This document shows positions 1-64,000 of a stretch of DNA of 64,000 nucleotides, piece by piece. The first letter of the stretch is position 1; each line of letters opens with the position of its first letter. The notes under the pieces were generated by a model. That model made no database searches and had not been told where the DNA came from. It saw nothing but the letters and a program-made list of their open reading frames with translations. A program made the position numbers and the translations under genes. The stretch is from Chelatococcus sp. YT9 (GTDB lineage Bacteria; Pseudomonadota; Alphaproteobacteria; Rhizobiales; Beijerinckiaceae): assembly GCF_018398315.1 (NCBI RefSeq), contig NZ_JAHBRW010000001.1:3852501-3916500 (forward strand). The letters are read 5' to 3'.

Positions 1-2
1 AG

Positions 3-842
3 AACGCGTCGCGTGTGGCGGCTCTTCTCGCGGGCGAAGCCGACATCATCGCCGAGCTGCCCCCTTATGACATGAAGAAGGTGGAGGCCAACGCTAATAC
101 CAAGGTGATGAAGGTCAACGGCACGCGGTCCTTCTTCGTCGCGCTGAACAACGCCAAGAAGCCTTTCGACGATCCCCGTGTTCGCCGCGCCGCCAATATG
201 GCCGTCAACAAGGCTTTGATCATCGACAAGATCCTGCTCGGGACCGCGGTTCCGCTCAACGGGGTGCTCAGTCCGGATGCTTTCGGCTTCAATCCCGATC
301 TGCCGGAATACGCCTTCGATGTCGAGGCCGGCAAGGCGCTCCTAGCCGAGGCTGGCTATCCCAACGGCCTCGATGTCACTCTCGATACCGAGGGGGCTTA
401 CAAGGACATGGCCGAAGCCGTCGCCGCCATGCTGACGAAGGTGGGAATACGCACCAAGGTTGCAGTGGGTGAGGGCTCTACCATCCGCGCGAAATGGGCC
501 CCCGCTGGCGAGAAGAAGGGTGATATGTACTTCAACTCCTGGGGCAATGGCTCCCTGGACCCGGCAGATATCTTCGTTCCGACATTGCGGACAGGCGATC
601 GTGGCAACACGGCCTTCTATTCGAACAAGGAAGTCGACGCTCTGCTCGATGCGGCCAATGTGGAACTCGACCAGACCAAGCGCGCCGATCTCTACAAGAA
701 AGCTCAGGTCCTCGTGAACAAGGATGCGCCCTGGATTTTCCTGTGGCTGCCGCAGGACATCTACGGTGTGTCGAAACGCGTCACGGGGTGGGAGCCGAGC
801 GCCGACAGCCGTATCAACCTGCACGACGCCTGCGTGAAATGA
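3..842 (+). CDS. ABC transporter substrate-binding protein, family 5 (5' truncated by window edge)
   Basis: This is the C-terminal part of a periplasmic peptide/opine-type solute-binding protein (SBP_bac_5 fold). The reading frame is open to the left edge, so the GTG at 15 is not the true start. Family landmarks seen are the stretch ending in GEADIIAELP, the segment FDDPRVRRAANMAVNK that is characteristic of DppA/OppA-like proteins, and a C-terminal region with PADIFVPTL and FYSNKEVDALLD. It is followed after 37 bases by two permeases and two ATPases in the same direction, so it supplies substrate specificity to that importer. The exact ligand cannot be read from the sequence; the linked C45 hydrolase suggests an N-acylated or amide compound. 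Family assignment is secure, substrate is not. Confidence 0.9.
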   Translation, partial: NASRVAALLAGEADIIAELPPYDMKKVEANANTKVMKVNGTRSFFVALNNAKKPFDDPRVRRAANMAVNKALIIDKILLGTAVPLNGVLSPDAFGFNPDLPEYAFDVEAGKALLAEAGYPNGLDVTLDTEGAYKDMAEAVAAMLTKVGIRTKVAVGEGSTIRAKWAPAGEKKGDMYFNSWGNGSLDPADIFVPTLRTGDRGNTAFYSNKEVDALLDAANVELDQTKRADLYKKAQVLVNKDAPWIFLWLPQDIYGVSKRVTGWEPSADSRINLHDACVK

Positions 843-879
843 GCTGCGGTCGCGAGGGTGGGCTGATGGAGAGCGCGCG

Positions 880-1887
880 ATGAAGCCACTGGCGCTCCTG
901 GGGCGTACGCTCCAGCTTGTCCCGGTTCTTCTCGGCGTCAGCGTCATCGTCTTCGTGATGATGATGCTGACCCCGGGAGATCCCGTGGAGATCATGCTGG
1001 CCGATCAGCAGGCGACGCCTCAGCAGGTTGAGACCATGCGCCATGACATGGGGCTCGATCGGCCGGCGCTGGAAAGGTTCGGTGTCTTTCTTGGCAACGC
1101 GCTCACCGGCAATTTCGGCCTGAGCTTCTTCCATCGCCGGCCGGTGTTCGACGTGATTGCCGAACGCTTGCCGGCCACCATCGAGCTCACGTTGGCGGCA
1201 CTCCTCCTGTCGCTGATAATCGCTATTCCTCTCGGTGTAATCGCGGCGATCAAGAAGAACAGCCTGATCGATCGAATGGCGGCCGTCGGCTCGCTATTTG
1301 GAATTTCACTACCGGGCTTCTGGTTCGGGATCATTCTCATCATTCTCTTCGCAGTCCATCTCAAGATCCTTCCCGTCGCCGGCCGCATGGATTTTGCCTG
1401 TGAGGTGCCGCCCATCACTTACCTCTTAACCATCGACAGCTTGCTGCGCGGCAGACCTGACTGCTTCTCCAACGCCCTGTCGCATCTCATCCTGCCTGCC
1501 TTCACGCTCGCGCTGCCAATGGCGGCAGTCCTGACACGCGTGCAACGCACAGCGATGATCGAGGTTCTGCGGTCGGACTACATCACCTTCGCCGAAGCCA
1601 AGGGCTTGTCACGAAGGCGCATCCTCTGGCGGCACGCGCTGAAGAACGCGCTTGTGCCGACGGTCACGGTGGCGGCCATCGAGACGGGCTCGCTCCTCGG
1701 CGGCAACATGGTGGTGGAGACGGTTTTCGGTTGGCCGGGGCTGGGACGGCTCGTCGTCGAGAGCATCTTCGTCCGTAACTATCCGCTGGTGCAGGCCGCC
1801 GTCCTGTTCTACGCCGTGACTTATGTTCTTTTGAATTTCGTCGCGGATATTCTTTATACGGTCCTCAATCCGCGAGTAAAATTATGA
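880..1887 (+). CDS. Peptide-type ABC transporter permease, DppB-like
   Basis: Inner-membrane permease of the dipeptide/oligopeptide importer class. The 335-residue product begins with the usual DppB-like signature of an N-terminal membrane segment followed by an MMLTPGDPVE stretch. It has further membrane segments and the conserved cytoplasmic coupling loop near SDYITFAEAKGLSRRRILWRHALKNA, where the EAA-type contact with the ATPase lies. It ends with the family-typical LVQAAVLFYAV and LNPRV segments. An extra stretch around FACEVPPITYLLTIDSLLRG is a common variable periplasmic loop. Its stop overlaps the start of the next permease by four bases (ATGA), so the two are translationally coupled partners. 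Confidence 0.94.
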   Translation: MKPLALLGRTLQLVPVLLGVSVIVFVMMMLTPGDPVEIMLADQQATPQQVETMRHDMGLDRPALERFGVFLGNALTGNFGLSFFHRRPVFDVIAERLPATIELTLAALLLSLIIAIPLGVIAAIKKNSLIDRMAAVGSLFGISLPGFWFGIILIILFAVHLKILPVAGRMDFACEVPPITYLLTIDSLLRGRPDCFSNALSHLILPAFTLALPMAAVLTRVQRTAMIEVLRSDYITFAEAKGLSRRRILWRHALKNALVPTVTVAAIETGSLLGGNMVVETVFGWPGLGRLVVESIFVRNYPLVQAAVLFYAVTYVLLNFVADILYTVLNPRVKL

Positions 1888-2786
1888 CCGCGGTGCCAAA
1901 CGACGGGACGATCGTCCGGGAGCGCTTTGAAAGCCCGACAGGGCAGAGCCTCAGGCGCTTCTTGGCGGACCGGTTCTCCGCCGCCGCAATGGGGATCGTC
2001 CTTCTCTTCGTGCTTCTCGCCATTTCTGCGCCTTTCATCGCGCCCCATGATCCCTACGAGACGGATCTGTTCCGGCGCCTACAGCCGCCGGCGTGGATGG
2101 AAGGCGGCGAATGGAGCTTCATCCTCGGCTGCGACGGTCTCGGTCGCGATATACTGTCCCGCATCATCTACGGGGCGCGCGTCTCGATCACCATCGGCCT
2201 TGCTGTCGTCATGATCGCCACGGTGATCGGCATCATCCTCGGTCTCGCCGCCGGCTATCTCCGTGGCTGGGTCGATATCCTTATCTCGCGGATCATCGAT
2301 ATCCTTCTCGGCTTTCCCTATCTCATCTTCGCGATCGCCTTGATGGCGATGATGGGGCCAGGCCTGCAGAACATCATTCTGGCGCTCGTCCTGAAGGAAT
2401 GGGTGGTGCCGGCGCGCGTGGTCCGTGGCGAGGTTCTGGCTGCCCGCGAGATGGAATATGTCGAGGCGGCACGGGCTGTTGGAGCGCCGCGCCGCTACAT
2501 CATGTTCCGCGAGATCCTGCCCAACATCCTATCACCGGTCATCGTGGTGTCCACCATCCGCATGGCGCATGTCATCATTCTCGAGGCGAGCCTATCCTTC
2601 CTCGGCATCGGCGTGCAGCCGCCAACGGCATCGTGGGGTTCGATGGTGGCCGATGGCCGTGCCTTCGTCCTTGACGCCTGGTGGGTCAGCACCTTTCCGG
2701 GGCTCGCCATTCTCGCGCTTGTTCTGTCCATCAATATTGCCAGCCAAGGCCTTCGTGATGCTTTTGACCCGAAGTTCAGCGACTGA
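1884..2786 (+). CDS. Peptide-type ABC transporter permease, DppC-like
   Basis: This 300-residue inner-membrane protein is the second permease of the importer. It shows the DppC layout: a short cytoplasmic N-terminus, a first membrane segment (MGIVLLFVLLAISAPFIAPH), the LGCDGLGRDILSRIIYGARVS signature, and the coupling loop EMEYVEAARAVGAPRRYIMFREILPN. The C-terminus carries the conserved LRDAFDPK motif. It starts inside the DppB-like stop codon and its own 3' end overlaps the next ATPase gene by about 29 bases, consistent with one polycistronic message. Function by homology is secure at the family level. Confidence 0.94.
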   Translation: MTAVPNDGTIVRERFESPTGQSLRRFLADRFSAAAMGIVLLFVLLAISAPFIAPHDPYETDLFRRLQPPAWMEGGEWSFILGCDGLGRDILSRIIYGARVSITIGLAVVMIATVIGIILGLAAGYLRGWVDILISRIIDILLGFPYLIFAIALMAMMGPGLQNIILALVLKEWVVPARVVRGEVLAAREMEYVEAARAVGAPRRYIMFREILPNILSPVIVVSTIRMAHVIILEASLSFLGIGVQPPTASWGSMVADGRAFVLDAWWVSTFPGLAILALVLSINIASQGLRDAFDPKFSD

Positions 2787-3777
2787 CAGGCCGGCGCCGC
2801 TGCTCTCGATCCGTGGCCTGAAAACCTGCTTCCCGACGCGCGCCGGGCTCGTCACGGCCGTCGACGGCGTCGATCTCGACGTTCAGCCGGGCGAATGCCT
2901 CGGGATCGTCGGAGAAAGCGGTTCCGGCAAAAGCGTGACCTTCGCCAGCGTGATCGGCCTCATTCGCCCACCTGGGCGGATTGCCGAGGGATCGATCCAC
3001 TTCGACGGCACTGACCTGAGAACACTCGACGCCAACGGGTGGCGCGGCCTGCGCGGGCGTGACATCGCGATGACCATGCAGGACGCCCTGACCGCCCTGA
3101 ATCCGGCATTGACCGTTGCCGAGCAGATCTGCGAGGTGCTCATAGCCCATGCTGCGGATCTCCCGCGGCGGGGGCGCCGGCGGGCCGCGCGCGAACGCGC
3201 CATCGAGATGTTGCGGCTGGTCGGCATTCCCGCCGCGGAAAGCCGGATGGACGACTATCCGCATCAGTTCTCCGGGGGCATGCGCCAGCGTATCATGATC
3301 GCCATCGCGCTCGCCTGCCGTCCGAAACTTCTGATCGCGGACGAGCCGACAACAGCGCTCGACGTCACCATCCAGGCGCAGGTGCTGGACCTGATCAGCG
3401 ATCTTCGCCGCGAGCTCGGCATGAGCGTCGTTCTGATAACGCACGATCTCGGGGTGGTGGCCGAGCATACCGATCGGGTCGCGGTGATGTATGCGGGTCA
3501 GATCGTGGAGACGGGCCCAACGCGGGATTTGATCACGCATCCCCGGCATCCCTATACCCGTGGCCTGATTGGCCTTATTCCGCGCCTGTCGGATCTCGAC
3601 GCGCCCATCAAGCCGATCGAGGGGCGGGTTCCGGAACTGATCGGTCTCGGCGGCACCTGCCGCTTCCATGATCGCTGTGAGTTTCACCGGCCGGAGTGCC
3701 GGCATGACATCCCGATGCTGCCCGTGGGTGTCGCGCATGAGGCGCGCTGCATCCGTGCCGGGGAGGATCTGCCATGA
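2758..3777 (+). CDS. Peptide ABC transporter ATP-binding protein, DppD-like
   Basis: First ATPase of the importer. Walker A is GESGSGKS, the ABC signature is FSGGMRQR, Walker B is [12 protein letters not shown], and the switch histidine follows in ITHDLG. The C-terminus contains the oligopeptide-transporter extension with clustered cysteines ([17 protein letters not shown]), which in this family can bind an iron-sulfur cluster. I chose the ATG at 2758, which overlaps the upstream permease by 29 bases and gives 339 residues. The open frame continues further upstream but only as a shadow of the permease gene. It overlaps the next ATPase by four bases. The two ATPases are expected to form a heterodimer. 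Confidence 0.93.
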
Positions 3778-4781
3778 CATATCAGGGACAGCAGCCGTTG
3801 CTTGACGTTCGCAACGTGGAGAAGGTCTACCACCTTAACAATGGCATTCTCCAGCGGATGATGCGCGAGCCGCCGCGCGAGCTGCGCGCTGTCGACCATG
3901 TCAGCTTCTCCGTTCAGCCGGGCGAAACGCTCGGCCTCATCGGTGAATCCGGATGCGGCAAGTCCACGCTCGCCCGCACGGTTCTTCGTCTGCACGAGCC
4001 GACGTCCGGCAGCATCGTCTTCGATGGAACCGACATCACTCGGCTTCCGCAGGGGGAGATGGCGGCGCTGCGACGGCGTATGCAGATCATTTTCCAGGAT
4101 CCTTACGCCTCCTTGAACACACGCAAGTCGGTGGAGCAGATCGTCGGCCTGCCGCTCGCCTTGCACGGGGTAGCGAAGCGCGGCGAGCTGCGTGACCGTG
4201 TGGTCGCGATGCTGGAGAACGTCGGCCTCAAGAGCGCGCATCTCGGCCGCTATCCGCATCAGTTTTCCGGTGGGCAGCGGCAGCGCATCGGCATCGCCCG
4301 AGCGCTCATCCTCAATCCGAGCTTCGTGGTCTGCGACGAGCCGGTCTCGGCGCTCGACGTATCCGTGCAGGCGCAGATCATTGCACTCCTCGGCACTTTG
4401 AAGCGCGAGCTAGGCCTGACCTATCTGTTCATCTCCCACGATATTGGGGTGATTGGCCATGTCAGCGATCGCGTAGCCGTCATGTATCTCGGCGATATCG
4501 TCGAGATCGGGCCGGCGCGAGCACTGCTCCGCGCCCCACAGCACCCCTATACGAAAGCACTGCTATCCGCCGTGCCGCGGATCGACGCCGGCAGTCGGCG
4601 GGAGCGGGTGAAGCTGACCGGCGATCTGCCGTCACCCCTGTCGCCACCGTCCGGCTGCAAGTTCCACACGCGTTGTCCCTTCGCGATGGAAATTTGCCGC
4701 CGCGAGGTGCCCGTTCTGCGTGAACACGGCCGTGATGGCCTCGCGGCTTGCCACCTTCTGGAGATGCAGCATGCTGCTTGA
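3774..4781 (+). CDS. Peptide ABC transporter ATP-binding protein, DppF-like
   Basis: Second ATPase of the importer, 335 residues. It has Walker [12 protein letters not shown] signature FSGGQRQR, Walker [12 protein letters not shown] and switch histidine in ISHDIG. The C-terminal oligopeptide-transporter extension contains [16 protein letters not shown]. It starts within the stop of the DppD-like gene (ATGA) and its last 11 bases overlap the start of the C45 hydrolase gene. That overlap places uptake and the downstream hydrolase in one transcription and translation unit. Confidence 0.94.
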
Positions 4782-5844
4782 GACAGGAACGCCCATGCTC
4801 CTTTCTGGGGATGCCTATGCGCGGGGACGGGCGCAGGCCGCGTGCGGCCCCCCCCTCGCGGAGGCGGTGCGTGAGGCCGTCGCCCTGCGCCTGGCGCAAG
4901 CCGCTCCCTTGCTGACGCGCGGGGACGTCAGGGAATTCCTCGATCGTCAGGAGGCTAATCTGGAAGGTCTCGATCCAGATGCCGCCGCTGAGACGCGGGG
5001 GATAGCCGATGGATTCGAGATCGGTTATTCCGAGCTTCTCACTTATCTCCACCTCGGGCTCCTCCGCGACTTTGCGCAGGATGGCTGTTCGGCATGGGCC
5101 TGGGGCATGCCGGGCCAGGCCGACCCTGTCCTTGTCAAGAACCGTGACTACCGGGGCGAGCATGTGGCGCTCCAACGAGTTTTCCTGCATCGCGACCCCG
5201 CACGGAATGAAGACGCCGTGTTGTGTGTGGGGAGCCTGGGTAGTCCAGGCGCATTCTCCAGCGGCATGAACGCAAAGGGCCTCGCGATCGTCGATACCCA
5301 TGTCTCCACACGGGACCATGGCCCAGGCTTGCTGCGCTACTTCCTGATGACCCGTTTGTTGTGGGCCTGCGCCGATGTGGAGGACGCTCTTGGCGTCATC
5401 GCGTCGCTGCCGCACGCAGGCGGTGGGTGCATCGTGCTTGCCGATACGGCGGGCAGAACCGCAGCCGTCGAGCTGGGGCACAACGCGCAGGCGGTGGATC
5501 GGAGGGTGCCTTTTGTCGTGAAGACCAACCACTTCGTCGATCCCGCTTGCGCGCCGTTCTGGTTTCCAGTCGGCTCCGATCCCATGGCGACAAGCACCCG
5601 GGGGCGCTATGCGCGCCTCATGACATGGCTTGGCGCGCGCATGGAGCCGCCGCAACTGGCTGACATCGCCGCACTGATGGGTGGTCACGGCGAGCACGGC
5701 GAAGAGGCGCTCTGCCGGCACGGTCAGGACGGAGATTCCAGCACGATTTCCTGTTCGGTATTTGCACCGTCGAAGCGTCGTCTCTACTTTTCAGCGCAAA
5801 ACCCTTGCGCCGGCGCGTGGAGCGTTTACGACTGCCGGCCCTGA
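4771..5844 (+). CDS. C45-family autoproteolytic acyltransferase/hydrolase (isopenicillin-N acyltransferase-like)
   Basis: Ntn-hydrolase of peptidase family C45, 357 residues. These proteins cleave themselves between Gly and Cys; the new N-terminal Cys is the nucleophile that attacks an amide bond. The expected junction is visible at Gly105-Cys106 in DGCSAWAW, followed by the family-typical VLVKNRDY and by SSGMNAKGLAIVDTH. I see no signal peptide, so it probably acts in the cytoplasm. I chose the ATG at 4771, inside the end of the DppF-like gene; the frame opens further upstream but without support. The linkage to a peptide importer suggests it hydrolyses an imported N-acyl or peptide-like compound. 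The real substrate is unknown, and homologues include beta-lactam acyltransferases and N-acyl amino acid hydrolases. Confidence 0.85.
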   Translation: MLLETGTPMLLSGDAYARGRAQAACGPPLAEAVREAVALRLAQAAPLLTRGDVREFLDRQEANLEGLDPDAAAETRGIADGFEIGYSELLTYLHLGLLRDFAQDGCSAWAWGMPGQADPVLVKNRDYRGEHVALQRVFLHRDPARNEDAVLCVGSLGSPGAFSSGMNAKGLAIVDTHVSTRDHGPGLLRYFLMTRLLWACADVEDALGVIASLPHAGGGCIVLADTAGRTAAVELGHNAQAVDRRVPFVVKTNHFVDPACAPFWFPVGSDPMATSTRGRYARLMTWLGARMEPPQLADIAALMGGHGEHGEEALCRHGQDGDSSTISCSVFAPSKRRLYFSAQNPCAGAWSVYDCRP

Positions 5845-5860
5845 TCAGAACGGGGCGATC

Positions 5861-6862
5861 TTGGCTTACGAAGCGGGGCTTATCGGCGAGCATTCATCCA
5901 TCGTCGAAGTGAGGCGGCTCATCGACCGGGTGGCTCGCAGCGCGGCTCGTGCCGTGCTGATCTATGGCGAAACGGGCACGGGCAAGGGGCTCATAGCCCG
6001 TCTCGTCCACCAGCAGTCGGCGCGTGCGCCGCAGCCCTTCGTCGACGTCAATTGCGCGGCCATTCCAGACCAACTCCTCGAGTCCGAACTGTTCGGCCAT
6101 GAGAAAGGTGCCTTTACAGGTGCCGCAATGCGTAAATCCGGCCTGATCGAAACGGCCAATGGCGGGTCGATTTTTCTCGACGAGATCCGCGACATGAACC
6201 TCGTCATGCAGGCAAAGCTCCTGACCGTTCTCGACACGCAACGCATGCGCCGCGTCGGCGCAACAGCCGCGGTCGATGTCGATGTGCGTTTCATCGCTGC
6301 CACCAATCGTATCCTCCTGTCGGAGGTCAAAGCCGGGCGCTTCCGTGAGGATCTCTACTATCGACTGCAGGTGGTGGCGATTAACTCGCCGCCGCTGAGG
6401 GAGCGCGGCGACGACATCTTTGTCCTGACAGAGAATTTTCTGCGCCGGCTCAGCAGTCGCTATGGGCGTGTTGTCCGGGGGCTGTCGCCGGAGGTTCGCG
6501 ACATTTTCCGCCGCTACAGGTGGCCGGGCAATGTCAGGGAACTTGAGAATCTGCTCGAGCGCATTTTCATCCTTGAGGACGATACCATCATCCTCGCCCG
6601 GCATCTGCCGGATCGCATTCTGCGGGATGTCAGGGAGGCGGAAAGCGCGCTGCAATCCGTCGTGCTGCGGCAGGACGGAACCGAGTCGGCAGATGTGTCG
6701 GGCGAGCCGCTCGACTATCACGAGGCGACGTGCCAGTTTCAAACCCAGCTCATTCGCCAGGCCCTCGTCGCCACCCAGGGCAATCTCACCGAAACAGCGG
6801 CGCGGCTCGGGCTGTCACGGCATGCTCTGCGGCACCAGATGTTGAAACTTGGAATGACGTGA
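5861..6862 (+). CDS. Sigma-54-dependent transcriptional activator lacking a receiver domain
   Basis: AAA+ enhancer-binding protein that opens sigma-54 promoters. From a TTG start at 5861 it has 333 residues: Walker A GETGTGKG (about 36-43), the sigma-54 contact loop GAFTGA (about 83-88), a Walker B region GGSIFLDEIRDM with Arg where Gly is usual, the arginine-finger region FREDLYYRL, and a C-terminal Fis-type helix-turn-helix (GNLTETAARLGLSRHALRHQ). No receiver, GAF or PAS domain precedes the AAA+ core. Input may therefore come by direct ligand or partner binding, or the protein may be constitutively active. The start is uncertain: an ATG at 5681 in frame would overlap the C45 gene by 164 bases. 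A sigma-54 promoter lies 120 bases downstream, ahead of the next gene. Confidence 0.9.
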   Translation: MAYEAGLIGEHSSIVEVRRLIDRVARSAARAVLIYGETGTGKGLIARLVHQQSARAPQPFVDVNCAAIPDQLLESELFGHEKGAFTGAAMRKSGLIETANGGSIFLDEIRDMNLVMQAKLLTVLDTQRMRRVGATAAVDVDVRFIAATNRILLSEVKAGRFREDLYYRLQVVAINSPPLRERGDDIFVLTENFLRRLSSRYGRVVRGLSPEVRDIFRRYRWPGNVRELENLLERIFILEDDTIILARHLPDRILRDVREAESALQSVVLRQDGTESADVSGEPLDYHEATCQFQTQLIRQALVATQGNLTETAARLGLSRHALRHQMLKLGMT

Positions 6863-6984
6863 GCGCGCGCGTTTCACGCGTGGGCGCGCGAACCGCGCGG
6901 CAAGGCTGCCCGTTCCGCCTGCGCTCACGGATAGTGGATTTAAAAAGTCATTTTATATCAATATGATGCCTGAAAGATCGGGCG

Positions 6985-7000
6985 TGGCACAAATCGTGCT
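6985..7000 (+). promoter_or_regulatory. Sigma-54 (-24/-12) promoter
   Basis: The sequence TGGCACAAATCGTGCT matches the 16-base consensus TGGCACG-N4-TTGCW at 12 of 12 defined positions except the seventh (A for G) and twelfth (G for T). The essential GG at -24 and GC at -12 have the correct 10-base separation. It lies 48 bases before the ATG of the AtuA-family gene and just downstream of a sigma-54 activator gene. I saw no enhancer sites clear enough to call between 6863 and 6984. Confidence 0.8.
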
Positions 7001-7048
7001 GAACCGGGGATGCGCATCCTGTGATGTGCTTATCGGAGGTCCCTGGTT

Positions 7049-8407
7049 ATGTCGCTTATCCGGATTATCTGCCCCAACGGTCACCTGGGCTTCGCGCCTC
7101 TGAAGATCGACAGCTTTCTGCGCGGGGTCGAAGCGAGCCCGGATTTCATAGCGGCGGATTCGGGGAGCGATGACATCGGACCCGTGCCGCTGGGCAGCGA
7201 TACCTCGACTTCGCCGGAGGTCTGGCAGCGTCAGGATCTCGAAGCCATGCTTCTCGCGGCGCGGCGGATCGGGGTGCCCATGATCATCGGCTCCTCCGGG
7301 GACACCGGTACCAACAGCCGGGTTGATCGCTACGTGGCGATGATCCAGGACATCGCCGCGAGGCACGGCCTCGCGCCCTTCAAGCTCGGCTACTTCTATT
7401 CGGAAGTCAGCAAGGACCGGGTGCGTCAGGCGATCGGCTCCTCAGAGCCCGTGCTCGGCCTCGACGGACGTGAACCCCTCTCGGAGAAAGAGCTCGATGC
7501 CACCGACAGGATCGTGGCGATGGCCGGGGTGCATCCTTTCAGGAAACTGCTGGAGGAGGGCTGCGACGTCATCATCGGCGGCCGTTCCAGCGACTGCGCG
7601 ATCTTTGCGGCCGCGGCACTCCATCGCGGCGCTACGGAGGCGGACGCCTACTACCTCGGCAAGGTCCTGGAATGCGCCTCGTTCTGCGCGGAACCCTACG
7701 GTGCCAAGGAGACTGTACTTGGCGCCATCGACGGGGCCGGCGTAACGGTGACCGCGATGCACCCTGACCAGCGCTGTACCATCGCCTCGGTTGCCGGGCA
7801 TGCGATGTATGAGCGTTCCAATCCCTTTGACGAATTCGTCGCGGGAGGACGTCTCGATATGCGCGACTGCCACTACACGCAGATCGACCCCCGCACGACA
7901 CGGGTCACCGGTCAGCGCTTCGAGCCCGCCAAACGCGTACGCGTCAAGCTCGAAGGCTCAGGCAAGGTCGGCGAACGCTTCGTGGGCCTCGCTTCCGTGA
8001 GGGATCCTTACACGATCGCCAATATCGATGCCGTAATAGCCTGGGCGAAGGCGCAGGTCGTCGAGCGCTTCGGCGCGAGCGGCTACGAGCTGCACTTCAA
8101 CGTGTTCGGGAAGAATGGCGTGATGGGTGACATGGAGCCTGTCAAGACGCCGGCCCATGAGCTCTGCATCGTCGTGCAGGGGGTAGCACCTACTGTCGAG
8201 ATGGCGGAGGAACTCTGCATGACAGGCACGCGCCAGCTATTCTATGCCCGGCTGCCGGAGGTCAAGGGCACGGCAGGGGGGGTCGCCTTCGTTCTCGATG
8301 AGGTGCTGAAGGCATCCCCCGCCTATCGCTGGACGGTGAACCACACATTGGCGGTCGATGATCCGCTTGAGCTCTTTCCAACCCATACCATGACCGTGGG
8401 CGCATAA
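7049..8407 (+). CDS. AtuA/DUF1446 family protein
   Basis: 452-residue member of the acyclic terpene utilisation AtuA-like family (DUF1446). It has the family-typical N-terminus (SLIRIICPNGHLGF), a glycine-rich segment IIGSSGDTGTN, and VIIGGRSSDCAIFAAAAL. In Pseudomonas the name gene belongs to citronellol/geraniol catabolism, but the family is much wider and its reaction is poorly defined. A strong ribosome binding site (GGAGGT) precedes the ATG. It is followed after 11 bases by a DUF4387 gene, the usual partner. The sigma-54 promoter upstream and the neighbouring activator suggest inducible expression tied to the peptide importer and C45 hydrolase. The substrate is unknown. Confidence 0.88.
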   Translation: MSLIRIICPNGHLGFAPLKIDSFLRGVEASPDFIAADSGSDDIGPVPLGSDTSTSPEVWQRQDLEAMLLAARRIGVPMIIGSSGDTGTNSRVDRYVAMIQDIAARHGLAPFKLGYFYSEVSKDRVRQAIGSSEPVLGLDGREPLSEKELDATDRIVAMAGVHPFRKLLEEGCDVIIGGRSSDCAIFAAAALHRGATEADAYYLGKVLECASFCAEPYGAKETVLGAIDGAGVTVTAMHPDQRCTIASVAGHAMYERSNPFDEFVAGGRLDMRDCHYTQIDPRTTRVTGQRFEPAKRVRVKLEGSGKVGERFVGLASVRDPYTIANIDAVIAWAKAQVVERFGASGYELHFNVFGKNGVMGDMEPVKTPAHELCIVVQGVAPTVEMAEELCMTGTRQLFYARLPEVKGTAGGVAFVLDEVLKASPAYRWTVNHTLAVDDPLELFPTHTMTVGA

Positions 8408-8418
8408 GGCGGAACATC

Positions 8419-8733
8419 ATGACAAAGCTCTCGGAACTCGCCAAGACGATCCGCAGCAAGAACGCGGGCGTCGACAAGATTACCTTCGACATCATCTTCA
8501 CCGATCGTTCGATCTACGAGAAGGTGCTCGCAACCCAGGCCATTACGGCGGCGAAAATTTCCAGCCTCTATGGAATAGCTCAGGAGCGTATCGCCGATTT
8601 CGTGGAGTATGCCCCGGCTTGCGCGATCAAGTTCACGATCTATCGCAACGCCCCCAGCGGAAGTGCGGGGGACAGCGACATCTTCGGCGCGCAGCAATAT
8701 GCACCGCTTCTCGACATTGAGGTGCCTCTTTGA
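8419..8733 (+). CDS. DUF4387 family protein, AtuA partner
   Basis: 104-residue protein of the DUF4387 family, which is commonly found directly after, or fused to, AtuA/DUF1446 proteins. Typical segments are IRSKNAGVDKITFDIIF and IYRNAPSGSAGDSDIFGAQQ. It has no signal peptide or membrane segment. It is probably a small subunit of a complex with the preceding protein; that is inferred from co-occurrence. Both should be produced from the sigma-54 promoter. It ends 95 bases before the convergent end of rsmA, a gap with no clear hairpin terminator. Confidence 0.85.
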   Translation: MTKLSELAKTIRSKNAGVDKITFDIIFTDRSIYEKVLATQAITAAKISSLYGIAQERIADFVEYAPACAIKFTIYRNAPSGSAGDSDIFGAQQYAPLLDIEVPL

Positions 8734-8828
8734 CGGCGCCGATCGGTCGCGCAGACCGAGTTATCCCTGGAACGTCAGTCGGCCCGAGTTGACGCCCGAG
8801 ATACGCGACCACGAGCGGTACGGATCCG

Positions 8829-9698
8829 CTACTTCAACGCTGAGAAGGCATTCGCCATTGCGATGAAGCCCTCGACGGGCACTTCCTCGGCGCGGGCCGT
8901 CGGCGGTATCCCCGCCGGTTCCAGCAGCAAGAGAGGGTCGACGCCCAGGCTCTTCAGGCTCTGACGCAACATCTTGCGGCGTTGTCCAAACGCCGCCTGT
9001 GCAACTGTCTCAAGGGCGCGGGTCGCGCAGGGCAGGGGATCGACGCGGGGCACAAGCCGGACAATAGATGACGTCACCTTCGGCGGGGGCACGAAGGCCG
9101 AGCCCGGAACGTCGAAGAGGATCGACGCTTCGGTCCGCCAGCCGGCGAGGACCGAGAGGCGGCCGTAGTCCTTCGGCTTGTCAGGGCTGGCGACGATCCG
9201 CTCAGCCACCTCGCGCTGGAACATGAGCGTAAGCGAATCCCACCAGGACGGCCAAGGCGACGCTGTGAGCCAGCCCACCAACAGCGGCGTCGCCACGTTG
9301 TAAGGGAGATTGGCGACAACGCGCGCGGGGCCGGCACCGAGATGCGGCGTGATGTCGGCCTCGAGCGCATCCCCTTCGATGACTGTCAGCCGGCCGGGAT
9401 AATGAGCCGCGATCTCCGCCAGCGCGGCGAGACAGCGATGATCCCGCTCGATCGCCACCACATGTGCGGCGCCGTGGGTGAGGAGCGCGCGCGTGAGGCC
9501 CCCCGGACCGGGGCCCACCTCGACCACCGTCACGCCTTCGAGCGGCCCCGCCGCCCGCGCGATGCGGCCGGTGAGGTTGAGATCGAAGAGGAAATTCTGG
9601 CCGAGAGACTTCACGGCCATAAGGCCATGGGCGCGCACCACCTCGCGCAGCGGCGGCAGGCCGTCGAAGGCGAGAGGCTTTTCCGGGGTCGCGCTCAT
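8829..9698 (-). CDS. rsmA: 16S rRNA (adenine1518-N6/adenine1519-N6)-dimethyltransferase RsmA
   Basis: RsmA (KsgA) dimethylates two adjacent adenines in the 3' hairpin of 16S rRNA during late 30S assembly, using S-adenosylmethionine. The 289-residue product shows the N-terminal [10 protein letters not shown], the SAM-binding [16 protein letters not shown], the acidic IERDHRC, and the catalytic motif [12 protein letters not shown] use the ATG at 9698, which overlaps the end of pdxA by four bases; the open frame extends further upstream only as a pdxA shadow. It is the last gene of the lptF-lptG-lptD-pdxA-rsmA run, an order found in many Hyphomicrobiales. Confidence 0.96.
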
Positions 9699-10774
9699 GG
9701 TGCCGCGGCAGTTGGCGTTGCGGCAAGGCGGGCGGCAAGTCGTAGCGCCGCGCAAAGACTGTCCGCTCGGGCGATGCCTCGCGCGGCGATGTCGAAGGCC
9801 GTGCCGTGGTCGGGTGATGTGCGCACGATCGGCAGGCCGAGCGTGACATTGACGGCATCGTCGAAGGCGATGGTCTTGATGGGGATCAGTGCCTGGTCAT
9901 GATACATGCAGAGAACGGCATCGTAGCTTGCCCGCGCCGCCGCGTGAAAGAGAGTATCCGCCGGAAGGGGGCCGCGCGCATCGATGCCGTCACCGCGCAG
10001 GGCGGCGATCGCGGGCGCGATGGTCTCTATGTCCTCCCGCCCCATGGCGCCACCTTCGCCCGCGTGGGGATTAAGTCCGGCAAAGGCGAGCCGCGGAGAC
10101 CTGATCCCGAAGCGCGACGTGAGATCCCGCGCGACGATCCGTGCAGTCTGGACGATCAGCGGGGTGGTCAGAAGGCGAGGGACCTCTGCCAACGCGACAT
10201 GGATCGTTACGGGCACCACGGCGAGCGCCGGCGACCACAGCATCATCACCGGCAGGGGCTCAGAGCCCTTGCCGGGAGCATGTTGCGCAGATAGCGCCGC
10301 AAGATACTCAGTATGCCCGGGATGGCGAAAGCCGGCCTCATACAAGACATGCTTGGCGATCGGGTTCGTTACCACCGCGGCGGCCCGACCGGCGAAGGTG
10401 AGCGCCACGGCCATGTCGATCGCGGCAATTGTGGAGGCGGCGGTCGATGCGGAAGGTGCGCCTGGCTCCACCGCAACGGAATGATTGACGGGCACGACTG
10501 GAAGAGCTTCGGCAAAGGCCGAAAGGGTCGTCTCAGGCGTTACGGTCGCGATTGGCAGAGGAAGGCCGAGACGCGCCGCGCGAGCGGCAATGAAGTCGGG
10601 GTCCGACAAGATGAAAAAGGGCGGAATCGCCTCGCTATCGCGTTGCAGCCAGGCCTTGATCGCAATTTCCGCCCCGATTCCAGCCGGATCCCCCTGGGTC
10701 AAGGCCAGGGGGAGAGTACTGGGATCGGCCGTCGCGGGCCGCGTGGACGCGGGCCGGGCCTTCCTCACGCTCAA
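9695..10774 (-). CDS. pdxA: 4-hydroxythreonine-4-phosphate dehydrogenase
   Basis: PdxA oxidises 4-phosphohydroxy-L-threonine in the DXP-dependent pathway to pyridoxal 5'-phosphate. The 359-residue product has the family start [20 protein letters not shown], the metal-binding histidines in [11 protein letters not shown] and [10 protein letters not shown], and the C-terminal [20 protein letters not shown]. The longest frame begins with a TTG at 10774 whose last bases overlap the lptD stop; a GTG two codons later is an alternative. It is translationally coupled to both neighbours. Assignment is secure. Confidence 0.95.
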
Positions 10775-13305
10775 TTGGCGATACCGTCGGTCGCGCTGGA
10801 GCTCGAGAGATTCTGGCTGAAGTTGATCTCGCCAAGGGTCCGAAGCTCAAGCGTGACCATCACAGCCTTGTCCGGTCGGCGCGTACCGGTCGAGTCGTTC
10901 TTGTAGGACGAGATGTAGGTCACGCCAAGCGTCAGACATTCATCCTGGTAGCGCGCTCCGACCGACATGTTGGCGACGGACCAACGATTGGACGAGCCCG
11001 TGGTCACCTGGGTGGTGTAGTTCGCGCGCTCCGTGATGTAGCGATCGAGGTCGAACAGCACAGAGCCGTTGACGGACCAGTTGGTCGACAGCTGAAGCGA
11101 CGCACCCGTCAGGAGCCCTTCCCGGCGATAGGGATAACCGATCTGCGGCTGCGCGGCATAGCGCGCATACATCGCATTGGCGGTCACCGGACCAACCTTG
11201 GCATTGGCCTGAAGTTCGAGGCGCTCAAGGGCGAAGGTTTCCTCGTCGAAGCGGCCGCGCCCGGTGAAGGAGAAATTCTCGTTCGGCGCCATATGGACCC
11301 GGGCGATATAGTCCGAGTTGCTGGTCTCCAGACCGGAATCGAGGCCCGTATGGGCAATATCAGCTCCGGCATAGGAGTTTTTGCCGGCGATCTGGTAGGA
11401 CTGGCCGATCAGGATGTCGCCGTATCCGCCGGTCTCGGTCGTGATGGAGTATTTCGCTCCGACATTGGCGCGAACCCCGCCCTCGACCCGGTCGTAACCC
11501 GAGAACTTGTTCCACTCGAAGATATTGGTGTCGTCGAACACCAGGCTCTGGGAATCCTCGTTCGGCAGCTTGCCGATGCGTGTCTCGGACGGGCGCGCAA
11601 TGATCTGCGCGATGGGTTCGACAATATGCGTGCCCCAGCCCTGCGTGGTCGCGACGAAGGGGTAGCGATATTCGAGCCCGACCGTCGGCATGACGCGGGC
11701 AGACAGGTTGTCGTTCGGATTCAGGAAATTGCTGATCTCGGCATTCTGGTAGTTGGTGGTCTTCAGGTTCATCGCGAAGCCATCCACCCGGATCCCCGCG
11801 AAAGGCTTCCAGGTCTGGCCGAGCGGATCCACGAATTCACGCTGCCAGGTCGCGCTTGTGGAAATGCGCGAATAGCTGCCGCCGATGCCGCGCACGAGGC
11901 ACTGGGCCGAGTTGAAGACCGTGCAGGTCTCATAGGTCGACCCGATGGGGTATACGCCGTTTACAATGCCAGGAACCGCCTGATACTGCGCCGCGGACCG
12001 GCTCAAATGGGTGATGTTGGCGTCAAGCTCGATCTCGCCGCCGATCGCCCAGGGTGCCTGGATGCGCTTGTTGTAGTCCAGCGTCGGATAGACGACCGGC
12101 TGCTGCTTCTGCCAGTCGTCGTAGGACAACGTGCGGAAATAGTAGCCGCGCATGTCGAAGAATCCGGTTTCGCTGCGACCGGTGAGGTAGACCGTCGACG
12201 TCGATTCCTTGAAGAAGGTCGACGTCAGGCTTTCACTGCGCACCTTGTAGTTCTCAAGGAACCACTTGTCGGACAAAAGCGCGACGTCCCAGCCCCAAGC
12301 CCACTGCTGGTTGATGTTGAACCGGCCGGTCGACTCGATAGAGCCGCGGAAATCCTTGTTAGCGGCACCATAGGGAGGCGGGCTGAACGCGGCCTTGTCC
12401 TGCTGGAAGATGCCCGCAGCGCGGATGTTGTACGAGCCTGTCTCGAAGCGCTGGCGCCATTCCGCCTGTCCTAGAAAGCCCTGCCTGGACAGGATGGTCG
12501 GTGTCAGCGTCAGGTCATAGTCAGGCGCGATGGCCCAGAAGAACGGCGCCGACGCGCCATAGCCGAGGGCCGACGAGTAGACATAGCGCGGCGAGAGAAA
12601 GCCCGTCTTGCGCCGCACGGTTGGGTCCGGCGTCGAGAAATACGGGACATAAGCCAGCGGGATGCCGTAAAATTCGATGGTCGCGTCTTCATAGTAGATC
12701 ATCCGCTCGCTGTTGTTGTGGATGATCTTCGCGGCCTTCACCTGCCACAGGGGGGGTCGGGACGGATCCTTCTTGCAGGCCTCGCAGGCCGTATATGTGC
12801 CACGCTGGAAGACGGTGGTCTCGCCAGCCGTGCGTTCGGCACGCGGTGCCGAGAAACGGGTCTTGTCGGCAGTCTCGACGCGCAGGGTGTCGATGAAGCC
12901 GTCCTTGAAATCGTCGGTCAGCTCGAAACGGTCACCGGTAGCAACCGTGCCATCGGTCTCGGTCAGGCGCGCGTTCCCTTCCGCGAACACACGGTTGGTG
13001 TTGCGGTCGTAGATCACCCGGTCAGCCTGCAGGGCGCGGCCCTGATAATAAACGTTGACGTCGCCCACCGCCGCGACGGTGTTCTTGTCATTGTTGTAGA
13101 CAATCTCCCGCGCATCAACGAGGAGCTTATCGGTCTGATTGGGCTGGGACCTTGCGGACAGACGATCATTCACGGTCTGCGCGCTTGCGGCCGACGGCAA
13201 TGTCAGCGCCGCGGCAGCTACCGTCGACAACAGAATCCACCCAACTTTGCCGAGATACAAGCGCGTCCTCCTTGTCCACACGCTCCGATCCGCACGAACC
13301 GGCAT
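10771..13305 (-). CDS. lptD: LPS-assembly outer-membrane protein LptD
   Basis: LptD forms the outer-membrane beta-barrel that inserts lipopolysaccharide into the outer leaflet, working with LptE. The 844-residue product starts with a signal peptide whose hydrophobic core is [20 protein letters not shown], followed by a periplasmic OstA/LptA-like jellyroll (from about residue 60, with [19 protein letters not shown]). A long C-terminal barrel follows, rich in alternating aromatic strands. Two cysteine pairs of the disulfide type are partly visible (CEACKKD, and [11 protein letters not shown]). The ATG at 13305 overlaps the lptG stop; a GTG one codon upstream also exists. It lies in the LPS export operon after lptG. 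Confidence 0.95.
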
Positions 13306-14393
13306 CACCCGTCCTCTTGATAAAGAAGCGCGAGCGTGCCGAGCAGACTCCCGACAACGGCCGCAAACCAGGCCGCTACCATTGGGCTAACGAGCCCGGA
13401 TGCCCCGAGGTCCTCCATGAGTTCCGTAGCGACATAAAGCATGAACCCGGCAATGACGCCACTCAGAACCATGCGTGCTACACCACCAAATCGGAAGAAT
13501 CTTAATGAAACGGACGCGGCAACCATCACCATGGCAACGAACAGTAAAGGTCTGGCTAGCAGAGAGTCGAATTGCAGACGATATGGCGTTGAATCCAAGC
13601 CGGCGCGCTCGGTTCGCTCGATAACGGCCGGGAGTCGCCAAAATGGCACGGAACCCGCGGGCAGAAAGGATTCCCGCACCTGAGACGGTTCCAGGTTCGT
13701 GGCGATCAGGTAGGTTGTGTGGTTCTCGGGTTCACTCGTTCCGGATGTAACGCGAGCGTCTTTAAGCTCCCAGTAACCACTATGCAAATCAGCCTCGCGC
13801 GCCTCCACACGCTCTGTGAATTCACCGCGCTGATCGAAGAGAAAGAACGTGACGTTGACGAGCGTAGCGGAGTCATTGTTAGCGGCATCTGCCCGGATGA
13901 TTGCCTGGCCATCGACGCTGCGCTGGCGTACCCAGATATACTGACCAGTGGCTGCCGCGCTGCTGCGAGCGAAGATGCGAGCCTCGATCACGCCCGCCTT
14001 TTGCTTCAGCATCGCTGAAAGCGGATTGTAGAGCGTGATCACACCCACCCCGAGAAGCAGGGCGACGAGCACGCCGGGCTGAAGGAACTGCCAGGCCGAG
14101 ATGCCGGCGGCGCGGGCAATGACCAGCTCCAGTCTGCGGCTCAGGTTCAGCAGCGTCACCATGCTGCCGAACAGGACGGCGAAGGGCATGACCTGCTCGA
14201 CGACCGCTGGCGTGCGCAGAAGCGCCAGCATCACCATGAGGCCGGTGCTCGCACCCTGAGCATCGCCGGCCCGCCGCATCAATTCCACGAAATCCAGGGT
14301 ATAAACGAGCAGGAAGACGGTCGCGAACACCGCCAGAATGGTCTTGAGGAAACGAAGGGAAAGGTATCGTCCAAGCGTTACGCCGATGAACAT
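13305..14393 (-). CDS. lptG: LPS export ABC transporter permease LptG
   Basis: Inner-membrane permease of the LptB2FG complex, which extracts LPS and pushes it onto the periplasmic bridge. The 362-residue product has N-terminal membrane segments with the family motif LSLRFLKTILAVFATVFLLVY, a central periplasmic beta-jellyroll region, and three C-terminal membrane segments (SGVIAGFMLYVATELMEDLG). It pairs with LptF, which precedes it. The start codon overlaps the lptF stop as TGATG, so the two permeases should be made in equal amounts. The ATPase LptB is not in the window. Confidence 0.94.
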   Translation of the reverse strand: MFIGVTLGRYLSLRFLKTILAVFATVFLLVYTLDFVELMRRAGDAQGASTGLMVMLALLRTPAVVEQVMPFAVLFGSMVTLLNLSRRLELVIARAAGISAWQFLQPGVLVALLLGVGVITLYNPLSAMLKQKAGVIEARIFARSSAAATGQYIWVRQRSVDGQAIIRADAANNDSATLVNVTFFLFDQRGEFTERVEAREADLHSGYWELKDARVTSGTSEPENHTTYLIATNLEPSQVRESFLPAGSVPFWRLPAVIERTERAGLDSTPYRLQFDSLLARPLLFVAMVMVAASVSLRFFRFGGVARMVLSGVIAGFMLYVATELMEDLGASGLVSPMVAAWFAAVVGSLLGTLALLYQEDG

Positions 14394-15553
14394 CAGGCCG
14401 ACCCCGCCGTCGCGACGGATCCGATTGAACGGGTGTCGCGCTTGCGGAAGAGCGCAGACGTCATTCGGCCAAGGCGATGCCCATAGAAGATGAAGACAAG
14501 CGAGATCAGGCAGCCGGCCAAGGGCGCGCCATAGACGCCTAGCAGCGCGGCGGGCGACCTGACCGCAGCACTCGAAGCGGCAAAACCCGCTACGCGCACA
14601 AGCAGAACGCCAATGATGGCGGCCAGGATGGCGGCGCCGCGCCCTTGCCGGGTGGTGCGTGCTTCACCGAGTGCGGCAAAAGCGATCAGCATGAAAGCAA
14701 TGCAGTAGAGCGGGGCAGAGAAGCGGTCGTGCAGCTCCGCGCGGAAACGTCCCTCTTGGAGCTTGAAATAGGGCTCGTTTGGATCCGGACTCATCAAGGC
14801 CCAGGTCGAACGCTCGCGCGGCTTGTAAATGACATCGGCCCCTTCCTGAGCGAAGACGGAAAGATCGATCGCATACCGCTCGAAAGTGACGATTGCCGAA
14901 TCCCTGCTGCCAGGTTCCTGCCGCTGGACGGACCCAGTTTCGAGCAGAAGATAGCTCTGGCCTTTCACGTCCACGGCTTGCCCACGTTCCGCGATATAGA
15001 CGACCACCTTGTTGCGATCACGCTGGTCCTGCAGGAAAATACCGAGGAGAGCGTCACCCGATTTCTCGCGGTAGTGAAATGTGATCCCGGTATCGAGGGT
15101 GGTGAACTGGCCTTCCTTGACGATATTGGCAACGAAATCGGCGCGGATCTTGGTTACGAGGTCACGCAGCGAATTGAAGCTCTGCGGCATGAGGTAGACC
15201 GTCATGACGCCCACCGCCAGTGTCACGACCAAGGTAAATGTTGCGAAGGGGCGAAGCAGCCGGCTCGGTGGAATTCCGGCGGCGCTCATCACGATGAGTT
15301 CGGAATCCCCGTTCAGGCGATTGAGGGCGTAGAGCGTTGCAATGAACAGCGCGGCCGGCGCGATGATGGTGATGAGGGCCGGCAGCGAGAGCAGGGTGAC
15401 GACCAGAAAGATGCCGATGGTCTGCCCCTTGCCTGTGACCAGATCGAGCTCCTTCAGGATCTGGGTGATCCAGATCACAAGCGTCAACGCCGAAAGGCAC
15501 GCCAGGAAGGCGCCAACGACGTTGCGAAGGATGTAGCGGTCGATCAGCCCCAT
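14393..15553 (-). CDS. lptF: LPS export ABC transporter permease LptF
   Basis: First gene of the LPS export run, 386 residues. It starts with MGLIDRYILRNVVGAFLAC, typical of LptF, and has the conserved segment ALNRLNGDSELIVMSAAGIP that contacts LptB. A periplasmic jellyroll and C-terminal membrane segments follow. The protein is a half-transporter that dimerises with LptG. Its promoter should lie in the 322-base divergent gap shared with pepA; I could not identify a clear minus-strand promoter there. Confidence 0.94.
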   Translation of the reverse strand: MGLIDRYILRNVVGAFLACLSALTLVIWITQILKELDLVTGKGQTIGIFLVVTLLSLPALITIIAPAALFIATLYALNRLNGDSELIVMSAAGIPPSRLLRPFATFTLVVTLAVGVMTVYLMPQSFNSLRDLVTKIRADFVANIVKEGQFTTLDTGITFHYREKSGDALLGIFLQDQRDRNKVVVYIAERGQAVDVKGQSYLLLETGSVQRQEPGSRDSAIVTFERYAIDLSVFAQEGADVIYKPRERSTWALMSPDPNEPYFKLQEGRFRAELHDRFSAPLYCIAFMLIAFAALGEARTTRQGRGAAILAAIIGVLLVRVAGFAASSAAVRSPAALLGVYGAPLAGCLISLVFIFYGHRLGRMTSALFRKRDTRSIGSVATAGSA

Positions 15554-15793
15554 GGGTCGCGTACTCTACCGATCCTTACTCTTCAATCACCGACAGCGGA
15601 GCTACCGTGTCGCGCACCATACGGCAAGTGAGCCAGCGCACAACAGGTCTGCAAGGCCTGCTTCTCCCCATCGAAATGGCGCCAACGTCATTTTAACAGG
15701 CCGGGGGCGTCGTCAGCCATCGCCGGGAAGCTGGGCGGTTTGAAGGCAGGACGCAGCTTCATGACAGGGGAGCTTATAGCAGAGGACGAACCA

Positions 15794-15821
15794 TTGGCTG
15801 CCTCTTGTACCATGCTATACC
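15794..15821 (+). promoter_or_regulatory. Candidate sigma-70-type promoter for pepA
   Basis: TTGGCT (15794-15799) and TATACC (15816-15821) are separated by 16 bases and lie about 55 bases upstream of the pepA start in the otherwise GC-rich lptF/pepA divergent region. The boxes match the alphaproteobacterial housekeeping consensus reasonably well. Nothing else recognisable is present between 15554 and 15875. Confidence 0.45.
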
Positions 15822-15875
15822 ACTCTGTGCCGCGAGGCCGGCTACACGGTCATGCGAGGATGGGAAGAGGATCTT

Positions 15876-17369
15876 ATGGTCGAGCGCATCAAATTCGAGT
15901 TCAAGTCCTTCGGTCAAACGGGCGGCGGCAGCGTCGTGGTGTTTATGAACGACGCGCTCGAGACGGGAGAGGATGCGGCTGGTGCGCTCGGGCCGGAGGT
16001 TTTGGCGACCATATCGAAGGCCGCGGCGGCTGAGACTTTCAAGGGCAAGCTCAAGAAAGTGCTCGTGATCGCGGCTCCCAAGGGCATCGAGGCGGACCGC
16101 CTCGTCGTGATCGGCACTGGTCCAGCGGCGGACATTGCCAAGCTCGACTGGGTCCAGCTCGGTGGGGTTGTGCAGGGGGCGCTCTCCGGCACCCGTGCCA
16201 GTCTGCTCGTGGCACTTCCGGGCCATGATGTTACGCCCGAGGCGGCGGCCGATCTGACGCTTGGTATGCAGCTGCGCGCCTATACCTTCGACAAATACAA
16301 GACGAAGAAGGAGGCTGACGGGAAACCCTCCAAGCCGCTGAAGGCGACGCTCTTCGTTCGTGATCCGGCCGCCGCCCGGCAGGTCGCCAAGGCCCGCGAG
16401 GCTGTTGCAAATGGGGTGCTCACGGCGCGGGATCTGGTCAATGAACCGCCGAATGTTCTCTTTCCCGAGGAATTCGCTGATCGGGCAGCCGCGCTCGAGA
16501 AGGTCGGCGTCGACGTCGAGATCCTCGACGAGAAGCAGCTGAGAAAGCTCGGCTTCCGGGCGCTGCTCGGCGTCGCTCAGGGGTCCCATCGCGAGGCGCG
16601 CGTTGTCATCATGCGCTGGAATGGTGCCGGCGCGAAGGATCAGCCGGTGGCCTTCATCGGCAAGGGCGTGACTTTCGACACGGGCGGGATTTCGATCAAG
16701 CCTGGCGCGGGCATGGAGGACATGAAGGGTGACATGGCCGGCGCCGCCTGCGTGGTCGGCCTGATGCAGGCTCTGGCCCAGCGCAAGGCGCGCGTCAACG
16801 CCGTCGGTCTCATCGGTCTCGTGGAGAACATGCCGGACGGCCGCGCGCAGCGCCCGGGCGATATCGTGACCTCCCTTTCCGGCCAGACCATCGAGATCAT
16901 CAATACGGATGCCGAAGGCCGTCTCGTGCTGGCCGACGTACTTTGGTACGCGCAGGATCGATTCAAGCCGGCATTCATGGTCGATCTCGCCACGTTGACG
17001 GGGGCCATCCTCGTGGCTCTCGGCCAGGAGCATGCGGGGCTCTTCAGCAACGACGACACCCTGTCCGACAGGCTTGCCGCGGCTGGCCGGGAGACGGGCG
17101 AGAAGGTGTGGCGCCTGCCGCTCGCCCCCGCCTATGACAATCTCATCGACTCGAAATTCGCCGATATGAAGAACACAGGCGGACGCTACGGTGGCTCAAT
17201 CACCGCGGCGCAGTTCCTGCAACGCCATGTCAAGGATACGCCGTGGGCGCACCTCGATATCGCCGGAACGGGGATGAATGCGCCGCAAACCGAAATCAAC
17301 AGGAGCTGGGGCTCCGGCTGGGGAGTCCGCCTGCTTGATCGCCTCGTGCGCGACCACTACGAGAGCTGA
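15876..17369 (+). CDS. pepA: Leucyl aminopeptidase (M17)
   Basis: Cytosolic dizinc aminopeptidase that removes N-terminal residues from peptides. The 497-residue product carries the M17 signature [14 protein letters not shown], the metal-binding lysine and aspartate in [17 protein letters not shown] and the downstream [12 protein letters not shown]. The N-terminal macro-like domain covers roughly residues 1-170. I use the ATG at 15876 because GAGGAT lies just upstream; an ATG eight codons earlier is in frame. In some bacteria PepA also binds DNA, which cannot be judged here. holC follows after 37 bases, a common arrangement. Confidence 0.95.
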
Positions 17370-17406
17370 GCGATAACAACTTGGTGAGCATGGAAGCTGG
17401 CGGCGC

Positions 17407-17859
17407 GTGACGGAAGTCCTGTTCTATCATCTGCAGAGGCAGCCGCTCGAAGGTGTGCTGCCGACGCTCGTCGAGAAAAGCCTGGAGCGGGGCTGGCGGG
17501 TGGCGATCGAGGTTCCCGAGCGTGAACGTCTTGCCGCGCTTGACGATCACCTCTGGACCTATCGCGAGGAGAGCTTCCTGCCCCACGGCACGCAAGCCGA
17601 CCCGGACGCGTCCAGCCAACCGGTCGTGCTCACCACGTCACCGGACAACCCGAACGATGCATCCGTGCGCTTCCTCGTCGACGGCGCGACCTTGAGTGTG
17701 GAAGCGGCGAGTTACGACCGCATTGTTGTCCTATTTGACGGCAATGACGATGAGGCGCTAGCCGAGGCCCGCGGCCAATGGCGTGTCGCCCGCGAGCAGG
17801 GCTTCGACGTGACCTATTGGCAGCAGGACGAACAAGGGCGCTGGCAGAAGAAGGCCTGA
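17407..17859 (+). CDS. holC: DNA polymerase III chi subunit
   Basis: HolC is the clamp-loader accessory subunit that links DNA polymerase III to single-strand binding protein. The 150-residue product shows the family start EVLFYHLQRQPLEGVLPTLV, the RGWRVAIEV strand, LWTYREESFLPHG and the C-terminal DVTYWQQDEQGRWQKKA. Translation begins at a GTG. It lies directly downstream of pepA in the same direction. Confidence 0.93.
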   Translation: MTEVLFYHLQRQPLEGVLPTLVEKSLERGWRVAIEVPERERLAALDDHLWTYREESFLPHGTQADPDASSQPVVLTTSPDNPNDASVRFLVDGATLSVEAASYDRIVVLFDGNDDEALAEARGQWRVAREQGFDVTYWQQDEQGRWQKKA

Positions 17860-17909
17860 CGAAGGCTGGGCGTAGTGCCCATCAAGGCCGTCATTGCCCG
17901 GAGGACCGT

Positions 17910-19571
17910 ATGCTGTTGTCAGCCCGTTCCGAACGCGATCACGAGGATGACGGTGGACGCCACCATAGGCGTGCTCGCTGGCCGGCCCGCGCCGTTGTCA
18001 CAGGTGCGCTTCTCGGGCTCGCGCTCCTCTCTCCGATTGAAGCAGCCAGGACCGTCGTTGCCCAAGAGCCTGTCCGCCAAGGCCAAGAGCCCGCCCGACA
18101 GGGCGGGCAGGCCGAGGCGTCGCAGGGGCCGGGGCAACGCCAGCAGCGACAGGCGAGCAGCGAGCCGGCGGACCTTCGGCTGCCCGCACCGGTCACGACC
18201 AGCCATAGTTTGCCTGCGGCGCTCGGCTCCCTGAAGTATAAGGCGACGGCAGGGAGCATTGTGCTCAACGATCAGGCAGGCCGCCCAACCGCCGAAATCG
18301 CCTATGTGGCCTATGTTCTCGACGGCCAGGATCCGGCGACGAGACCAATCGCCTTCGCCTTCAACGGCGGCCCTGGGGCGGCATCCGCATATCTGCATTT
18401 CGGTGCCATGGGGCCGCAGCGCCTTCCTTTCGGCAACCAGGGGCAGGGTCCGTCGAGCCCGCCGATCCTCACCGATAATCCCGAGACCTGGCTGCCATTC
18501 ACGGACCTTGTCTTCGTCGACCCCGTCGGCACGGGATTCAGCCGCTTCCTGCGAGAAGACCAGGACCTGCGCCAGCAGTTCTGGTCCGTCAGCGGCGACG
18601 TTGCTTCGCTGTCGCGGTTCGTCACGCGCTATCTCACTGAAAACGATCGCTTGCGTTCGCCCAAGGTGCTGGTCGGGGAAAGCTACGGCGGCTTCCGCGT
18701 GCCAAAGATCGCGCGCGCCCTGCAAGGCGACTACGGTGTCGGCATCAATGGCCTTTACATCATCTCGCCCGTGCTCGACTTCAATCTGAAGGCGGAAGGC
18801 CTGCCCTTCTCGACGGCCGCCCGGCTTCCAAGCCTTGTCGCGGCCGCGCGCGCGGCCAAGGGGGAGCCGCTCACCCGGGAAGGTCTGGCCGAGGTCGAGG
18901 CCTATGCTTTGGGCGACTATCTCGTCGACGTGCTCAAGGGGCCGCGCGACAAGGCGGCCGTGGCGCGCATCGTCGACAAGGTTCATCAATTGACAGGCCT
19001 TGATCGCGATTTCCTCGCGCGCGCCGGCGGCCAGCCTGACATGACGGATGTTGCCCGCGAGCTTGGCAGGCCACGGTCGGAAGTCGCCAGCTACTACGAC
19101 GCGCTGATCACCGGTCTGGATCAGGACCCCTGGGCAACGCGCGCGAGCTTCGATGATCCCGTGCTTGACGCGAGCATGGCACCGCTGACGAGCGCCACCG
19201 TGGACTATACGAGGCGCGTCCTCAACTATGAGGTCAACCGTCCCTACGAGCTTCTCAACGGCGAGATCAACCGGCGCTGGTCCTGGGGCACGCGTCGCGA
19301 AGGCCCCGAGGCCGCGCGCGACCTCAGGGCGGCGATGGCGCTCGATCCGTCCATGACGGTGGTGGTGACCCATGGTTTCACCGATCTCGTCACGCCTTAT
19401 CTGGAGACGCGGCTCGTGCTTGACCGCCTGCCGCCGACGATCGCCAATCCGGAGCGCCTGCGGCTCGAGGTCGTGCCGGGCGGACACATGTTCTATACCC
19501 GCGACGATTCTCGAAAGGCACTGCGCGACAGCGCCGAACGGTTGTTTAAGGCGGTGGGGCAGAGGTTGTAA
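17910..19571 (+). CDS. Exported S10 family serine carboxypeptidase-like protein
   Basis: Alpha/beta hydrolase-fold peptidase of family S10. From the ATG at 17910 (preceded by GGAGGA) the 553-residue product has an N-terminal hydrophobic segment (AVVTGALLGLALLSPIEA) that looks like a signal peptide. A low-complexity Gln/Pro/Arg-rich linker follows, then the catalytic domain. The nucleophile serine is in VGESYGGFR, the oxyanion region in FNGGPGAASAYLHFGAMGP, an S10-typical VFVDPVGTGFSR is present, and the catalytic histidine is in GGHMFYTR. It is probably periplasmic and removes C-terminal residues from peptides. Substrate and regulation are not visible. It follows holC by 50 bases and could share its transcript. 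Confidence 0.88.
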   Translation: MLLSARSERDHEDDGGRHHRRARWPARAVVTGALLGLALLSPIEAARTVVAQEPVRQGQEPARQGGQAEASQGPGQRQQRQASSEPADLRLPAPVTTSHSLPAALGSLKYKATAGSIVLNDQAGRPTAEIAYVAYVLDGQDPATRPIAFAFNGGPGAASAYLHFGAMGPQRLPFGNQGQGPSSPPILTDNPETWLPFTDLVFVDPVGTGFSRFLREDQDLRQQFWSVSGDVASLSRFVTRYLTENDRLRSPKVLVGESYGGFRVPKIARALQGDYGVGINGLYIISPVLDFNLKAEGLPFSTAARLPSLVAAARAAKGEPLTREGLAEVEAYALGDYLVDVLKGPRDKAAVARIVDKVHQLTGLDRDFLARAGGQPDMTDVARELGRPRSEVASYYDALITGLDQDPWATRASFDDPVLDASMAPLTSATVDYTRRVLNYEVNRPYELLNGEINRRWSWGTRREGPEAARDLRAAMALDPSMTVVVTHGFTDLVTPYLETRLVLDRLPPTIANPERLRLEVVPGGHMFYTRDDSRKALRDSAERLFKAVGQRL

Positions 19572-19640
19572 TCGTTCATTCGTGCTGCCCCAGCCGATCG
19601 CGGAATCTGCCGAGGCGCAGTCAGGACGCCGATCGTCTAG

Positions 19641-20756
19641 CTAGGAGCGAGGAATTATCTTTTTAAAAAGCCACTTTTGGGCAGCATCCCGCGCGGTATT
19701 CAAGGGATGCTTGATAAATTCTGCAGCGTGTTCAGCGCGCTCACTCGTCCTGCCTATGATCGTTTGAGACCGTACATCGTCAGTGTTGCTGTAATATACA
19801 AAACTCTTCTGGCTAGGCTTGAAATAGTCCGGCTCTGGGGTTGGTCGGGGATTCTCGAAGTATATCTTTGTATACCGGTGATTCCGCATAACGTCATCAT
19901 CGGCCATTGCGAGCACCCCAAAATATCCTCGAATTTCAAGATGCTTGTATCCAAGCTTATTCATCGCTGCAGCGAATTGCTTGGCAAAAGCGCAACCCGG
20001 ATGACTGCCGTAAGGCGCGCCTCCGTGCTTTGATTTCACATATTGTGAGAATCCGATGTACAGGCGGAGGAACCGAAAGTCGGTTGGCAGGCCGGAGGCC
20101 TTCATATGCTTGGCGAATGTATCTGGAGACCATGTCCTTTCCCTGGAGAGGAAAGCATTGTTGACAAGCTTTTGCGGAGCGGACAGAAGTGGATTTGGGC
20201 GGGGCTCGGGGGTTCCCATCGCCTTGGCCCCCGAATAGGTGACCGGGTCTTCTACGCCGCCGATGACGTTTTCGTCGGAATGGCCTGGGATATCGGCATC
20301 AAGCAGGACATATAATTTAGCCTCGCAATCGAGATCGCGCAGGGGACGTGTCGCCAGCCAGGTGCTCTCGAGCATGTCATCCGGCTTTTGCAGGATGCCA
20401 TAGAGACCCTTCTTACCGATAAACCTCTGCTCGTTCCAAATTTGAGCGAGCTCTCTCAATTTCTGTGCACGGATAGGAATATAGATCAGTCCTTGCCGGC
20501 GCTCTTCTGGAATCTGCAACTCGCCGGTGGTGAGGCCCCCCGCATCGATCGCCTTTTGCAATTGGCGCTTAGGCCGAGGCGGTGCGATAGGCTCGGATGA
20601 GGTTGGGAGCGTTGTGGAAGGGCCTTGAATGGAAAGCGGTTCTCGACCGCTGGCATGTTTGGGCGGTAGAACGCCTGTAGCACGGGCAATTCTCTTGCCG
20701 ACCCCCCTTGCGCCGGGAATCCTGCCGATAATTTCAGGCATTGTAAGGAGTTTCAT
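19641..20756 (-). CDS. Hypothetical protein, no recognised family
   Basis: I do not recognise this 371-residue protein. It begins with a basic, Pro/Ser-rich region (about residues 1-70, including PPRPKRQLQKAID) that looks disordered, followed by a globular region with many aromatic and charged residues. There is no signal peptide and no membrane segment. The sequence is visibly less GC-rich than its neighbours, especially around 19700-20050, which suggests horizontal acquisition. I chose the ATG at 20756 over a TTG two codons upstream. It lies between a peptidase and an ABC-F gene with no evident functional link. A secreted effector or phage-derived protein is possible but unsupported. Confidence 0.6.
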   Translation of the reverse strand: MKLLTMPEIIGRIPGARGVGKRIARATGVLPPKHASGREPLSIQGPSTTLPTSSEPIAPPRPKRQLQKAIDAGGLTTGELQIPEERRQGLIYIPIRAQKLRELAQIWNEQRFIGKKGLYGILQKPDDMLESTWLATRPLRDLDCEAKLYVLLDADIPGHSDENVIGGVEDPVTYSGAKAMGTPEPRPNPLLSAPQKLVNNAFLSRERTWSPDTFAKHMKASGLPTDFRFLRLYIGFSQYVKSKHGGAPYGSHPGCAFAKQFAAAMNKLGYKHLEIRGYFGVLAMADDDVMRNHRYTKIYFENPRPTPEPDYFKPSQKSFVYYSNTDDVRSQTIIGRTSERAEHAAEFIKHPLNTARDAAQKWLFKKIIPRS

Positions 20757-20947
20757 GGACAAATCACCATCGGATTCTTGCGTCGAGATGCGAGCATTAT
20801 TCGCGCCATGAAGATGTCTGGCGACGCATACGGCGCTTGAGATGTGATACTTGCCGATGAAAAAGGATTTATATTGTAGGGTATGCTCTTATACGTGTAG
20901 TATTCACATGTAGAGTGATTTCAGGTCGAGATGCGCCTGACGCCGCT

Positions 20948-22822
20948 TCAACCTTGTGCGCCCTCCAGCGTAGCTGTCGCGTCGAGCCATTCGTCTTCCG
21001 TTCGAGCCAGAGCCTCTGCGGCCTCGTTGCGCATGCGCGCAAGCTCCGCCGCCTTCGTCGGATTATCGCGGAAGGCCGCCGGATCGGCGAGGGCTGTGTC
21101 GACCTTCTCAATGGCGGCCGTCAGCTTCGCGATGCGCGCGTCGAGCTCGGTGACGCGCTTGCGCATGGCGTTGAGGGACGGGCGCGCCGCGCCTGCCGGC
21201 CGGGACGGCGCGGCGGCGGGCGTCTTTGCCTCCTCGCGGTTGCCGCCGCTGCCGGATTTGTCGAGGCCGAGGACAAGACGGCGATAGTCGTCCATGTCGC
21301 CATCATAAGATTTGACGGTGCCATTCGAAACGAGCCAGAGGCGTTCGGCGCAGGCCTCGATGAGAAATCGATCGTGGCTGATGAGCACGACGGCGCCCGT
21401 ATAATCGTTGATCGCCTCGACGAGGGCCTGGCGGCTGTCGATGTCGAGGTGGTTGGTCGGCTCGTCGAGGATCAGGAGATGGGCGCCGCCAAAAGCTGCA
21501 AGCCCCATGAGAAGCCGGGCCTTTTCGCCGCCGGAAAGCTTATCTACCGGCGTTTCGGCCCGCGCGCCGGAAAAACCGAACTGGGCGGCGCGCGCCCGCT
21601 GCTTCGCCTGCGGCGCGTCCGGCATGAGCGCTGCGACGTGCTGCAAAGGTGTCTCGGCCAGGCTCAACTCATCCAGCTGGTGCTGGGCGAAATACGCGGT
21701 CTTCAGCTTCGGCGAATGGGTCACCTGGCCCTTCATCGGCGCTAGCCGTCCGGAGAGGAGCTTGGCGAAAGTCGACTTACCGTTGCCATTCGAGCCGAGC
21801 AGCGCGATGCGGTCGTCCGGTAAAAGGGTCAGGTTCAGGCGATCGAGCACCGTGCGGTCGCCATAGCCGACACCGACGCCTTCGATCGCGATGAGGGGTG
21901 GGGAGAGCGGGCGGTCCGGGCCCTGCAGATGGAAGGGCAGCACCTCTTCACCGGCCACGGCGGCGATTGGCTCCATCTTCTCCAGCCGCTTGAGCCGCGA
22001 CTGCGCTTGGCGCGCTTTCGACGCCTTGGCGCGGAAACGCTCGACGAAGGCGCTGAGGTGTTTGCGTTCGGCTTCCTGCTTCATCCGCGCTTTGGATTGA
22101 AGGGCCTGCTTCTCCCGTCGCTGGCGATCGAAGGAGGTGTACCCGCCGCGGTAGACCGTGAGCTTGCCCTGGTCGAGATGCAGGATGTGGTCGACCGCTG
22201 TGTCCAGGAGATCGCGGTCGTGGCTGATGACGAGCACCGTATGGGGATAGCGCCCGAGATAGTCGTAAAGCCAGAGCGTGCCTTCGAGGTCGAGATAGTT
22301 TGTGGGCTCGTCGAGCAGCAGCAGATCTGGTTCGGTGAAGAGCACGGCGGCAAGAGCGACGCGCATGCGCCAGCCGCCGGAGAAGGATGAGCAAGGACGC
22401 GCCTGTGCTTCCGCATCGAACCCAAGGCCGTGGAGAATAGCGGCCGCCCGTGCCGGCGCCGAATGGGCATCGATATCGACGAGCCTGATCTCGATATCGG
22501 CACGTCGCATGGGATCAGTCGTTGTCTCGGCCTCAGCCAGCAGCGCGGCGCGTTCGGTATCGGCCGCTAGGACCACCTCGATCAGCGTCTCCGGCCCACT
22601 CGGGGCTTCCTGCGCCACCGCGCCGATCCGCCAGTTCTTCGGACGGGTAATGCTGCCGGACTCGCCCGCGATCTCATCCTGTATCAACCGGAACAGTGTT
22701 GTCTTGCCTGCGCCATTGCGACCGACCAGGCCGACACGCGCTCCACTCGGGACCGCGACGGTCGCTTGGTCGATCAGGAGGCGTGCTCCGAGCCGATAGG
22801 TCAGTTCATTGATCTGCAGCAT
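20948..22822 (-). CDS. ABC-F family ATPase (Uup/EttA-like)
   Basis: Soluble protein of 624 residues with two ABC domains and no membrane part, the ABC-F layout. Such proteins act on the ribosome. The first domain has Walker A GRNGAGKTT, signature FSGGWRMR and Walker B LLLLDEPTNYLD. A charged inter-domain linker follows (RREKQALQSKARMKQEAERK). The second domain has GSNGNGKST, LSGGEKARL and LILDEPTNHLD. A C-terminal coiled-coil (ARPSLNAMRKRVTELDARIA onward) resembles the DNA-binding tail of Uup. I use the ATG at 22822; the frame is open further upstream without support. Which ABC-F subgroup it belongs to cannot be settled by eye. Confidence 0.92.
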   Translation of the reverse strand: MLQINELTYRLGARLLIDQATVAVPSGARVGLVGRNGAGKTTLFRLIQDEIAGESGSITRPKNWRIGAVAQEAPSGPETLIEVVLAADTERAALLAEAETTTDPMRRADIEIRLVDIDAHSAPARAAAILHGLGFDAEAQARPCSSFSGGWRMRVALAAVLFTEPDLLLLDEPTNYLDLEGTLWLYDYLGRYPHTVLVISHDRDLLDTAVDHILHLDQGKLTVYRGGYTSFDRQRREKQALQSKARMKQEAERKHLSAFVERFRAKASKARQAQSRLKRLEKMEPIAAVAGEEVLPFHLQGPDRPLSPPLIAIEGVGVGYGDRTVLDRLNLTLLPDDRIALLGSNGNGKSTFAKLLSGRLAPMKGQVTHSPKLKTAYFAQHQLDELSLAETPLQHVAALMPDAPQAKQRARAAQFGFSGARAETPVDKLSGGEKARLLMGLAAFGGAHLLILDEPTNHLDIDSRQALVEAINDYTGAVVLISHDRFLIEACAERLWLVSNGTVKSYDGDMDDYRRLVLGLDKSGSGGNREEAKTPAAAPSRPAGAARPSLNAMRKRVTELDARIAKLTAAIEKVDTALADPAAFRDNPTKAAELARMRNEAAEALARTEDEWLDATATLEGAQG

Positions 22823-23409
22823 CGCAGTCTTGTGCCGTTTGCCGGCCTCGCCCGCAAGTCCTGCGTGTCGATGCGAGCCGTTAGCAGGCGTTACCCGCGC
22901 GGTTTGCCATGTCTTCGACATAGTCCGGTCGCGATGCTGCCTTGGACAAGCGTGAGGACATGGTGTTGAAAAGCTGTGGACAACATGTGATTCGGCCAAG
23001 TCATGCGTCTTGATGTCAGTTTGTTCTCCATTCCCGCTCTGGCGGTCGCCGTTGGCGGCCTTGTGATGGGCATTGCGCTGGTCCTGGGTGGAGCGGGAAA
23101 TGTTTCGCGCCTTGAACTTCTGCGCACCGATCCATACGCTTGGCCCGGGGTTCATGCGCCAGCACAGGCTCCCCAAAGCATTCCTGCGACGCTTCCGCCC
23201 CCGGCCGCCTGAGGCTCCGGAAGGCATCCTCTGCGCGATCGGCTTGAAAGTTTGAACAGAATGGGTGCATTTCCGGCAAAAGTCGGCCGTAACTGCTAAG
23301 ATCTGTTGCTTTCAAAGCGCAACCGATGGCACTTCCCATGGTGGCTCCGCTGACGGGAGCTAAAGCCGCTTGACCCCGTTCCCTCAGGTCCGGACGATGC
23401 GGACGGAAG
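22823..23409. other. 587-base intergenic region, ABC-F / Crp divergence
   Basis: This stretch separates the minus-strand ABC-F gene from the plus-strand Crp-family gene. The only reading frame that looks at all protein-like is plus-strand 23003-23212 (69 codons), with one hydrophobic segment (SIPALAVAVGGLVMGIALVL) and a Pro/Ala tail; it has no good ribosome binding site, so I do not annotate it as a gene. Both flanking genes must be promoted from here, but I found no clear -35/-10 pair or RNA gene. Confidence 0.4.
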
Positions 23410-24111
23410 GTGAGAATCGGGGCGATGTTGCAGCTGACGCGTGTTCCGTTCTTCAAGGACGCGGATTTGGATTTTGACGCCTACGAGCAGCGCTGCAACT
23501 GGCGCCGGTTCGAGGCCGACGAGATCCTGGTGGATTTCGAGGATGTCTCCACCGACGTCTATTTCATCGTTGCTGGCGAAGTGCGGGTCCTTGTGCGCAG
23601 CCAGTCGGGGAAAGAGGTCATTCTCGGCGAGATGCGCACGGGCGAGTTGTTCGGCGAGCTTGCCGCCATTGATGGCGTGAAGCGCTCGGCGAATGTAACG
23701 GCTCTGACGCGCGGTGAAGTGTGCATCATGCCGGCTTCCGTTTTCCGCGAGATCGTCTTTGCCTCGCCAACGGTTGCCGAGCGGTTGCTGAAGCTCCTTG
23801 CGGGGCGCGTGCGGGAACTCAATGCCCGCATCATGGAACATACGGTGCTTGATCTCCGGCACCGCCTCTACGCGGAGCTGCTACGTCTGTCGGTGCCGCG
23901 GGCCGGGCATCCCGGCGAGCGGGTCGTCACACCGCCACCTTTTCACCACGTCATCGCCGCCCGCATCGGTTGCCGCCGTGAGCAGGTCACGCGTGAATTC
24001 AGCGCCTTGTCGGCGGAAGGACTGGTTGAGCGTACCCGCGGCGCGCTCGTTATCAAGCAGCCTGAGGTCCTGGACGCCCGCGTCAAGGAAGCCTTGCGGG
24101 ATGATAAATAG
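23410..24111 (+). CDS. Crp/Fnr-family transcriptional regulator
   Basis: 233-residue regulator with an N-terminal cyclic-nucleotide-binding-type beta-roll (about residues 15-130, with YFIVAGEVRVLVRS and GELFGELAAIDG) and a C-terminal winged helix (HVIAARIGCRREQVTREFSALSAEGLVER). It lacks the N-terminal cysteine cluster of Fnr, so oxygen sensing by an iron-sulfur cluster is unlikely. The effector is unknown. Start GTG at 23410 is preceded by GGAAG; an ATG five codons later is possible. It converges on the TetR gene and has no obvious dedicated target next to it. Confidence 0.9.
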   Translation: MRIGAMLQLTRVPFFKDADLDFDAYEQRCNWRRFEADEILVDFEDVSTDVYFIVAGEVRVLVRSQSGKEVILGEMRTGELFGELAAIDGVKRSANVTALTRGEVCIMPASVFREIVFASPTVAERLLKLLAGRVRELNARIMEHTVLDLRHRLYAELLRLSVPRAGHPGERVVTPPPFHHVIAARIGCRREQVTREFSALSAEGLVERTRGALVIKQPEVLDARVKEALRDDK

Positions 24112-24127
24112 GGAAGGCCTCCCGCCG

Positions 24128-24772
24128 TCAGGACCGTTCCGGTCCATAGGCAGCGAAGAAGACGCGTAGCGCGCTCGCGACGGTTCGTTCGATCGCCTCC
24201 TCTGACGGCTGTTCGTTTACGCCGAAAAGCGGAGCTTTCGTAAGGCCGCCTTGAACAAGACCAATGAACTGCGCGGCGGCGATATCGGTATCATCCATGG
24301 CGAGACGCCCCGCCGCCTGCTGCGCGGCGAGATAGACGGAAAGCCGTGTCACGCCGTAACAAGGCCCGGCTTCGAAGAAGGCTCGTCCGAGCGCTGGGAA
24401 TTTCTCCGACGCGCCGATGACCATACGCAGAAGCGATACATGCTCTGGTTGAATCATCATACCGATGAAACGGATGCCGAGCCGGCTGAGAACACCGCGC
24501 ACATCCGGATCGGCCTCGTCGAGATCGAACAGACGCTCCGCTGCATCGCGGCGATCGATATCGATCAAGGCGCGGAAAAGCGCCTCCTTGCTGTCGAAAT
24601 AGACGTACAGGGTGCCTTTGGAGACGCCAGCCGCCTTCGCGATGTCGCCCATGCTCGCCCCATCAAAGCCATTGGCGCGGAAAACCTGCCGAGCGCCATT
24701 CAGGATGTCGCGTCTTTTGGAGGCTTCTTGCGCGGTGTCCTCGCGTTCATGGGCGAGGGTGAGGGGGTCCAT
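24128..24772 (-). CDS. TetR-family repressor of the adjacent efflux genes
   Basis: 214-residue regulator with an N-terminal TetR helix-turn-helix (ILNGARQVFRANGFDGASMG followed by DIAKAAGVSKGTLYVYF) and a C-terminal ligand-binding helical domain ending in a TetR_C-like segment. I chose the ATG at 24772 because AGGACGGAG lies just before it; ATG 24808 also occurs in frame. The gene is divergent from an EmrA/EmrB-type pump, and two perfect palindromes lie between them. The simple reading is a drug- or metabolite-responsive repressor of the pump and of itself. Confidence 0.88.
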   Translation of the reverse strand: MDPLTLAHEREDTAQEASKRRDILNGARQVFRANGFDGASMGDIAKAAGVSKGTLYVYFDSKEALFRALIDIDRRDAAERLFDLDEADPDVRGVLSRLGIRFIGMMIQPEHVSLLRMVIGASEKFPALGRAFFEAGPCYGVTRLSVYLAAQQAAGRLAMDDTDIAAAQFIGLVQGGLTKAPLFGVNEQPSEEAIERTVASALRVFFAAYGPERS

Positions 24773-24900
24773 TGGCTCCGTCCTTGATGGCTCATCAGGT
24801 GTCAACATATGCGCTACACCATCTTTGTCCCGGGCGACAGATAGGGGCGAGGCCGCCGAAAAGCCTGCGCTGGGGCGTGCGGTGGCGCACACGCGTGTCG

Positions 24901-24921
24901 TTGACCGAACGGTTCGGTCAA
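24901..24921. promoter_or_regulatory. TetR-type operator, copy 1
   Basis: Perfect inverted repeat TTGACCGAAC-G-GTTCGGTCAA, ten-base arms around one central base. It lies in the divergent region between the TetR gene and the HlyD-like gene, where a TetR repressor would act. An almost identical copy lies 38 bases away centre to centre. Confidence 0.8.
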
Positions 24922-24940
24922 TCTATCTGGTTGTAGTGCC

Positions 24941-24957
24941 GACCGAACGGTTCGGTC
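24941..24957. promoter_or_regulatory. TetR-type operator, copy 2
   Basis: Perfect inverted repeat GACCGAAC-G-GTTCGGTC, identical to the core of copy 1; on the right it keeps the flanking AA but the left flank differs. It ends 28 bases before the start of the HlyD-like gene, a position suited to blocking its transcription. Confidence 0.8.
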
Positions 24958-24985
24958 AATCCTTTCTCACAGATGGACGAGTACC

Positions 24986-26344
24986 GTGGATAGACGCCAG
25001 GATATGGCCGATGGGTTCGACCTGATGGTCCGCGACGCACCGTCATCAGCCGGCCGTGCGACGGGGGAGCCGGCTACGCCTGCCCGCGAAGCGACATCAG
25101 CCCACAAGCTCGACGAAGCGAGTGCTCTCCAAGGGTCGGCTCCTATGGAGCCGGCCCATCTGGAGCAGGCTCGGGAAGCGCCGGCTGCGCCGGGTGATGC
25201 CGCAAAAGCAGGGCACAAGCATCATGGCCGCAAGCATCGCGACAAGAACGCGCAGAAGAAGACGAGCCGTATTCGCAAGCCTCTACTGGCGGTGGTCGCG
25301 CTAGTCGCGCTGGCTGCGGGTGGCTATGAGGGATATCACTGGTGGACGGCCGGCCGCTTCGAGATCGAGACCGATGATGCTTATGTGCATGTCGATATGA
25401 CGATCCTGGCGGCCAAGGTCTCCGGCTATATCACCAGCGTCGACGTCACGGACAATCAGTTCGTACGCGAGGGTGACATCATCGCGCATATCGACGACGG
25501 CGATTATCGTCTCGCGGTCGATGCGGCGAAAGGCAAGGTCGCGACCCAGCAGGCAGCGATCGCCCGGATTGCCGAGCAAATCAGGGCTGGGCAGGCCTCC
25601 GTGGAACAGGCTGAGGCGCAGATCGCCGCGGCGCAGGCGGATGTGGACCGCACCGAACTGGAATTCAACCGCCAGCAACAGCTCGCCAAGAGCAATTTCG
25701 CGAGCAAACAGGCTCTCGATAATGCTCGTGCGGATCGCGACCGCACCCGCGCCAATCTCGCCAGCGCCAAGGCGGGCCTCGATTCCGCGCAGGCCAATGT
25801 AGGGGTCCTGAACGCACAGCGCGTCGAGGCTGAGCGCAGTCTGGACGAGGATAGGACAAGCCTCGCCAAGGCGGAGCGAGATCTCTCCTTCACCCAGATC
25901 AAGGCGCCTGTGTCCGGCGTTATCGGTAACCGCGCCGTGCAGGTCGGCAAGCTCGTTTCCGTCGGAGAACGTCTCGCTGCGATCGTTCCGCTGGACGCGG
26001 TGTATGTTGACGCGAATTACAAGGAAACCCAGCTCGATCGGCTAAAACCCGGCCAGCAAGTGGCCATCACGGTCGATGCCTATCCCGGCCGCGTCTTCAC
26101 TGGGGAAGTCGCGAGCATCTCGCCTGCATCCGGCGCGTTGTTCAGCCTGCTTCCCCCGGAGAATGCGACGGGCAATTTCACCAAGATCGTGCAGCGGGTA
26201 CCGGTGCGCATCCGGTTTTCGCCGGATGCCCTCAGCGATCACGTGTTGCGGCCGGGTATGTCGGTGGTCGCAACGGTGGATACACGTCACGAGGACGGCG
26301 CCCAGCAGACGGCGGCGCTCAAGGCGCCCGCCGAGCGCCGGTAA
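24986..26344 (+). CDS. HlyD-family membrane fusion protein, EmrA-like
   Basis: Periplasmic adaptor of a tripartite efflux pump, 452 residues. It has a long cytoplasmic N-terminus (about 95 residues, ending in a His/Lys-rich stretch), one membrane segment (LLAVVALVALAAGGYEGYHW), the EmrA signature FEIETDDAYVHVDMT, a biotinyl-lipoyl half, a long alpha-helical hairpin rich in Ala/Gln/Arg, and the second half FTQIKAPVSGVIGNRAVQVG. The start is a GTG at 24986 with an ATG six codons later as an alternative. The 95-residue N-terminus is longer than usual for EmrA. The EmrB-like transporter follows after 120 bases. Confidence 0.93.
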   Translation: MDRRQDMADGFDLMVRDAPSSAGRATGEPATPAREATSAHKLDEASALQGSAPMEPAHLEQAREAPAAPGDAAKAGHKHHGRKHRDKNAQKKTSRIRKPLLAVVALVALAAGGYEGYHWWTAGRFEIETDDAYVHVDMTILAAKVSGYITSVDVTDNQFVREGDIIAHIDDGDYRLAVDAAKGKVATQQAAIARIAEQIRAGQASVEQAEAQIAAAQADVDRTELEFNRQQQLAKSNFASKQALDNARADRDRTRANLASAKAGLDSAQANVGVLNAQRVEAERSLDEDRTSLAKAERDLSFTQIKAPVSGVIGNRAVQVGKLVSVGERLAAIVPLDAVYVDANYKETQLDRLKPGQQVAITVDAYPGRVFTGEVASISPASGALFSLLPPENATGNFTKIVQRVPVRIRFSPDALSDHVLRPGMSVVATVDTRHEDGAQQTAALKAPAERR

Positions 26345-26464
26345 ATCAGGTCCAGCTTGGATGGTATCGCTGAATGCCGTCCACGCTGTTGAGTTGTCTT
26401 TTCTATTCGCGGTTGGAGCAGTCTGCCCCCAGGCGAGACTGCTCTCCATTAAAGGCAGACGCCA

Positions 26465-28051
26465 ATGAGCGCGACTGTTGCGGCGGGCGACGAGCGGCCG
26501 CCTGTTCTCGTGCTGGGCATTCCGGCACGCAAGTTCATTGCCTTCATTTTCATGGTGTTCGGGATGTTCATGGCCATCCTGGACATTCAGATCGTGTCTG
26601 CCTCGCTCGCGGAGATCCAAGCTGGCCTTGCGGCGAGCTCGGACGAAATTTCATGGGTGCAGACGAGCTATCTGATTGCGGAAGTGATCATGATTCCGCT
26701 CTCGGGCTTCTTGTCCCGAGCGCTATCCACACGCTGGCTCTTTGCCTTCTCGGCCGCCGGCTTCACGCTGATGAGCTTCCTCTGCGCCACCGCGTCGTCG
26801 ATCAATGAGATGATCGTCTATCGTGCGCTGCAGGGCTTCATTGGCGGCGGCATGATCCCGACAGTTTTTGCGACCGCCTTCAGCGCTTTTCCTCGGAACA
26901 AGCAGGCCGTCGTCTCTCCCATTATCGGACTTGTCGCAACGCTTGCGCCGACGATCGGCCCGACCATTGGCGGCTATCTCACCGATCTGTTCTCCTGGCA
27001 CTGGCTGTTCCTCGTCAATATCGTGCCGGGCGTGATCGTGGCGATTGCGACCTTCCTCCTCGTCGATTTCGACGAGCTCGATCTCAGCCTGCTCGACCGC
27101 TTCGATTGGTGGGGCCTCCTGTTCATGGCTGGCTTTCTCGGTAGCCTCGAGTATGTGCTGGAGGAAGGCCCGACCAACGACTGGTTCGACGACGAGGCCA
27201 TCGTGGTGTTCACGGTTGTCGGGGTTGTCTCCTGTGTCGCATTTTTTGCGCGCGTATTGATGGCCAAGTCGCCTGTGGTCGACATCTATGCGTTCAAGGA
27301 CCGGAATTTCGCGACGGGTTCGGCCTTCAGCTTCGTGATGGGCATCGGCCTTTATGGGCTTACCTATCTTTATCCGGTCTACCTCGCTCGAATTCGCGGC
27401 TATTCCGCTTTGATGATAGGCGAGACCATGTTCGTCTCAGGTCTCGCCATGTTTTTCGCGGCGCCCCTTGCCGGTCGCTTGATGACCAAGCTCGACCCGC
27501 GGGTGATGATGGGCCTCGGCTTCGCAGGTTTTGCGCTTGGCACCTGGCAAGTAACGAGCATCACATCCGACTGGGACTTCTGGGAGCTTTTCGTACCGCA
27601 GGTGCTGCGTGGCGTGTCGATGATGATCTGCATGGTGCCGATCAGCAACGTCGCGCTTGGCACCTTGCCGCCCCACGAGATCAAGAACGCATCTGGGCTG
27701 TTCAATCTCACCCGCAACCTTGGTGGCGCGGTCGGGCTCGCATTGATCAACACGCTCCTGAACAACCGGCTTGATCTGCATCTCGCGCGGCTGCACGAGC
27801 AGGTGGCGTGGGGCCGCACGGCGGCGGAGGAGACGCTGGCGAAGATGAGCCAGGGCCTCTCAGCGCTAGGATCAAACGCGGATCTCGCCGCCATCAAGCA
27901 GCTCGCCGGGATTGTCCGCCAGCAAGCGACAGTCATGGCCTTCGCCGACGTGTTCTATGCGCTGACTTTTCTGTTTCTCGCACTCGTCGTCGTGCTGCCC
28001 ATGGTCAAAAAGCCCCGTGCTGCGGCAGGCGGTGATAGCGGCGCGCATTGA
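26465..28051 (+). CDS. DHA2-family MFS efflux transporter, EmrB-like
   Basis: Proton-driven 14-helix major facilitator of 528 residues. Landmarks are the first helix FIAFIFMVFGMFMAILDIQI with the acidic residue typical of DHA2 members, the following SSDEISWVQTSYLIAEVIMI, and motif C-like GLVATLAPTIGPTIGGYLTD. With the preceding adaptor and an outer-membrane TolC it would export hydrophobic compounds. Expression should be controlled by the divergent TetR protein. The substrate is not visible. Confidence 0.94.
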   Translation: MSATVAAGDERPPVLVLGIPARKFIAFIFMVFGMFMAILDIQIVSASLAEIQAGLAASSDEISWVQTSYLIAEVIMIPLSGFLSRALSTRWLFAFSAAGFTLMSFLCATASSINEMIVYRALQGFIGGGMIPTVFATAFSAFPRNKQAVVSPIIGLVATLAPTIGPTIGGYLTDLFSWHWLFLVNIVPGVIVAIATFLLVDFDELDLSLLDRFDWWGLLFMAGFLGSLEYVLEEGPTNDWFDDEAIVVFTVVGVVSCVAFFARVLMAKSPVVDIYAFKDRNFATGSAFSFVMGIGLYGLTYLYPVYLARIRGYSALMIGETMFVSGLAMFFAAPLAGRLMTKLDPRVMMGLGFAGFALGTWQVTSITSDWDFWELFVPQVLRGVSMMICMVPISNVALGTLPPHEIKNASGLFNLTRNLGGAVGLALINTLLNNRLDLHLARLHEQVAWGRTAAEETLAKMSQGLSALGSNADLAAIKQLAGIVRQQATVMAFADVFYALTFLFLALVVVLPMVKKPRAAAGGDSGAH

Positions 28052-28087
28052 GCACGATCTCCGGTGATCGCTCGCGGAGCGGTTACC

Positions 28088-28513
28088 TCAGTCCCCGATC
28101 GCAAGATCGGCGACGATGAGGCCATCCGTGCCTCCGTCCACAAGCGAGAGGAGCTGCCGTGAGACGGCCGCGTGCTTGGGATCTTTGAGATAGGCATCCC
28201 GTGCCGCGTCGTTCACGAAATCGACGATGAACATGTGCTTATAACCACGATCCAGTTCCTCCGGGCTGCTGTTCGAGCCCGCCCGGATCCGGATGATGCC
28301 GGGGATAGTGTGGCGAAGCTGCCCCAAGGCGGCGAAAACGCCGTCGATTTCCGGTTTAGCAACATCCGCGCGAAAGCGAACCAGAACCACATGTTCGACC
28401 CGCGCAGCCGAGAATGATGATCGTGGGATGACATCCATAAAGAAAAGGAAGAAGGTGGCGATTGGAATAAAAACGATAAGGAGTGCGGCAATTATATACT
28501 TAAAATATACCAT
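28088..28513 (-). CDS. Membrane-anchored Dabb (stress-responsive A/B barrel) domain protein
   Basis: 141 residues. The N-terminus is a hydrophobic segment (YIIAALLIVFIPIATFFLFF) that acts as a membrane anchor or signal. The rest is a Dabb domain: EHVVLVRFRADVAKPEIDGV, then IRAGSNSSPEELDRGYKHMFIVDF and a C-terminal DPKHAAVSRQL. Dabb proteins are small dimeric alpha/beta barrels of varied function, often stress-linked or catalytic. The membrane segment is unusual for the family. It is convergent with the efflux transporter and not clearly in an operon with it. Confidence 0.82.
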   Translation of the reverse strand: MVYFKYIIAALLIVFIPIATFFLFFMDVIPRSSFSAARVEHVVLVRFRADVAKPEIDGVFAALGQLRHTIPGIIRIRAGSNSSPEELDRGYKHMFIVDFVNDAARDAYLKDPKHAAVSRQLLSLVDGGTDGLIVADLAIGD

Positions 28514-28610
28514 TATCAGGTCGTTTCATAACAAATTACATAGTTATCCTTCTGACAATAGCGCCTGATGAGTTGTCGCTGCGCTGCCCTCTCGGCATTG
28601 TTTCTCTTGT

Positions 28611-29939
28611 TCAGAGCCGATCGACCAATCCAGCGCCGACCATGGCGGCGATCACCATCCCGCGCCGCAGTAGCGGTCCGCCGGGAAACCGCGGAACCGG
28701 CAAGCGCGCCATAAGCTCGAAGCGATCGCTTCGCCCCGCGATCGCCTCCGCGATCGCAACACCCGTGTAGGGACCAATCATGACGCCTTGGCCGGAAAAG
28801 CCTGAAGCCACATAGAGATCAGGCCCAGTCCCCGCTTCGGGCGCAAGCCTCAGGTCGGGTCCTAACCTGCGGACGAAGGGCAGGCGGGTGGCCGTGATTC
28901 CGAGGCGCCCGCCCCAAGCGTGAGTTAGCGGTACGTCCGCGAGATCGGGGAAGACCTTGAGCAGACGTGGTTGCACACGGCTCCGGATGTTGGTGGGCAC
29001 GGCGTCGCCGTAACTCTCGCCACCGCCGAAGACGAGGCGATCGTCTGCCGTCCGCTTGAAGTAGTTGACCACGAATTTGCTATCGGAAGCCGCATAGCGC
29101 TTGGTCAGCACCGTTGTCGCCCGGCTGCCGAGTGGCTCCGTCGCCACCATGAAATTCACGATGGGCACCACATGCGCGGCAACTTCGGGCAGGAGATTGC
29201 CGAGACTGCCATCGCCTGTCACAACAACAATGCGGGCACTCACCGTGCCGCGGGTTGTCTCCAGGCGCCAGCCGGTGCCATCGCGCGTGATGCACCGCAC
29301 AGTTGCGGTCTCGGCGATACGCGCGCCCGCGGCGCTCGCCGTAGCCGCAAGGCCGCGGGTGAGCGCGAGTGGGTCCAGATGCCCGCCGCGAGGATCGAAT
29401 ATCCCGCCGAGATAGCCCTGCGCGCCTGTGTAGCCATGCAGGTCTGCAGGGGTCAAAACCTCGAGCCCATCGACGCCATAACGTTTGGCCATATGGAGCG
29501 CATCGACCCGCATTCCCTCAGCGATATCGCGCCGATGGGCAAGACTGAGGAGGCCCGGCTCGAAGTCGCAGGTGATTTCGTGGCGTGCGATGCGGTCATG
29601 CAGCCAGCGCCGCGCCTCCTCCGCAAACTGCCAGAGGCGCATCGCCTCTTCCTCGCCGACCTTCGCTTCTAACCATCGCTGGTCGCGGCGCTGGCCCGGA
29701 TGAATTTGCCCGCCATTGACGCCCGAGGCCCCACCTCCGATGCGGCTCGCCTCGAGAACGAGAACATCGGCGCCTCCTTCGGCCAAGGTCAGCGCGGCGC
29801 CAAGCCCGGTGAAGCCGGCTCCGACGACGCAGATATCGGCGCGCGCACCATCCGCCAGGAAGTCCGTGGCAGGTGCGGCATTGAGGGGCGCGTCCTCATA
29901 GAGGTTGGGTAGGGCGCCGAAGGACGAAGGCTGAGCCAT
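28611..29939 (-). CDS. FAD-dependent amine oxidoreductase, PuuB-like
   Basis: 442-residue DAO-type flavoprotein with the Rossmann FAD motif ICVVGAGFTGLGAALTLAEG near the N-terminus and SRIGGGASGVNGGQIHPGQR, typical of gamma-glutamylputrescine oxidase and related amine oxidases. The C-terminus has a second FAD-contact segment GFSGQGVMIGPYTG. It follows the PuuA-like glutamine synthetase gene by 37 bases on the same strand. Together they suggest the glutamylated putrescine pathway, in which PuuA glutamylates the amine and PuuB oxidises it. The precise amine is inferred. Confidence 0.85.
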   Translation of the reverse strand: MAQPSSFGALPNLYEDAPLNAAPATDFLADGARADICVVGAGFTGLGAALTLAEGGADVLVLEASRIGGGASGVNGGQIHPGQRRDQRWLEAKVGEEEAMRLWQFAEEARRWLHDRIARHEITCDFEPGLLSLAHRRDIAEGMRVDALHMAKRYGVDGLEVLTPADLHGYTGAQGYLGGIFDPRGGHLDPLALTRGLAATASAAGARIAETATVRCITRDGTGWRLETTRGTVSARIVVVTGDGSLGNLLPEVAAHVVPIVNFMVATEPLGSRATTVLTKRYAASDSKFVVNYFKRTADDRLVFGGGESYGDAVPTNIRSRVQPRLLKVFPDLADVPLTHAWGGRLGITATRLPFVRRLGPDLRLAPEAGTGPDLYVASGFSGQGVMIGPYTGVAIAEAIAGRSDRFELMARLPVPRFPGGPLLRRGMVIAAMVGAGLVDRL

Positions 29940-29976
29940 TTATGTCAGGCGGGTCATGCTAGCCAGGTCGTGGAGC

Positions 29977-31377
29977 TCAGACATTGAGAAGCAGGTATTC
30001 GCGTTCCCAGGGGCTGATTACCTCCATGAAAGTCTCGAACTCGGAGCGCTTCACCGCGGTGAAGGCGCGTACGAAGCTCTCGCCTAAAATCTCACGCATG
30101 GCCTCGCTTTCCTCGAGGGCCGCCACCGCCTCGAGCAGGCCGAGCGGCAGATCGTGATCGAGATCGTAGGCCGAGCCGGGAACCGGTTCGCCAGGTCTCA
30201 ACCGCCGCTCGACGCCGAGAAGGCCACAGGCGAGTGAGGCGGCGATGGCGAGATAGGGATTGGCGTCGGAGGAGGGGACCCGGTTCTCGACGCGCCGTGC
30301 TTCCGGGCTGGATGGCGGAACCCTGAGGCCAGTCGTGCGGTTGTCGTATCCCCAACGCGTGTTGATGGGCGCCGTCGAATGGCGCGTCAGACGCCGATAG
30401 GAGTTCACATAAGGCGCGAGCATGGCCATTGCAGCGGGCAGATGGGTCTGCAGGCCGGCGATATAGGAGAAGAACTCCTGCGTCGGCTGGCCGTCAGCTT
30501 GATTGGTGAAGATATTGGCGCCCGTTTCCGCATCAACCACCGACATGTGGATGTGCATGGCCGAGCCTGGCTGGTGGGCGATGGGCTTTGCCATGAAGGT
30601 CGCGTACATGTCATGTGCCAGCGCGGCTTCCCGAATGGTGCGCTTGAAGAGGAATACCTGATCGGCGAGATCGATGGGATCACCGTGACGCAGGTTGATC
30701 TCCATCTGGCCGGCGCCTTCCTCATGGATAAGGGTATCGATCTCCAGACCCTGCGCCTCCGAGTAGTCATAGATGAGATCGAACAAGGCATCGAATTCGT
30801 TGACCGCCGCGATTGAATAGGCCTGCCGGCCGATTTCAGCCCGGCCGGAACGTCCGATCGGCGGCTCCAGCGGATAGTCCGGGTCGGTGTTGCGCTTGAC
30901 GAGATAGAACTCGATTTCCGGCGCGACGATCGGCTGCCAGCCGCGCTGGCGGTACATGTCTACAACGCGCTTCAACACCTGTCGCGGCGACGTCTCGACC
31001 GGGCGGCCATCGCGGAAATAGGCGTCATGGATGATCTGCGCCGTGGGATCGCTCGCCCATGGCACGACGGTCAGGGTGGATAGATCGGGCTCGAGGATCA
31101 GGTCGCCGTCCGTCGGTAGCTCCTTGTCGACGACCTCATCGGGATAGTCACCCGAGATGGTCTGGTAAAAGATGGCGCCCGGCAGGCTGAGATTGGGGCT
31201 GCCGAAGAACTTTTCCGACGGCATCATCTTGCCGCGGGCGACACCGGCCTGATTGGGCACAAAACACTCGATATCCTCGATGCCGTGCGCATCGACGAAG
31301 GCACGCGCTGCTTCGATATCGGCCGCTCCGCGATTGTTCTGCAGGAGCTTGGTGCCCTTTTTGTCCTGTTTCGCCAT
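29977..31377 (-). CDS. Glutamine synthetase-family protein, PuuA-like gamma-glutamylpolyamine synthetase
   Basis: 466-residue protein of the glutamine synthetase superfamily. It has the catalytic-domain motifs NLRHGDPIDLADQVF, FMAKPIAHQPGSAMHIHMSV and NRVPSSDANPYLAIAAS. It is shorter in the N-terminal beta-grasp than classical GlnA and lies beside an amine-oxidase gene and Pot-type permeases, which favours gamma-glutamylputrescine synthetase. The ATP-dependent reaction would join glutamate to putrescine or another amine. It is divergent from the permease genes, with a 214-base shared promoter region. Confidence 0.87.
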   Translation of the reverse strand: MAKQDKKGTKLLQNNRGAADIEAARAFVDAHGIEDIECFVPNQAGVARGKMMPSEKFFGSPNLSLPGAIFYQTISGDYPDEVVDKELPTDGDLILEPDLSTLTVVPWASDPTAQIIHDAYFRDGRPVETSPRQVLKRVVDMYRQRGWQPIVAPEIEFYLVKRNTDPDYPLEPPIGRSGRAEIGRQAYSIAAVNEFDALFDLIYDYSEAQGLEIDTLIHEEGAGQMEINLRHGDPIDLADQVFLFKRTIREAALAHDMYATFMAKPIAHQPGSAMHIHMSVVDAETGANIFTNQADGQPTQEFFSYIAGLQTHLPAAMAMLAPYVNSYRRLTRHSTAPINTRWGYDNRTTGLRVPPSSPEARRVENRVPSSDANPYLAIAASLACGLLGVERRLRPGEPVPGSAYDLDHDLPLGLLEAVAALEESEAMREILGESFVRAFTAVKRSEFETFMEVISPWEREYLLLNV

Positions 31378-31591
31378 GGTTCCTTCGCTGTCATTCTCGC
31401 GCTAAGGCCTTCGAGCAGAAAGCCGCTGGCCAGGGACGCCTGTCAATGGCCGTAGTCTACACCCTGCCGCCGATCCGTGCTCGCGATTGCATCCAAAACA
31501 CATATCGCAGCAGGTACTCCCCTAACGCCTACAATCCCTATAAATCTTGGCGGGAACAATGGTTGGGCCCGATTCTTCCTTCCGGACGGAC

Positions 31592-32518
31592 ATGACGATA
31601 CCCCATTCGAAGAGCCCGACACGACGCTTGATGCAAGCGGCGGTGCCCGCCATCCCCTACGCGTGGCTTCTCGTCTTCTTTCTTGTTCCCTTTGTCATCG
31701 TGCTGAAGCTGTCGTTATCGCAGACGGCGAGCGCCATGCCGCCGTACCAGCCTGTGCTGGACCTCACAGGGGGTCTCGCGGGGATCGCGACGTTCCTCTC
31801 TGGCCTCAATCTCGATAACTTCCTTTTGCTGCTGGAGGATTTTTTCTACGGCGAGGCGGTTCTGTCATCCGTTCGTATTGCCGCCACCGCGACGGCCATC
31901 CTCGTCGTCATCGGCTTTCCCTTCGCCTATGCCATGGCGAAGGCGCCTCCGGCCTGCCGGCCGTTGCTTGTCCTCCTGGTGATCCTGCCATTCTGGATGA
32001 GCTTTCTCATTCGCGTCTATGCCTGGATCGGCATTCTGCGTCCGCAGGGTCTCCTCGATGCGGTTCTCATCGGCGTTGGTCTCACCAGCGAGCCGCTTGG
32101 GCTCTTGCAGACAGAGACGGCAGTCCTCATCGGCCTCGTCTATTGCTACCTGCCCTTCATGATCCTGCCGCTGTTCGCCACTCTCGAGAAATTCGACTGG
32201 ACCCTGCTGGAGGCTGCTGAGGACCTTGGCGCCCGGCCATGGCGGAGTTTTCGCAAGGTGACGCTGCCGCTGGCGTTGCCGGGCCTGGCCGCCGGGGCCT
32301 TGCTCTGCTTCATCCCGATTATGGGGGAATACGTCATTCCCGAGCTCCTCGGCGGGACAGACACACTGATGATCGGCAAGACCCTGTCCGACGAGTTCTT
32401 CAAGAACAGGGACTGGCCGCTCGCTTCGGCGGTGGCGATCGTTCTGCTCGTCATCATCATCGGGCCGATTACGCTGCACCGGTCGATCGAAATGCGCCGG
32501 CTGGAGCAGGCCCGATGA
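31592..32518 (+). CDS. Polyamine-type ABC transporter permease, PotB/PotH-like
   Basis: Inner-membrane permease of 308 residues with about six membrane segments and the coupling loop DWTLLEAAEDLGARPWRSFRKV. Motifs such as PFWMSFLIRVYAWIGIL and IPELLGGTDTLMIGKTLSDEF are typical of spermidine/putrescine permeases. I chose the ATG at 31592 rather than the longer frame beginning at 31547. It overlaps the second permease by four bases. Neither an ATPase nor a binding protein gene lies in the window, so these must come from another locus. Confidence 0.9.
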   Translation: MTIPHSKSPTRRLMQAAVPAIPYAWLLVFFLVPFVIVLKLSLSQTASAMPPYQPVLDLTGGLAGIATFLSGLNLDNFLLLLEDFFYGEAVLSSVRIAATATAILVVIGFPFAYAMAKAPPACRPLLVLLVILPFWMSFLIRVYAWIGILRPQGLLDAVLIGVGLTSEPLGLLQTETAVLIGLVYCYLPFMILPLFATLEKFDWTLLEAAEDLGARPWRSFRKVTLPLALPGLAAGALLCFIPIMGEYVIPELLGGTDTLMIGKTLSDEFFKNRDWPLASAVAIVLLVIIIGPITLHRSIEMRRLEQAR

Positions 32519-33312
32519 TCCGCCGCCTTTCCCGTCTCGACACAACCGTGCTGACGTTGGGCTTCGTTTTTCTCTATCTGCCCCTTGTCGTCCTGGTGAT
32601 CTATTCGTTCAATGGCTCGCAGCTCGTGGCGGTGTGGGGCGGCTTTTCGACACGCTGGTACAGCGAGGTCTGGGCCAACTCGCAGCTTATCGATGCCCTA
32701 TGGACCTCCGTCGGGGTCGCGCTCGTCTCGGCGAGCCTCGCGACTGTCTTGGGGACGTTCGCCGCCCTGGCGCTCGTGCGTCACGGCCGCTTCCGCGGCA
32801 GAACATTGTTCACGGGCATGATCTATGCGCCGTTGGTGATGCCGGAGGTGATCACGGGTCTCGCACTTCTGCTCTTCTTTGTTTCGCTGGATATCGGACG
32901 TGGCTTCTGGACCGTGACGCTCGCTCACACGAGTTTCACCATGAGCTTCGTCGCGGTTGTCGTGCAATCGCGGCTGATCGCTTTCGACCGCAGCCTCGAG
33001 GAAGCAGCACTCGACCTCGGCTCGCCACCCCTGCGCACTTTCTTCAAGGTCACGCTGCCGCTGATCGCGCCTTCGGTCGGTGCCGGCTTCCTGCTGGCGC
33101 TCACCCTGTCGCTTGACGATGTCGTCATCGCCAGCTTCACCACCGGTCCCGGCACTTCGACTTTGCCGATCGAAATTTTCAACAAGGCGCGCCGGGGCCT
33201 GTCTCCCGAGATCAATGCCCTGTGCACTCTGATGCTGCTCGCCGTGACCGTCCTCGTCATCGCTTCGTCGCTCGTGACGAAGGCGAGGAACGGCGATGCC
33301 GCGGCACTTTAA
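32515..33312 (+). CDS. Polyamine-type ABC transporter permease, PotC/PotI-like
   Basis: 265-residue partner permease. It starts with an N-terminal membrane segment (LTLGFVFLYLPLVVLVIYSF followed by NGS), as in PotC/PotI, and has the loop DRSLEEAALDLGSPPLRTFFKV and the C-terminal SLDDVVIASFTTGPGTSTLP. The ATG at 32515 overlaps the preceding stop. The cluster of two permeases next to PuuA- and PuuB-like enzymes points to putrescine uptake and catabolism. Confidence 0.9.
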   Translation: MIRRLSRLDTTVLTLGFVFLYLPLVVLVIYSFNGSQLVAVWGGFSTRWYSEVWANSQLIDALWTSVGVALVSASLATVLGTFAALALVRHGRFRGRTLFTGMIYAPLVMPEVITGLALLLFFVSLDIGRGFWTVTLAHTSFTMSFVAVVVQSRLIAFDRSLEEAALDLGSPPLRTFFKVTLPLIAPSVGAGFLLALTLSLDDVVIASFTTGPGTSTLPIEIFNKARRGLSPEINALCTLMLLAVTVLVIASSLVTKARNGDAAAL

Positions 33313-33342
33313 GAAGCGCGCATAACGTCCTCATGGATCAGT

Positions 33343-35166
33343 TTATTGCGCTTTGATGGCCTCGATGCGAGCCGGGCCCCGCTGGAGGCTGTTGATCGGA
33401 GCCGCGAACAGGGGCGCGGTCACCGATGAGCGCTCTATAAGGGCCTGGATGTCGGGAGCGATTGAGGGGCTGTCCCAATTTCCTGTGATACCGAGCGGGA
33501 AGCCTTTAGCCGGCACGGCAGTCGTCGGTGGGGTGACCACGCCTCGCAAGCTGAGCTGGCGGTCCGCGATATCGATCCGCCCGCCGAGAGTGCCGCGCAG
33601 TCCCGGAGCGTTCATGGTGGCGTCCGTGATGTCGCCGACGCCGTTCGCAATCGCAAGGCTGAGGCCGATCTGATCGAAATTGGTGCGACCGCCCCGCCAT
33701 TCCATCGCGGTCGAAAGCGGCCGGGCTTGGACGCGCTTGGCAATGTCGGCCAAATCGAGCCCGGCAATCTCGCCCTGACGCAGGTTGAGGGTAAGTTTCC
33801 CACCAAGCTCATTGGCAAGCGCCGCGAAGGAGCGACCGCTCGATTCGAGGGCGATCTGCCCTTGGGCGAGCCCGGTGAACCGCCTGTTGCCAAAAACTTC
33901 GTTGATCACATCTCCGGCTTCGATCCGGTCGAAGCTGCCCATGAGCTTGACCTCGACACCAGGCGTCTGGCTCTGGGTCATGATCAGCCGTCCTTTGAGG
34001 GTGCCCTGGCCGAGCGAGGCCCGCCCGACGGACACCTCGGTGCGGCCGGCGTTCATCATGATGCCGGCGGCGACGTTCTCAAAAGCCAGCGCGCCGAGGC
34101 GTGCCGAATTGGCGGACAGGCGAATGTCGAGGTTCGCGCTGTCAAGCATCGGCGTGAATGTCTCGCGGCTCCAGCTTCCCCAGGAGGAGCGAGCGGGGAC
34201 AAGGGGCTGCAGCAGCCGGTCCAGGTCGAGCGTGTCGGCTGCTACCGTGGCCGACAGGAAAGGACGGTCTCCCTCGAAGCGCAACACCAGCGCACCCTCG
34301 AGCGGGTTCTTGCCAAGCTCGATCGTTGCCGCGGGGATGGCTCCACCGCGCAACGAAAGATCGCCATCGCCGCTCAGCGCGAAGCTATCGATCTGGGTCG
34401 CAAGCGGCAGAGGATGGTCGAGCCACATCACGGCGTCGGCGAGCGATGGGCTCTTGAGGCTGTAGCGGCCCCGGGTTCGTAGAGCGTCGACGGCCTCGAT
34501 CGTGCCCAGGAGCGAAGCGGATATCAGGCGTGACGAAACCGAGATCCAAGCCGGGGAGCTTTGCCCGGCTGCAAGGCTGCGCGGTTGGAGATTGATCGCG
34601 CGGAAATCCACCATCTCGCCACGCCAACGCCCACGACCTTGGAGATCGAGATCGTCATCCTGCGGGGACCATTTGGCGAAAAGGTCGATGTCATCCGCGA
34701 CGTCATCGCCGTCATCATCGAGCAATTGCCCCCGCAACAGCGTGAGCCGTGTTGGCGTGACGGACGCGCTCGTGTCAGTGAGGCGCTGCTGCAGACTGGG
34801 CCACAGATCCGGAGCGGTTAAGGGCCGCAGGCGCACAGCCGGTGCGACCAAGGTCGCTTCCGCGATGGCGATCTGTCGGGAGCCGAACAACGTAAGGAGA
34901 TTGATGTCGGCGCGCAGCTGGCGTGCGAAGGCCATGCGCTCGCCGTTGGCGGCGCGAAGCGTCACGTCGGGCAAAGTGATCCTTGGTACGGGCAGCAGGG
35001 TGAGGGTGGCATCCCCCTCCGACACGAGCGTCAGGCCCGTCACACGCTCCACTTGCCGTGCCACCTCCCGATCAAGCCTCAGGCCTGGCACAGCCCAGGG
35101 CGTCACCGCCGCAAGCGCCAGCACAAACGAGATCGATGCGAGGAGGAAAAACGTCCGTCGTGTCAT
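33343..35166 (-). CDS. AsmA-family protein
   Basis: 607-residue protein with an N-terminal membrane anchor (FFLLASISFVLALAAVTPWA) followed by a long beta-rich periplasmic region, as in AsmA and TamB-related lipid-transfer proteins. The AsmA-type landmarks are the early segment RLDREVARQVERVTGL and the C-terminal GKLTLNLRQGEIAGLDLADI with GLRGTLGGRIDIADRQLSL. It probably works in outer-membrane lipid or protein homeostasis, an inference from the family. I start at ATG 35166; an in-frame TTG two codons upstream is unlikely. Confidence 0.85.
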   Translation of the reverse strand: MTRRTFFLLASISFVLALAAVTPWAVPGLRLDREVARQVERVTGLTLVSEGDATLTLLPVPRITLPDVTLRAANGERMAFARQLRADINLLTLFGSRQIAIAEATLVAPAVRLRPLTAPDLWPSLQQRLTDTSASVTPTRLTLLRGQLLDDDGDDVADDIDLFAKWSPQDDDLDLQGRGRWRGEMVDFRAINLQPRSLAAGQSSPAWISVSSRLISASLLGTIEAVDALRTRGRYSLKSPSLADAVMWLDHPLPLATQIDSFALSGDGDLSLRGGAIPAATIELGKNPLEGALVLRFEGDRPFLSATVAADTLDLDRLLQPLVPARSSWGSWSRETFTPMLDSANLDIRLSANSARLGALAFENVAAGIMMNAGRTEVSVGRASLGQGTLKGRLIMTQSQTPGVEVKLMGSFDRIEAGDVINEVFGNRRFTGLAQGQIALESSGRSFAALANELGGKLTLNLRQGEIAGLDLADIAKRVQARPLSTAMEWRGGRTNFDQIGLSLAIANGVGDITDATMNAPGLRGTLGGRIDIADRQLSLRGVVTPPTTAVPAKGFPLGITGNWDSPSIAPDIQALIERSSVTAPLFAAPINSLQRGPARIEAIKAQ

Positions 35167-35430
35167 GAGCAAAAATCAATAACGGGTCAACAGACAGGAC
35201 GAACGAATCGCCCGGTCGCTTGAGAGGCAGCCGAGAAGGCTGAGCACGGCGGCCTAACCTCTCGAAAACCTTACCAAAAATTCTCAGCGGCCAACATCGC
35301 CGGCCATGTGAGAGAGCCGCCTCGCCCTCGCGGCGCACTCTGGCAGATATTGTGTGAAGCTGAAAGGTGGCGCTTTATTGACCAGCAAGGTGCCAGTCCC
35401 AGGTATCGCCGATATAACGGGGAAGAAAAC

Positions 35431-37386
35431 ATGACATCGTCGCGACCGATTTGGGCGCCGGATGCGGCGGAAGCGTCCCTATCAACAGTTGCACGTTTCA
35501 TGCGTTTTCTCGGCGCGCGCGTCGGGCGAACCTTTTCTTCCTATCGCGAGCTTCATGCTTTCTCGGTTGCAGATCGCGCGGCCTTCTGGTCTGCCTTATG
35601 GGACTTCTGCGGCGTTGTGGGCGAGCGCACGGATGTGGTGCTCGCGCAGGACACCATGCCGGGGGCGACCTTTTTTCCCGGGGCTCGCCTCAACTTCGCG
35701 GAAAATCTCCTGCAGCGGCGTGACCACGCCACGGCCATCGTTTTCCGCGGAGAGGACAAGGAGGAGGCGAGGCTCTCCTTCGCCGACCTGTACAGCCTCG
35801 TTTCCCATATGCAGCAATGGCTCGAAAGCCTTGGCGTTGGTCCCGGTCATCGCGTTGCTGCGATGATGCCGAACCGCCCTGAGACCGTCGCCGCCATGTT
35901 GGCGACCGCCGCACTAGGCGCGACCTGGGCCTCCTGCTCGCCGGATTTCGGCGTCCATGGCGTGCTGGACCGATTTGGGCAAATCACGCCGACAGTGTTC
36001 TTCGCGGTCGACGGCTATTGGTATGCCGGCAAGCGGATACCGATTGGTGACAAGGTGAGGGACATTGCAGCACGCCTGCCGAGTCTCAAGGCTGTCGCCC
36101 TCGTGCCTTATCTTGGCGATGCCGAGGAGCTAGCCGACACCATTCCCCACGCTGTCTATCTGCCCGAGGTGCTCGCGGCCTTTCCGGCGCGGGCTGTACA
36201 TTTCCCGCGTTTTCCCTTCGACCATCCTCTCTATGTTCTCTTCTCCTCCGGAACGACGGGCGCGCCCAAATGCATTGTGCATGGAGCGGGTGGCGCACTG
36301 CTTCAGCACCTGAAGGAGCATCGGCTGCATTTCGATATCCGCGCCGGAGACCGGGTCTTTTATTTCACAACATGTGGCTGGATGATGTGGAACTGGCTTG
36401 CCGCTGTTCTCGCCAGCGATGCGACGATCCTCCTTTACGACGGTTCGCCGCTCCACCCCTCGCCGAACGTGCTGTTCGACTATGCCGAGGATGAACGGGC
36501 GACCCTGTTCGGCACGTCGGCGAAGTTCATCGACAGTTGCCACAAAGCTGGAATACGCCCCCGCGATCGCTACGATCTGTCCACGGTGCGCGTCATCGCT
36601 TCGACGGGTTCACCGCTTTCGCCCGAGAGCTACGACTACGTCTATGACGCGGTTTCGCCCGACGCGCAGCTGGTATCGATGTCAGGCGGGACGGACATCC
36701 TCGGCTGCTTCGTTCTGGGGGAGCCGACGTCGCCTGTGTGGAGGGGGGAGATTCAAGCGCCGGGGCTGGGATTAGCCATCGAGGTATGGGACGAGGATGG
36801 CCGGCCCATGGTGTCCGGCAAAGGCGAGCTGGTCTGCTCCAAGGCCTTTCCCACCATGCCGCTCGCCTTCTGGAACGACCCGGACGGCAGCCGCTACCGC
36901 GCGAGTTATTTCGAGCGGTTTCCCGGGGTCTGGTGCCATGGCGACTTCGCCGAATGGACGGAGCATGGGGGCATTGTCATTCATGGGCGCTCGGATGCAA
37001 CCCTCAACCCTGGCGGCGTGCGGATCGGAACAGCGGAAATCTATGCTCAGCTTGATAGAATTCCGGAGGTGCTTGAAGGGATCGCGATCGGGCAGGAATG
37101 GGACAACGACGTGCGGGTGGTGCTTTTCGTACGGCTCGCGGAAGGGGCAAGGCTCGACGCGGCGCTGGAGGAGGCGATACGCGCGGCAATACGGACCGGC
37201 GCCAGCCCGAGGCATGTTCCCGCCAAGATTCTTGCGGTTGCAGACATTCCGCGCACGAAGTCAGGCAAGATTACTGAGCTCGCCGTGCGTGACATCGTCC
37301 ATGGCAGGGCTGTCAAGAACGCGGATTCACTAGCCAACCCCGAAGCGCTTGAGTTCTTCCGCGACCGACCGGAATTGCGCCTATGA
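35431..37386 (+). CDS. Acetoacetyl-CoA synthetase
   Basis: 651-residue adenylate-forming enzyme that makes acetoacetyl-CoA from acetoacetate, ATP and CoA. Landmarks are the N-terminal acetyl-CoA-synthetase domain, [30 protein letters not shown], the AMP-binding motif [30 protein letters not shown] and the C-terminal lysine region [17 protein letters not shown] chose the ATG at 35431 (GGGGAAG upstream) over the longer open frame. It is the last chromosomal gene before the phage attachment site and probably serves ketone-body or polyhydroxybutyrate metabolism. Confidence 0.94.
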
Positions 37387-37610
37387 TCGCGGTTCGCATT
37401 ACCCGGTTCGTCACACACAGACTGCGGCTCACTCGATATGCGTGGCACTGCCAATGCTGGCTGGCCGGATCTTTAAAGAGGGAATGGAAGGCGGCATCCT
37501 ATTCGTGCGATGACGTGGAGATCATCGCAATGGCAGCCGAAGCATAAGCGGTCGCGAATGGGCTCAAAAACGCCGCTTTCGGTTCTGCGTGAAAAACTCT
37601 GAAAAACGAT

Positions 37611-37657
37611 TGGCTGGGGGACCTGGATTCGAACCAGGACTAACGGAGTCAGAGTCC
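37611..37657 (-). other. 3' half of tRNA-Gln(CUG): phage attachment site
   Basis: Read on the minus strand, the segment contains an anticodon arm with loop CTCTGAC (anticodon CUG), a variable loop, a perfect T-arm (CCTGG-TTCGAAT-CCAGG), an acceptor 3' strand TCCCCCA, discriminator G and an encoded CCA. Upstream of the anticodon stem the match to a tRNA stops: positions 27-28 are GG, which do not pair with 42-43, and no D-arm or 5' acceptor strand follows. It is therefore a 3' fragment, the usual duplicated core left when a phage integrates at a tRNA 3' end. The intact tRNA is expected at the other prophage end. The rest of 37387-37720 shows no gene. Confidence 0.85.
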
Positions 37658-37720
37658 CCACATATGCAAGATATATCAACAACTAAGCTCCAAAATCTCA
37701 CAAATGCGACCCGAGGCTTA

Positions 37721-38290
37721 TCAATAGGTTACGAGCGTTTCGCAAAGTGAATTCTCGCCCAAAATGGCGTCAACGGCGCTGCGTAGATCCGCGATCGACC
37801 CGTCATTCCGCAGCACCAAATCGGGGGCACCCGGCAGCACCTCCGAAGGATGATCCGAGAGCGGCCCAACGCCAGGGCGCCGCACCTCGACGAGAAGCGC
37901 GCCGCGCTGTCGCAGTGCCTCAACCTCATTGGCAAAGCGCACGCTCTCTTGCACCACCCGGCCGCCGCCCTGAATGACGCGGTCGACTTTGGCCAGCCAG
38001 AGCGACAGCCAGAAATCAGCCCCGACGCAGTTCCGGCCCCATTCGGTGCCGAGGGTCTGCTGCGCCTCGGTTGAGGTGATCCCCAATTCCGGGATGAGAT
38101 CGCGCTTCAGATCGCCATCGACGAAGCGCACAATCGTCGCCTCGTCATAGCCAATCTCGCGCAGGAGGGCGCCCAGCATCTGTTTGAGCGGCCGGCCGAT
38201 GTGCGGCGCTGTGAATCCGTGGCGCTCGCGTAGATGCCGGGCGACCTCGCTCTTGCCGGCCCCGGCATAGCCCATGAGCCCGATGATCAT
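37721..38290 (-). CDS. Phage deoxynucleoside monophosphate kinase-like protein
   Basis: 189-residue P-loop kinase with Walker A GYAGAGKSEVARHL at the N-terminus. The layout, with EAQQTLGTEWGRNCVGADFW in the middle and a GGRVVQESVRFANEVEAL segment, matches phage dNMP kinases that supply dNTPs for replication. It is the gene nearest the attachment site and overlaps the metallophosphoesterase gene by four bases (ATGA). It could equally phosphorylate modified phage nucleotides; that cannot be judged here. Confidence 0.8.
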   Translation of the reverse strand: MIIGLMGYAGAGKSEVARHLRERHGFTAPHIGRPLKQMLGALLREIGYDEATIVRFVDGDLKRDLIPELGITSTEAQQTLGTEWGRNCVGADFWLSLWLAKVDRVIQGGGRVVQESVRFANEVEALRQRGALLVEVRRPGVGPLSDHPSEVLPGAPDLVLRNDGSIADLRSAVDAILGENSLCETLVTY

Positions 38291-39537
38291 GCCGCGGCCC
38301 TCGCCATGGTGGCCGGTATCCGCACGCGCGGCATGGGTGGCGGTGCCGGATCCTCGAGCTGGATCTCGACGCGCTCGCGAAGCTTCCAGCGTTCATGGAG
38401 TAGGAAGAGCCATTGCATCGGGGGCTCGAGGCTGGCGCGGAGGCCGTTGCCAAATTCGGTATAGCCGGGCACCGAGCCGTTGCTGAGCACGTTCCCCGGA
38501 TTGGCCGAGGTGTGATAGTGCCCATGCAAGATGAGATCCGGCCGCCGGCCGGCGCGGGCTTGCTGGGCTTCCACCTTCTTCGTGCCACGGACGATCGGCG
38601 CCAGCGGCCCGATGAAGCCTTGACCTCCACCCGTGCCCATGCCGTCACCGTGGTTGATGAAGACGGTGTGGCCAAGAACCGGCACGACCGCATCCCGCGA
38701 GGCGCCGATCTGGAAGGTCACCCGTTTGTCGCCGGTATAGCGGTCGGCGACCATCGAGGCCGCGAGCGTGTCATAAGACGCGCGGGCATAGAGCTTGGCT
38801 GTCGGCTTCAGCGTGACGCGGCCATGGTTGCCCGGCACGGACACCACATGGACGCGGCCGAAGGTGTCGCGCAGATGGCGGATGCCGGCCGCGATTTCCT
38901 CCACGACGAATCGCACCTGCTCGTGCGCGGTGAGGGCATTCGTGATGCGGAGTTCTTCGTGTATGTCGCCGGAGACGAGATCACCACCGAGAAACAGCAA
39001 GGCGCCTTCGTTCTGGCAATCGACTGTCCAGCGTGGGCCGATTTCGCACGAGGCTGCGAAATACCGGCGCAGGCGTCGGCGGCAGATGTCCATATCAAAG
39101 GCGTTGAGGCCGAGGATTTCGTCGGCATCCACCTTCTCTCCGGCGTGAATGTCGGACAGAAGAAGGCCAATGGCCGAGCGGCTGCGCTTGGGAGACGCGC
39201 CAGCAAGCAACCACTCCGGCGGTCGCACCGGCTGGTTTCGGATTCCGGCCAGTTGCTCCGCCACCAGCTCCACCTTGGCGAGGTCCCTCTCGGCCGTCTT
39301 CAGCCGGCGGCGCCAGAAGGCGGCGTCATGCACCTCGCGGCGGGCGGCCTCGGGCGACTTCTCAGGCGGCGCCGACGCGAGTTCGGCGAGCATGGCGGAG
39401 AGCATCCGGGTTGCAGACTTGCGCCCAATGCCTAGCTCCCGTGCGGCAACAGCCGGCTTGGCTCCCTGCGCGAGACGCTGCCGCAAGGCGGCTTTCTGCT
39501 CGGCCGACAGATGGCGGCCCTTGATAGGGGAGTTCAT
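38287..39537 (-). CDS. HTH-metallophosphoesterase phage protein
   Basis: 416-residue calcineurin-like phosphoesterase. The N-terminal 50 residues form a helix-turn-helix-like segment (AARELGIGRKSATRMLSAML), followed by a charged helix and the catalytic domain. Metal-binding motifs are LLLSDIHAGE (D-x-H), LFLGGDLVSGD (GD), VSVPGNHGR (GNH) and LILHGHYHT (GHxH). Start ATG 39537 has an excellent AAGGAG upstream; the longer frame from 39594 is not needed. It could act on nucleic acid or cyclic nucleotides. Similar HTH-phosphoesterase fusions occur in other prophages of this group, but their role is unknown to me. Confidence 0.82.
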   Translation of the reverse strand: MNSPIKGRHLSAEQKAALRQRLAQGAKPAVAARELGIGRKSATRMLSAMLAELASAPPEKSPEAARREVHDAAFWRRRLKTAERDLAKVELVAEQLAGIRNQPVRPPEWLLAGASPKRSRSAIGLLLSDIHAGEKVDADEILGLNAFDMDICRRRLRRYFAASCEIGPRWTVDCQNEGALLFLGGDLVSGDIHEELRITNALTAHEQVRFVVEEIAAGIRHLRDTFGRVHVVSVPGNHGRVTLKPTAKLYARASYDTLAASMVADRYTGDKRVTFQIGASRDAVVPVLGHTVFINHGDGMGTGGGQGFIGPLAPIVRGTKKVEAQQARAGRRPDLILHGHYHTSANPGNVLSNGSVPGYTEFGNGLRASLEPPMQWLFLLHERWKLRERVEIQLEDPAPPPMPRVRIPATMARAAA

Positions 39538-39617
39538 GCATTCTCCTTTGGAAACGACGAAAATCCCCAACTCGCGCGAGGCGAGGGGGCTCAAGACGAC
39601 TGCTTGTTGGGCGGGGG

Positions 39618-39935
39618 CTACTCTTCGGACAGCCCGCCGTTGACGACGCGCAACTGCGTCATCCCTGCCGGGACATCGGGCGGCCCGGGCGGCTTATAGA
39701 GATCGACGAGGCAGGCGGAGCAGGGTTCGCCATTGTACCGGCTGCGCTTCATGGTCCCCATGCGGCGGCGCGGGCAATCGATGGAAAGCTCTCTCACGAG
39801 TTTGTCGAGTGGGATTTCTGAGCCGAAGCGCTCCGCGAGACGAGCCAAGCGATATTTGCCGGATCGCTGGCACACATCGCAGCCAATCCGCACCCACACC
39901 CACGGATAATCCGACAGCTTATGCGCGATGATCAC
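39618..39935 (-). CDS. Hypothetical phage protein with cysteine pairs
   Basis: 105 residues. It contains CDVCQRSG near the N-terminus, one further cysteine in SIDCPRRR, and CSACLVDL near the C-terminus, so a zinc-ribbon-like fold is plausible. I do not recognise a named family. Its ATG overlaps the stop of the preceding small gene by four bases, so they are coupled. It is followed after 80 bases by the metallophosphoesterase gene. Confidence 0.65.
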   Translation of the reverse strand: MIIAHKLSDYPWVWVRIGCDVCQRSGKYRLARLAERFGSEIPLDKLVRELSIDCPRRRMGTMKRSRYNGEPCSACLVDLYKPPGPPDVPAGMTQLRVVNGGLSEE

Positions 39936-40129
39936 GGCTCAAGCTCCCGGCCGCGAACATAGCCGCGCGAGACAAGGCGCCCAGCCTCGGCAATCCGCCG
40001 CTCACGCTCAGCCAGATCCGCCAAGGCGTCACGGACGGCCGCCTCCAGTGCAGCCAAGGCGTCTCGCTCCTCTGCCAAATAGGCAGCGGCGATCGCCTCA
40101 ACGGCCTTGTCTGTATCGAGATGGCTCAT
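39932..40129 (-). CDS. Small helical phage protein
   Basis: 65 residues from the ATG at 40129 (MSHLDTDKAVEAI), almost entirely Ala/Glu/Arg-rich and predicted helical or coiled-coil (LAALEAAVRDALADLAERER). No known family. It overlaps the next gene by four bases. A longer frame to 40168 lacks support. It is the first gene of the terminal phage group and is divergent from the SRAP gene, with a 156-base promoter region between them. Confidence 0.6.
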   Translation of the reverse strand: MSHLDTDKAVEAIAAAYLAEERDALAALEAAVRDALADLAERERRIAEAGRLVSRGYVRGRELEP

Positions 40130-40285
40130 GGCCGGCCATTCTATTTCCACCGACAAGAATGAGAACAAAAAAAGAACAAATAGGTTCCTATCCTGTGCTC
40201 TTTGTCACGCCGCGTTGCCGCTGCGACGGCTTGCGTGTGGAAAAAAGGCCGTGCGAAGCTGGGACGATCAAGGGAGGCAGCGCGC

Positions 40286-41014
40286 GTGTGCAATCTCTAC
40301 TCCGTCACCAAAGGCCAGCAGGCTATCCGCGAGCTGGCGAAGGCGTTCGAGGATTACACAGGCAACCTGCAGCGCATGCCGGGCGTCTTCCCCGACTACT
40401 CCGCGCCGATCGTGCGCCATGGGCCGAACGGACGGGCCTTGGCTCTAGCACGATGGGGGATGCCGTCGTCCCAGTTCGCACTGATGCAGGCAGCAAAGAA
40501 GCGCGCCGCGAAGCTCGAAGCCAAGGGCCAGGCGTTTGACTTCAAAGAGCTCCTGAAAATGGAACCGGACAGCGGCACGACCAACGTCCGCAAAACCGAC
40601 AGCAAGCACTGGCAACGCTGGCTGGGGCCAGACAATCGGTGCCTCGTGCCATTCACCTCATTCAGCGAGTTCAACAGAGAGGCCGGCGGCGACATCTGGT
40701 TCGCCCTCAATGAGGAGCGCCCGCTCGCCTTCTTCGGTGGTATCTGGACCGAGCGTTGGCCAAGCGTTCGCAAGATCAAGACCGGACTGGAGGTTGCTGA
40801 CCTCTATGCCTTCCTGACCACGGACGCGAACGCGGAAGTGGCTCCCATCCATCCCACAGCCATGCCCGTCATTCTCACCACCGAGGCGGAACGGGAAATC
40901 TGGATGCGGGCGCCCTGGAGCGAGGCCAGAGACCTACAGCGTCCGCTCCCAGACGGCTCGCTGCAAATCGTAGCCAAAGGCGTCAAGACCGACGACGCTC
41001 TTCCATCTCTTTGA
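40286..41014 (+). CDS. SRAP-family protein (SOS response-associated peptidase, YedK/HMCES-like)
   Basis: Proteins of this family form a thiazolidine crosslink between Cys2 and abasic sites in single-stranded DNA. The start is decided by the catalytic residue: the GTG at 40286 places Cys at position 2 (MCNLYSVTKG) and has AGGGAGG eight bases before it; a longer frame from 40202 would bury the cysteine. Other landmarks are RWGMPS, NVRKTDSKHW, RCLVPFTSFSEFN (conserved acidic residue) and VAPIHPTAMPVIL (conserved His). It has 242 residues. It is one of the few plus-strand genes in the prophage and probably protects phage or host DNA during replication. Confidence 0.92.
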   Translation: MCNLYSVTKGQQAIRELAKAFEDYTGNLQRMPGVFPDYSAPIVRHGPNGRALALARWGMPSSQFALMQAAKKRAAKLEAKGQAFDFKELLKMEPDSGTTNVRKTDSKHWQRWLGPDNRCLVPFTSFSEFNREAGGDIWFALNEERPLAFFGGIWTERWPSVRKIKTGLEVADLYAFLTTDANAEVAPIHPTAMPVILTTEAEREIWMRAPWSEARDLQRPLPDGSLQIVAKGVKTDDALPSL

Positions 41015-41378
41015 TGGCCTGGTCGAACTGTTCTTTGAAGTCGCGTTGGCTCTCGTAGTCGTAATGGCTTTGCCCGTCGTCGTTAGGGTCGTCCTCACCC
41101 TCAGGACCTTGATCGGGCCAGCCACCTTCCGGCTTCACGACATCCAATCCGGATGTCTCCGGACGTTCGCGATCGGCTGGCCAGTTTGCGCATATCGCCT
41201 CGATGGCGGCTCTATCCGCTTCGTGCCAGACATCAATGGCCCGGTCGTCTTCCTCGCTATAAGGGATAAGCCCGTGGGTATCCGTCCATCCTTCAAGCGC
41301 AAAGAAGCCGTCCAGCGAGTCCAGCGGCGACACATTGTGCTTGCGGAACACTGCGGCCGCAGCGTGCAGGCCTCGCAT
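40983..41378 (-). CDS. Hypothetical acidic phage protein, upstream in-frame stop
   Basis: 131 residues from the ATG at 41378, rich in acidic residues, with LDSLDGFFALEGW near the start and a Glu/Arg-rich C-terminal helix. No known family. Its end overlaps the 3' end of the SRAP gene by 32 bases. Upstream in the same frame, an ATG at 41429 with a GGAG site begins MKITLTMDVPGAT and then meets TAA (41388-41390), after which the frame continues EEVMRGLHAA. The joined reading looks like one natural N-terminus with a CAA-to-TAA change. The gene may thus be a nonsense mutant restarted at 41378. Confidence 0.6.
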   Translation of the reverse strand: MRGLHAAAAVFRKHNVSPLDSLDGFFALEGWTDTHGLIPYSEEDDRAIDVWHEADRAAIEAICANWPADRERPETSGLDVVKPEGGWPDQGPEGEDDPNDDGQSHYDYESQRDFKEQFDQAIKEMEERRRS

Positions 41379-41569
41379 GACTTCTTCTTAGGTGGCGCCA
41401 GGCACGTCCATGGTTAATGTGATCTTCATGGCTCGATCTCCACAGCCCCGCCTCTATGGAACAAAAGAGGAACGGAAGAGTCAAGCGGTCTAAATGAGCA
41501 ACCGCTTGCGATCGTGAATTCGGCGGGAACGAGGACTTTCTATCCCACCCGCGTCGACTTAATCGTTCC

Positions 41570-44500
41570 CTAAGAGGAACGACGTCGACGGAGCTCCGAC
41601 AAACGAGCATCACCTTGGGTTTCTGGCGCATCAGCAAGAATGTCCAGAAACTCTCCGAACTTGTATGGCCAAAGTGTCGCGTCCTCGGCCAGGATCGCCC
41701 AAAGGAGATCGAGCATAGCGGCTGGGTAGGCCTTTGCAGGGTGATCTTGGGGTTCCGAACGAAGAGGGTATCCTTCAAGCGTGCCGCCCCGCACTGGGAC
41801 CAGCCGCGGGAGGATGGTCTGTACGACCCGCGGGAAATGATCCCCGCTGGCAAAGGCAAGATCGACGAGGCGAAGCGACAATTCAGGCGTTCGCACGACC
41901 CGTTGGTTCGGCCAGACGTGGAGCAGGAAAGGGATCAGGAGGGCAGGCCAGTCGCCTTCCGCTTCCACTGACCAGCGCTCAATAATGGCCAAGATGTTTC
42001 TACGGAGAGCGTCGTCGCCATCGACGAGGATCTCGCGCAATTCGGCATTCGTGACAAGTTGTTGATTTGGATCAGCATCAGGGTCGTCGCCCCATCCAAT
42101 CAGCAGGAACCCGCCGATGACGTTTGCTTCTGCACGTCGGCGCCTGGGGGACCTTGCCCGGGCGAGAAGAGCGGGCTTCAAAAGCTCATAGAGCTTACGA
42201 GAAGGCGCACGTGCGGCCCAGAAGATGCCATCCCACAGCGCATCGCCATCTTCACCCTCATGGCCTGTGATCTCGATCAGATGGGCAATGGTCCATTTAG
42301 GAGCAATATAAAACAGCCAGTCGATCCGGAACCCCAGCATAACCAACACGTGGCGTCTCATGTCCCCCGGCAAGGTCAGCAACTGCTCTTGCCGTCGCGT
42401 CCAGTTCTGGGGCAGGCCCCGGCCCGACGTCCGGATTTGTATCGAAGGCTCCTGCATGAGGAGGCTTGCAATCTTGCCGGCAGGCGCGTTCAACGCGTCA
42501 TTCGCCCAGCTGCTGTCAACACGGCGTTTCCGGCGGTCGTTGCGCAGATGTAGCGCGGCAATGAGTGGGTCCCAAACGCGCTCAATGGCTGGGGTCGGCC
42601 CATCAAAGGCACGCGGGCCCAATCCTTGTAGCCATTCGGCGACAGGATAAGCGATGCTGCTGAGCGAAGCAGGAGGCAACGTGGCAAGACGGGAGCCGAT
42701 AGCGAGGACGAGCCGCGCCGGATCGCTCTTGCGCTTCTCCGATTGGAGAAAGGCAGCCCAAAAGGAGAACGGGATCTCATTCTTACGCGCGGCACTGCTA
42801 AGCGCAGCCAGTGCTCGTACCGGTCTTTTCTCCGCCAGGTCTTTGAACGGGCGCCGCTCGACCTGGTCAGAATAGCTCGACTGGCTTGCAGTGCGCGCGC
42901 GCTCTAGGATCTCCCCGATAGGGACTTGGTCAAGCCGCTCCGGTTCTGTTTCTGTGTCTACTCCGCGCCCGGAAGTCGCGCGTATTCCCGTAGCTCCTCC
43001 CTCCGATCGATCTGACCAGTCCACGGCAATAGAACGAAGCGCTGCGATTTCAGCGTTCACGTCAAACGAGAAGGATAGTCCCTCACGTACTAGCCAGTGC
43101 AGACGGTCGAGCCGATAATGTGCCTCCGCCCGTGCTTTTCTATCGGCTGTGAGATCCGACCAGGGAAAGTTGGTTGTACGTAGACGCCGCTCAAACCGTT
43201 CACGATCCTCAGCCGAAAAATCTGCCCAGCGATCACGGATCGCATAGAGCAGATCTCGCCGGTGCAATGAACCCCAAAAAACTTTGTCCGGAAAACCGAG
43301 AAGAACGTCAGCAGCAACACCCGGCGCTATAACTGGCTTGCCCGCTGCCCAGATGCGCAAGCGGCCAAAAATATAACTGTCTTCCTTCGGCCAACAGGCG
43401 ATTTCCCTACGCGCGCGTCGCGGCGAGATTTTTATCAGTCTTTCCATGAGCTGCATGAAATGCGCTATCGGACCGATGAGACCATAGGCGCCAAAGGATA
43501 TTGGCTCCCCACCATCATCAGGGCGCGTATCGCCTATCTGAATTATAGGTTGGCCGATTTCAGTCTCAAGCGAACGGGCGAGATCAAGGTTCTCGCGGAA
43601 GCGCGTGACCGCGTAAGCCAGTTGCTCGTCAGGAATATGTAGTTGTTCGTAAGGATGCGGATAGTCGACATCGTGATATAGCAGCGCATCGGGGCATTCG
43701 CCATCGGTCCACGAGAGCGGATGCGGCACAATAATGCCCCGACGCACCTTTAGCCGCGGCTGGAACAGGGCCGCATAATCGCGGACGCGCATTTCCGACC
43801 ATCCTTCGCGTTTTACGCGCTGATAGAGCTCATAGTAGGACTGGTTAGGCTCCTCGCGCTGATCTAGCCAGTCGGCGATTAGCATGCGCCAGCCGTGACG
43901 AATATCGTCGGGCCACCGCTGCGGCTCCTCACGAAGGGCTGATTGAATCATCCGGACAATGTCCGGGTGAAGCGGACCACAACCGGCGGCCCACCATAAT
44001 GCTATTGGTTGATGGGCGACACGACTGAACCATATTCCGACACTACGCAGGCGGGTGGAAAGATTTCCCGCGAGGTTCTGCGGGGCGCCGCAGAACCCCC
44101 CCAGGTCGTCGACGCTTGTATCTTCTTGGTCGGAGGCCATGGTCGCGAAAGCGCTCCATGACCCTTCCGGGGCCGTGCGGTCCTGTCGCTCGTGAACGTC
44201 GTCTACCGGCTGCGGCGGAGTGTCGAAGTCGAGCCCTAAACTTTCGTATGGGTCGATGCGCTGGTCGGACTCGCCATAGGGATCAACGAGGTCTGGCTTT
44301 TCAAAGCGCAAGCGCGGGTCGAACGCGAGCAACCATGATGCCGGCAGCGGCCTTTCAGCAATGCTCACCCGTCGAGCGCCTCGGCGAGTTGAGAGCACGT
44401 GCGCGATCTGGCCGCGCACATGTGGATCAAGCGCTGCGGGGCCGCCTGCCGCGCTTTCAAGCAACTTAGTGTACCAGCCATCAACGTCGCGAGCGCGCTC

Positions 44501-45367
44501 AGCCCAGGCCGCAAGACTGTCCCATAGCGGATCGAAACTTTCGGAGTTGTCGAACGAGATCGCTCGGACCCCGCGATGTTCCCATAGGGCGGCATCGTCG
44601 GAACTTCCGCCTGCCTGAAATGCAAAAAGACGGCTACGATTACCCGCTCGCAGGTTTAGTGCTTCAAGCAAATACTGAACCGGCGGGTCGTCAGCGCCGT
44701 AGCCGACGAAGACTATCTGGTAGCGGGCGAGCAGCGACTGGATAAAACGCGTGGCCCAGCCGTCAGACAGGTAGGCACGGCCAAAGTCAGCACTGGAGAC
44801 GACAAACTCTTCGTCACTCGGTCCTGAATAGTCTTTTTTGACTCGGCCGTGAAGATGCACAATACCACGAAAACCTCCGCCTCTCGGATCTGGAAGATCG
44901 GGCGGAGCGAAGCAGACGGCCTCTGGAGCGCTATCTTCAAACAGGAGGTCGAAGTTGGTGGTAACTAACCGCACCGAGCCGTCTCGTCCCCGCGAAAGAT
45001 CGATCAAGGATTTGTGTGCGCTCAGATCCGGAGACTTGTCCGGCTTAATGGCCCGTGCGACAGCGTTCTTGATGTCCTGCGGTTCGAACTCGCGCTCGAG
45101 GAGACTGAATATGCGATCCGTGGGAATGAGTGCGCCGACTCCGTCGAGTGGGCGCCCGAGCGCCTCTATTCGCTGGAACAGCTTACGCGCCAGGCTGTTC
45201 CTGCCAGCACCTAGTAGTTCGATGACATCACTGCCGAGCTTGAGAAAGTCCGGCAAGCGAGCGCGGTGACGTGACACGCCTGCACCGCAAAAGAAGATGA
45301 CGTCGCCTGCATCGCGCGCCATAAGAAGATCATCTGGAATGGAAGGGCCGTTAGCCAGAAAGCGCAT
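41570..45367 (-). CDS. Large SIR2-domain protein, defence-associated sirtuin-like
   Basis: 1265 residues. The N-terminal ~300 residues form a SIR2 NAD-binding domain: VIFFCGAGVSRHRARLPDF (GAGxS, residues 28-32), LVTTNFDLLFE (about 135-144), IVHLHGRV with the catalytic-type histidine (about 173), and VFVGYGADDPPVQYLLEAL (about 219-237). The remaining ~950 residues are largely helical and have no motif I recognise; this resembles the sensor part of DSR1/DSR2 proteins, which deplete NAD after phage infection. There is no partner gene in the same operon. It stands alone between the XRE gene and a small phage gene. Defence role is inferred from architecture and location. Confidence 0.8.
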   Translation of the reverse strand: MRFLANGPSIPDDLLMARDAGDVIFFCGAGVSRHRARLPDFLKLGSDVIELLGAGRNSLARKLFQRIEALGRPLDGVGALIPTDRIFSLLEREFEPQDIKNAVARAIKPDKSPDLSAHKSLIDLSRGRDGSVRLVTTNFDLLFEDSAPEAVCFAPPDLPDPRGGGFRGIVHLHGRVKKDYSGPSDEEFVVSSADFGRAYLSDGWATRFIQSLLARYQIVFVGYGADDPPVQYLLEALNLRAGNRSRLFAFQAGGSSDDAALWEHRGVRAISFDNSESFDPLWDSLAAWAERARDVDGWYTKLLESAAGGPAALDPHVRGQIAHVLSTRRGARRVSIAERPLPASWLLAFDPRLRFEKPDLVDPYGESDQRIDPYESLGLDFDTPPQPVDDVHERQDRTAPEGSWSAFATMASDQEDTSVDDLGGFCGAPQNLAGNLSTRLRSVGIWFSRVAHQPIALWWAAGCGPLHPDIVRMIQSALREEPQRWPDDIRHGWRMLIADWLDQREEPNQSYYELYQRVKREGWSEMRVRDYAALFQPRLKVRRGIIVPHPLSWTDGECPDALLYHDVDYPHPYEQLHIPDEQLAYAVTRFRENLDLARSLETEIGQPIIQIGDTRPDDGGEPISFGAYGLIGPIAHFMQLMERLIKISPRRARREIACWPKEDSYIFGRLRIWAAGKPVIAPGVAADVLLGFPDKVFWGSLHRRDLLYAIRDRWADFSAEDRERFERRLRTTNFPWSDLTADRKARAEAHYRLDRLHWLVREGLSFSFDVNAEIAALRSIAVDWSDRSEGGATGIRATSGRGVDTETEPERLDQVPIGEILERARTASQSSYSDQVERRPFKDLAEKRPVRALAALSSAARKNEIPFSFWAAFLQSEKRKSDPARLVLAIGSRLATLPPASLSSIAYPVAEWLQGLGPRAFDGPTPAIERVWDPLIAALHLRNDRRKRRVDSSWANDALNAPAGKIASLLMQEPSIQIRTSGRGLPQNWTRRQEQLLTLPGDMRRHVLVMLGFRIDWLFYIAPKWTIAHLIEITGHEGEDGDALWDGIFWAARAPSRKLYELLKPALLARARSPRRRRAEANVIGGFLLIGWGDDPDADPNQQLVTNAELREILVDGDDALRRNILAIIERWSVEAEGDWPALLIPFLLHVWPNQRVVRTPELSLRLVDLAFASGDHFPRVVQTILPRLVPVRGGTLEGYPLRSEPQDHPAKAYPAAMLDLLWAILAEDATLWPYKFGEFLDILADAPETQGDARLSELRRRRSS

Positions 45368-45466
45368 GCGCGGACCGCCTAGGGGAGACCCGATGATAGC
45401 GCCGCATCTCGCTTGTACAAAACGCGAAAGGCGCTTTTACTACTGCGGATTCGATAGATTGTCTTG

Positions 45467-45622
45467 ATGATTGATTTCTTTAAAATGGCCGACCCCCAAC
45501 TTTTCCCCGAATGGTTTATTGCAGATTACCTCGGCAGACGTCCACACCATCACCCTTCGCGCTCTATCCGCCACGTTCCAGGCGCGCACTGGATCACCGG
45601 CTGTGTTGGCGCCGCCTATTGA
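45467..45622 (+). CDS. Possible small plus-strand ORF
   Basis: A 51-codon frame starting at ATG 45467 and ending in TGA at 45620-45622. It encodes MIDFFKMADPQLFPEWF and a His-rich middle. It fits exactly between the divergent SIR2 gene and the convergent XRE gene, overlapping the latter's stop by seven bases. There is no good ribosome binding site and I know no homologue, so this may be chance. The upstream stretch 45368-45466 should contain the SIR2 promoter. Confidence 0.25.
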   Translation: MIDFFKMADPQLFPEWFIADYLGRRPHHHPSRSIRHVPGAHWITGCVGAAY

Positions 45623-45834
45623 GGCTGCGGCCCCTCATAATCCCGTATGCCGAGCGCGAGCGCGGCGCAAGCAAGCTCGATGGACTTCGGGATCACGACC
45701 GCGCGGCCGTCTTCATGGCGGCTGCCCCGCTCATAGAGCTGAACAGAGGGCACGCTGATGCCGAGCAGGTCAGCGGCGGCGGGCTGGGAGAGCTTCATGT
45801 GCTTGCGCCACGCCTTGAACTGGTCGGGTGTCAT
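45616..45834 (-). CDS. Small XRE-family DNA-binding protein
   Basis: 72 residues from the ATG at 45834 (GAGGAT upstream), starting MTPDQFKAWRKHMKLSQPAA. The helix-turn-helix runs through LSQPAAADLLGISVPSVQLYERG. It has no added effector domain. The short form and position after a structured leader suggest a regulator of the neighbouring phage or defence genes, or of the lysis operon that lies upstream on the same strand. The C-terminus SIELACAALALGIRDYE is a common short helix in such proteins. The frame continues 34 codons upstream of the ATG without support. Confidence 0.82.
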   Translation of the reverse strand: MTPDQFKAWRKHMKLSQPAAADLLGISVPSVQLYERGSRHEDGRAVVIPKSIELACAALALGIRDYEGPQPQ

Positions 45835-45852
45835 GGTAATATCCTCGTCGAG

Positions 45853-45991
45853 GAGGTGAGCCGCTTCCTTTCCGGTGGGAGCCGGACTTTCGTCCGGCCC
45901 CCGTTGGCTTAGCCTATGATCAAGATGATTGTGCAACCAAGGATCTTGATCTTCAGCACTACCTTCCGGACTTTCAAACGGCTCACCTCCT
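45853..45991 (-). promoter_or_regulatory. Leader with long-range pairing that can mask a ribosome binding site
   Basis: On the minus-strand transcript AGGAGGTGAGCCG (45991-45979) is exactly complementary to CGGCTCACCTCCT (45865-45853). The first element contains the ribosome binding site of the tiny frame at 45977; the second lies just before the XRE ribosome binding site. Between them is a strong local hairpin GCCGGAC-GAAA-GTCCGGC (45900-45883), and GAAAGTCCGG occurs twice. The arrangement allows alternative foldings, as in attenuators or type I toxin messages. This is read directly from base complementarity; function is inferred. Confidence 0.6.
45909..45977 (-). CDS. Hydrophobic micro-peptide (22 residues)
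   Basis: A frame starting with TTG at 45977, eight bases after AGGAGG, or with GTG at 45986. It encodes a short basic N-terminus (MKVRKVVLKIK) followed by a hydrophobic tail (ILGCTIILIIG) and a TAA stop. The composition resembles small membrane-acting toxins or a regulatory leader peptide. Its ribosome binding site is complementary to a segment ahead of the XRE gene. Too short for family recognition; coding is inferred from the binding site and composition. Confidence 0.45.
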   Translation of the reverse strand: MKVRKVVLKIKILGCTIILIIG

Positions 45992-46031
45992 TTCGTGAAA
46001 CCCGAAGCGATTGCCTCGGTGATTTGTTATC

Positions 46032-46077
46032 GCATACTGAGTAGGTGAAAGCAAGCCTTTTCACCTACACAGTATGC
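46032..46077. terminator. Long near-perfect inverted repeat with T-run on the plus strand
   Basis: Two 19-base arms (GCATACTGAGTAGGTGAAA and its complement with one mismatch) flank an 8-base loop, and a run of seven Ts follows on the plus strand. That geometry is an intrinsic terminator for plus-strand transcription. On the minus strand, where the lysis operon ends at 46112, no T-run follows, so there it would act only as a hairpin. It could instead be an operator for the XRE protein. Confidence 0.6.
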
Positions 46078-46111
46078 TTTTTTATTTGATGATTTTGAGC
46101 CACGTTGGGAT

Positions 46112-46375
46112 CTATTTCAGGCTGAATGCCCGGAAGCCCAAGGTCAGCAGGGTGATGAGCCCGCCCACAAGCGCGAGGATGATCGCTGTGCCGATCTTGC
46201 TGGCGGTGCTGTCAACGGCCTTGCGCAACCGACGAATAAATCGGAAGTCCTCACGGGCTTCATCGATATGAGCGGGCTCGTCAGCTCTCAATCCCATGTC
46301 ATGGAGAGCGTCCTTGACGGCCTCCTGCACGATTGCCCGCAGCTCATCCTTGCTGATCGTGACGGCGTCATTCAT
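46112..46375 (-). CDS. DUF6127-like small phage membrane protein
   Basis: 87 residues. The N-terminus begins MNDAVTISKDELRAIVQEAV, a helical segment common to small phage proteins of this type. The C-terminus is one membrane segment (GTAIILALVGGLITLLTLGF). It is the last gene of the lysis operon, its ATG overlapping the Rz1-like stop by four bases. A role as a second holin or an anti-holin is possible, inferred from position. Family assignment is by resemblance only. Confidence 0.7.
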   Translation of the reverse strand: MNDAVTISKDELRAIVQEAVKDALHDMGLRADEPAHIDEAREDFRFIRRLRKAVDSTASKIGTAIILALVGGLITLLTLGFRAFSLK

Positions 46376-46650
46376 CGCCAGCCCTCCCGGAGCGCATCGT
46401 CACGGGCGATCAGCCGGAGGCCACAGCGCTGTTGTGAACCGGATCGAGCCCGGTCAATCTTCCAAAGGCGTTCAGTGTCTTCGACCGACAGCGCGCGGTC
46501 GGGGATCTCGACGACACCGACGAAGCAGCGGCGGATGTCGAGCGGGATGTCAGGCAACTTGGGAGCCTCGGCAGGCGGTGGCGCCACTTCACGGGCGGTG
46601 CCGCATCCAGCCAAGACGAGAAGGAGGGGCAGGACGAGGATCTGTCGCAT
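46372..46650 (-). CDS. Rz1-like outer-membrane spanin lipoprotein
   Basis: 92 residues. It starts with a lipoprotein signal peptide, LVLPLLLVLAGCGTA-type, with the lipobox LAGC, followed by a Pro-rich linker (APPPAEAPKLPDIPL). This is the pattern of the outer-membrane subunit of a two-component spanin that fuses inner and outer membranes in the last step of lysis. It is coupled to the inner-membrane subunit by a one-base TGATG overlap. At 92 residues it is longer than classical Rz1, with an extra C-terminal domain. Confidence 0.78.
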   Translation of the reverse strand: MRQILVLPLLLVLAGCGTAREVAPPPAEAPKLPDIPLDIRRCFVGVVEIPDRALSVEDTERLWKIDRARSGSQQRCGLRLIARDDALREGWR

Positions 46651-46979
46651 CAGCGCACCCCTCGGATACGACGGACAACATCGTCAGGCAGGGCTGGCGC
46701 GCTGTTGGCCGGGGTATCATCGATCGCCGCGCGGTTGGCCTCTTCGATGCTGTCGTGAGCAGACTTCATCTGAGCGTCGGCAGCATCGGCCCGGGCGATT
46801 GCGGCGTTGCGCTCGATGACGAGTTCGGCCTGACGTGCGCGCCACGTAGCCCGCTCCGCTTCAACGCCGTCCTGATACTTCAGGATGCCATAGCCCCGCA
46901 CGCCTCCGGCCGCGAGGATCGCCAGCACGAGATAGACCGCGATCGGTGGCATGCCGATGGCCGAAGCGAGGGCGTTCAT
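46650..46979 (-). CDS. Rz-like inner-membrane spanin subunit
   Basis: 109 residues from ATG 46979. An N-terminal membrane anchor (AVYLVLAILAAGGVRGYGIL) is followed by a long charged helix (AERATWRARQAELVIERNAA and beyond) that would span the periplasm as a coiled coil. This is the typical architecture of the inner-membrane spanin. Its ATG overlaps the endolysin stop by four bases. A longer frame running to 47102 is a shadow of the endolysin gene. Confidence 0.78.
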   Translation of the reverse strand: MNALASAIGMPPIAVYLVLAILAAGGVRGYGILKYQDGVEAERATWRARQAELVIERNAAIARADAADAQMKSAHDSIEEANRAAIDDTPANSAPALPDDVVRRIRGVR

Positions 46980-47488
46980 TTCAGGCTCTCCAGGCATAGC
47001 TCGAGCTCGCCCATCCGGTTCGCGTCGCCGTACTCGCGGCGGGTCTTCAGCCCAGCAATGACCTTGCCGCCGGCCCGGTTGAACCACGTCATCGCATGGC
47101 ATGAGCCGCGGAAGTCGCCAACCCGCGCCCGCTTCGCCGCCGTCGACGAGCAGGCCGCCCCGACGCCGATGTTGTAGGCCTCATCCAGCATCGCCCCTTG
47201 CCATCCGAGCGGGGCATCGTCGAAGCCGGGGATGCAACGGGTGAGCGGCTTGTGGAAGTCATTCTCCAGGCGGGACAGGAGCATCGCCTTGCACTCGGCA
47301 TCCGTCTTCACCATGCCGGGTTTTACGTTGAGTGTTTCGCCCGTGCAGATGGTCCAGACCTGCCCAAGCCTGTCCCAATAGGCCTTGTTGACGGTGCCTT
47401 CCCAGGGTTCGGTCAGATAGGTGGCTGTCATGGCAACGAGGCCAAGCGCGGCCCCAGCCGCCAGAGCCTTTCGGGCGCGAGCGCTCAT
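46976..47488 (-). CDS. SAR endolysin, phage lysozyme family (GH24)
   Basis: 170-residue muramidase that cleaves peptidoglycan glycans. The N-terminus has a weakly hydrophobic Gly/Ala-rich segment (ALAAGAALGLVAMTATYL), typical of a signal-arrest-release endolysin tethered to the membrane until the holin acts. The catalytic triad is visible as Glu30 in TEPWEG, Asp39 in AYWDRLG and Thr46 in VWTICTGET. The C-terminus has several cysteines that may switch the enzyme on. It overlaps both neighbours by four bases. Confidence 0.9.
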   Translation of the reverse strand: MSARARKALAAGAALGLVAMTATYLTEPWEGTVNKAYWDRLGQVWTICTGETLNVKPGMVKTDAECKAMLLSRLENDFHKPLTRCIPGFDDAPLGWQGAMLDEAYNIGVGAACSSTAAKRARVGDFRGSCHAMTWFNRAGGKVIAGLKTRREYGDANRMGELELCLESLK

Positions 47489-47709
47489 TCTTGTTCTCCT
47501 GAAACGGACTTTTGAGCGACGATGCGGGCGACAAAGCCGGCGCAGACCGTCAGACCCGAGAGAGCGGCGAAAGTGCCGCGATGGACGGGAAGGATCTCTT
47601 GAAGAAGCGGGAGGGCGACTTCAGCGCCGGACAGGACGCCCGCGAGAAGAAGCAGGCGGATGCTCCAGGCATAGCGCAGGACCTCGCGCCAGTTGGGGAC
47701 GAGCTTCAC
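47485..47709 (-). CDS. Small phage membrane protein, holin candidate (DUF7940-like)
   Basis: 74 residues starting at a GTG (47709). It begins MKLVPNWREVLRYAWSIRL and has two hydrophobic segments (LLLLAGVLSGAEVALPLLQ and FAALSGLTVCAGFVARIVA). This size, topology and position directly before the endolysin gene are those of a class II holin. It is coupled by four-base overlaps to both the small lipoprotein gene and the endolysin gene. The assignment is from position and topology. Confidence 0.72.
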   Translation of the reverse strand: MKLVPNWREVLRYAWSIRLLLLAGVLSGAEVALPLLQEILPVHRGTFAALSGLTVCAGFVARIVAQKSVSGEQE

Positions 47710-47831
47710 CGCTTCTCACCCTCAACCACGTGGCGAGTGCCATTGGTAACATCAGCCCAATAGTTGCTCTCGCGAGACGCGCACGCGCTCACGGCCGCGG
47801 CGATAAGCGCCACGATTAGAATGATTCTCAT
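47706..47831 (-). CDS. Small lipoprotein at the head of the lysis operon
   Basis: 41 residues, missed by length cut-offs. ATG 47831 is preceded by CGGAGAT. The product begins MRIILIVALIAAAVSACAS, a lipoprotein signal peptide with lipobox VSAC, followed by a short polar tail ending in EGEKR. Its TGA overlaps the GTG of the holin candidate. Role unknown; entry-exclusion lipoproteins of phages have similar size, and a spanin-type role is less likely since a complete Rz/Rz1 pair is present. A decayed relative lies at 49099-49266. Confidence 0.65.
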   Translation of the reverse strand: MRIILIVALIAAAVSACASRESNYWADVTNGTRHVVEGEKR

Positions 47832-48540
47832 CGATATCTCCGAACGTTAATAACCTTGTGGCGCGTCGACGCGCGTGATTGTCTGAGGTGCTCAGCTGAC
47901 GGGTCGGCAGGCCCAAGGAGGAGTTGGACCGAAGTCGGCGCGCACGCAGAGCCGAAGCCCCTGGCCGTGACCGCCTCGCGGCTGGGGGCGGGCTGCCTCG
48001 CCTGCTGCGAGCGGAACAACCGGCCTGCTAATCGCTTGCTAAAGAAGAGCACTGCCGACGGGCTCACCGGTCGGCGGGCATCTCAGTCAAGCGGCAGGTG
48101 TCGGGTGATTGAAGAAGCCGAGTTGCAACTGGCCTTCCGACAAGTCGACCTCGCGAGGCGGCTTGTGACCCGTCAGTCGGCGTTGGTGAAACGGTTGCGT
48201 GCAGCTAAGGCTGAGACTTCATCCGCTGAGCAGGTTCTTGCCCTTCTGGAGGCATCGCGTGACGCTCACGAGGCTCACCTCAATAGATTGCTGAGGCGGA
48301 CCGGCCGAATGCCGCAAAAGTAATTTCCCCCTCCGGAACATGCCGGTTGCTCCCTTATTTCCTCTGTGCTCCTGGTCTCGGCACCTCGGCATCCAGAGAA
48401 TCCCCGGCCTCACTCGTCGCTTACCAAAGCGGGCCGGGGAACCAAGGAGGAGCCTCTCAGCCGAGAGGGACAGATCCAAGTTGCTCGAGAGATCCCCCGC
48501 CGCGGCTTTCCATGGCAGTCGGGGTTCTCTTGTGTAGATG
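47821..48540. repeat. Diverged duplication, block A
   Basis: Block A shares a series of segments in the same order as block B (49255-49806). They are: the TCATCnATnTCTCCGAACGTT lipoprotein leader; CGTGATTG; a GCCGAAGCC-type segment running into a GCGGC-GGGGGCGGGCT hairpin; a CCCCGGC...GCCGGGG stem; and a TTCCATGGCAG-CGGGGTTCTCT hairpin. The spacing differs because a small gene (48105-48323) lies in block A only. The copies are about 1.4 kb apart and strongly diverged. Confidence 0.6.
48105..48323 (+). CDS. Small helical hypothetical protein
   Basis: 72 residues from a GTG at 48105. The product (VIEEAELQLAFRQVDLARRL then VTRQSALVKRLRAAKAET) is helical, Arg/Ala/Leu-rich, and resembles small uncharacterised proteins common in Hyphomicrobiales genomes. 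A longer frame to 47856 is compositionally unlike a protein and was rejected. The binding site (GGCAGG) is weak. It lies on the opposite strand to the phage late genes, inside duplication block A, so it is probably cargo with its own promoter. Confidence 0.5.
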   Translation: MIEEAELQLAFRQVDLARRLVTRQSALVKRLRAAKAETSSAEQVLALLEASRDAHEAHLNRLLRRTGRMPQK

Positions 48541-48901
48541 TCGGCGGGTCACAAGGGTGCACAGCTGCCTGATACGAATTTCACAAAATTGCTTTGGGGA
48601 ATTCCCATTTCCGCCTCAATGGACAGCTCTTTGAATGTGCCCGTCGAGCTTACGCTTCCGGGTGTCCCCGGTCGTCTTTTCCGCCCCCAAAGCAGGGCGG
48701 CCGGGGACTTTGGATATCGATCCGCGACTGCGCGCGACCTGCTGGAACTTGGCCGCGAGTGCTGGTTACTCCATGGGGCAGTACGGTACCGTACAATCTT
48801 CAACGTTGTGTCCAAAGCGCGGCTAGGATTGTTCAGCGCTCATCGATCCAGCAAAAAGGCGCCTGGGAGATGTGTGCTCTCGCTGTAGTGAGGACGTAAC
48901 C
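48324..48901. other. 578-base stretch without clear genes, hairpin-rich
   Basis: The stretch holds at least three GC-rich inverted repeats: CCCCGGC with GCCGGGG at about 48398-48437, a TTCCATGGCAG-type hairpin at about 48504-48532, and a third stem around 48665-48712. Frames in this interval, including 48347-48634 and 48538-48888, look random in composition. The promoter of the following small gene must lie here. Confidence 0.45.
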
Positions 48902-49102
48902 GTGACTGCTTTCCCCGAACCCGTTCATCAGGAAGTCAGGCGTCAGATTTCCAGGCAGCTTGTTGAGAGATCATTCGTTGAAGTGACCAAGGTGGTGGAG
49001 GCGATCGTTCAACGCTTCCCGGAACATGCAGCTCACCGAGACGAACTTCGTCCCTTTGTCGTAAAGGTGGGGGCTGCAAAAGGCGCACCCATCAAGTTCT
49101 AG
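48902..49102 (+). CDS. Small hypothetical protein
   Basis: 66 residues from a GTG at 48902 with GAGGA eight bases upstream. The sequence (TAFPEPVHQEVRRQISRQLV then ERSFVEVTKVVEAIVQRFPE) has an amphipathic helical character and normal composition, unlike the neighbouring chance frames. No family recognised. It reads opposite to the late phage genes and lies between the two duplication blocks. A strong plus-strand terminator occurs downstream at 49766-49801. It probably is a phage-borne accessory gene (moron). Confidence 0.6.
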   Translation: MTAFPEPVHQEVRRQISRQLVERSFVEVTKVVEAIVQRFPEHAAHRDELRPFVVKVGAAKGAPIKF

Positions 49103-49266
49103 GCAGTGGCGGCGCGGCGTCGGTCCGTGGCCCGCCCATCAACTCCTGCGGCCTTCAGATATCGATCGGCGACGCTGGTGCGCCGACCGCCAGGAGGCGA
49201 AGGGCAGATGCGAATATTGGCAATTGCGGCCGCGGCGTCGAGCGCCGCGATCAGCAGAATTTTCAT
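49099..49266 (-). pseudogene. Decayed relative of the lysis-operon lipoprotein
   Basis: A 55-codon frame from ATG 49266, preceded by the same AACGTTCGGAGA leader as the 41-residue lipoprotein. It begins MKILLIAALDAAAAIANIRI, clearly related to MRIILIVALIAAAVSAC, but an Asp interrupts the hydrophobic core and the lipobox cysteine is missing. Afterwards the frame is Arg/Pro/Gly-rich and looks non-coding. It overlaps the end of the plus-strand gene at 49102. Confidence 0.4.
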
Positions 49267-49806
49267 CAATGTCTCCGAACGTTTATCCGCCTTGCGACGC
49301 GAGCTTGGCCGTGATTGGCTAGAAATGCCTGCTTACCTCCAGGCCGAAGCCTCCGGCCGTGATTGCCCCCAGCGAAGCGGCCGGGGGCGGGCTTGCGGAG
49401 TGAACCAAGCTATGTTCGGATTGCCGATCTCGAACCCGCTCCCCCGGGCACGAGGTACCGCCCTCGGCTCCCATTTTCCCCGGCTCAAGCCAGCAGCCGG
49501 GGGCGGGTCAATCTGCGCTGCTGCCAGTAATCGGGCCGCGACTGCACTCGTGGGCTCAGTAACCCACAATCAAGCATCTTCGGCCGGAACTAGGGCGTCG
49601 CGAGGGCGTTAACGTAGGCTCCAGGTATCCCTCACCCGACATCTGAAGCATCCCCCGGCTATAAGTCGCTTGCCAGAGCCGGCCGGGGGATCATTTCTGT
49701 TCTGACTTGGGAGCGTTCTCAGCAGAGAGGAGTGACCCCAAGCCATCCCCGACACTGAGATCCGGAACCCCGGCTTCCATGGCAGCCGGGGTTCTCTTTT
49801 TAGATA
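49255..49806. repeat. Diverged duplication, block B
   Basis: Counterpart of block A, retaining the lipoprotein leader (49262-49285), the GCCGAAGCC-to-GGGGGCGGGCT hairpin (about 49343-49392), the CCCCGGC...GCCGGGG stem (about 49650-49689) and the TTCCATGGCAGCCGGGG terminator (49766-49801). It contains no convincing gene of its own between 49267 and 49799. An extra hairpin copy lies at about 49480-49506. Confidence 0.6.
49766..49801 (+). terminator. Intrinsic terminator, plus strand
   Basis: A perfect 10-base stem (AACCCCGGCT with AGCCGGGGTT) with an 8-base loop, followed by CTCTTTTT. It would stop plus-strand transcripts from the small accessory gene before they run antisense into the tail genes, whose last stop codon is at 49800. 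Confidence 0.82.
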
Positions 49807-50135
49807 TCGATGGGAGGCTCTGGCGCATGCACCGTCTCGTCTTCGAGGATAGCGAAGGGCAGTTCGCGTAGATACGCAACCATCGCCGCCGCGTTGGTGA
49901 TGTATGCCGGATCGTCGATGATCCGTTTCGGCGCCACGAACTTGCCGACGAGCTCGACGACAGCGCCCGCCTCGAATTCCGTCGCATCTGGGTTCAGGTT
50001 GATCCCGACGCCCGGTGACGCCGTGTCGATGGCACGCGGGGCGATGTAGACGGGTGGAATGCTCGTCGGATTGCTCAGCGCTTCAAGGGCAACCTTCTGT
50101 GCGGCGGTGATGATGAACTTGTTCTCGACGCTCAT
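49800..50135 (-). CDS. Hypothetical phage tail-module protein
   Basis: 111 residues. The sequence (PPVYIAPRAIDTASPGVGIN, then a beta-rich VELVGKFVAPKRI) suggests a small beta-structured virion-associated protein. No family recognised. It overlaps the preceding gene by four bases (ATGA) and is the last gene before the accessory region with the duplicated blocks. Confidence 0.6.
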   Translation of the reverse strand: MSVENKFIITAAQKVALEALSNPTSIPPVYIAPRAIDTASPGVGINLNPDATEFEAGAVVELVGKFVAPKRIIDDPAYITNAAAMVAYLRELPFAILEDETVHAPEPPIDI

Positions 50136-50953
50136 GCTGCGACAACCTTGATTTTGGTGATGTAGTTCTGGACCACGGCATTCAGGTTGGCTTCCTTGCC
50201 GACGCAGGACGCGCCAGCCATCAAGAAACCCACGCGCCGCGTGCTGAAGATCGAGGGCGAGCGACCGCAGATGCGGAATTGCCCGGTAGGCCTTCCAACG
50301 GCTGACACGGTTGCTTCGGCCATCTGAACGCCATCACGCCAGATCCGTTCGGTGCTTGCGTCGATGCGGGAGATCCCCGTCAGACCGGCAGATACCGCCA
50401 CCGCCGCGAGCGTGGTCGCACCGCTGACGCGATTGATCTGACCGCCCATGGAGCCCGTCGAGCCGCGCGGGATACAAAATGCGGCGTAGGTTTCGCCAGC
50501 CCCGACATCCGGCACTGATGCCCCCAAATCCGTGTCCGTATACGACCAGACGCCGGCATCGTTGACGGTCCAGCGCACCCCATTGGTCGCCGGGAAAAGC
50601 CATGTCCCGACGTAGCTAGATGTCCCGTTGCCAGTCCACCCATACCGATCGGTCCATGTCGGTGAGTTCGACAGCGAGAAGATCTTTGACGCGTCCGGAT
50701 TCTTCAGGTCCGTGACGCCGTGGATCATGTTGGTGGCGGCGGTGAAGGCGAGCAGATCGGCTTCGGACCAGAGGCCGAAGTCCAGCAGGGCAACGATCGT
50801 CTCGTTGAGAAGCGACTTCACAGCGGCGGATGGAGCGGCCCCGACGCCATCCCAGAAGTCAAAGACCGCTTTGGCGCGAGCGTCATAGCTCGGAACGGAT
50901 CGCCGCCCGCGTCGCGCCAGCCCGAGCCCGGTGGAGAGCGCGAGGCCCGCCAT
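50132..50953 (-). CDS. Phage tail/fibre-associated protein
   Basis: 273 residues. The N-terminal half (DFWDGVGAAPSAAVKSLLNE and following) is helical and occurs in phage proteins that wrap a structural region; the second half is beta-rich with many Gly/Ser/Thr, and could be a lectin-like (LamG type) jellyroll used for receptor contact. It ends in a short NAVVQNYITKIKV segment. I cannot name a family. It is coupled to both neighbours by short overlaps, consistent with a role in the tail adsorption apparatus. Confidence 0.62.
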   Translation of the reverse strand: MAGLALSTGLGLARRGRRSVPSYDARAKAVFDFWDGVGAAPSAAVKSLLNETIVALLDFGLWSEADLLAFTAATNMIHGVTDLKNPDASKIFSLSNSPTWTDRYGWTGNGTSSYVGTWLFPATNGVRWTVNDAGVWSYTDTDLGASVPDVGAGETYAAFCIPRGSTGSMGGQINRVSGATTLAAVAVSAGLTGISRIDASTERIWRDGVQMAEATVSAVGRPTGQFRICGRSPSIFSTRRVGFLMAGASCVGKEANLNAVVQNYITKIKVVAA

Positions 50954-51273
50954 CAGTCTAAAGCCTTGACGGCGATCTTATGCCCAGCCGGTACCAGGAG
51001 ATCGATCGAGCTTCCGGCCAAGAGCACGCGCCGCGGAGCGTTCGACGGGTTTGGCGTGCCGCTGCCGCTCGTCAGCCACACGTCCACGTCCGTGGTGACG
51101 CGAGCGACATTGTGGTCAACCCCGTTCACGCTGGCGCCACCAGGCGCGGCGGCTGAGACGGCAGCCGTTCCCGAGACGGCAAGCTTTTCCGAGGCAACCG
51201 GGGCCGCCTTGTGCAGCCCCTGCGAGATAGCAGGAGACGCGGCGAAGCCGTATTCGACGTAAACTGTGGGCAT
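50953..51273 (-). CDS. Small hypothetical phage structural protein
   Basis: 106 residues, Ala/Gly/Ser/Val-rich and beta-strand-like (VYVEYGFAASPAISQGLHKA; VDVWLTSGSGTPNPSNAPRR). No known family. Its stop overlaps the next ATG by one base. It is the first gene left of the accessory insertion that carries the YkvA and methyltransferase genes, so before that insertion it probably followed the DUF4376-like gene directly. Confidence 0.6.
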   Translation of the reverse strand: MPTVYVEYGFAASPAISQGLHKAAPVASEKLAVSGTAAVSAAAPGGASVNGVDHNVARVTTDVDVWLTSGSGTPNPSNAPRRVLLAGSSIDLLVPAGHKIAVKALD

Positions 51274-51497
51274 GCGGCCCTCCTAATCTGGCGAGAACGA
51301 ATTATTTCACCCGATCCGCGGCGTCAGGGATCGATGGGACTGGTGTGCAAGGGGCAGGTTCGGATTTCGCTCATCGAGGAGATGATCGGCTACTGCGCCT
51401 CGGTTGCTTAAGCGCCTCCATGAGGTCGCCTGAGACGTGAGGGGGCCTTATTTGCTAACCTTAGTGCGATACGAAACGAACCTGCGGAAGACGGATC

Positions 51498-51872
51498 ATG
51501 CTGATCCTGCGAGCGAAACAGTGGGCGCGCATCATCAAGCAGGATGTACTCGCGCTTTGGATTGCGTCCCTAGATGGTCGGACGCCCTGGTACGCGAAGG
51601 TCGCCGCCGGCGCGGTGGCGGCCTATGCGCTCAGCCCGATAGATCTCATTCCGGACTTCATCCCGGTGCTGGGGTATCTCGACGATCTGATCATCGTGCC
51701 GCTAGGCATTCTCCTGGTCGTCAAGCTTATTCCGGCACCATTGATGGCGGAGTACCGGGCCGCCGCAGCTGAGCGCAGCAGGCACGCTAGCCGTGGCGGC
51801 ATGATCGCTATTGTGTCGCTATGGGTCGTCGCTGCCGTGCTTCTGTTCTGGTGGCTGTGGCCCTCGGCGTGA
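51498..51872 (+). CDS. YkvA/DUF1232 family membrane protein
   Basis: 124 residues. The DUF1232 signature is clear: YALSPIDLIPDFIPVLGYLD DL-type segment inside a hydrophobic region, preceded by RTPWYAKVAAGAVAA. A C-terminal membrane segment (AIVSLWVVAAVLLFWWLW) follows. YkvA proteins are widespread small membrane proteins without an agreed function. Here the gene lies on the plus strand inside the phage tail module, so it is probably cargo. It has GGAAGACGG before the ATG. It faces the putative methyltransferase gene tail to tail. Confidence 0.85.
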   Translation: MLILRAKQWARIIKQDVLALWIASLDGRTPWYAKVAAGAVAAYALSPIDLIPDFIPVLGYLDDLIIVPLGILLVVKLIPAPLMAEYRAAAAERSRHASRGGMIAIVSLWVVAAVLLFWWLWPSA

Positions 51873-52202
51873 CCAGCTCAGACGCCGAGAGCTCGCTTAA
51901 CCTCTTGTTATGCTGAGAGGATGAGAAGGCCCCAAAGGGCGCCGGTGGCGACTTATGCGACGGGGATGGGATGGGCAGGGATGGAGCCCGAGGCGGCGAC
52001 GTGATCGGAGCCGAAGGACAAGATGCAGATGGAAAACCAAGTCAGGAATTTTCGAGCGTCCTGCATTTGCTTCCGTTCTCGACGACATTTTTGCCGTTCA
52101 TTCCCTAGCAAATCGCCAAAAGCTGCCGTTCAACCGCTTTAACCCGAGGCGGCTCTCCAAGGTCCACGAAATTATCGAGTTGCCGGACGGCGACTGACGC
52201 CT
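51873..52202. other. 330-base gap between convergent cargo genes
   Basis: Between YkvA (plus) and the methyltransferase fusion (minus). I see no terminator hairpin with a T-run and no RNA gene. A plus-strand frame at 51955-52197 has a protein-like C-terminal half (LANRQKLPFNRFNPRRLS) but an Arg/Gly-rich random start, so it may be the remnant of a lost gene. Confidence 0.35.
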
Positions 52203-54581
52203 CTACGCCTTGAGGATGCCTTTCGCATAAATCTCCGGTTCGATCTTTTCGGTCAGAGCGCGATAGGACGAGTCGATGTCACCCGGGCGAGCAGAAACCG
52301 CTATGCCTTGGCCGACCAACGCCTCCAGCGTATTGCGGATCTGGTACCAGCCGACGTCCGCTCTGTTGAGCTTAAACTCGTCGCGGATGCTCTTCGCGAT
52401 CTGCTTCTTCTCGAAGGCATTGAAGTACGCCGACCACACCTTTCGCCCATCGGCCAGAACCTTCTTAGCTTCCTTTGATAGCTTCAGGGTTGCGAGATGG
52501 CTTGACATGAAGTCAGATTCGAAGCGGCTTGGCGCCCCCACCTCCTCCTCGGTGTAAGGGATAAAGTGGTTCACCAGCGACCAGCTCTTTCCCTGCCACA
52601 GGAGGCCATCAGCGCCGACAGAGAGGTTCCGGTTGTTGAACAGCATCCAGACCAGGCAATCGTTGGCCATTTCTTCCGGGATGGTCTGCGAAGGAATAAG
52701 AAATTGGTCACGATCGTTAAGCCAGGTCTGGCGGATGATGCGTTTGGCCGTGAAAACCACCGCAGATTGCCAGAGGTTCTCTTCGGTAACCAGGAAGCCT
52801 CCCGCACTGGCATAACCCGAGGAAAAGAGTACGGTGTTACCCGCATGCTGGAGGTCAGATCCATTGCTGATCATCCCGCCAATCGCGCCCTCAGCCCAGC
52901 GTGTGCCGCGAACATCTATCGTCCGGCTCGTCGGCTCTAAGGCATTCGTGAGTGGTAACGCCGGTGTCGAGTTCGGCCTAGCACGCTTAATCCATGCATT
53001 GAGCAGTCTGTTTTTGGGCACGTCGTAGAACCGCTTGGCCCCGATCGGCTTGGCATACCTGTCGAGCACCTCCGCCTCGATCTCGAAGGGCTCCTTGCGC
53101 CTTTTAGCAGTGTCCCACACCAGAAAACCGATGGGGAACTCACCCTTCAACCCGTCAAAAGCACGGCTAGGGACAACGAACCCGCCTAGATAGCGGGCAT
53201 TCCACTCATTACGGAAGTTGTCGAAGTTTGGCGCGTTGACGTACTTAAGCTTCGAAAATATGGCCACGATCGCATTGGGGAGCTCGGCCTGGATGCGCAG
53301 CAGGAACTGAATAAACAGCTCCCGGCGGGCGAACCCAACGTCACCTCCCAGAGCACGACCCACCGCGGTGGTCGCCACCCCTGCGCCGGCATTCATGGCC
53401 TCCGCATACGGAGGATTGATCAAGACAACGATCTTTTCCTTGGCGGCAATGGCGTCCCGCAGCTCCTGCGGGAGCTTGTCAGTAAGGCTGTAGTCGATCT
53501 TGCCGTCTTCGGTGACGTCGTCGTTGAGGTAGTCGTACTGGAAACGGTAAGCTGCGACGCAGGTTCTGGTGGCCTTCATAACGTCAACGTCGGACTGGTC
53601 GAGCGTAGACATGAAAAGGTTGCGATGATTGGAGTGCTTAACCTCGAGGTTCCCAACCCCACAGCACATGTCCCAGACCTTGTATTTCTTCTGCCAGTTC
53701 TTCCCCAGGACGAAGGCCAGGTGGTCATAGGCCTTATCTACGACATGCAGCGGAGTATAGAACGCTCCCTTGAAGACACGCTCTACGACCGGGATCAAAC
53801 TGTCCCTGCGCTCGAGGATCTCGTTCCGGTAATCCTTCTTGGGAGGCCGGTGGTAGATCGACCAAAAGCGCCGGTACCCTTCCACGTTGCGTAGGGCATG
53901 CAGCTTTCCGTGAAGGTCGAATACGGGATCACCGTCTCTGAAGAGCAGCTTGGCGGTCAGGTCCTTGTGCGTCGACACGGTGCCGTCGTTCATGATGTCG
54001 GCGAAGAAGAGAAGGTTGTAGCTATCCTCCTCGACATCCTCGATCTCCTGGCCGATCATCTCCACCCACTTGTCGAACACCTGCTTGAGGTTGTCCGGGG
54101 TGATCTGAGTGCGGATAATAGCGCCGGACGCGATCGCGTCCTTTACTGTCGTGACGAACTCTGCGGCATCGTTTTCGATATTGAAGGCAACGAAGTGGGT
54201 GCCGATGTGTATCGAGATCGCGTCCACGGCCTCCTTTGGCACCGCTGAGGCAGATTTACCCCACTTGATAGTCTTCTTAGCCAAGAACGGGATGACGTGG
54301 CTGCTCTGCATCAGGGCAGCCTTCTCCGTGTCGATCACGCACAGCAGCGCCGGAACATGCTCGCCCCTGTTCAGCGCCACCTGCACGTAGTGGAGCAACT
54401 GAGTGAACATCTCATAGAAGGTCCAAGAATCCTTGGCCTTCGCCTCAAACCAAACCTCTTTGGTCTGGATATCGATGATGTTCTTGGAGTAGCTCTTCAG
54501 CCCGAGAGCTTTGATGTAGGCGTCCTTGACGTCTTCTTCGCTCTTGGATTTCTGCAGATCGGCGTAAAGCCCCACGTTCAA
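52203..54581 (-). CDS. Putative type II (IIG-like) restriction-methylation fusion
   Basis: 792 residues. An N-terminal ~150-residue region contains IIDIQTKEVWFEAKAKDS, compatible with a PD-(D/E)xK nuclease core (Glu46-x-Lys48). It is followed by a gamma-type N6-adenine methyltransferase domain with FYTP (motif X, about 274-277), DMCCGVGNLE (motif I, about 304-313) and NPPY (motif IV, about 389-392). The C-terminal ~350 residues, with WLNDRDQFLIP, are compatible with target recognition. No separate specificity or nuclease gene is nearby. Numbering is from a TTG at 54581; the GTG two codons later has a better spaced GGGGAGG. It could protect the prophage host against other phages. No related protein is named with confidence. 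Confidence 0.75.
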   Translation of the reverse strand: MNVGLYADLQKSKSEEDVKDAYIKALGLKSYSKNIIDIQTKEVWFEAKAKDSWTFYEMFTQLLHYVQVALNRGEHVPALLCVIDTEKAALMQSSHVIPFLAKKTIKWGKSASAVPKEAVDAISIHIGTHFVAFNIENDAAEFVTTVKDAIASGAIIRTQITPDNLKQVFDKWVEMIGQEIEDVEEDSYNLLFFADIMNDGTVSTHKDLTAKLLFRDGDPVFDLHGKLHALRNVEGYRRFWSIYHRPPKKDYRNEILERRDSLIPVVERVFKGAFYTPLHVVDKAYDHLAFVLGKNWQKKYKVWDMCCGVGNLEVKHSNHRNLFMSTLDQSDVDVMKATRTCVAAYRFQYDYLNDDVTEDGKIDYSLTDKLPQELRDAIAAKEKIVVLINPPYAEAMNAGAGVATTAVGRALGGDVGFARRELFIQFLLRIQAELPNAIVAIFSKLKYVNAPNFDNFRNEWNARYLGGFVVPSRAFDGLKGEFPIGFLVWDTAKRRKEPFEIEAEVLDRYAKPIGAKRFYDVPKNRLLNAWIKRARPNSTPALPLTNALEPTSRTIDVRGTRWAEGAIGGMISNGSDLQHAGNTVLFSSGYASAGGFLVTEENLWQSAVVFTAKRIIRQTWLNDRDQFLIPSQTIPEEMANDCLVWMLFNNRNLSVGADGLLWQGKSWSLVNHFIPYTEEEVGAPSRFESDFMSSHLATLKLSKEAKKVLADGRKVWSAYFNAFEKKQIAKSIRDEFKLNRADVGWYQIRNTLEALVGQGIAVSARPGDIDSSYRALTEKIEPEIYAKGILKA

Positions 54582-54925
54582 TGCCTCCCCATGTACGCAA
54601 GTTATCGCTCAGTATGCGATGCACCGTATTTCCATTAACGGCAACGATTCTGACAAAAATAGCATTGACCATTCTGCCGCTGCCGGCACGAGCGGCACGT
54701 TTTTTTGCTCCCATCGCCCTTCTGAAGCTTCTCCTTGCGGACAGTCCGCTGCCATCCCAAAGGTCGCCGATTCGTCGAATGACTGCATTCCGCATGGCTG
54801 GCTCAAAAGCAGACGTTAATCTTTCCGCCTTAACTGCGACAGTCGCCGCTTCAGCGCTTCAACAACTGGCGTCGAAAAGAGATACCCCGCTACCGGCGGG
54901 CCGTACTACCAGCTGTGAGGTGCGA
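54582..54925. other. 344-base gap upstream of the methyltransferase gene
   Basis: This AT-richer stretch separates the accessory insertion from the DUF4376-like tail gene. It should contain the promoter of the methyltransferase gene on the minus strand. Frames here (54581-55003 plus, 54609-54806 minus) have no binding site or protein-like pattern. No hairpin terminator was found. Confidence 0.4.
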
Positions 54926-55435
54926 TCAGGGCGCAGGCCAATCCGGCACGACGGCCCGTGCCGCCGCCTCGTCTTCTGCCGCATCGATCACGGCCTTGGC
55001 TGAGAGGCGCGCCCGCTCGATCTGCGCACCGATGAGCTGCCATTGCCCGTGCATGCCGAGCACGACGGCCGCGACATCAGCGATCGTCGCCCCGGTCACA
55101 CCGACTTCTGCGGTCAGGAGCGGATAGTCCCCGGCGCCATCCGTCTCGGTGTAATGCTGCGCCTCTGCCGCCTTGGCCTGATATGTCATGGCCTGTCCGG
55201 CACCGGGTGTGATGTACCGCCCGCGCTCGATCTCGGCGCGACGGTCGACCGAGGCCTTGAGGCTGGCCTTGATCTGGGCGAGCGTCGGCAACGTCACGAC
55301 GCGGGCAACGCCAATGGTTTCAAGATCCTGATCAGACCAGAGATCGAGCACCGAGGCCGGATGCTGCATGCCATCGGCCCCGATGAAAGAGCCGTAGTCG
55401 AGCGGCGCTTCGTTGAGCGTGAATGTCGTTGTCAT
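54926..55435 (-). CDS. DUF4376-like tail fibre-associated protein
   Basis: 169 residues. The middle and C-terminal part is a long helical region with IKASLKASVDRRAEIERGRY and MTYQAKAAEAQHYTETDG, the pattern of the DUF4376 domain found in phage tail fibre or fibre-assembly proteins. The ATG at 55435 is directly adjacent to the preceding gene's stop (one base apart). It probably helps attach or fold the fibres encoded just upstream. Confidence 0.75.
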   Translation of the reverse strand: MTTTFTLNEAPLDYGSFIGADGMQHPASVLDLWSDQDLETIGVARVVTLPTLAQIKASLKASVDRRAEIERGRYITPGAGQAMTYQAKAAEAQHYTETDGAGDYPLLTAEVGVTGATIADVAAVVLGMHGQWQLIGAQIERARLSAKAVIDAAEDEAAARAVVPDWPAP

Positions 55436-55436
55436 A

Positions 55437-55808
55437 TCAGAGCCAATCTATTCTGATGGTTTTCGTGCCGCTGGCGGGAAGTATCGAACCGGGCCATGTT
55501 TCTGAGACAGCAAAGTTTCCATCTTCATTGTCGAAGGCATTGAATACATTGCCATCAATCGTAACGCTGAAATTGGCACTTGCTAGGCAGCTGATAACCG
55601 TGGTCGGGCGATCCCATATGACATTATGAATTCTTGGATCATCCGGAGAAATAGCTCCCATCTGCGAGGGAACAAATGGTTCTCTGGCGAATCCATAGAA
55701 GGTGAAGCCTTCAGTCGTCATGCTACCGACCGTCACGACATAGTTGCCACTCGGGAAGAGGCCGCTCTTCCTCGGCACCCAGAGTGTTGGCGCTCCCAAT
55801 AGCCCCAT
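55437..55808 (-). CDS. Small phage tail protein
   Basis: 123 residues from the ATG at 55808 (MGLLGAPTLWVPRKSGLFPS), two bases downstream of the preceding stop. The product is beta-rich with many aromatic residues (EGFTFYGFAREPFVPSQMGA) and has no known family. A frame continuing to 56126 is a shadow of the fibre gene. Its position between fibre and DUF4376-like genes suggests a distal tail component. Confidence 0.65.
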   Translation of the reverse strand: MGLLGAPTLWVPRKSGLFPSGNYVVTVGSMTTEGFTFYGFAREPFVPSQMGAISPDDPRIHNVIWDRPTTVISCLASANFSVTIDGNVFNAFDNEDGNFAVSETWPGSILPASGTKTIRIDWL

Positions 55809-55810
55809 GG

Positions 55811-57769
55811 TCAGGTCCCCTTCACGAAAGCGGCGCGGATGGTTCCCGATGCCTCGACGAAATAGGAGATGAAGTCGACGGCATTGGCGGCCGTCGACAG
55901 CGACGGCGCACCGCCGGCAAAGATCCAGTTTGAGCCGAAAGAAAGGGTCCGGCTGCCGGTGCCGTCCTGCTTGACGATGATCATGCCGGACTTGCCCGCC
56001 GCCTGGTTGGTCGGGTTGGCGAGCGTGCGGTTGCCGCCCAGGGTCACCGAGAAGTTGATGCCGGCATTCATGTTCATGGCGATCGTCGCGCCATCCGTGA
56101 GCGCAACGACGGCATGGGCATCCCACGTATCCTTGACGCCGAGGGCCTTGGCGGTATCGGTCCCGGTGCGGACATCGGACGATGAGGCGAGCGCGGTGTT
56201 GTTGGCGCCGCTGGCGATGCCCGCAAGCTTCGTCGCCTCGGCCGAGGTATAGCCCTGATACCCGGCCGCATAGGTGATGGTGAACGTGCCCGAGCCGGTG
56301 ATCGTGCCGGTGGAGAGGGAAAAGCCGGTCGGGACGGACATCCCGACGCTGGTCACGCCGTCCGTGGGGGAAACCAGCTCGGTCCAGTTGCTCAGCGTCG
56401 ATGCCGGCGTGGCCCGGAGAATGAACGTCGTGCTGATATCCGTACGAACCGCGACATCGCCGACCTGCGCGGTTAGGGCGAGCATCGCACTCTCGGAGGC
56501 GACAGGGAATGTGTCGGTGATGGCCAGCGCCGGCAGTGTTGATTCCGGCAGCTTGCCGTTGCTGTCGAGCACCGGGACATTGCCGTTGCCCGTACCGGTG
56601 TTGGCGGTGGCGGCGGTGCCGAGGCCAAGGGCCGTGCGGGCGCCGCCCTGTGTGGTCGCGCCAGTGCCGCCGTTGGCGAGCGCCAGCGCCGTGCCGCTCC
56701 AGTCGCCGTTGTTAATGGTGTCCTTGTGCGACAGGGCGCCGATGATGCCACCGTCCGTGACGGTCGTGCCATCCGTGTTCGCCGCCGCCAGGAAATGGCC
56801 GGACACGAAGGTGCCGGACGCCGAGACGTTGCCGGAGCCTTCCCCCGCCGCGCCGGGATCGCCGCGCTTGGCGACCAGGTCCCAATCCGCATTGCTGATG
56901 GTGGGCAGCGTCGGTGGTGGCGCGTTGGTGTTCGCGGTCTTTGACCGCCATGACGAACCGTCCTTCTGCACCCCGTCGCCAATGGCGTAGGCGGTGGCGC
57001 TGGACCATTCCCCGCGCCAGTTGAGGCCGGAGGCGCCATCCTCACCGCGCAATCCGACGAAGCCACCCCAGGCGCCGGAGACTTTCGGGCCGTAGAGGTT
57101 CTGCGTCGCGGTATCGAGCCAGAAATCTCCATCCTCGCCATCGGTCGATTGTGGCGCCCCGGCACCACTCAGGAGGCTGCGACCGTTGGTTCCGTCCTCT
57201 CCATCTTCACCGTCCGCGCCCTTGGCGGACAGAAGCGTCCAATAGCTGTTGCTCGTGGTCGGGAAAGTGGGGGGCACATGGTTGGTGCCAGCGAGGATGG
57301 CGCGCCAGGACGAGCCGTCATAGAAAACACCGTCGTTCACCGCATAGGCCGTGGCGCTCGACCAATTGCCGCGCCAGGTCACGCCTGCCGCGCCATCGTT
57401 GCCATCCTGAGCCTTCGGCACGAGCAGGGACCAGTAATCATTGCTCGTCGTGGGAAGGCTGGGCGGCGCCTGATTGGTCGATGCCTGCAGGGCGATCCAC
57501 AGCGAACCTGCGTTCGTGGCGACATCCGAGGCCGCATAGGCCGTGACTGACGACCATGCGCCGCGATAGGTCATCCGCGCCGCCACCGATGCCGCCGCCT
57601 CGCGCGCGGCAGCCTGGGCCATCATGACGCCGTCCCTGAGCGACGGGGAATAATTGACCTGATGGCCGCCGAAGCCGAGGCCGTAGGGGTTCGTTCCCGG
57701 GTCATAGGGGTTGTTGTTGTACTGGGCGATGCGTGCGGAGGCGGCGAGTTCGTCCGTGGTGAGCGCCAT
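55811..57769 (-). CDS. Tail fibre with three carbohydrate-binding-like repeats
   Basis: 652 residues from ATG 57769, which overlaps the preceding TAA. Three repeats of about 52 residues at roughly 68-119, 131-183 and 250-300 share the pattern WRGNWSSATAYAVNDGVFYD followed by GSSWRAILAGTN, PP, and W in the last third; they resemble carbohydrate-binding module 5/12-type domains. Between them are short collagen-like Gly-x-y stretches (AKGADGEDGEDGTNG). A phage fibre pattern ATTQGGARTALGLGTAA follows, then a C-terminal beta-rich receptor part. It should bind surface polysaccharide of the host. Confidence 0.82.
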   Translation of the reverse strand: MALTTDELAASARIAQYNNNPYDPGTNPYGLGFGGHQVNYSPSLRDGVMMAQAAAREAAASVAARMTYRGAWSSVTAYAASDVATNAGSLWIALQASTNQAPPSLPTTSNDYWSLLVPKAQDGNDGAAGVTWRGNWSSATAYAVNDGVFYDGSSWRAILAGTNHVPPTFPTTSNSYWTLLSAKGADGEDGEDGTNGRSLLSGAGAPQSTDGEDGDFWLDTATQNLYGPKVSGAWGGFVGLRGEDGASGLNWRGEWSSATAYAIGDGVQKDGSSWRSKTANTNAPPPTLPTISNADWDLVAKRGDPGAAGEGSGNVSASGTFVSGHFLAAANTDGTTVTDGGIIGALSHKDTINNGDWSGTALALANGGTGATTQGGARTALGLGTAATANTGTGNGNVPVLDSNGKLPESTLPALAITDTFPVASESAMLALTAQVGDVAVRTDISTTFILRATPASTLSNWTELVSPTDGVTSVGMSVPTGFSLSTGTITGSGTFTITYAAGYQGYTSAEATKLAGIASGANNTALASSSDVRTGTDTAKALGVKDTWDAHAVVALTDGATIAMNMNAGINFSVTLGGNRTLANPTNQAAGKSGMIIVKQDGTGSRTLSFGSNWIFAGGAPSLSTAANAVDFISYFVEASGTIRAAFVKGT

Positions 57770-58623
57770 TACAGCATCTCCTTGATCTCGTAGCCGGCCG
57801 CCATGTAGCCGCAGGCGACCTGCGCCAGGGCGTCCATGCGGCTCAGCCGGCCGATGAATGAGCGGGTCTTTATGGTGGTGGCGTCGTCGGGGTCGGGGAT
57901 GACGAGCACTTCCCGGTCGCTGCCGGCCCACCGGTTGAGGTCATAGCCTGTCGTCCAGCCCTCGGCTTCCGACAGGTAGTCGAAGCCGAAGCGGAAGGAC
58001 TTCGGGGCGATCTTGCGTCGAAAGCTCTCGACCCCGTTGACCGAGGTCTCGACATCGGTCTGATCGAGAAAGGAAAAGCCGTTTCCGGAATAGGTGTAGT
58101 TGAGGCTCGGCTGCCAGCATTCACCGACATAGAAGCGGTCGAACTGGATGAAGCCATCGGGATTGCCGGTGTCGTCGAACTCGACCAGCCATGCCGCGGT
58201 CATCAGCGACGACGGCAGCAGGTAGACGATGGGGGCGCGCCGCTCCTCGTCGAGCCATTCTTCCTGCGCCCCCATCCAGAAGTCCGGCGATTCCCACGGG
58301 ATGCTGAGCGACCACACCGAGGGGAACAGGCTGAACCAGGCGCTGTCGTGAAGCTCAATCGTCATGGCGCTGTCGGCGAAGCCGCGCAGGCGCAATTTGG
58401 CGGTCAGCGACGCGTTGGCGCCGCGGATGAAGAAGGCCCTGACACTGCGCTGCACGCCGAAATCGGCCTTGAACCTTGTACTGGCGAGCGCGGTGTTGGT
58501 GGAGCGCGCGACTTCGGCCGTGTCAGCCGTCAAGGCATTGGTAAGGGGCAGGGCCGTGTGCCAGGAGCCCTGCGTTAGGGTTGCGGCGTAAGGCCGGTAG
58601 CAGAGAATGATATTCTGGGGCAA
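57769..58623 (-). CDS. Phage tail protein
   Basis: 284 residues starting at a TTG (58623). The product is beta-rich with an N-terminal strand-rich domain (ILCYRPYAATLTQGSWHTAL), a middle segment with several Trp residues (WSLSIPWESPDFWMGAQEEW), and a C-terminal RLSRMDALAQVACGYMAAGY. It resembles tail-tip proteins near the fibre gene of other temperate phages. I do not recognise a domain name. It ends with TAATG overlap to the fibre gene. Confidence 0.68.
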   Translation of the reverse strand: MPQNIILCYRPYAATLTQGSWHTALPLTNALTADTAEVARSTNTALASTRFKADFGVQRSVRAFFIRGANASLTAKLRLRGFADSAMTIELHDSAWFSLFPSVWSLSIPWESPDFWMGAQEEWLDEERRAPIVYLLPSSLMTAAWLVEFDDTGNPDGFIQFDRFYVGECWQPSLNYTYSGNGFSFLDQTDVETSVNGVESFRRKIAPKSFRFGFDYLSEAEGWTTGYDLNRWAGSDREVLVIPDPDDATTIKTRSFIGRLSRMDALAQVACGYMAAGYEIKEML

Positions 58624-58635
58624 GACGAGCCTCGA

Positions 58636-59955
58636 TTAGCCGCAGAGATAGATGCAGGACACGAGCTTGACCTCGTCGGGGTGGGCGAAGGTCGCAGCCT
58701 CGCGAATACGCGCCACGGTGTAGTTGGTGACGAGATCGATCGGCTGGTCGCCCAGCAGCAGGGACGGTTGCCGCATGCCGATGCCGCGTAGGGTCGAGGT
58801 GCAGATGAGATCGCCGGCAGCGATGTCGCCGCCACGGCCGCACACCAGAACCTGTCCCTCGCCGACGCTGTTGATGATGAGATGGTCGTAAAGCCGCGCC
58901 AGGCGATGGCGGCGCAACATGCCGTTGGCGAGGCGCTCCTGCGGAGTTGATTCCGTGAACCGCCCTGGCGGCTGTCTGCCGAGGCCGCCAATGAGATCGT
59001 AGGGATCAAAGGGCGCCCGCCTGGTCACCACACCAACGGCGGTCGGATCGCGCTCTTGATCGGACACGGCGACCAGGGTCAGGGTATCGTTGACGTCGAC
59101 GCGGGCCAGCACCTCGCGGTCGCAGACAATCGCGCCGAGCGGAATATCAGGTTCGCTCTTGTCGATCATCGCACTATGGGAGCCGGTAAAGGGGCCGTAG
59201 CCGCTGCCAGTTTCCGCGAAGAAGGAATATCCGTTAGCGGCGCCGACAAGGCCGGCAGAGAGATCCGGGCCGACAGTACGGGTTTTTGTGGCCCGGAAGG
59301 CATGACAGGACAAGCCGCTGCCACTGTTGATGGCCCACAGGGCCGCCTCGGAGGCGTTGCCTCTTTGTGTGACGTGCATCGTGGACACGCCCGACGACGA
59401 TGCGGCGCCGACGCGCACGACGGGCGCTGCCGTCCGCCCGTTGCCGATGTCCATGTAGCCCCCCGCGATCCCGGCGGCGGTGAGTACAAGCGCCACATCG
59501 ATGTTGCCGGCCAGCAGCTTTTCCACCGCCAGATTGACGATCTTGGCATTGGTGATCGAGGCATCCAGAATCTTGACGGCCGCATTGATGGCGCCGGCCA
59601 GGTCATCATTCGTCACCTGGCCGGGGCCAAGCGAACGCGTTGGCGTCCCCGCCATGCCGCCGGTAGCGGACGCGGGGAAGAAATCGCCGAGGTTGCCGGA
59701 AGCATCGACGGCCCGCACCCAGTAATAGCGTGTTGTCGTACCGGTGAGGCCGGTATGCGCGAAGATGGAGACGCCTTCACCGGCCTTGGTGGCGCTGTTG
59801 CGGTTGTTGGTTGCCGATGACCACACCTCGACAGACTTGAGTGCGAGGTAGCTCAGGCAGCCGGCGCCGCCACCGACCGTGACCCAGGTCAGGGTAACGA
59901 GGCCAGGGCCACCGGCTGCTGTGAGCGAGGAAATGGTGATGTTGCTGTCGGCCAT
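58636..59955 (-). CDS. Phage tail-tip protein with fibronectin-like N-terminus
   Basis: 439 residues. The first ~110 form a fibronectin type III-like domain (GPGLVTLTWVTVGGG; RYYWVRAVDASGNLGDF). A helical stretch follows (LAGAINAAVKILDASITNAK then IVNLAVEKLLAGNI) that resembles the DUF1983 region of lambda J-type tail-tip proteins. The C-terminal ~200 residues are beta-rich. It probably sits at the tail tip and carries the fibre. It starts four bases after the stop of the preceding tail gene. Confidence 0.72.
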   Translation of the reverse strand: MADSNITISSLTAAGGPGLVTLTWVTVGGGAGCLSYLALKSVEVWSSATNNRNSATKAGEGVSIFAHTGLTGTTTRYYWVRAVDASGNLGDFFPASATGGMAGTPTRSLGPGQVTNDDLAGAINAAVKILDASITNAKIVNLAVEKLLAGNIDVALVLTAAGIAGGYMDIGNGRTAAPVVRVGAASSSGVSTMHVTQRGNASEAALWAINSGSGLSCHAFRATKTRTVGPDLSAGLVGAANGYSFFAETGSGYGPFTGSHSAMIDKSEPDIPLGAIVCDREVLARVDVNDTLTLVAVSDQERDPTAVGVVTRRAPFDPYDLIGGLGRQPPGRFTESTPQERLANGMLRRHRLARLYDHLIINSVGEGQVLVCGRGGDIAAGDLICTSTLRGIGMRQPSLLLGDQPIDLVTNYTVARIREAATFAHPDEVKLVSCIYLCG

Positions 59956-59958
59956 TCC

Positions 59959-61488
59959 TCACCCCCACAGCTCGAGCGTGATCTGGTCCTTGAGATTGTC
60001 CATGCGCATGCCCGTTACCACCATGGCGCGCCCGCTGGCGTATCCCAGCCGGCTCATGACGATGGCGATGGTGTCGCCGCGCCGGATGCCGTCCGCCTTC
60101 TGCCGCCAGACGGTGACGCGGACACGGTCACGGCGAACGCCGTAGAGGTTAAGCCGCCGCGTCGCCTCCGCACCGGCGGCGGTGGGATCGACGAGCAGCG
60201 TCTCCAGCGAGATCGGTGGCGCGCGCAAATGCTTGGTCTGGACGGCGGTGTTTTCCGCCTTGGCCTCGCGCCATTCGTTACCGACGAAGCCGCGGAAATC
60301 GACGTCATCCTGACAGCCGGCGAGATCGCCGCCCTTCTGCACGAGCCACACCGGCCGATAGCGCAGCGTGACGCGATAGGCGGGAATGCCGCCACCGGCA
60401 TCGTCGGTGGCAAGGAAGGCGACTTCCCCCAGAAAATCCCGCTCGCTGAGGGTCGCCACTGGTGTGCCAGGCGCTGACAGCCGCCCCACCTCGAATTGGC
60501 CCAGCGTGTTCGGCGCAATGTAGCCACCGACCGAGGCGAGCACCCGCTGCATGGCATCGAGGCCCGCCACCTCTCCATCGAGGAAGATGCCGCATTCGGC
60601 CGCGTTGAGGTTATCGAGCGCCGTGAACGTGGCGTCGACATAGTCGGCCGCTGTCATCCCCATGCGCGTCAGCATCCGCTTGACGATCTGGGCAGCCGAG
60701 CGGCTTGCCGTCGTAGCGCCTTCGGTGCAGTCCGCCGTCACCGCATATTGCGGCTTGCCGCCGAGGCGAATGATACCCTGCGCGAGGCAATTCGCATATT
60801 TGCCTGGAACCAGGGGCGCGGCGACGAGGGCCGCGATCGTCGCATAATCGGCCGTGTAGGCCAGCGGGACGCCGCCGTCATAGACGAGCATGCCCGAGAG
60901 CGCCGAAGCCGAGCCCTGGTAGAGGAGATTGAAGACGTTGACGCAGACGAGCGGCACGTTGAACACGCGGCCGAAAATCAGCGGCTTGACCTGATCCTTC
61001 AGGTCGATATTGCCCTCGGCGGTTGCTCCCGCCGATGTGGTGGTGCCGGCATAGACGACCGTCTGCAACGGCTTGTCGATATCGAGCCGGCGGTCATAGA
61101 TGCGGAAGCGGAACTGTTTCAGAGCGCGCGCCGTGACGATCTGCTCAATCGAGCCCCGGAAGACGAGCGTTGCCGTGCTGAAAGGTGCCCAGGCGTCCGC
61201 GATGGCATAGATGCGGATCGGCCGCCCGTCGAAGCCATAGTTGATCCAGGCATCGAACTTGCTATCGGGATTGTTGATGACGATCTCGCCATAGCCGACC
61301 TCGGAGGCCCCGCCGGTTTTCCCGGCGGAAAACAGGAAAGCCTCGAAATTGCCGGGGTCGGCGACGCGCGCGTGGAAGCTCGCATTAGGAGGCGTGTCGT
61401 TCGGCCGGGTGACATAGGAGGCGGTGGCGACGCGCAAGGTCACGGCCGTGGTGCCCGTGTGGGCACCCAGCTCTATGAGATAGATCAT
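59959..61488 (-). CDS. Phage tail-tip/baseplate hub-like protein
   Basis: 509 residues. It begins MIYLIELGAHTGTTAVTLRV. The segment EIVINNPDSKFDAWINYGFD with GRPIRIY is a beta-barrel signature often seen in phage hub proteins. The middle has RSAAQIVKRMLTRMGMTAAD followed by a hub-like GIFLDGEVAGLDAMQRVLAS, and the C-terminus is DTIAIVMSRLGYASGRAMVV. No enzymatic motif is visible. It precedes the fibronectin-containing tip gene by three bases and is probably in direct contact with the tape measure. Confidence 0.72.
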   Translation of the reverse strand: MIYLIELGAHTGTTAVTLRVATASYVTRPNDTPPNASFHARVADPGNFEAFLFSAGKTGGASEVGYGEIVINNPDSKFDAWINYGFDGRPIRIYAIADAWAPFSTATLVFRGSIEQIVTARALKQFRFRIYDRRLDIDKPLQTVVYAGTTTSAGATAEGNIDLKDQVKPLIFGRVFNVPLVCVNVFNLLYQGSASALSGMLVYDGGVPLAYTADYATIAALVAAPLVPGKYANCLAQGIIRLGGKPQYAVTADCTEGATTASRSAAQIVKRMLTRMGMTAADYVDATFTALDNLNAAECGIFLDGEVAGLDAMQRVLASVGGYIAPNTLGQFEVGRLSAPGTPVATLSERDFLGEVAFLATDDAGGGIPAYRVTLRYRPVWLVQKGGDLAGCQDDVDFRGFVGNEWREAKAENTAVQTKHLRAPPISLETLLVDPTAAGAEATRRLNLYGVRRDRVRVTVWRQKADGIRRGDTIAIVMSRLGYASGRAMVVTGMRMDNLKDQITLELWG

Positions 61489-61500
61489 GGTGGTGGACTT

Positions 61501-61851
61501 TCAGTGCGTCGGATGCCTTCCGGCGAGGTAGGCCACAAGATCTTCGGCGCTATCGACGGCCGGTCCACCCCGAGTTTCAGGGTCGATATCGGCGCGAAGG
61601 CACACGAGCCGATAGTAAATCTTCACCTGCTCGTTGTGAGACAGGATCATCAGATCCCGTCGCCGTCTGAGATGCTTCGTCAACTTCGGGATCGTCGTCC
61701 TCGGCGCCGCCCTGGGCGACTTGGCGAGGCGCCTGAGACGCCGATTGAAAGCACGAATCATCCGCTCATTTGCAGCGACACGCGCGCTGAGATCATTGAT
61801 CAAGACCGATAGCATCTGGATGAATGCGGTGCGGTCCAGCGTAGAACGCAT
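61501..61851 (-). CDS. Small basic hypothetical protein
   Basis: 116 residues from ATG 61851 (GGGGGCG upstream; an ATG at 61866 is also in frame). The product is very basic and helical in the middle (RRLRRLAKSPRAAPRTTIPK), ending in an acidic tail. No known family. It has the same direction as the tail genes and ends 12 bases before the hub gene start. Its upstream neighbour is a plus-strand gene, so it may be part of an accessory insertion rather than a structural gene. Confidence 0.5.
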   Translation of the reverse strand: MRSTLDRTAFIQMLSVLINDLSARVAANERMIRAFNRRLRRLAKSPRAAPRTTIPKLTKHLRRRRDLMILSHNEQVKIYYRLVCLRADIDPETRGGPAVDSAEDLVAYLAGRHPTH

Positions 61852-61943
61852 GCTCGCCCCCATCATTAAGTATGCATATCGACAATCGTTTGCGGATTTG
61901 CGTAGACTACACTCATTTCACTTCACGATGGGGGATATTTAAG

Positions 61944-62180
61944 ATGCTGCGTCTTAAGTCCATTCGACCAATAACAGAAGTTGAGTTCCTGGCCGAGAAG
62001 AGGGAGCCTGGCGCTGAAGTCGAGGTTACATATTCTTTTGGAAAGACTGCCGATTTTTCGATCAGTGTAAGTATACGAATGGAAGACGAATTCACCGACG
62101 ACGAGCTTATTGCCCGAGCCAATCATCGCCTTAAGGAAGTCGTGCAAGAACTATATAAAAGGACGTTCCCACAGACCTAG
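61944..62180 (+). CDS. Small plus-strand hypothetical protein in the tail module
   Basis: 78 residues from ATG 61944, with GGGGAT upstream. The product (MLRLKSIRPITEVEFLAEKR) has a beta-strand-rich middle and a helical C-terminus (LIARANHRLKEVVQELYKRT). No known family. Codon usage is visibly more AT-rich than the tail genes. It is divergent from the small basic gene and its last four bases overlap the stop of the tape measure. It is probably a phage accessory gene with its own promoter in 61867-61943. Confidence 0.6.
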   Translation: MLRLKSIRPITEVEFLAEKREPGAEVEVTYSFGKTADFSISVSIRMEDEFTDDELIARANHRLKEVVQELYKRTFPQT

Positions 62181-64000
62181 CGTCTGTTGCTATTCAAAGA
62201 CTGCTGGCGGTTGTTTTCTTCAGCCGCCTCGGCGTTTCGCGTCATAGCCCGCGCAACCTGCCCGAACCCCTCGGACTGGTTGCTGAGAATCTGTCGAAGG
62301 ACAGCCTTCGTTTCCTGCAACTCGCTCCGCAAGGCCCGGATCTCTTCCCTGGCGCTGTCGTCATTGGCCGGCCGGCCGGCGCGCATCGCCTCAAGCATGG
62401 GGAGATTGGCGCGCGTCTGGTTCGCAGGCATGACGTACTCGCCCCCGGCCAAGGCGATCGAGCCGCCGCCGGCATAGCGGGCAAGCACGCTGTCGACATC
62501 AAAGATGCCGTTGCCCACCATGCCACCGCCGGCATAGGCCCCGACGATGCCGCCGAGCCGCATGGCACCGTTCGCCTTGTGCTGAAGGAAAGCCTCGTAG
62601 AGCGTGGCGTTGTTGAAGGTGCCGTTGCGCAGGAGGCCGGTCCAATAAGCGAGGCCCGCGGTGTCCGCCTCGCGGTTGAATACCTCCTTGTACAGGCCCT
62701 TCACATAGGTTTCCTGCCAATCGCCGGCTTGCCCGGTGCCGCCCGTGCCGGCCGCCTGATTGGCCTTGGCCTTGTCGAGCGCCACCATGGTTTCCTGCAG
62801 CTTGGCGATCGCCTCGGTGACCGAGAGCACGCTGTCGTTGACCGTGATCAGGCCCTCAACCTGCGCGTCGAGCGCCGCCAGTTGCGCCTTGGCGGTATCG
62901 AGTTGAGTTTCGGCCTTGTTGGCCGTCGCATCGAGGATCGACCGCACCTGGTTGAAGATCGCGTAATACTGCTCGGATGAGGCATAGAAGCCGCGCGCTT
63001 CCTCCAGATATTGCCGGCTGACCTCCTCGAGCTCGCCGATGGCTTCCGTGTCGCCCGCAAGGGCTTTCTGTGACACCTCGTTGAAGCGATTCTGCGCCTC
63101 GATAAGGCGCTGTTCCGGCGACAGCGGCGACAGGGAATTGTCGAGAAGCAGAGATTGCCGGAAGGCCTTCAGCGATTTGATATAACCTTCCGTCCGCGTG
63201 ATGGTGTCCTTCAGCGCCGAGGCTTCGGCCTGATAGGCAGCCGTCAGGGCAGCACGAGCCGCGTCGACGGCGGATTGCGCCTCCTGCACGTTGGCGTCAA
63301 GCTGCGCGGTTGCAGCCGCCTCCAACTGGGCGACCGACATGGCCGCCGCACGCACCACGCCCGTGAGCTGCGGAAACTTGACGATCAGATCGTCAAAGGC
63401 CGCGCCGACAAGTTGCGAGCCGTTGACAATGGCCTGCGCTTCCGCCTTGAACACCTGGTCGACAAGCGCCCGGTCGAGGCCGAGCATGGCCGCGTCCTTC
63501 AGATCCCGCTGATATTGCGCGATCTGATCGGCCATCTCATTGAGATAGCCCATATCGCTCGCCTCATTCAGGCGCCGCTCCAAGCCCTCGGTGAAGGCAG
63601 AACGCAGGCGATCCATGGCCGCGCCGACACGCTGGTTGATGGCGTTGGCGGCATCCTCGGCGGACATGCCGAGATCCTGAAGCACCTTCGACAGGCCGGC
63701 GGCCGTGCCGTTGATCGACTGGATTTGCTGCTGCACTTCCGTGAGCGTCTTTGCCTGGTCGAGCATCGACAGGGCATAATCGATCGAGGCATCACGGGCG
63801 TTCTGTATCTGCCAGGCGCCTTCACCGAACGCCGTCGCCGTGTCGGCAACGAAGGACTTGGCGCTGTCCCCGAACTGCTTGACGGCGTCGGAGGCCTGCT
63901 TGAACGGACCCTGAGCACCGAGGCCGGCGCGCAGCTCGTCGATCGTGCCGGAGAAGTCGGCGCGGAACTCGTCTTTAAGCCGGTTGACGAAGGTGTTGTA
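62177..64000 (-). CDS. Tail tape-measure protein, C-terminal part (runs off window)
   Basis: The frame is open to the right edge (for example FGDSAKSFVADTATAFGEGA upstream of the first ATG at 63766), so the true start is beyond 64000; at least 607 residues are seen. Long helical coiled-coil stretches rich in Ala, Gln, Leu and Asp fit a tape measure, which sets tail length and is ejected with the DNA. Near the C-terminus there is a DUF4214 domain (YVKGLYKEVFNREADTAGLA followed by YW at about 62640-62710) and a Gly-rich segment (GGIVGAYAGGGMVGNGIFDV), which is typical of tape-measure C-termini. The last ~70 residues are a charged helix. Confidence 0.82.
   Translation of the reverse strand, partial: YNTFVNRLKDEFRADFSGTIDELRAGLGAQGPFKQASDAVKQFGDSAKSFVADTATAFGEGAWQIQNARDASIDYALSMLDQAKTLTEVQQQIQSINGTAAGLSKVLQDLGMSAEDAANAINQRVGAAMDRLRSAFTEGLERRLNEASDMGYLNEMADQIAQYQRDLKDAAMLGLDRALVDQVFKAEAQAIVNGSQLVGAAFDDLIVKFPQLTGVVRAAAMSVAQLEAAATAQLDANVQEAQSAVDAARAALTAAYQAEASALKDTITRTEGYIKSLKAFRQSLLLDNSLSPLSPEQRLIEAQNRFNEVSQKALAGDTEAIGELEEVSRQYLEEARGFYASSEQYYAIFNQVRSILDATANKAETQLDTAKAQLAALDAQVEGLITVNDSVLSVTEAIAKLQETMVALDKAKANQAAGTGGTGQAGDWQETYVKGLYKEVFNREADTAGLAYWTGLLRNGTFNNATLYEAFLQHKANGAMRLGGIVGAYAGGGMVGNGIFDVDSVLARYAGGGSIALAGGEYVMPANQTRANLPMLEAMRAGRPANDDSAREEIRALRSELQETKAVLRQILSNQSEGFGQVARAMTRNAEAAEENNRQQSLNSNRR

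Follow-up and report, generated by a model that had tools for sequence, protein, structure and literature searches.

A prophage of Chelatococcus sp. YT9 carries a gene for a long SIR2 protein, and the locus raises the question of whether this protein is an anti-phage defence of the kind represented by DSR1 and DSR2 and, if so, how it is related to each of them. We addressed this within the window (the whole stretch of 64,000 nucleotides that was analysed) by examination of the gene, its family and its genomic setting.

The gene and its SIR2 domain

The gene and the two parts of its product are placed as follows.

41570..45367, minus strand: DSR1-like defence-associated sirtuin gene, 1265 aa (open reading frame, Pfam, Dsr1 family models, profile alignment)
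44468..45367, minus strand: predicted SIR2 NADase domain, residues 1-300 (Pfam SIR2_2 at 134-270; invariant residues)
41570..44467, minus strand: almost all-helical C-terminal solenoid, the presumed sensor and assembly region, residues 301-1265 plus stop (AlphaFold, pLDDT 85.6; homology to the DSR1 C-terminus)

The first-pass annotation of this DNA had placed a 1265-residue open reading frame at 41570-45367 without giving its strand. The coordinates are exact, and the gene is an intact single frame of 1265 codons on the minus strand, running from ATG to stop; at the local base composition a stop-free run of this length has a chance probability of ~2e-19. The gene is under purifying selection, with dN/dS values of 0.055-0.147 in both halves against four relatives, although synonymous sites are near saturation. 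A promoter scan detected no minus-strand site upstream of it.

The SIR2 motifs previously read as intact at the N-terminus were all located, at residues 28-32 (GAGVS), 136-140 (TTNFD), 172-174 (LHG) and 222-228 (GYGADDP), and Pfam assigned the protein to SIR2_2 (E 5.3e-18), giving no second family at E values up to 1. N138, H173 and D227, the last within GYGADDP, are invariant in all 93 rows of the clade to which the protein belongs (see below). The first two are the equivalents of N133/H171 of DSR2, whose joint loss abolishes NAD+ cleavage according to two reports (PMC11087589, PMC10973363). We predict that N138 and H173 form the catalytic pair of the SIR2 protein.

Relation to DSR1 and DSR2

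The protein was recognised by the Dsr1 models of both PADLOC (E 6.5e-72) and NCBIfam (NF041818, 324.7 bits), the family model aligning as two separate segments (its positions 1-365 and 650-1259); in another clade member (L030) the Dsr1 model matched in one stretch, 1-1260 of 1263. Profile-profile alignment of 14 clade members with nine Dsr1-side rows extended over 1191 columns (E 1.1e-99, 24% identical), and the C-termini alone (60 versus 9 rows) aligned in hhalign over 906 columns with E 3.1e-53. On the strength of these alignments, homology between the SIR2 protein and DSR1 spans the full length, C-terminus included.

NF041818 is an equivalog model for DSR1 with a curated cut-off of 1400 bits, which was missed widely both by the SIR2 protein (~325 bits) and by all seven relatives tested (306-400 bits). 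In a tree of 117 rows, made by a quick method and rooted at its midpoint, a branch with SH-aLRT support of 100 separates the protein and 92 others from all eight rows over the NF041818 cut-off, which fall together with 16 others; a ninth match over the cut-off (L036) has two internal stops and was left out. We therefore rejected the identification of the protein as DSR1 in the strict sense, since it falls below the cut-off and groups apart from the rows above it. Two features of DSR1 in the broad sense are present, namely a SIR2 domain with the predicted catalytic Asn and His, and a C-terminus homologous to that of DSR1. As far as sequence can establish, the protein is a member of a sister clade of the NCBI-defined DSR1. 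Like it, DSR1 (NF041818; PADLOC Dsr1) is one protein of ~1265 residues with an N-terminal SIR2 domain and homology over the full length, and tree rows from viral contigs occur on both sides. Unlike it, DSR1 forms a separate clade at 24% identity, differs at one position of GYxADDP (Ala225 in 93 of 93 clade rows; Ile, Val or Leu in 22 of the 24 Dsr1-side rows), and mostly lacks residues 361-430 in 17 rows (mean coverage 36%).

AlphaFold predicts the C-terminus of ~965 residues to be a HEAT-like solenoid, almost all helix, in both of two models (pLDDT averaging 84.6 and 85.6), in agreement with its earlier description as mostly helical. It evolves faster than the SIR2 part, and a fold search with this region alone matched HEAT-repeat proteins. 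The first-pass annotation had also described it as having no recognised domain, which holds for Pfam but not overall, as positions 650-1259 of the Dsr1 family model match there.

DSR2 of Bacillus subtilis, which is activated by a tail tube protein (PDB 8wy8 and others), resembles the SIR2 protein in its SIR2 domain, in the long helical solenoid that comes after this domain and in the same catalytic Asn/His. When residues 1-1199 were compared with PDB folds by Foldseek, matches 1-44 were all DSR2 chains; the TM-scores to these were low (0.17-0.24, rmsd 43-48 A), so that the overall shape of the SIR2 protein differs from that of DSR2. DSR2 is also distinguished by its length of 1005 residues and by a C-terminus without detectable match to ours: it was absent among the 50 matches listed of 770 in the fold search with the C-terminus alone, and the C-terminal profile matched no PDB sequence, DSR2 included, at E up to 10. 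The proposal that the C-terminus is that of DSR2 is accordingly unsupported. A search of a viral structure library yielded nothing at E 0.001 or better. Of the DSR1/DSR2-type architecture originally suggested, the DSR1 part stands on full-length sequence, family models and catalytic residues, with the qualification that the protein belongs to a sister clade, and the DSR2-like C-terminus does not.

ThsA (Thoeris), KomC and Avs5 came after the DSR2 chains among the fold matches, at ranks between 45 and 50. They have the same type of SIR2 NADase domain, and their sensor parts or partner genes differ. No partner of the Thoeris ThsA, SIR2-HerA or SIR2-pAgo kind and no SLOG domain was found, Pfam reporting only SIR2_2 and the flanking genes being prophage backbone.

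The prophage, its cargo slot and the relatives

The features around the gene are listed here.

37610..37657: prophage attachment-site repeat, 48 bp, duplicating the 3' part of tRNA-Gln (identical to L163 16348-16395)
40983..41378, minus strand: hypothetical gene of the prophage backbone, downstream of the SIR2 gene (present in two SIR2-free sister prophages)
41488..45624: cargo slot, the SIR2 gene with short flanks, unmatched in sister prophages (homology edges)
45616..45936, minus strand: small HTH gene of the prophage backbone, upstream of the SIR2 gene (HTH_3; 86% identical DNA in a SIR2-free sister prophage)
46650..47488, minus strand: prophage lysis genes, Rz-like spanin (weak, E 3e-4) and endolysin (E 2e-36) (PHROGs; 85.6% identical DNA in one sister prophage)

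The gene had been taken to be prophage-borne and to adjoin a lysis operon, and both descriptions were confirmed. It is located ~4 kb in from one end of an apparently complete prophage of ~62 kb, which has genes for terminase, portal, protease, capsid, tail and integrase and also a tail tube gene of its own (Phage_tube_2, L162 9118-10305). The prophage is inserted at tRNA-Gln (L163 16349-16422), the 3' part of which is the second copy of the 48-bp direct repeat, 62 kb away. The spanin-like gene is 1.3 kb from the SIR2 gene on the same strand and is followed by the endolysin gene, with the small HTH gene and a small gene without assigned function in between.

The slot has sharp edges, as homology to sister prophages ends at 41486/41487 (two sisters) and restarts at 45625 (another sister). 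Sister-prophage DNA on one side or other of the slot is 83-86% identical and lacks the SIR2 gene; no SIR2 match was present in any of seven sister-prophage stretches or in the three same-genus genomes searched. One partial G387 match and five weak G399 matches were left out of comparison. Because the sister prophages have the flanking DNA without the gene, the gene looks like swapped-in cargo. Around the slot, short 21-bp repeats (86%) were indistinguishable from chance. It had also been claimed that the gene stands alone, with no partner, and this is supported since sister prophages that lack it still have the genes flanking it on either side; neither 45616..45936 nor 40983..41378 is likely to be its partner. 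No linked partner emerged from the sister-prophage comparison, and none was common to 11 plasmid loci.

Using an alignment query we found 417 stretches encoding relatives in one genome collection, clade membership not being certain for all, and 19 viral contigs with relatives; relatives were also present on 76 plasmid records. The best 80 of the 417 stretches were kept, and all that entered the tree fell in the sister clade, whose members are found on chromosomes, plasmids and viral contigs. Single-sequence scans of genome and viral contigs had returned no relatives, a result probably explained by the stringency of exact peptide words, and tblastn against deposited phage genomes gave no match. 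In the 11 plasmid records read, the only product name was "SIR2 family protein", and three of these loci have CBASS, Shedu or type I R-M genes next to the relative. Neighbouring ORFs were chosen mechanically (at most four per locus, none above 1500 aa, from 35 selected loci of the 80), and some are spurious. At least 14 PADLOC names (with 25 of 31 families listed) were found in 138 neighbour ORFs versus 12 in 117 control ORFs, a crude count of names rather than proteins, in which several control names look housekeeping (SspA, DndA and RecD types). With no excess over the control by this raw count, the defence-island argument was rejected. Six neighbour matches (Avs2, type IIG R-M, PDC-S18, HamC2, PDC-S51 and PD-Lambda-3 B) reached E 1e-85 or better, compared with 1e-56 for the best control, a threshold picked post hoc and not counted as proof.

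Proposed function and alternatives

We put at about 0.8 the probability that the gene alone constitutes a DSR1-type anti-phage defence, which a temperate phage carries as exchangeable cargo. Its product is most likely a putative lysogen-protecting NADase triggered by a component of an incoming phage. Inactive protein would wait in the lysogen, probably as an oligomer, until the C-terminal solenoid bound a component made by the incoming phage, for which our leading guess, by analogy with DSR2, is a virion structural protein. Binding would free the SIR2 domain to hydrolyse NAD+ via N138 and H173, and phage multiplication would then halt, perhaps with death of the cell. According to a review, DSR1 stops phage without cell death and DSR2 does so with it.

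An NADase defence responding to nucleic acid or replication intermediates (as pAgo-linked sirtuins do), or directed against plasmids, would overlap with this explanation in everything except the trigger. Such a trigger might be suspected from the many relatives on plasmids and from a C-terminus not detectably that of DSR2, but we think it unlikely: Pfam reveals no nucleic-acid-binding domain, no pAgo or HerA is named in the 11 annotated plasmid loci (where unnamed proteins and AAA ATPases do occur), and the C-terminus fold matches HEAT-like solenoids, which usually bind proteins. The prophage could instead express the gene late, draining NAD+ and shutting down its own host during lysis. The proximity of the lysis genes on the same strand would suit such a phage weapon, as would one viral contig with holin and endolysin genes directly downstream of a SIR2 gene whose product is almost the same as a SIR2 protein from Vibrio. 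However, the absence of a match in all seven sister-prophage stretches indicates that the gene is dispensable to this phage type, the annotation of the 11 plasmid loci names no phage lysis gene next to the relatives, and the composition of the gene is unlike that of phage genes (GC3 0.61 versus 0.75-0.82 in five further genes of the prophage, one host gene having 0.70), making this reading very improbable. SIR2 folds include deacetylases, but a metabolic or regulatory sirtuin with no defence role is hardly credible given the SIR2_2 assignment, the cargo site, the full-length homology to Dsr1 and a scattered distribution (counting its own genome and partial matches, it was present in 15 of 385 class genomes and in 3 of 60 relatives). 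Equally little weight attaches to an inactive relic, which a composition unlike the surroundings, and so possibly not adapted to the host, might suggest but which the full open frame, the invariant catalytic residues and dN/dS well below 1 oppose.

For a putative DSR1-type defence on a prophage, a comparison is Tha/Ith of Staphylococcus aureus prophages, described in one report (PMC11087260) as a HEPN RNase accompanied by a linked antisense inhibitor gene. In both cases the defence sits on a prophage that must spare its own phage; unlike Tha/Ith with its linked inhibitor, the SIR2 gene had no gene tied to it in the sister-prophage comparison.

By family comparison, the protein represents a sister clade of DSR1, distantly related to a known NAD-destroying defence, and NCBI's named Dsr1 model does not reach this clade. 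More tentatively, the clade may be another immune receptor of DSR1 type, responding to a phage trigger of its own and carried by temperate phages without a linked inhibitor because the solenoid is blind to the virion proteins of the carrier, an idea we hold to be possible though doubtful. If it is true, self/non-self discrimination between related phages would be achieved by the sensor alone, unlike in Tha/Ith. The bounded prophage and its SIR2-free sisters in the same genus provide a clean setting in which to ask how a putative prophage NADase would spare its own prophage.

The SIR2 protein and its relation to DSR1

The SIR2 gene lies on the minus strand exactly where the first-pass annotation had placed it (41570-45367), running from ATG to stop over 1265 residues, and all four SIR2 motifs named there (GAGVS, TTNFD, LHG and GYGADDP) were found in its product. 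Pfam assigned SIR2_2 to residues 134-270 (E 5.3e-18) and no second family up to E 1. The top two PADLOC matches were Dsr1 models (E 6.5e-72 and 4.2e-70), and against the NCBI Dsr1 model (NF041818) the protein scored 324.7 bits, where the cut-off is 1400; the match covers two separate stretches of the model, positions 1-365 and 650-1259. The latter stretch indicates that the C-terminus, though without a Pfam domain, is partly recognised at the family level.

Of the 143 ORFs collected, 117 were distinct and no shorter than 1000 residues, and these entered a tree (quick method, midpoint root); the program's warnings on it concerned long branches and uneven composition. In this tree 24 rows, including all eight of its Dsr1 rows over the cut-off, are set apart by a branch with support 100 from 93 rows including the window protein. 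With the Dsr1 model, the seven relatives tested all scored below the cut-off, at 306-400 bits, and one of them, the clade member L030, matched the model in one single stretch, nearly end to end. When 14 clade members were compared as a profile with nine Dsr1-side rows, the alignment spanned 1191 columns (24% identity, E 1.1e-99); without the SIR2 part, 60 rows against nine aligned over 906 columns (20% identity, E 3.1e-53). By these full-length and C-terminal alignments, the two groups are full-length homologues in sister clades. At position 225 all 93 clade rows have Ala, whereas 22 of the 24 Dsr1-side rows have Ile, Val or Leu. Identity of the window protein with DSR1 itself was set aside, its sister clade lying beyond the reach of NCBI's named model. 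The Dsr1 match in the DNA stretch L036, above the NCBI cut-off, has two stop codons within it.

Conserved residues and predicted structure

Residues N138, H173 and D227 are invariant in all 93 clade rows. N133 and H171 of DSR2, the equivalents of the first two, are described as required for NAD+ cleavage, and their equivalents as conserved in DSR1 also (PMC11087589, PMC10973363). Rough dN/dS estimates against four relatives, with synonymous sites near saturation, lay at 0.055-0.077 over residues 1-300 and at 0.126-0.147 over residues 301-1265; identity to relatives was lowest in residues 361-430 and 761-960.

AlphaFold models of residues 1-1199 of 1265 (67 relatives; mean pLDDT 84.6, pTM 0.62) and of residues 301-1265 (59 relatives; mean pLDDT 85.6, pTM 0.56) predicted a SIR2 part with strands in the first 300 residues and almost exclusively helices in the remainder. 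In a Foldseek search with the longer model, 44 DSR2 chains ranked first (best E 5.5e-11), yet their TM-scores were about 0.2 and the rmsd was 43-48 Å: the elements follow one another in a like local order, but the overall shape differs. The C-terminus alone matched HEAT-repeat proteins, for instance karyopherins, CAND1 and the PP2A scaffold, with a best E of 2.6e-4, and also a few giant kinases in which helical regions are long (DNA-PK, ATR and mTOR); among the matches listed, 50 of 770, TM-scores did not exceed 0.38 and DSR2 was absent. It had no match to viral structures at E 0.001 or to PDB sequences at E up to 10. Since DSR2, too, is described with a C-terminal helical solenoid, in the shape of a horseshoe (PMC11087589), a generic solenoid match leaves the DSR2 comparison unrefuted. 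A SIR2 domain with a long helical C-terminus is shared with DSR2, but nothing among the fold matches listed or in the PDB sequence search up to E 10 bears out kinship of the presumed sensor with that of DSR2. At E 0.01 the PDB matches to the profile of either clade were short and confined to the SIR2 part, and so we saw no solved structure of either.

A probable cargo gene in a prophage at tRNA-Gln

DNA to the left of the SIR2 gene, when searched against phage genomes, matched a tRNA-Gln 3' end in a phage record. The matching 48 bases occur again 62 kb further on, on the stretch L163, where they form the 3' part of a tRNA-Gln that is intact:

Window 37610-37657 and L163 16348-16395: 48-bp attachment-site repeat at tRNA-Gln, bounding a prophage of about 62 kb

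Between the copies lie an integrase adjoining the far end, head genes (terminase large subunit, portal, head protease and major head protein), tail genes (tail terminator, tail tube (PF18906), tail chaperone, tape measure, tail tip and fibre proteins) and lysis genes. By its gene content the carrier is a complete-looking prophage of a long-tailed phage, with the SIR2 gene about 4 kb in from its left end.

We compared seven sister-prophage stretches from four genomes (one from G391, three from G386, two from G387 and one from the window's own genome), which at 20-36 kb apiece may be shorter than the whole prophages. None of the seven had a match to the SIR2 protein. In the two G387 prophages, DNA identity of 83-85% with the window ends at 41486/41487, which leaves 83 bp to the SIR2 stop codon, and one G386 prophage shares 86% from 45625 onward, 258 bp from the start codon; none of the sister prophages showed both edges. 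A different G386 prophage has the lysis block (46372-47844) at 85.6% identity. With sister homology breaking off on both sides, the SIR2 gene is by itself between two pieces of prophage backbone. In five other prophage genes GC3 is 0.75-0.82, in the SIR2 gene 0.61; three same-genus genomes, searched whole, had no relative at E 0.001. The stretch from the window's own genome (G000:C1:713501-748000; L182 and L183) is a second related prophage with three tail-region proteins 41-45% identical to those of the window prophage, and it too had no SIR2 match.

Two other genes of the prophage were noted:

40202-41014, plus strand: SRAP (SOS-associated peptidase) gene, on the strand opposite to its neighbours, conserved in two sister prophages (identity about 86%)
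52203-54581, minus strand: 792-residue protein weakly similar to type II methyltransferases (PADLOC E 6e-5)

The latter had no Pfam match and no match in the seven sister stretches, and the GC of the DNA there is lower (0.57). It is possibly a second cargo gene, its product perhaps a restriction-methylation enzyme.

Settings of the relatives and expected function

Presence of SIR2 relatives is patchy, both class-wide (15 of 385 genomes) and among kin (3 of 60), counting the window's own genome and several partial matches. Relatives were encoded in 417 of 484 candidate genome-contig stretches, the best 80 of which were carried forward. The nearest kin, at 64-72% identity, are found among others in Sphingomonas, Paracoccus, Ancylobacter, Gluconacetobacter and Mesorhizobium and on plasmids. 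Sphingomonas tagetis (L113, 8001-14165) has two adjacent relatives, one full-length and one a 674-residue ORF. Nineteen of 31 candidate viral contigs encoded a relative. One of these contigs (L145, 8001-12915) carries a clade member nearly identical to a relative from Vibrio sp., with holin and endolysin genes directly downstream, a position resembling that in the window; on other viral contigs integrases lie beside the relative. Matches were found in 76 plasmid records, and in 29 of them a single place spans 80% or more of the query. Three of 11 plasmid loci inspected with annotation adjoin named defence systems:

One plasmid locus: CBASS and an AbiEii gene beside the relative
Another plasmid locus: Shedu beside the relative
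A third plasmid locus: type I restriction-modification beside the relative

Three more of the 11 have toxin-antitoxin genes in the stretch inspected. By raw count there was no excess of PADLOC families near relatives, with 14 names (25 of the 31 families being shown) among 138 neighbour ORFs from 35 loci out of the 80, against 12 among 117 control ORFs from 19 arbitrary stretches. Judged after the fact, several control names look housekeeping-like and those of the gene neighbours mostly genuine. By raw count, this control speaks against a defence-island argument.

The C-terminal and middle parts of DSR2 are reported to bind monomeric tail tube protein, a binding that switches on NAD+ destruction by the SIR2 domain (PMC10981675, PMC10973363), and DSR1, according to a review, stops phage without cell death (PMC10952713). 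Among the open-licence papers that our literature searches listed, none dealt with a DSR1 trigger or structure. Homology to the known systems leads us to expect that the window protein is an NADase triggered by phage. An induced prophage carrying such a receptor must escape being stopped by it. In Tha of Staphylococcus aureus a linked inhibitor is described as the solution (PMC11087260), whereas the sister-prophage comparison revealed no gene travelling with the SIR2 gene, for which we therefore propose other routes: perhaps the sensor ignores the proteins of its carrier phage, the gene is silenced upon induction, or an unlinked phage gene blocks the protein. The original observation was right, and its interpretation as a candidate prophage-borne anti-phage NADase is well supported, with the refinement that the protein belongs to a sister clade of DSR1. 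The finding is ordinary in kind and useful in its detail.
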